A stretch of DNA of 17,294 bases from Thermococcus sp. (GTDB lineage Archaea; Methanobacteriota_B; Thermococci; Thermococcales; Thermococcaceae), in assembly GCA_027001105.1 (NCBI GenBank), contig JALTMZ010000116.1, forward strand, positions 1 through 17,294, in the 5' to 3' direction. The notes below the pieces were generated by a model, which saw nothing but the letters and a program-made list of their open reading frames with translations, did no database searches and was not told the DNA's origin. The translations under genes were made by a program, and so were the position numbers. How positions within the stretch are numbered: position 1 is the stretch's first letter; every line of letters begins with the position of its first letter. This document shows positions 1-17,294 of this stretch, piece after piece.

Positions 1-1388
1 GGGAAGGTGCCGAACTAATAAAAATGCACATCGAGTTAGGGCACACTATACGCATCATTTCCCACAGAGATGCCGATGGAATAACTGCTGGTGCTATTCT
101 TGCAAAAGCAATTGCCCGAGAAGGCGGGAACTTTCATTTAAGCATTGTTAAGCAGCTTAGTGAAGATTTAATCAATGAGCTCGCAAATGAAAAGCAGAAG
201 ATTTACGTTTTCAGTGATTTGGGCAGTGGATCAATAAAGCTCATTGAGAAATACCTCAGTGATGCAAGTGTTGTTATAGCTGATCATCATCCACCAGAGG
301 ATGGAGAGATTAAGAACGACAACCACATCTTAGTTAACCCAACACAATTTGGAGCCGACAGCGTTAGAGATCTAAGCGGTTCTGGTGTTGCTTATTTTGT
401 TGCAAAAGAGATTAACGAGAAAAACAAGGATTTAAGCTATTTGGCCTTAGTTGGTGCCGTTGGGGATATGCAGGAGGTAGATGGGCAGTTCCATGGTATG
501 AACTTGGACATAATAGAGGATGCAAAAGAACTCGACTTGATTGAAATAAGGAAGGAGATTAGGCTTTACGGAAGGGAGACGAGAAAGCTCTACCAAATGC
601 TCGCTTATGCCACCAATCCAGAGATTCCAGAAATTACCGGAGACGAGAGAAAAGCCATTGAATTTCTCAGGGCTAAGGGATTTGACCCAGATATGTACTA
701 CTGGCAGCTTAGAGAGGAAGAAAAGAAGAGGTTCAACGATTTAATTGTGATTCATCTGATCAAACACGGGGCTGGGAAAGAAGTGATTGACAGAATAATC
801 GGCGATGTAGTCCTAATAAAGTCCTACAAGGAAGGGGACCCAAGACACGAGGCAAGAGAATTCGCTACTCTGCTCAATGCAACTGGAAGATTAAACGCAG
901 GCACCCTTGGAGTGGCAATATGCTTAGGGGATGAAAATGCATTTAAAGCCGCACTAAAGCTGGTCGATGAGTACAAGAAAGAGCAGATTGAGGCGAGGAG
1001 ATATTTAATACAAAACTGGAACAGCGCTGTTATTGAAAAGGAAAATGTCTACGTCTTTTACGCGGGTAAAAACATCAAAGATACTCTCGTGGGCATAGCA
1101 GCAAACATTGCAATAAGTTCAAGACTTGCAAACCCAGAAAAGCCGGTGATTATTTTGGCGGACAGTGAGGAAGATGAAAGCCTCATTAAAGGCTCAGCAA
1201 GAACTACCGAAAGAGCGTTAGCCAAGGGGTATCATCTTGGAGAGGCTTTGAGAAAAGTTGCAGAGATTATTGGCGGAGAAGGGGGAGGTCATGCAATAGC
1301 CGCTGGCATTAGATTTCCAAAGGACAAACTGGAGGAATTTGCAGAGCTTATAAACAAAGCGTTGGAGGAGCAGACAAATGGAAATTAA
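1..1388 (+). CDS. gan: GINS-associated nuclease GAN (archaeal RecJ-like DHH exonuclease), 5' end outside window
   Basis: Archaeal RecJ/Cdc45-related DHH phosphoesterase. In Thermococcales this family acts as a 5'-3' single-strand exonuclease that binds the GINS replisome complex (family knowledge). Counting from the Met at 24, the sequence shows DADG at 16-19, an Asp at 65 (FSDLGSG), the DHH motif at 87-89 and GAVGD ending at Asp 148. These are the usual metal-binding positions. The C-terminal DHHA1 part carries GSARTT and a [12 protein letters not shown] substrate-binding loop. The frame is open to the left edge: the codons before 24 read EGAELIK, which matches the N-terminal region I remember from Pyrococcus homologues. 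The ATG at 24 is therefore internal and the true start lies upstream of the window. The stop overlaps pcc1 by 11 bp, indicating one operon. In archaea this gene commonly sits between rps15 and pcc1. Confidence 0.93.
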
Positions 1389-1623
1389 AGCAAATGCAGA
1401 AATAATCTGGCAGTACGACGACGAAAAGACTGCTGAAGCAATAGCGAGAGCCGTTGATGTTGATAATTTAAACCTTCCAAAAAATTTAAAGGTTAAAACT
1501 TATTGGGAAGATTGTAAGGTCATAACAAAAGTTAAATACTCCGGTGAGATTGAAAGCCTTATAGTGGCTTTGGATGATTTGGTGTTTTCAATCAAGATCG
1601 CCGAAGATAGTTTAAAACTGTGA
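1378..1623 (+). CDS. pcc1: KEOPS complex subunit Pcc1
   Basis: An 81-residue protein of the Pcc1 family, the small dimerising subunit of KEOPS. KEOPS (Kae1, Bud32, Cgi121, Pcc1) installs N6-threonylcarbamoyl on A37 of ANN-decoding tRNAs, and Pcc1 bridges two Kae1 copies (family knowledge). The sequence has the expected alternation of a first strand ([11 protein letters not shown]), a helix with conserved [12 protein letters not shown] near residues 19-30, two more strands and a final helix ending IKIAEDSL. The length is normal. The ATG overlaps the GAN reading frame by 11 bp and is preceded by GGAGGA inside the gan 3' end, so translation is probably coupled. The S3Ae gene follows after 18 bp. 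Confidence rests on length, motif and the gan-pcc1-rps3ae order. Confidence 0.88.
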
Positions 1624-1641
1624 AAGTTAGGAGGTGTTAAG

Positions 1642-2244
1642 ATGGCCAGAGCTAATCCAAGAAAAAGAGCTGCCGCTGCAAGAGATAAGTGGAAGCTCAA
1701 GCAGTGGTATATTGTTTATGCTCCTGAGTTTTTTGGAAGCCAAGAGATTGGTTTGACCCCAGCAGACGATCCTGAAAAGGTTAAGGGAAGAGTGATAGAG
1801 ACCACCCTCAAAGACCTAACTGGCGATTTCACGAAAGGTCACGTTAAGCTTTACTTCCAAGTTTATGACGTCAAAGGACAGAACGCTTACACAAAGTTCA
1901 AGGGACACAAGCTTGCAAGGAGCTACATCAGAAGCTTAGTTAGAAGAAGAACAACAAGGATTGATGGTATCTTTAATGTGACAACAAAGGACGGCTACAA
2001 GCTTAGAGTTATGGGAATGGTCATTGCAATAAGAAGAATCCAGACAAGCCAAGAAAGAGCAATTAGGGAAATCATGAGAAACATCATATACAAGAAGGCT
2101 GAAGAATTACCATTCACACAGTTTGTCCTTGAAGCTGTCACAGGTAAGATGGCCTCTGAGATTGCCAAGGAAGCAAAGAAGATATATCCACTCAAGAGAG
2201 CAGAAATCAGAAAGATTAAGGTTCTTGCTGAGCCAGAGATTTGA
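1642..2244 (+). CDS. rps3ae: 30S ribosomal protein S3Ae (eS1)
   Basis: A 200-residue small-subunit ribosomal protein of the archaeal/eukaryotic S3Ae (eS1) family, located at the mRNA exit side of the 30S platform (family knowledge). Visible hallmarks are the basic N-terminus with [17 protein letters not shown], the segment [15 protein letters not shown] near residues 50-65, the central [20 protein letters not shown], and the very basic [17 protein letters not shown] around residues 93-110. Length is typical for archaea. The ATG is preceded by a strong GGAGGTG ribosome-binding site with about 6 nt spacing. It is the last gene of the gan-pcc1-rps3ae operon. After the stop comes a pyrimidine-rich stretch (2246-2272) that may act as a terminator. 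Confidence 0.96.
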
Positions 2245-2245
2245 T

Positions 2246-2272
2246 TTTTCTCTGCTTCCATTTCTCCCTTAA
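2246..2272 (+). terminator. Pyrimidine-rich stretch after rps3ae, possible archaeal terminator
   Basis: Immediately after the S3Ae stop the plus strand is almost only pyrimidines, including TTTTTCTCT and later TTTCTCCCTT. Archaeal termination is driven by T-rich non-template tracts, and a new promoter follows at 2290, so termination here is plausible. There is no hairpin. Confidence 0.35.
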
Positions 2273-2285
2273 AGCGCTTCTGCTA

Positions 2286-2324
2286 AAGCTTTTAAGCTTA
2301 TTCTCCAAGTTCTCATCAGGTGAT
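2286..2324 (+). promoter_or_regulatory. Promoter and ribosome-binding site for the THUMP-SPOUT gene
   Basis: TTTTAAG at 2290-2296, preceded by an A-rich BRE-like AAAGC, makes a typical Thermococcales TATA element. It predicts a start of transcription near 2316-2320. AGGTGA at 2318-2323 is the ribosome-binding site, 5 nt before the ATG at 2329. The in-frame GTG at 2320 overlaps this site and would have no leader, so the ATG is preferred. Confidence 0.5.
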
Positions 2325-2328
2325 AGCG

Positions 2329-3375
2329 ATGAAATTTTTAATAAAAACTCAGAGGGGAATGGAGGGTGTCGCTGGTAATTACATTAAGGAAGCTTTGGAA
2401 GATGCTAAGGTCTGGATTTCACCTCAAGGGTACTCTGGACTGATTTTAGTTGAAACTGACGATAAAGATGCAAAAGAGAAGATTTTAGAAATCCCGGAAG
2501 TTGAAAGGGTTATTGAGGTCTTACATGAGGTTCCTGCTAAAATTGAAGATATTTTAAGTGTCGCTGAAGATCTTGCCAAGTTTATCAATGAGGGAGAAAC
2601 ATTTGCCGTCAAGACTAAGAGGAGAGGAAAGCACGACTTCACAAGTGTCGATGTAAATGTTCAGCTGGGGGCTAAAATAAAAGAGCTCACAAATGCTGAA
2701 GTTGATTTGAGCTTCCCAGACAAAGCAATTTTAGTTGAGATAATCGGAGATAAGGCTTACATCTCAGTTGTTGGAAAAGAGGAGTGGAAGAAGTACACTC
2801 CAGAGAAGACAGATGCAAGGAAGCTTTTCAAAAAAGTCAGCATAGTCCAGATGCCGTACTGGGGTGATTACAAAGCCTGCAGAAACTTCGGTGAGAAAAT
2901 TGGTAGAGCTGCTCAGGCATTTGAGGTTAAAGAGCTAATAATAGCACCGAAAGAAAAAATTAATGGGTATGAGCTCATGGAATTTTTAAGAGGGGTGAAG
3001 ATCGGACAGGAGTCAAGGTATCAGATTCAAAGGGAAGCCTACCCTTGGAAAATCGAGAAAGTTCCCGTATATGTTTGGGATCTGTATCAGGTGATAAGAG
3101 ACAAAAGGAGGAACAAGCGTTTGCTCATAATTACAGACCCCAAAGGGCATACTCTGGCTGAGGTTAAAGATAAACTGGCGAAAGACATGTATTACGCAAA
3201 GGAAGTTGTTGTGTTCATCGGTTCGCGAGAGGGCATTCCAAGGGGACTTTTCAGATTTGCGGATTATGTTGTTGACTTGGCCCCTTACATGACATTTGCA
3301 ACAGAACATGGAATCCCTGGTGCATTAATAGCACTGTGGACAATTTATGAAGAAGAGCTTAGGAGAAGGGAATGA
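2329..3375 (+). CDS. THUMP-SPOUT tRNA methyltransferase family protein
   Basis: A 348-residue protein with an N-terminal ferredoxin-like region (MKFLIKTQRGMEGVAGNYI), a THUMP RNA-binding domain at about residues 50-160 (FAVKTKRRGKHDFTS, then VDLSFPDKAILVEIIGDKAYIS) and a C-terminal SPOUT-like domain at about 170-345. The likely knotted SAM-binding loops include IITDPKGHTL, VVVFIGSREGIPRGL and TEHGIPGALIALW. THUMP-SPOUT proteins of this group are tRNA methyltransferases or predicted ones. I recall from memory a Thermococcus enzyme (TrmTS) reported to make 2'-O-methylcytidine at position 6 of tRNA-Trp, and this could be its orthologue; I cannot confirm it here. An in-frame GTG at 2320 would add three residues, but the ATG at 2329 has the well-placed AGGTGA. 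The stop codon touches the D box of a minus-strand C/D RNA. Confidence 0.82.
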   Translation: MKFLIKTQRGMEGVAGNYIKEALEDAKVWISPQGYSGLILVETDDKDAKEKILEIPEVERVIEVLHEVPAKIEDILSVAEDLAKFINEGETFAVKTKRRGKHDFTSVDVNVQLGAKIKELTNAEVDLSFPDKAILVEIIGDKAYISVVGKEEWKKYTPEKTDARKLFKKVSIVQMPYWGDYKACRNFGEKIGRAAQAFEVKELIIAPKEKINGYELMEFLRGVKIGQESRYQIQREAYPWKIEKVPVYVWDLYQVIRDKRRNKRLLIITDPKGHTLAEVKDKLAKDMYYAKEVVVFIGSREGIPRGLFRFADYVVDLAPYMTFATEHGIPGALIALWTIYEEELRRRE

Positions 3376-3428
3376 TCAGCCCCTAAGGTCGTCATCATCT
3401 TTCAGCAATCCGCCTTTTCATCACATTT
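3374..3428 (-). ncRNA. C/D box sRNA (2'-O-methylation guide), canonical double guide
   Basis: On the minus strand all four boxes are perfect: C box GTGATGA (3424-3418), guide 1 AAAGGCGGATTG (3417-3406, 12 nt), D' CTGA (3405-3402), a 3-nt spacer, C' ATGATGA (3398-3392), guide 2 CGACCTTAGGGG (3391-3380, 12 nt) and D CTGA (3379-3376). This is the textbook archaeal layout bound by L7Ae, Nop5 and fibrillarin. By the D+5 rule the predicted methylated bases are C in CAAUCCGCCUUU and U in CCCCUAAGGUCG. I could not match either target to a specific rRNA or tRNA from memory. The C box lies 10 nt after the stop of the DUF92 gene, so processing from that transcript is likely. The ends given are approximate. 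Confidence 0.9.
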
Positions 3429-3434
3429 TAAACT

Positions 3435-4160
3435 TTACACAAGGGCTAAAAAGATTATCCCTCCAATTACCCCACCAACAATTGTCGCAATAAAATTCGT
3501 GCCATTATTATCAACAATGCCCCTGTTTTCTAAGGTTGCCCCTACAATGCTATCAATGTTGCACCCAATGAATCCCCCAAGCAGTGTTGCCAAAAGCATC
3601 TGCCATTTGTACTGGGTTATCTCTGCTGCAATGAAAGCAATCGCCAATGCACCAATGAATGCAAAGAGTTCCCCCTGAAAAGAAACGGCTCCATTAGATC
3701 CAGGCTTTGCAGGCTTTAAATTTGTGATGATCCTTGGCTTTTTACCCAGGATTTTTCCGAGCTCACTCGCCAGAGTGTCCGCATTTGCTGTGGCTATTGA
3801 GGCAAATGTAGCTGCCCACAGAAAATCCTGCTGAAAGACATGTTCAAACATCACAAATATCCCTGCTGCCAATCCGTTTCCCAGAACATTCCTCCAACTT
3901 CTTATGCCTTTCTTTCCCTCAGCAATCCCGATTTTCAGCTTATCTGAATATTTATACCTTGTAGAAAGAACACCCATAACGACGAAGACAACCAGTGCCA
4001 GAAAAGGATACATCCCCCCAAAATACAGGATGAGCATTCCAAGAAAAACAGCTGAAACACTGCCCATTTTATCCAGCGCTTTAAAGACATAAGCCGCAAA
4101 TCCAAATACAATGAGCATGATGAACTGGATCATTGAAATTCCTGTCATTTGTGCCACCAT
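3435..4160 (-). CDS. DUF92/TIGR00297 family polytopic membrane protein
   Basis: An integral membrane protein of the DUF92 family (PF01940), about 241 residues from the chosen Met. The family includes the plant phytyl-phosphate kinase VTE6, so a CTP- or prenyl-phosphate-related activity is conceivable, but the archaeal function is not established. Five to seven hydrophobic helices can be seen. The family core is clear: NADTLASELG, then PRIITNLKPAKPGSNGAVS followed by a membrane helix, and DSIVGATLENRG near the C-terminus. The frame could extend upstream to 4265, but that would overlap the Lrp gene with an unlikely hydrophilic leader. ATGs at 4160, 4148 (GGTGG five nt before it) and 4133 are all possible; the first membrane helix starts at the last of these. 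The stop lies just before a C/D RNA. Confidence 0.8.
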   Translation of the reverse strand: MVAQMTGISMIQFIMLIVFGFAAYVFKALDKMGSVSAVFLGMLILYFGGMYPFLALVVFVVMGVLSTRYKYSDKLKIGIAEGKKGIRSWRNVLGNGLAAGIFVMFEHVFQQDFLWAATFASIATANADTLASELGKILGKKPRIITNLKPAKPGSNGAVSFQGELFAFIGALAIAFIAAEITQYKWQMLLATLLGGFIGCNIDSIVGATLENRGIVDNNGTNFIATIVGGVIGGIIFLALV

Positions 4161-4251
4161 TTTAAATGTTATTTTAAAGTCAAAGAAGGATAAATAAGAA
4201 GCTTTATTACATTTTCCCTCGCTTATTGACGAAAGAGGAATAGGAAAAGAG

Positions 4252-4701
4252 CTAAAGTATCTCAAACTTAACGATCTCGGTGATAAATGTTATGTCCATT
4301 TTGTCGATCCCGTCTATTTTCTTAGATATCTCATGTATTTTCTTCTCAATATCCTTCATATCCTTAGGGGCGACCAAATGAATCACAAGGTTGTGAGAAC
4401 CAATAGCCCTTTCAATGATCTTAATGTCTGGATCATCCTTCAGCCTCTCAATTATCTCATCAACTGGGGCTGCGGGTTTGAGAGTAATGCCTAATATAAC
4501 ATAAACATACCCCAACCTGTCAAAATCTGGTATTATGGTATACTTCTTGATGACCCCCATCTTTTCAAGTTTATCCAATCTTCTGGAGATTCTCTGTCGT
4601 GTTGTTTTTAATTGTTCTGCCAATTCTTTGTATGTAAGTCTTGAATTTTTGGCCAAGAGGTTGATAAGCTGTATGTCGACCTTATCTATTTTAGCCCTCA
4701 T
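4252..4701 (-). CDS. Lrp/AsnC family transcriptional regulator
   Basis: A 149-residue regulator with an N-terminal winged helix-turn-helix (KVDIQLINLLAKNSRLTYKELAEQL, recognition helix TTRQRISRRLDKLEKMGVIKKY, about residues 7-53) and a C-terminal RAM ligand/oligomerisation domain (VYVILGITLKPAAP, then IGSHNLVIHLVAPKDMKDIEKKI). This is the standard feast/famine regulator architecture. Such proteins often sense amino acids and commonly repress their own gene (family knowledge). The frame extends to 4731, but the Met at 4701 matches family starts and has GAGGTG at 4714-4709 on the minus strand, 7 nt upstream. A TATA-like TTTTTAATAA lies near 4745-4736. The DUF92 gene follows downstream after about 90 bp; whether they share a transcript is uncertain. 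Confidence 0.92.
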   Translation of the reverse strand: MRAKIDKVDIQLINLLAKNSRLTYKELAEQLKTTRQRISRRLDKLEKMGVIKKYTIIPDFDRLGYVYVILGITLKPAAPVDEIIERLKDDPDIKIIERAIGSHNLVIHLVAPKDMKDIEKKIHEISKKIDGIDKMDITFITEIVKFEIL

Positions 4702-4922
4702 CAGCAAACACCTCAATGCTATACTATACACAATTTATTAAAAATGTTTCGAATCTTATCCAATATACTAAATGTCCTCCAGAACATTGTGAAACAAGTT
4801 GTTACGTCAAACCCTCGTCACTTTGGAATGTATAGGACAATATAGTTACTAAAAGTTACATGAAAGTATTAGTGGTAATGATGGGATTAGGAGAGTAGTT
4901 TGGAATACACAATTCAAAGTAG
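4702..4922. other. 221-bp gap between MazG-like gene and lrp; Lrp promoter plus repeated AT-rich words
   Basis: This is the longest non-coding stretch in the window. It contains the lrp promoter (minus-strand TTTTTAATAA near 4745-4736). I also see repeated words: ATACACAATT at 4726-4735 and 4905-4914, TTTGGAAT at 4822-4829 and 4899-4906, and the inverted repeat AACAA-G-TTGTT at 4793-4803. No ORF, tRNA or C/D RNA with complete boxes was found. The repeats could be regulator sites or chance in AT-rich DNA. Confidence 0.4.
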
Positions 4923-5222
4923 TTAAGAATTGTCATTGCCATCCAATTTATCGCGATTCCGATATTTTGATATAGATGCAAGGAGAGCATTTTCAGCGTC
5001 TACACCATAATAATTCGCTATGCACAATAAAGCGAACAGCACGTCTCCAATTTCCTCTTTCAGGTTCTCCATTTTTCCATTTCCCTTTACATTCTCAAAC
5101 TTGAGCATTTCTTCAGAGAGCTCTCCTAATTCCTCAACAAGTGCTGCAAGCATCTCAAATGGTGCCCAGTACCCACCAAGCTCCTGAATTAACTTATCAA
5201 CCTCTTTTTGCAGCTTGTTCAT
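4923..5222 (-). CDS. MazG-like nucleotide pyrophosphohydrolase
   Basis: A 99-residue single-domain all-alpha NTP pyrophosphohydrolase of the MazG-like type. Such enzymes hydrolyse NTPs or dNTPs to the monophosphate and pyrophosphate, usually as house-cleaning of damaged nucleotides (family knowledge). The metal-binding motif is complete: E30-E31-x-x-E34 in LVEELGELSEEML and E57-x-x-D60 in KEEIGDVLFALL, followed by the typical YYGVDAENAL helix. The length suits a one-domain MazG homologue, not the two-domain bacterial MazG. The ATG has GGTGAT five nt upstream. It starts 27 bp after the arsR stop, so the two genes are probably one operon driven from the arsR promoter. The substrate cannot be told from sequence. 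Confidence 0.85.
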   Translation of the reverse strand: MNKLQKEVDKLIQELGGYWAPFEMLAALVEELGELSEEMLKFENVKGNGKMENLKEEIGDVLFALLCIANYYGVDAENALLASISKYRNRDKLDGNDNS

Positions 5223-5249
5223 GATAAATCACCAAGAAAATATTGAAAA

Positions 5250-5627
5250 TCAGCTAAACTCTGCCTCTAAGAGCTTAATGTACTTTCTGACTTCTTCTAA
5301 ATTCGTTCTGTAGAACTTTAATTTTCCTTCCCTTCTCTCATAAACGAGGTTCATATCCTTAAGAGAGCGGAGGTGGTGGCTTATAAGAGTTTGATCCTCT
5401 TCAAGAGCCTGTGAGATCAAACAAACACACATCCATCTGTTTTTAACCATTTTGAGAATTTTATATCGAATTGGGTTTGAAATCAGCTTCAGGAATCTTA
5501 AAAGCTCTTCATTGGTTTCGATGCCAACATCTTCATCAAGATCTATTATTTCACAGCTTTGAAGACATCTTTTCACTGTTCTTTTCTGCTTTTCATTCAA
5601 CTTTTCGATAAGATCTCGAATCTTCAC
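5250..5627 (-). CDS. ArsR/SmtB-family winged-helix regulator with four cysteines
   Basis: A 125-residue ArsR-type DNA-binding protein. The winged helix spans about residues 40-110, with LISNPIRYKILKMV, then the recognition helix QTLISHHLRSLKDMNLV and the wing YERREGKLKFYRT. A CVC pair (C67 and C69) sits at the place of the ELCVC metal site of ArsR/SmtB sensors, and a second pair (C21 and C25) lies in an N-terminal extension. Together they could bind a metal or act as a thiol switch; that is inference. Translation starts at a GTG at 5627, with GGGTGAT at 5639-5633 on the minus strand giving proper spacing; the nearby ATG at 5629 runs straight into a stop. An inverted repeat at 5672-5687 abuts its TATA box, suggesting autoregulation. 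MazG-like follows. Confidence 0.88.
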   Translation of the reverse strand: MKIRDLIEKLNEKQKRTVKRCLQSCEIIDLDEDVGIETNEELLRFLKLISNPIRYKILKMVKNRWMCVCLISQALEEDQTLISHHLRSLKDMNLVYERREGKLKFYRTNLEEVRKYIKLLEAEFS

Positions 5628-5782
5628 ATTGCATCACCCACGTACAGATTATTCTCATAACTCCTTTATAAAATTTCATGTGAAATTCTTTTTGCTTAAT
5701 TTGTTTAGTTACCAAAATTATTAAAAACTTTTTGTTAGTATACTAAAATTAGAGGGGTCGCAAAACAGGGGGAGGTGATAAT
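5628..5782. promoter_or_regulatory. Divergent arsR / SDH-protease promoter region with two palindromes
   Basis: Minus-strand arsR promoter: TTTATAAA at 5672-5665. An inverted repeat AATTTCA-N2-TGAAATT (5672-5687) covers its BRE side. Plus-strand protease promoter: TTATTAAAAAC at 5718-5728 as TATA element. A perfect 12-bp palindrome TTAGTATACTAA (5735-5746) lies between it and the predicted transcription start near 5750. GGAGGTGAT at 5771-5779 is the ribosome-binding site for the TTG start. The palindromes are plausible operators for the ArsR-type protein. Confidence 0.55.
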
Positions 5783-6622
5783 TTGGACCCATTAAGCGGA
5801 TTTTTGGGATCACTTATCTGGTGGCTGTTTTTCCTGTATCTGCTACTCTGGCCCCAGATGCAGTACAGACAACTCCAGCTTATGAGAGCGAAGCTCCTTC
5901 AAAAACTATCCAGAAAGAGGAACTCAACTGTAATAACAATGATCCACAGACAAGAAAGCATTGGTCTATTTGGAATACCCTTCTACAAGTTTATCAGCAT
6001 TGAGGACAGTGAGGAAATTTTAAGGGCTATAAGAATGGCTCCAAAAGATAAACCAATTGACCTAATTATTCACACTCCTGGAGGGTTGGTTTTAGCTGCA
6101 ACACAGATAGCAAAAGCACTGAAGGATCACCCAGCAGAAACCAGAGTCATTATCCCCCACTATGCAATGAGCGGTGGAACTTTAATAGCCCTTGCAGCAG
6201 ACAAGATAATAATGGATCCTCATGCGGTTCTTGGACCTGTTGATCCACAACTCGGACAATATCCAGCCCCAAGCATAGTTAGGGCAGTTGAAAAGAAAGG
6301 TCCAGAAAAAGTCGATGATCAAACCCTAATTTTGGCTGATGTTGCGGAAAAGGCTATCAACCAAGTTAGGAACTTTGTTTATGAATTGCTTAAAGACAAA
6401 TATGGTGAAGAAAAAGCCAAAGAGCTTGCCCAAATACTCACAGAAGGCAGATGGACTCATGATTATCCAATAACCGTTGAAGAGGCACAAAAACTTGGTC
6501 TTCATGTAAGCACTGATGTTCCAGAGGAAGTTTATGAGTTAATGCAACTTTATCCGCAGCCAATGAAACAGAGAGGAACAGTTGAATTCATGCCATACCC
6601 AGTTAGACAGGAAAAGAAGTGA
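5783..6622 (+). CDS. SDH-family ClpP-fold serine protease, membrane-anchored
   Basis: A 279-residue protein of the SDH_sah family (PF01972, formerly DUF114), archaeal serine proteases distantly related to ClpP and SppA. One N-terminal membrane helix (about residues 7-24, LSGFLGSLIWWLFFLYLLLW) anchors it; the soluble domain follows. Visible active-site candidates are the oxyanion-type HTPGG at 97-101, the nucleophile Ser130 in AMSGGT, Asp154 in GPVDPQ and His226 in RWTHDYP, consistent with the Ser-Asp-His triad described for the family. The start is TTG, preceded by a very strong GGAGGTGAT, and the N-terminus MDPLSGFLGSLIWW agrees with Pyrococcus relatives as I remember them. It is divergent from arsR and its stop abuts the stop of the JAMM gene. 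The substrate is unknown; the domain probably faces the cytoplasm. Confidence 0.9.
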   Translation: MDPLSGFLGSLIWWLFFLYLLLWPQMQYRQLQLMRAKLLQKLSRKRNSTVITMIHRQESIGLFGIPFYKFISIEDSEEILRAIRMAPKDKPIDLIIHTPGGLVLAATQIAKALKDHPAETRVIIPHYAMSGGTLIALAADKIIMDPHAVLGPVDPQLGQYPAPSIVRAVEKKGPEKVDDQTLILADVAEKAINQVRNFVYELLKDKYGEEKAKELAQILTEGRWTHDYPITVEEAQKLGLHVSTDVPEEVYELMQLYPQPMKQRGTVEFMPYPVRQEKK

Positions 6623-6991
6623 CTAATCGACAATTTCTATTTTTACTTCCTTTCCATCGCTTGTGTATGCTTTTACGCTCCATTTTTCAAACGGATATGC
6701 TATTATTATATGAATTCCACCAAATTTAGAAAAGAAATGCAGATCCGCTTTTGAAGGTCTCCCATAGGGAGTGGGATGGGAATGTACCGTTCCTTTTATG
6801 TTTTCATCATGGGGCAAAAGCCATGGATCAAAAAATATCGAGCGCTTTCCGAAGTGCCCTTTGGGTATAATTAACACTTCCTCAAATATACCATCTATTT
6901 CCCTCAAAAAGCCTCCAAACTCATTTGGATAAAAGTCTCTTGCAAGCTGAAGGAGATAATCAAAGAGCTCTCTTCTAATCTTTACTTTCAT
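6623..6991 (-). CDS. JAMM/MPN-domain metalloprotease
   Basis: A 122-residue single-domain protein with the complete zinc JAMM signature: Glu24 in PNEFGGFL, then H70-x-H72-x7-S80-x-x-D83 (HSHP...SKAD). Proteins of this type are deubiquitinase-like isopeptidases; archaeal and Pyrococcus JAMM enzymes cleave small ubiquitin-like modifier (SAMP) conjugates or linear fusions (family knowledge). All metal ligands and the catalytic Glu are present, so it should be active. The ATG at 6991 has GAGGGAG upstream and overlaps the end of the preceding 202-aa gene by 17 bp, so the two are translationally coupled. Its stop codon directly abuts that of the SDH protease. A role in protein deconjugation is inference. 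Confidence 0.9.
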   Translation of the reverse strand: MKVKIRRELFDYLLQLARDFYPNEFGGFLREIDGIFEEVLIIPKGHFGKRSIFFDPWLLPHDENIKGTVHSHPTPYGRPSKADLHFFSKFGGIHIIIAYPFEKWSVKAYTSDGKEVKIEIVD

Positions 6992-7583
6992 TTTTCTCCC
7001 TCAGCATGTCAAGAGGAGTGTACAAGGTAATCCCCTCTTTTCCTTTAACCAAATCACATGCTTTGTCAACTTCTTTTATAATTCCTTTCCAGAGCTCCTC
7101 GTTCTGCATTTTAAAGCTCTCAAAAATAGCTTTTAGCTCTTCTTTTTTCTTGATCACCTCTGGATCCTCTCTAAGCTTCAGTTCATCTTGATCTTTAAGC
7201 TCTTTTCGTAGAATATAAGTCCCAAGGAATGCCGCGGGGAACCTTGATACAGGGAACGACAGAAATAAAGCTGACCTTAAGGGGACTGGTTTATATGCCT
7301 GCATGCTGTTTATCCCTTCCACAACAACACCGTATTTTTTGGGAATTGACTTTATTCTGGTTAAGAGCACCTTTTTACCCAACAGTCCTTTTTTAAGCTC
7401 CAGTTGGATGTAACCATCTTTTACAAGCTTAGCCAATGTTGCTCCAACTATGGAATAAGCAACGTCATAAGCATTGTATCTTTTCTGCCATTCAAAATAT
7501 TTAACCCCTTTTCTTATCGAGTTTGTCTCTCTTGCAAAATCCTCAAGAAACAGCAAGACCAGTACACTTGGACTCAGCTCCAT
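6975..7583 (-). CDS. Conserved-looking 202-aa protein of unknown function, coupled to JAMM gene
   Basis: I do not recognise a family with confidence. The protein has a hydrophobic N-terminal helix (SPSVLVLLFLEDFARE), a segment resembling a helical/winged fold (YDVAYSIVGATLAKLVKDGYIQLEL), a middle region rich in aromatic and proline residues (YKPVPLRSALFLSFPVSRF), and a charged helical C-terminal third rich in Lys and Glu. The N-terminal third is faintly like GPP34-type helical repeats, which I would not rely on. The frame reaches 7658, but that would overlap ridA; the ATG at 7583 fits better, with a minus-strand TTATAA about 35 nt upstream (near 7622-7617). It overlaps the JAMM start by 17 bp, so it likely works with or is regulated with that protease. 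No signal peptide or clear membrane span. Confidence 0.7.
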   Translation of the reverse strand: MELSPSVLVLLFLEDFARETNSIRKGVKYFEWQKRYNAYDVAYSIVGATLAKLVKDGYIQLELKKGLLGKKVLLTRIKSIPKKYGVVVEGINSMQAYKPVPLRSALFLSFPVSRFPAAFLGTYILRKELKDQDELKLREDPEVIKKKEELKAIFESFKMQNEELWKGIIKEVDKACDLVKGKEGITLYTPLDMLREKNESKD

Positions 7584-7632
7584 TTTAACCACAAAATAGA
7601 GATAATTAAAGAGGATTATAAGAATTTCTGCT

Positions 7633-8025
7633 TCACTCAAATATGGCAATTGCTTCAATTTCTACCTTTACACCTTTTGGAAGATTTGACACCTCAACGA
7701 CAGCTCTTGCAGGCTTTGAATGTCCAAAATATTCCTCATAAACTTTATTGAACTCTTCAAAATCTCCCATATCTCTTAGATACACTGTGACTTTAACTAC
7801 ATCATCAACCGTGGCTCCTGCTGCTTCGAGTATTGCAATGAGATTCTCAATTGCCTGTCTTGCTTGTTCTCTTATATCTCCTTTTACAATCTCACCACTT
7901 TCTGGATCAATAGGGATTTGTCCAGAAATCGCCAAGAATTTACCGGGATTTTCGACAAGGATAGCCTGACTGTACGGCCCTATTGGTTTAGGTGCATTTT
8001 CAGTAAAAATCATGACTTTCTTCAT
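7633..8025 (-). CDS. ridA: RidA (YjgF/UK114) family imine deaminase
   Basis: A 130-residue RidA protein. The family hydrolyses reactive 2-aminoacrylate/imine intermediates from PLP enzymes such as threonine dehydratase and forms trimers with active sites between subunits (family knowledge). The sequence has the family landmarks: [11 protein letters not shown] at 11-21, the [13 protein letters not shown] segment at 35-47, [10 protein letters not shown] at 80-89, and [24 protein letters not shown] at the C-terminus with the substrate Arg107 and the catalytic-position Glu122. The reading frame extends to 8034, but the Met at 8025 has GAGGTGA five nt upstream and matches family N-termini. It runs just upstream of the 202-aa/JAMM pair with a 49-bp gap that contains a possible TATA box. 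Confidence 0.95.
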
Positions 8026-8087
8026 CTGTCTCACCTCAGATTAATAATAGCATTTTACTACCAAAAATTTTGTGGTGAATAAAATAA

Positions 8088-8150
8088 GGAGTCAGCGAAG
8101 CGAAGAGTCCTCATTGCCCCTGCTCGGGTGTCCTCGGCATCATCATCCAC
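8088..8150 (-). ncRNA. C/D box sRNA, near-canonical double guide
   Basis: Minus-strand elements: C box ATGATGA (8146-8140), guide 1 TGCCGAGGACAC (8139-8128, 12 nt), D' CCGA (8127-8124, one mismatch to CTGA), a 9-nt spacer, C' ATGAGGA (8114-8108, one mismatch to ATGATGA), guide 2 CTCTTCGCTTCG (8107-8096, 12 nt) and D CTGA (8095-8092). Both guides have exactly the usual length, and the degenerate internal boxes are common in archaea. Predicted methylated bases by the D+5 rule are C in GUGUCCUCGGCA and G in CGAAGCGAAGAG. I could not assign targets. The segment is visibly more GC-rich than the flanking intergenic DNA, as expected of a structural RNA in a hyperthermophile. It begins 8 nt after the DUF2666 stop. 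Ends are approximate. Confidence 0.82.
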
Positions 8151-8154
8151 AGCT

Positions 8155-8949
8155 TCAACCTTTTTTCTCCAAATACTTTTCAAGAGGTTTTGCTGGAACA
8201 TCAAGGCTAAGCCCAACTTTTTCAAGCATTTTTCTCAAGGCATAGATCTTGGCATGCTTTTCAAATTCTGAAGGTGCATATCTGTGGGCAGGGAAGTGAA
8301 GGTATTTGTCAACGACAGTTTTTATCTCCACATCACTTTTTGCCTTTTTGATTCCAGCAAACCATTCATCAATGCCTTTTAAATCTATTTTTGCATAGAT
8401 TGGTAGCTTTGATGTAATAGTTTCATTTATGCTTGCCAAAAGCCTTGCGACATCAGCAAGCTCGGTTTTTTCGTCTATAATAAGCCTCTTTACAACTATC
8501 CAGCTCCCATGTTTAGCTGTAAAGTTTATGTGATCCTCTTTATATGGCAGCATTATTTTAAGTTCCATTATTGGATCCTCGGGGTAATATACGCTCAACA
8601 TTCTTGAAAGAGTTTCCCTGGCAAGCAATGCCTTCGCAACATCTACTAACTGTTTCTTGAGCTTTTTATCACTTTCAAACACCATTTTTCCAATCTTTCT
8701 TGAAGTTTTTGGGGATTTCAGAACCTTAACAACCTCCCACAGCTCCCCCTTTGCAAAATCCTCAGCCAGTGACATAACCGCAGCCACATCAATTACATCA
8801 ATTAGATACTCCGAAATCTTCATATTTACGGTGTTGGAGATGCTTGCCAGAAAGTGTGCAATGTTTTCATCTCTCATTACCAGAAGCTTGTCTCCCACCT
8901 TCCAATTTTTATGTTTGGCTGTAAACATTACGTGCTCCTCAATCTTCAT
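8155..8949 (-). CDS. DUF2666 family protein with internal duplication
   Basis: A 264-residue protein of the DUF2666 family, known to me mainly from Thermococcales and related archaea; function unknown. It is built of two tandem copies of about 120 residues. The first begins EEHVMFTAKHKNWKV and continues to HFLASISNTVNMKISEYL; the second begins EDHINFTAKHGSWIV and continues to RLLASINETITSKLPIY. It is soluble, mostly helical and lysine-rich, with no visible catalytic motif. A GTG at 8964 is in frame, but the minus-strand TATA box CTAAAATATAGG (8989-8978) would place the transcript start near 8955, so the ATG at 8949 with GGTGGTG just upstream is preferred. It is divergent from lonB and followed by a C/D box RNA in its 3' region. 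Confidence 0.82.
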   Translation of the reverse strand: MKIEEHVMFTAKHKNWKVGDKLLVMRDENIAHFLASISNTVNMKISEYLIDVIDVAAVMSLAEDFAKGELWEVVKVLKSPKTSRKIGKMVFESDKKLKKQLVDVAKALLARETLSRMLSVYYPEDPIMELKIMLPYKEDHINFTAKHGSWIVVKRLIIDEKTELADVARLLASINETITSKLPIYAKIDLKGIDEWFAGIKKAKSDVEIKTVVDKYLHFPAHRYAPSEFEKHAKIYALRKMLEKVGLSLDVPAKPLEKYLEKKG

Positions 8950-8975
8950 TTCCACCACCTTCACTTTTTTGTAGT

Positions 8976-9063
8976 ACCCTATATTTTAGCTTTTCCTAAC
9001 CTCATAAAAAAAGTTTATAAGATTGGCCCAGTTTAACCATTCATGAAAGCGAGAATTAGGGGT
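8976..9063. promoter_or_regulatory. Divergent DUF2666 / lonB promoter region
   Basis: Minus-strand TATA element CTAAAATATAGG at 8989-8978 serves DUF2666. Plus-strand TTTATAAG at 9014-9021, preceded by an A-run that may be its BRE, serves lonB and predicts a transcript start near 9040. AGGGGT at 9058-9063 is the lonB ribosome-binding site, 7 nt before the ATG at 9071. Confidence 0.55.
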
Positions 9064-9070
9064 ATTAAGA

Positions 9071-10990
9071 ATGAGCGAGGAGGAAAAGAAAGAAGCTAAG
9101 ATTGAGCCGTCTCAGGAATATGAGGAGAGACTTGATCTTGGAATTGAGTTTCAAACTACTGAGGAGATTAAAGTTCCGGATAAGCTTATTGATCAGGTTA
9201 TTGGTCAAGAGCATGCTGTTGAGGTTATAAAAACCGCGGCAAGACAGAAGAGGCACGTTCTTTTAATAGGTGAGCCGGGAACCGGAAAGTCGATGCTTGG
9301 ACAAGCAATGGCTGAGCTTTTGCCGACAGAAGAATTGGAGGACATCTTGGTATTTCCAAATCCTGAAGATGAAAACATGCCTCGCATTAAGACAGTCCCA
9401 GCGTGTCAAGGAAAAAGGATAGTGGAGAGATACAGGGAAAAAGCTAAGAGTCAAGAGAGCATTAAGTCCTATCTCCTGCTTTTTGTATTGTTTGTGGTTA
9501 TGATAGCAGTTTTGATGGATCCCAGCCCTCAAACACTCTTGATGGGTCTCTTTGTGGTAATAATTTCAATAATGGCGATTTCCAACTTGAGACTTAAGAA
9601 TCAAGTTCTTGTGCCCAAGCTCCTTGTTGATAACTGCGGAAAGAGAAAGGCACCATTTGTAGATGCCACCGGCGCACATGCTGGTGCATTGCTTGGAGAT
9701 GTTAGACATGATCCTTTCCAGAGCGGTGGATTAGGAACACCAGCTCATGAGAGGGTAGAGCCAGGAATGATACACCGCGCTCATAAAGGGGTTCTGTTTA
9801 TAGATGAGATTGCAACTCTCAGCATAAAGATGCAGCAGAGCCTTTTGACGGCAATGCAAGAAAAGAAATTCCCAATAACTGGTCAGAGTGAGCTTTCGAG
9901 TGGTGCAATGGTTAGGACAGAACCGGTGCCATGTGACTTTGTACTGGTCGCCGCAGGAAATCTCGACACAGTCGAAAAAATGCATCCCGCATTGAGATCG
10001 AGAATTAGGGGTTACGGTTATGAGATATATATGAGGACTACAATGCCCGACACCTTAGAAAACAGGAAAAAATTAGTCCAGTTTGTAGCCCAAGAAGTGA
10101 AGAAAGATGGAAAAATTCCCCACTTTACTAAAGATGCCGTTGAAGAGATAGTTAGAGAAGCCCAGAAGAGAGCCGGGAGAAAAGGACATTTAACCTTAAG
10201 GCTGAGGGATCTTGGCGGTGTTGTTAGAGCGGCAGGAGATATAGCAATTAGAGAGGGAGCAAAATACGTAACAAGGGAACACGTGCTTAAGGCTCTCCAG
10301 CTTGCAAAGCCTCTTGAAAAACAGCTTGCAGACTGGTACATTGAGAGGAAGAAGGAGTATCAGGTTATCAAAGTAGAAGGCGGCGAGATTGGTAGAGTGA
10401 ACGGCTTAGCCGTCATCGGGGAACAGAGCGGCATTGTGCTGCCAATTGAAGCTGTTGTTGCCCCCGCAGCAAGCAGGGAGGAAGGTAAGATAATAGTTAC
10501 CGGTAAGCTTGGTGAAATTGCAAAGGAAGCTGTTCAAAATGTCTCTGCCATCATAAAACGCTACAAAGGCGAAGACATAAGCAACTACGATATCCACGTT
10601 CAGTTCCTGCAAACTTATGAAGGTGTTGAAGGCGATTCTGCAAGCATAAGCGTTGCAACAGCTGTTATATCAGCCTTAGAAGAAGTTCCAGTCAAGCAGA
10701 GTGTAGCAATGACAGGGTCTTTAAGTGTTAGAGGTGAAGTGTTACCCGTTGGTGGTGTAACTCCGAAGATCGAGGCAGCGATTGAAGCGGGGATAAAGAA
10801 AGTAATAATTCCAAAGGCGAATGAGAAGGATGTTTTCCTGAGTCCAGATAAGGCTGAAAAGATAGAGATAATCCCAGTTGAGACAATAGATCAAGTTCTT
10901 GAAATAGCACTTGAAGAATCAGAGAAGAAGGAGAAGCTCATAAAGAGGATTAAGGATGCCCTTCCACTTTATCCATCCACACAATCATAA
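9071..10990 (+). CDS. lonB: Archaeal membrane-bound ATP-dependent protease LonB
   Basis: A 639-residue LonB, the main ATP-dependent membrane protease of archaea. Walker A GEPGTGKS is at 67-74. Inserted in the AAA+ domain are two membrane helices (about 133-150 and 155-172), which anchor the hexamer with both ends in the cytoplasm. Walker B VLFIDEI is at 241-247, and the C-terminal S16 protease domain has Ser523 in GDSAS and Lys566 in GVTPKIEA. The 43-residue spacing of this dyad equals that of E. coli Lon. There is no LonA-type N-domain, as expected. Several Pyrococcus lon genes carry an intein; this one does not. The ATG follows AGGGGT by 7 nt. The gene has its own promoter and its stop overlaps the convergent small gene by 22 bp. 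Confidence 0.97.
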
Positions 10991-11247
10991 ACAGTTTTGG
11001 CAATTTCTTCCCCTTTCTTTGTATCTGTAAGTTCTTTGATTATCACTTTCCCCCCGGGGTATATGCTTGTTTCAAATCCGTTCATGACAGCTATCAGAAG
11101 CATGTTTGGAATCAGCTTCTTTATCTCTATTCCCTTCTTCTTGAGACACTCTGAAACTTTATCCAAGTCGAGTTTTATCTCTTTGTCCCAGGAATAAAGC
11201 TGAACCACTACTCCCTTCATGGTCACACAGGGCTTTGCTATTATCAT
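10969..11247 (-). CDS. Small 92-aa protein, possible single TBP-like domain
   Basis: I know no named function. The secondary-structure pattern resembles one half of TATA-binding protein: a strand (GVVVQLYS), a helix ([14 protein letters not shown]), strands ([15 protein letters not shown] and [15 protein letters not shown]) and a final helix ([15 protein letters not shown]). The [11 protein letters not shown] turn mimics the FSSGKMVCTG hairpin of TBP, and the T-x-K-x-x-E-x-A pattern mimics its following helix. TBP has two such repeats and this protein has one, so it could dimerise. That reading is inference. The ATG at 11247 has GGTGG upstream. The protein has three cysteines and no signal peptide. 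It converges on lonB with a 22-bp overlap and shares a divergent promoter region with the glycosyltransferase. Confidence 0.7.
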
Positions 11248-11308
11248 CGCTTACCACCAACAGATGCTCTAAATTAAAAGTTAAAAACCTTTAAGCACAG
11301 TGGATATC
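11248..11308. promoter_or_regulatory. Divergent promoter region between the TBP-like gene and the glycosyltransferase
   Basis: The region is AT-rich. AAAGTTAAAAA near 11277-11287 could be the plus-strand TATA element, placing the transcript start at about 11305-11309, right at the ATG, so the glycosyltransferase mRNA may be leaderless. The minus-strand CTTTTAATTTAG near 11281-11270 could serve the small gene. Neither is verified. Confidence 0.4.
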
Positions 11309-12391
11309 ATGCTGCTTGAAATTGCCCTATTAATTATAGTGTTGTGGGACACCTATTTTCTCTTTAACTACATAATTAGCTTATTGAAGAATTACAGAAT
11401 TAAAGAATGGACTCCACTCGTGACCATAATCATTCCAGCATATAATGAGGAGGGAACCATCAAAGACTCAATAAAATCTGCACTTTCTCAGGATTATCCA
11501 ACCTTAGAAGTCATTGTGGTTGATGATGGTAGTGAAGATAAAACGTTCGAAACTGCAAGTTCCATAAAGGATGAACGCCTAAAAGTTTTTAGAAAAAAAC
11601 ATGAGGGGAAGGCTAAGGCTTTAAATTTCGGATTAACCAAAGTCCAAGGAGAAATAATAGTAACAACAGATGCAGATACAGTATTGGACAATTCTGCGGT
11701 TAAAGAGTTGGTAAAGCGATTCTATGATGAAAGTGTTTTAGGTGTTGGTGGACAAGTTAGAGTTTTAGCCAGCTCCTTTTTAGAAAGAGCCCAAGATGCT
11801 GAACATCTGAGAATAGCAATGTTCAGAAGAGCTAAGGAGCTTGAAGACTTAAGCGTGGCTCCTGGTCCTATAAGTGCTTTTAGAAAGGAAGCTCTGGAGA
11901 AGATAAGTGGCTTTGTCGAGAGTAGAGTTGAAGACTATGCAACCACGAGAGAAATTAAAAAATTTGGTAAGGTAGTTTATGCCCCAAAAGCCAAAGCATA
12001 CACAAAGATGCCAAGTTCATTAAAAACGCTTTGGGATCAGAGAAGAGGATGGTTTTTGGGAGATTTGATGCATTTGGGGGGAGGATTCTCGAAGGAATGG
12101 ACATTTCTAATTCTAAGCGACATTATAGCCTTTTTTGACGTGCTTGTGCCCTTTCTCTTGGTGATTCATAGAAATTGGCACCTGCTGGCGGCATTCATAG
12201 CTTTTGAGATTATAACAATGTTGATCCCGACATTAGTGGAAGGAGGAAGCATGATAAATACTCTCATATTCCCCATATTCTTATGGTTCTGGGCAGTGTT
12301 CTACTTAGCATTGCACATCCACGGATATTTATGTCTCCTAAAATCGAGAATCGCACAACTTTTCCCCTCTTTTCTCAGCCGTAAAGCTTAA
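11309..12391 (+). CDS. Membrane-associated family 2 glycosyltransferase
   Basis: A 360-residue processive-type GT2 enzyme. An N-terminal membrane helix (about 1-27) precedes a GT-A catalytic domain with IIIPAYNEE at 40-48, the nucleotide-binding DDGS at 72-75, the metal-binding TDAD at 120-123, the acceptor-site ED at 208-209 and QRRGW at 244-248. Two or three C-terminal membrane helices (about 262-340) follow. The D,D,D,QxxRW set places it with cellulose/hyaluronan synthase-like and NodC-like enzymes that use UDP- or GDP-sugars on the cytoplasmic face. The product (surface polysaccharide or glycolipid) cannot be told. An in-frame GTG at 11300 would add three residues; I prefer the ATG at 11309 because no ribosome-binding site is present and the TATA position suggests a leaderless mRNA. 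The stop is 60 bp before the transporter start. Confidence 0.9.
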   Translation: MLLEIALLIIVLWDTYFLFNYIISLLKNYRIKEWTPLVTIIIPAYNEEGTIKDSIKSALSQDYPTLEVIVVDDGSEDKTFETASSIKDERLKVFRKKHEGKAKALNFGLTKVQGEIIVTTDADTVLDNSAVKELVKRFYDESVLGVGGQVRVLASSFLERAQDAEHLRIAMFRRAKELEDLSVAPGPISAFRKEALEKISGFVESRVEDYATTREIKKFGKVVYAPKAKAYTKMPSSLKTLWDQRRGWFLGDLMHLGGGFSKEWTFLILSDIIAFFDVLVPFLLVIHRNWHLLAAFIAFEIITMLIPTLVEGGSMINTLIFPIFLWFWAVFYLALHIHGYLCLLKSRIAQLFPSFLSRKA

Positions 12392-12448
12392 AAACCCAAC
12401 AGCTTGTCTATATAGTCTATATAGAACACTATAGAATATAGAGGTGAT
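12388..12448 (+). promoter_or_regulatory. Promoter of the PiT transporter with tandem repeats over the transcript start
   Basis: CTTAAAAAC near 12388-12396, overlapping the previous stop codon, could be the TATA element and would place the transcript start around 12418-12422. Exactly there lie two tandem 9-bp copies of GTCTATATA (12406-12414 and 12415-12423), followed by related ACTATAGA and ATATAG words to 12441. GAGGTGAT at 12441-12448 is the ribosome-binding site. The repeats look like an operator. Confidence 0.5.
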
Positions 12449-12451
12449 TGC

Positions 12452-13402
12452 ATGGAGTGGGCAATAATTGCAGCAGGACTTTTTATGGCATGGAGCATAG
12501 GGGCCAATGACAGTGCAAAAGCTGTTGGAATTGCTGTAGGATCAGAGATTTTAAACTTTAAAAGGGCAGTTTTTTTGATTGGAGTGTTTTCTCTCTTGGG
12601 GACATTTCTCGGCAGTTCAAATGTTGCCCACACAGTGGGTAGCAATATTGTACCAGATTTTGACAGAAATTATCTTTCTTTTGCACTTTTAGCATCTGCT
12701 TTAGCTGTAACTTTTGCTTCAATTAAGGGATTGCCGATTTCAACTACCCAGTCTATTATAGGAGCAATCGTTGGGATTGGGATTTACCAGAAGACTTACG
12801 TGAACTGGGACATCGTTTTGAAAATAGCTTTAGCCTGGATAATCTCTCCAATAGCAGCAGGAGTGCTGTCCATCTTAATTTTTGCTATGTATGGGAGAAT
12901 ACTCAATTATCTTTCAAAAATCAGCGAGATTGAAATTCTCTACAGATGGATGATAATCCTAAGTTCTGCCTATGCCTCTTTCAATCTCGGTGCAAACGAA
13001 CTCTCAAACGTAGTTGGCCTCTTAAAATATTCAACCAGCATTGAGGACAATACACTAAAGATTATACTCGTGCTGGCATTGTTCTTTGGAGCCCTAAGTT
13101 TCAGCTATGATGTGCTGATGACAATTGGAAGAAATTTGACCCAGCTTGATCCCTTAACGGGATTCTCAGCTCAATTTGGCTCCGCCTTAGCTGTAACATC
13201 AGCGAACATAATAGGACTCCCCGTAAGCTCTGGCCAGGCAATCATTGGAGGGATCATTGGATTAGGAGTCCTGAAGGGACAGAAAATCAGCAAACGTCTT
13301 ACCTTAAATATCATAAAAGGATGGATTTTGGCACCTTTGGTTTCTTGTTTATTGACTTTGTTGTTTATCAAAATTTTTAGTGTCTTGTTAATGCCATTTT
13401 AA
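12452..13402 (+). CDS. PiT-family inorganic phosphate (or sulfate) permease
   Basis: A 316-residue integral membrane carrier of the PiT family, which imports phosphate (some archaeal and bacterial members, sulfate) coupled to cations. The two inverted family repeats are clear. The signature GANDSAKAVG at 17-26 in the N-half matches GANELSNVVG at 180-189, and LPISTTQSIIGAIVGIG at 94-110 matches LPVSSGQAIIGGIIGLG at 256-272. About nine to eleven hydrophobic helices can be counted. The length is short, as in archaeal members that lack the big cytoplasmic loop. The second signature has Glu for Asp, which is tolerated in the family. GAGGTGAT precedes the ATG. No PhoU gene is adjacent, unlike many pit operons. 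Substrate assignment is from family only. Confidence 0.9.
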   Translation: MEWAIIAAGLFMAWSIGANDSAKAVGIAVGSEILNFKRAVFLIGVFSLLGTFLGSSNVAHTVGSNIVPDFDRNYLSFALLASALAVTFASIKGLPISTTQSIIGAIVGIGIYQKTYVNWDIVLKIALAWIISPIAAGVLSILIFAMYGRILNYLSKISEIEILYRWMIILSSAYASFNLGANELSNVVGLLKYSTSIEDNTLKIILVLALFFGALSFSYDVLMTIGRNLTQLDPLTGFSAQFGSALAVTSANIIGLPVSSGQAIIGGIIGLGVLKGQKISKRLTLNIIKGWILAPLVSCLLTLLFIKIFSVLLMPF

Positions 13403-13460
13403 ACAGTCAGGATTACCAAAAACCATCGCAAGAAGTACTTCAAGAGAATGCTTCGGAATA

Positions 13461-13501
13461 CCTTTTAAACCACCTCCCCTATTAGCTTTTGGTGTTGAGA
13501 A
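13461..13501 (+). promoter_or_regulatory. tgtA promoter
   Basis: TTTTAAAC at 13463-13470 is a good Thermococcales TATA box, predicting transcript start near 13490. The leader would be about 12 nt with a weak GGTG ribosome-binding site at 13491-13494, before the ATG at 13502. Confidence 0.55.
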
Positions 13502-15238
13502 ATGTTCAAGTTTGAGATAAAAGCGAGAGATGCTGCTGGCAGGATTGGAAGGCTTGAAGTTAATGGAAAGAAAATTGAAACTCCAGCCATAATGCCCGTG
13601 GTCAATCCAAAACAGCTCATAATAACCCCAAAAGAACTGAAAGAGATGGGATTCAACATAATAATCACAAACTCGTACATCATTTACAAGGATGAAGAGC
13701 TGAGACAAAAAGCTCTTGAAATGGGAGTTCACAAGCTTTTGGACTACGACGGCATAATTGAAGTTGATTCCGGCTCATTCCAGCTCATGCGCTATGGAGG
13801 GGTTGAAGTCACGAACAGAGAGATCATTGAATTTCAGCATAAAATCGGTGTGGATATTGGGACCTTTCTTGACATTCCCACAGTTCCAGACGCTTCAAGG
13901 GAGAAAGCCGAAGAAGACCTGAGGACAACCTTAGAGAGAGCTAAGGAAGCTGAAGAGATAAAGCAGATTCCCATGAATGCAACAGTTCAAGGCTCAACGT
14001 ATCTCGACTTGAGAACTTACGCCGCAAAAAAGCTCAGCGAGATGAACTTTGAGGTTCACCCAATCGGAGCGGTTGTTCCTTTGATGGAGTCCTACCGTTA
14101 CAGAAACTTAGTTGACGTTGTTGTCGCTTCAAAGCTCGGCTTAAGACCTGACAGGCCCGTTCATCTCTTCGGCGCTGGACATCCGATGATATTTGCATTG
14201 GCTGTTGCTATGGGAATTGACCTCTTTGATTCAGCAAGCTACGCCCTATATGCAAAAGATGACCGCTACTTAACTCCTGAAGGGACTAAGCATCTAAGTG
14301 AGCTCGAATACTTCCCATGCTCCTGTCCAGTCTGCTCCCGCTATACGCCTCAAGAGCTTAAGGAAATGCCAAAAGAGGAAAGGGTTAAGATGCTTGCATT
14401 TCACAATCTCTGGGTGATTAGAGAGGAGCTGAACAGAGTAAAGCAGGCAATAAAGGAGGGAGAACTTTGGAGATTAGTTGATGAGCGCTCGAGGTCTCAT
14501 CCAAAGCTTTTCTCTGCGTACAAGAGGCTGCTTGAATACAAAGATTACCTTGAAGAAAATGAGCCAATAACAAAAAGCTCGGCTTTCTTTAAAGTAAGCG
14601 AAGAAATAATGGGAACACCCATAGTTTGGAGAGCTAAGCAGAGGGCTGAAAGGGTTAAGCAGAAGTTCCCTGAAACTATAAGCCATCCAATCTTTGGTGA
14701 GATTCCAAAGTATTTGAGCTTGAGCTATCCTTTTGCTCAGAGCGAGGGAGAAGAGGAATTCACAATTGAGAAACCAAAGAAAAATGAGGCAAGGCTCTAC
14801 ATCCAAGCCGTGGCAGAATACCAATTTGGCGAAGGAGCTGCTGAAGCTTTCAAAGATGCATTTGTTGAGCTGTCAAGGAAGACAGGAATGCCAAGACAGA
14901 TAAAAGCTAAGGGCAAGCATTTGGCAACATTTAGAGCTGAAGATGGACTGTTGACACTTGGAATTGAAGGAGCAAAGAGGCTTCACAAGATTCTGCCCTA
15001 TCCAAGGATGAGAGTCGTTGTCAATGAGGATGCAGAACCTTTCGCGAGGAAAGGAAAGAACGTCTTTGCGAAGTTCGTGATTGATGCGGATGAGAACATA
15101 AGACCATATGATGAGGTTTTGGTTGTCAACAAAAACGATGAGCTTTTAGCCACTGGACAGACTCTGCTCAGTGGAAAAGAGCTTAAGATATTCCAGCAAG
15201 GGTTGGCTGTGAAGGTGAGGAGGGGAATTGAAAAATAA
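13502..15238 (+). CDS. tgtA: Archaeosine tRNA-guanine transglycosylase (ArcTGT)
   Basis: A 578-residue full-length archaeal TGT. It exchanges guanine-15 in the D-arm of tRNA for preQ0, the first tRNA-bound step to archaeosine. The catalytic barrel holds Asp89 in VDSGSFQLMRYGG and Asp243 in LFDSASYALY, which correspond by a six-residue offset to D95 and D249 of the Pyrococcus horikoshii enzyme. The zinc ligands are Cys273, Cys275, Cys278 and His301 (PCSCPVC and FHNLW). The archaeal C-terminal domains follow, ending in a PUA domain (about 500-578: RMRVVVNEDAEPFARKG, then FAKFVIDADENIRPYDEV). The gene has its own promoter. Its stop codon abuts the nurA stop with no gap. No split or truncation. 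Confidence 0.97.
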   Translation: MFKFEIKARDAAGRIGRLEVNGKKIETPAIMPVVNPKQLIITPKELKEMGFNIIITNSYIIYKDEELRQKALEMGVHKLLDYDGIIEVDSGSFQLMRYGGVEVTNREIIEFQHKIGVDIGTFLDIPTVPDASREKAEEDLRTTLERAKEAEEIKQIPMNATVQGSTYLDLRTYAAKKLSEMNFEVHPIGAVVPLMESYRYRNLVDVVVASKLGLRPDRPVHLFGAGHPMIFALAVAMGIDLFDSASYALYAKDDRYLTPEGTKHLSELEYFPCSCPVCSRYTPQELKEMPKEERVKMLAFHNLWVIREELNRVKQAIKEGELWRLVDERSRSHPKLFSAYKRLLEYKDYLEENEPITKSSAFFKVSEEIMGTPIVWRAKQRAERVKQKFPETISHPIFGEIPKYLSLSYPFAQSEGEEEFTIEKPKKNEARLYIQAVAEYQFGEGAAEAFKDAFVELSRKTGMPRQIKAKGKHLATFRAEDGLLTLGIEGAKRLHKILPYPRMRVVVNEDAEPFARKGKNVFAKFVIDADENIRPYDEVLVVNKNDELLATGQTLLSGKELKIFQQGLAVKVRRGIEK

Positions 15239-16561
15239 TTACTCTAAAGGCGACCTTCCATATTTTATGAAAACTCTCAGCTCTTTGTTTTTTCTCTTTA
15301 AGTAGTTCATGAGTGCCTCAAGCTCCGCCTTAAAAGCCTTCTGCTCAATCTTTACTCCTTCATGCGCCCTCTGAAGAGGTCTTATATACCCGCTGCTCTC
15401 ATGCCAGAGAAGCTTTCCTATGAGTTCATCGTTGATTGTGCGGTTAGATTGAAGCAGATATATAACTCCACCTTTCATCGTTCTGATATATGCTGACGGG
15501 ACTCCTTTTTCTATGAACTCCTGAACAGTTGGGAAGTATTTTCTTAAAACCCTTGGCAGACGATGAGCTATTCTCTTTCTCTCCTCGGTTTTCTCCGGGT
15601 CGTAAATTACGTAATAACCTGGAAGTTCTTCTCCATAAACCTTGAGCAGATAAGCGTCAAGGAATGGAACATCAACAGCACTGATGCCAAACTTTGAAGT
15701 AATTTTTCTGTTGTAAAAGCTCTTTGCTATGTATATAAGCTCCTTCTGGAGAAGCTTTTCGAGGGAGTAGAGATATTCAAGATAGCCCAAAACGACGTGG
15801 ATGGTGTTCTTGGCATCTTCAAGAGTTAGAGTTTTTGGCTCAGTATACTCTTCCAGCCTCTCCGCAATTTTTATGATTTCGTCTTGAGGTGTGTTGGTTC
15901 TTAGAGCATCTCTCAACCTCTTTAATGCCCCATCATAGTTGACAACTTCTTTGCCTTCCATTGCTCTGTAAAATTCCGAATAATCCTCTATGACATCATC
16001 TGCTAATATAACTCCTCTGTAAAGCTCTCTTTTTTCCTTTAAGCGCCTGGATAAATCATGATAATGATAATCGAGCCTATCAATGAAGTCCTTAATAAGG
16101 TCTTCGAGCATCTTATCCCCTAATGTCTCCATTACAGTAGTTATTCCCCTCACGCTCTCCGGATAAACTGGAGGTCTTGTTAAAGAACCTGTAAGGGTTC
16201 CATCCATTAAAATCATGTGCTCTTCAGTCCCAACCAGAGCACCAAGCTTGTTCTCAAGAGTTTCCATCTGCAACCTAATTATCTGGTCGGATATTCCATG
16301 ATTGTAAATCATGGCATTGGTGTAAACCAGACGTGCGCTTTTGCCATTACCAAAGGCAAAGGATGCAACGGTGTAGATTATCGTCCCGCTTAGCCTTGCC
16401 TTACCCTGACTGCCATCAACAGCATAAACTTTGCTCTCCTTCTTTTCTGGCAGAGGTTTCCACTCAATTTTCCCACTTAAAACATTTTCAGCCTCTCTAA
16501 GCTCACTGATGAGCATGTTGAGAATTTTATCCGCCTGATCCTTCGAAATTAGGCGATACAT
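15239..16561 (-). CDS. nurA: NurA 5'-3' nuclease
   Basis: A 440-residue NurA, the nuclease that forms a complex with the HerA hexameric translocase and works with Mre11-Rad50 in end resection during homologous recombination. The RNase H-like active site is visible: Asp49 in YAVDGSQG and Asp120 in ILMDGTLTG, with further candidate acidic residues near [11 protein letters not shown]. The C-terminal segment has [13 protein letters not shown] and IRPLQRAHE, which are typical of Pyrococcus NurA. The length fits the family. The ATG directly abuts the rad50 TGA, and its GAGGTGA ribosome-binding site lies inside the last codons of rad50, so translation is coupled. In Thermococcales the usual order is herA, mre11, rad50, nurA; the first two would lie beyond the right edge. 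Confidence 0.95.
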
Positions 16562-17294
16562 TCAGCTCACCTCAACCTCTTCCACTCTTGAAACTCCATT
16601 CTCAAGTCTAACCCTAATGACCCTGTCTGCAGCATCTTTCAGCTCCTCATCGTGAGAAACTATGATCACCTGCGGGATTTTTCTAAGGTAGCGCTCCATT
16701 ATATCAACAAGCCTCCTCCTTCTCTCGTCATCAAGGTAGGGTGTTGGCTCGTCCATTATAAGTAGGGAGATTTCTCCAGCCAGATACAAAGACAGAGCCA
16801 GTCTAAATGCCAGTCCAAGGGCTATCCTTTCACCACCACTTAAGAATGACAGATCTCTTTCTTTTCCATCGTAAATAACGCCAAGAACAACCTTATTCTC
16901 CTTAGCCTTCACAGTTATCCCCGAATACTTCTCCTCTGTCAGCTCCTCAAAGATTTCACTTGCATATTCCCCAACTTTTGCCAAAGCGTCTTCCTTGAGA
17001 ATATTCTTGAACATTCTGACTTTTTCTCTCAGCTTTTGAACTCTCTCACGGGCTTTCTTTAAGTCTTCAAGCTCCTTTCTCTTAATTTTAACGTTTTCCT
17101 TTTCATTCTTTAAGTTCTCTAAGTTTTTAATCAGCTCCTCTTTCCTCTTTTCAAGATTTTCGAGCTCAGTTTCTGCCTTTACAAGTGCCTCTCTCTTTCC
17201 AATGTACTCTTTTCTAACTCTTTCATGTTCATCTTTGCTGTAATCCTTCTCAAGTTTCTCTAACCTTTCCTTTATCTCAGAAAGAGCTTTTTCT
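16562..17294 (-). CDS. rad50: DNA repair ATPase Rad50, C-terminal part (5' end outside window)
   Basis: The last 244 codons of Rad50, the SMC-like ATPase that pairs with Mre11 at double-strand breaks. From the right edge to about 17020 the frame encodes a coiled coil rich in Lys, Glu and Leu (such as [18 protein letters not shown] and [18 protein letters not shown]). From there to 16562 lies the C-terminal ATPase lobe: the ABC signature [13 protein letters not shown], Walker [17 protein letters not shown] with catalytic Glu, and the switch His in VSHDEE. A Met at 17014 is in the middle of the protein and is not a start; the frame stays open to the edge. The zinc-hook CxxC and Walker A lie outside the window. 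The stop overlaps the nurA ribosome-binding region. Confidence 0.96.

Follow-up and report, generated by a model that had tools for sequence, protein, structure and literature searches.

Archaeal C/D box sRNAs form a well-known class of guide RNAs. According to passages of Dennis et al. (PMC4644070), 262 of 489 archaeal sRNAs are predicted to be double guides whose targets lie within 100 nt of each other, and nine base pairs are required of a guide, a rule that is relaxed for some double guides. Passages of the review by Breuer et al. (PMC7994747) state that most archaeal C/D genes need no promoter of their own, and that 25% of them run into a gene's 3' end; in nearly half of these overlaps the stop codon falls within the C box. 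Here we analyzed a DNA stretch of 17,294 nt from Thermococcus sp. (contig JALTMZ010000116.1, referred to as the window) and compared a putative sRNA on its minus strand with these known RNAs. It resembles them in its four boxes, two 12-nt guides and short spacer, in having two 23S targets within 100 nt, and in the location of its gene, which lies at the end of a protein gene or overlaps that end; there is no difference in kind. We hold with high confidence that the sequence at 3376-3424 is an ordinary archaeal double-guide C/D box sRNA aimed at U2383 and C2410 of 23S rRNA (numbering of the related genome G003). Its novelty is that of one more member in a well-known class, and not of kind.

Direct reading of the minus strand bore out every element of the layout proposed in an initial annotation of this DNA, namely four exact boxes, 12-nt guides and a 3-nt spacer (Table 1). 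The terminal boxes agree with the archaeal consensus (RUGAUGA for C and CUGA for D), the internal D' and C' boxes are separated by a short k-loop of 3 nt, and fibrillarin, the methylation machinery expected beside a C/D sRNA, is encoded in the same genome (PF01269, E 7.9e-99). No secondary structure above that of shuffled sequences was found in the stretch (z 0.0). With both strands scanned, the strict four-box pattern has a single match in the window and was absent from all 2000 first-order Markov simulations, in agreement with the annotation's opinion that a random occurrence is very unlikely. The loose pattern matched the window twice, at the sRNA and within an Rfam sR45 match at 8090-8150, and it appeared once across all 2000 simulations.

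Table 1. Coordinates in the window of the sRNA gene, its elements and the neighbouring protein genes.
Feature	Position	Strand	Remark
C/D box sRNA gene, C box to D box	3376-3424	minus	Four boxes read directly
C box GUGAUGA	3418-3424	minus	RUGANGA in 78 parsed orthologues
D' guide AAAGGCGGAUUG, 12 nt	3406-3417	minus	Predicted Cm at 23S C2410 (G003 numbering; E. coli 2313)
D' box CUGA	3402-3405	minus	Direct reading and strict pattern
D'-C' spacer AAG (k-loop), 3 nt	3399-3401	minus	Length kept in 77 of 78 orthologues
C' box AUGAUGA	3392-3398	minus	Direct reading and strict pattern
D guide CGACCUUAGGGG, 12 nt	3380-3391	minus	Predicted Um at 23S U2383 (G003 numbering; E. coli 2286)
D box CUGA	3376-3379	minus	Abuts THUMP-SPOUT stop codon
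DUF92 membrane protein gene	3435-4265	minus	PF01940, E 5.1e-60
THUMP-SPOUT RNA methylase gene	2320-3375	plus	PF14419, PF02926; convergent neighbour

Rfam searches at the gathering cut-offs gave no match for the sRNA in the window or at eight related loci. Below the gathering score, the best families for the window copy are both of the C/D type: sR9 (RF01312) with 28.6 bits against a cut-off of 36, and snoPyro_CD (RF00095) with 25.2 against 45. Relaxed cut-offs, applied to the window copy and one copy from genus g2, retrieved only sub-threshold families, nearly all of them C/D (genera are labelled g1 to g6, g1 being the window's own; g2, which includes G012 and G023, we take to be Pyrococcus). 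In the comparison with archaeal C/D models that the annotation had proposed, the best matches belong to the right class and none exceeds the gathering score. Identification as sR9 or as snoPyro_CD was rejected on these scores; both families are like the sRNA in boxes and layout, whereas their guides differ. Likewise, the sR45 RNA at 8090-8150 (RF01274) is of the same class and on the same strand, with other guides.

The Thermococcaceae were searched with a pattern that fixes both guide cores, GGCGGATT, 10-30 bases, GACCTTAGG. Matches were obtained in 83 of the 94 family genomes and mark the sRNA in 78; in the other five the match is confined to the antisense strand of 23S rRNA, which was also the second match in most genomes. 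The reversed pattern, as a control, matched none of the 94. All 78 copies (77 loci and the window), comprising 54 distinct sequences, parse into four boxes, and the D guide has 12 nt in every one. The guide cores are invariant in an alignment of 23 sequences, while the spacer, the flanks and some box letters vary. This invariance in the 78 copies partly reflects how they were picked, because the search pattern itself demanded both cores. With the 23 copies as its basis, a sequence model was run on a phylum sample of 115 genomes (E 0.01 or better, stricter filters) and matched 84 of them. Within the family there were 81 strong matches (E below 1e-7), 3 weak ones and 10 genomes with none, and under the stricter filters none of the 21 genomes outside Thermococcaceae was matched. 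Since this search without fixed cores adds only three genomes to the pattern set, few copies with changed guides had been lost. These strong additions are G100, whose copy has every box and a D' guide core one base shorter, and G025 and G105, in whose copies (L204 and L205) the D', C' and D boxes remain but no C box can be made out; these two copies are probably decaying.

Judged by this distribution, with conserved guides in 78 (exact pattern) or 81 (model) of the 94 genomes, the sRNA is real and old. Boxes lost beside retained neighbours in close relatives, which the annotation had named as a sign against it, were not seen: all six same-genus relatives searched keep the four boxes, and five of them keep both neighbour genes in place as well. 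That four short boxes came together merely by chance in the gap between convergent genes is extremely improbable. Partial matches do arise near gene ends, since the boxes are brief and UGA doubles as a stop codon, but the strict motif never arose in the simulations, the 78 genomes carry the sRNA with variable flanks, and the conserved pair of 23S-complementary guides already refutes this explanation. As for genomes without the sRNA, the model found no convincing copy in G022 and G078, each assembled in one contig and 99% complete. The 13 family genomes without a convincing model match, together with the loss of the C box in two, indicate that the sRNA is dispensable or diverged in some species. 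A full-length THUMP-SPOUT orthologue was likewise not found in G022, and the sRNA is kept in G010 and G014 although they lack the THUMP-SPOUT protein.

The window's own assembly is 80% complete, in 245 contigs, and no 23S or 16S gene was found in it; the targets were therefore examined in relatives. Both guide cores are complementary to a single 34-nt stretch of 23S rRNA, and the target region is identical in six aligned 23S genes. The D guide pairs with G003 23S positions 2379-2390 (GCCCUAAGGUCG) by 11 contiguous Watson-Crick pairs and the D' guide with positions 2406-2417 (GAAUCCGCCGUA) by 8 contiguous pairs, at positions 2-9; the first base is unpaired in both duplexes. The fifth bases upstream of D and D', U2383 and C2410, are paired and align to E. 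coli 2286 and 2313, with C2410 lying 27 nt downstream of U2383. Both sites are presumably located in helices 82-84. They lie outside the hotspots listed in the portions of the literature on archaeal C/D targets that we compared. The distance between them fits double guides, since passages of PMC4644070 place the targets of the 262 predicted ones within 100 nt. The pairing in relatives confirms the bases that the annotation had chosen for methylation (C by the D' guide, U by the D guide). Its target 12-mers were right at the fifth bases and need correction at their ends: the literal strings CAAUCCGCCUUU and CCCCUAAGGUCG are absent from the 12 rRNA loci taken from six relatives, and the actual sites in 23S read GAAUCCGCCGUA and GCCCUAAGGUCG.

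We compared duplex energies among the 23S and 16S sites with a paired fifth base, using one genome for each of four genera. The D site was best in all four. The D' site came first in g2, g3 and g6; in g1 it shared the first rank with the same duplex shifted by one base. Moreover, none of 400 shuffled guide pairs gave two runs of at least 8 pairs within 100 nt. The annotation's assignment to the C/D guide RNAs is hence supported by boxes, conservation and 23S-complementary guides alike, and the sRNA very probably directs two methyl groups onto the large ribosomal RNA. Its D' guide is the weaker one. Through it, each of the 27 parsed copies outside g3 forms 8 contiguous Watson-Crick pairs with 23S, and the 51 copies of g3 form 10-13; in the window copy, 9 of the 12 guide positions are paired. 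With 8 contiguous pairs, this guide stands at the weak end of the nine-pair rule given in passages of PMC4644070. It is nevertheless improbable that it serves a tRNA instead of 23S. The tRNAs for Thr(UGU) and Lys(CUU) offer UAAUCCGC with C40 (our numbering) as the fifth base, and the seven contiguous Watson-Crick pairs plus one G.U formed in G003, the most found for the D' guide among 44 tRNAs of that genome, come close to the 8 with 23S; however, the 10-13 pairs of the g3 guide are beyond the reach of the tRNA site, and the D guide is aimed at the same 23S region. For the D guide, the same 44 tRNAs gave at most 9 pairs, with 6 Watson-Crick pairs in the whole site.

The gene neighbourhood points to the likely source of the precursor transcript, the DUF92 gene. 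In the window its stop codon (3435-3437) lies 10 nt ahead of the C box. A DUF92 gene on the same strand reaches into the C box, or stops no more than 37 nt before it, in 74 of the 78 loci. The first UGA of the C box serves as the DUF92 stop in 28 loci (8 of 8 in g2, 9 of 9 in g6 and 11 of 51 in g3); in the other 46 the stop precedes the C box by 6-37 nt. The four exceptions are one locus at a contig end, one g4 locus with the DUF92 stop 373 nt away, and two g5 loci in which no DUF92 was found. This arrangement fits the promoter-less, 3'-overlapping archaeal C/D genes described in the passages of PMC7994747. An element at or just past the DUF92 end in so many loci, with the stop codon even inside the C box, might also be a k-turn of the DUF92 mRNA 3' UTR that acts in cis, for example by binding L7Ae, and not a free guide. 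We consider this very unlikely, because conservation is strongest in the guide cores, which match 23S, and because the g4 and g5 exceptions keep the RNA away from, or without, DUF92.

On the other side, the THUMP-SPOUT stop codon (3373-3375) stands directly against the D box, and the closest matches of the encoded protein in named collections are from Thermococcus MAGs, 97% identical, with one of 89% labelled T. paralvinellae. The annotation had described the sRNA as antisense to the 3' end of this mRNA; the contact is true in the window but is not conserved. The gene is convergent to the sRNA in 65 of the 78 loci, and the gap between D box and THUMP-SPOUT is 0 in g1, 1 in g4, 1-2 nt in g6 and 4-60 nt in g3. 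In the other 13 loci, all 8 of g2 included, no THUMP-SPOUT gene was found within 1.5 kb. The contact therefore looks incidental. An antisense regulator pairing with the 3' end of the THUMP-SPOUT mRNA would agree with the abutting D box in the window and five same-genus relatives; it is made highly improbable by the spacing of 0-60 nt where the gene is present and by the loci, g2 among them, that lack it with guides unchanged.

A guide RNA of the double-guide type would, as we infer from this context, be produced and used as follows. The sRNA most likely arises as a 3' tail of the DUF92 transcript, and upon binding of L7Ae, Nop5 and fibrillarin the precursor would be trimmed to about 50-65 nt around the C/D and C'/D' motifs. 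The D guide would then pair with GCCCUAAGGUCG of 23S and the D' guide with GAAUCCGCCGUA, which lies 27 nt downstream; the 2'-OH groups of U2383 and C2410 would be methylated by fibrillarin. By holding both sites simultaneously, the particle may also aid the folding of this part of 23S domain V.

The D' guide has a second possible partner in g1. At two of the three g1 23S loci (L032 and L033), the pre-23S processing stem holds AGGCGGATTG / CAATCCGCCT, ten bases that recur in the D' guide, and its 3' arm contains CAAUCCGCCU, a 10-pair match; the guide thus forms 10 contiguous pairs with this arm against 8 with mature 23S. At the third locus (L036, genome G005) only the 5' arm is present. The 3' end of L036 has coding-like sequence in place of the last 23S bases and the 3' arm, which could be an insertion, a rearrangement or an assembly error. 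The match to the stem arm was not seen in g2, g3 and g6 (one genome each), and as these keep the guide without this arm, we take it as a coincidence. It is quite unlikely that the g1 sRNP, through its D' guide, keeps the bulge-helix-bulge processing stem open until domain V has received its methyl groups; if true, such pairing would couple modification to 23S excision and circularisation.

We further focused on the orthologue at 1100957-1101006 of G030, a genome that we take to be T. kodakarensis KOD1. It shares the guide cores, the upstream DUF92 gene and the convergent THUMP-SPOUT gene with the window copy. Its D' box is CCGA and its C' box GUGAGGA, against CUGA and AUGAUGA in the window, and unlike that of the window copy its D' guide, 13 nt long, is fully paired with 23S. 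By comparison of coordinates with the published table, as far as its passages go, C/D sites of G030 coincide with T. kodakarensis sR15, sR20, sR29, sR37, sR46, sR49 and sR61; sR34 is listed too, the identity of the orthologue with it being only probable. The one basis for this identity is the place of the orthologue between Tko-sR33 and Tko-sR35, taken from the available part of a table in PMC9014305. The orthologue is not in the circular-RNA table of PMC9014305, as far as the passages of that paper show. Eight G030 stretches were checked, seven published places and the orthologue, and four of the published ones were not parsed by the four-box pattern.

The different internal boxes bear on a structural rule. 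The k-turns of box C/D RNAs have U:U as their 3b:3n pair (passages of PMC5689011), which in our own reading is formed by the fifth base of the C box and the second base of the D box. Among the 78 copies, the facing pair of the C'/D' motif is U.U in 26, G-C in 43, G.U in 8 and U.C in 1. U.U occurs in all copies of g1, g4, g5 and g6 and in 7 of the 8 of g2, the remaining g2 copy having G-C; the 51 copies of g3 have G-C (42), G.U (8) or U.C (1). The CCGA and GUGAGGA boxes of g3 look degenerate, but with their G-C facing pair they fit each other. The facing pair of the outer C/D motif is U.U in 74 of the 78 copies, the others being A.C, A-U, C.C and G.U. Over C/D-like sites of the whole G030 genome, the fifth C' base is U in 6 of the 7 sites with D' CUGA and is G or C at all 10 sites with D' CCGA (Fisher 0.0006); this coupling is not clear in G003 (Fisher 0.18) or G007 (1.0). 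After duplicates were dropped, the test used 17 of 17 rows for G030, 25 of 27 for G003 and 36 of 38 for G007, and four G003 rows with A or G in D' were left outside it. The tendency of the two bases to change together in G030 is indicative only, as these are unverified sites and copies that share ancestry do not count as independent.

A second C/D sRNA of the window, the sR45 RNA on the minus strand at 8090-8150 (68 bits), has D' CCGA, C' AUGAGGA and a G-C facing pair, and its likely T. kodakarensis orthologue (G030, 1103573-1103621) has CUGA, GUGAUGA and U.U. The same facing-pair difference thus appears there in the opposite lineage.

The switch between U.U and G-C on both sides suggests structural selection on the internal motif, also in copies with seemingly degenerate boxes. 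The rule of snoReport 2.0, which asks for U at this position in boxes C and D (passages of PMC7994747), could miss such G-C motifs if applied to C'/D'. For the Thermococcaceae, the sRNA adds to the known set a conserved guide RNA that Rfam at its cut-offs missed in the loci tried, and it predicts two methylation sites in 23S rRNA. Moreover, its family is a clear example of facing bases of the C'/D' motif, U.U or G-C, that differ on both sides among relatives.
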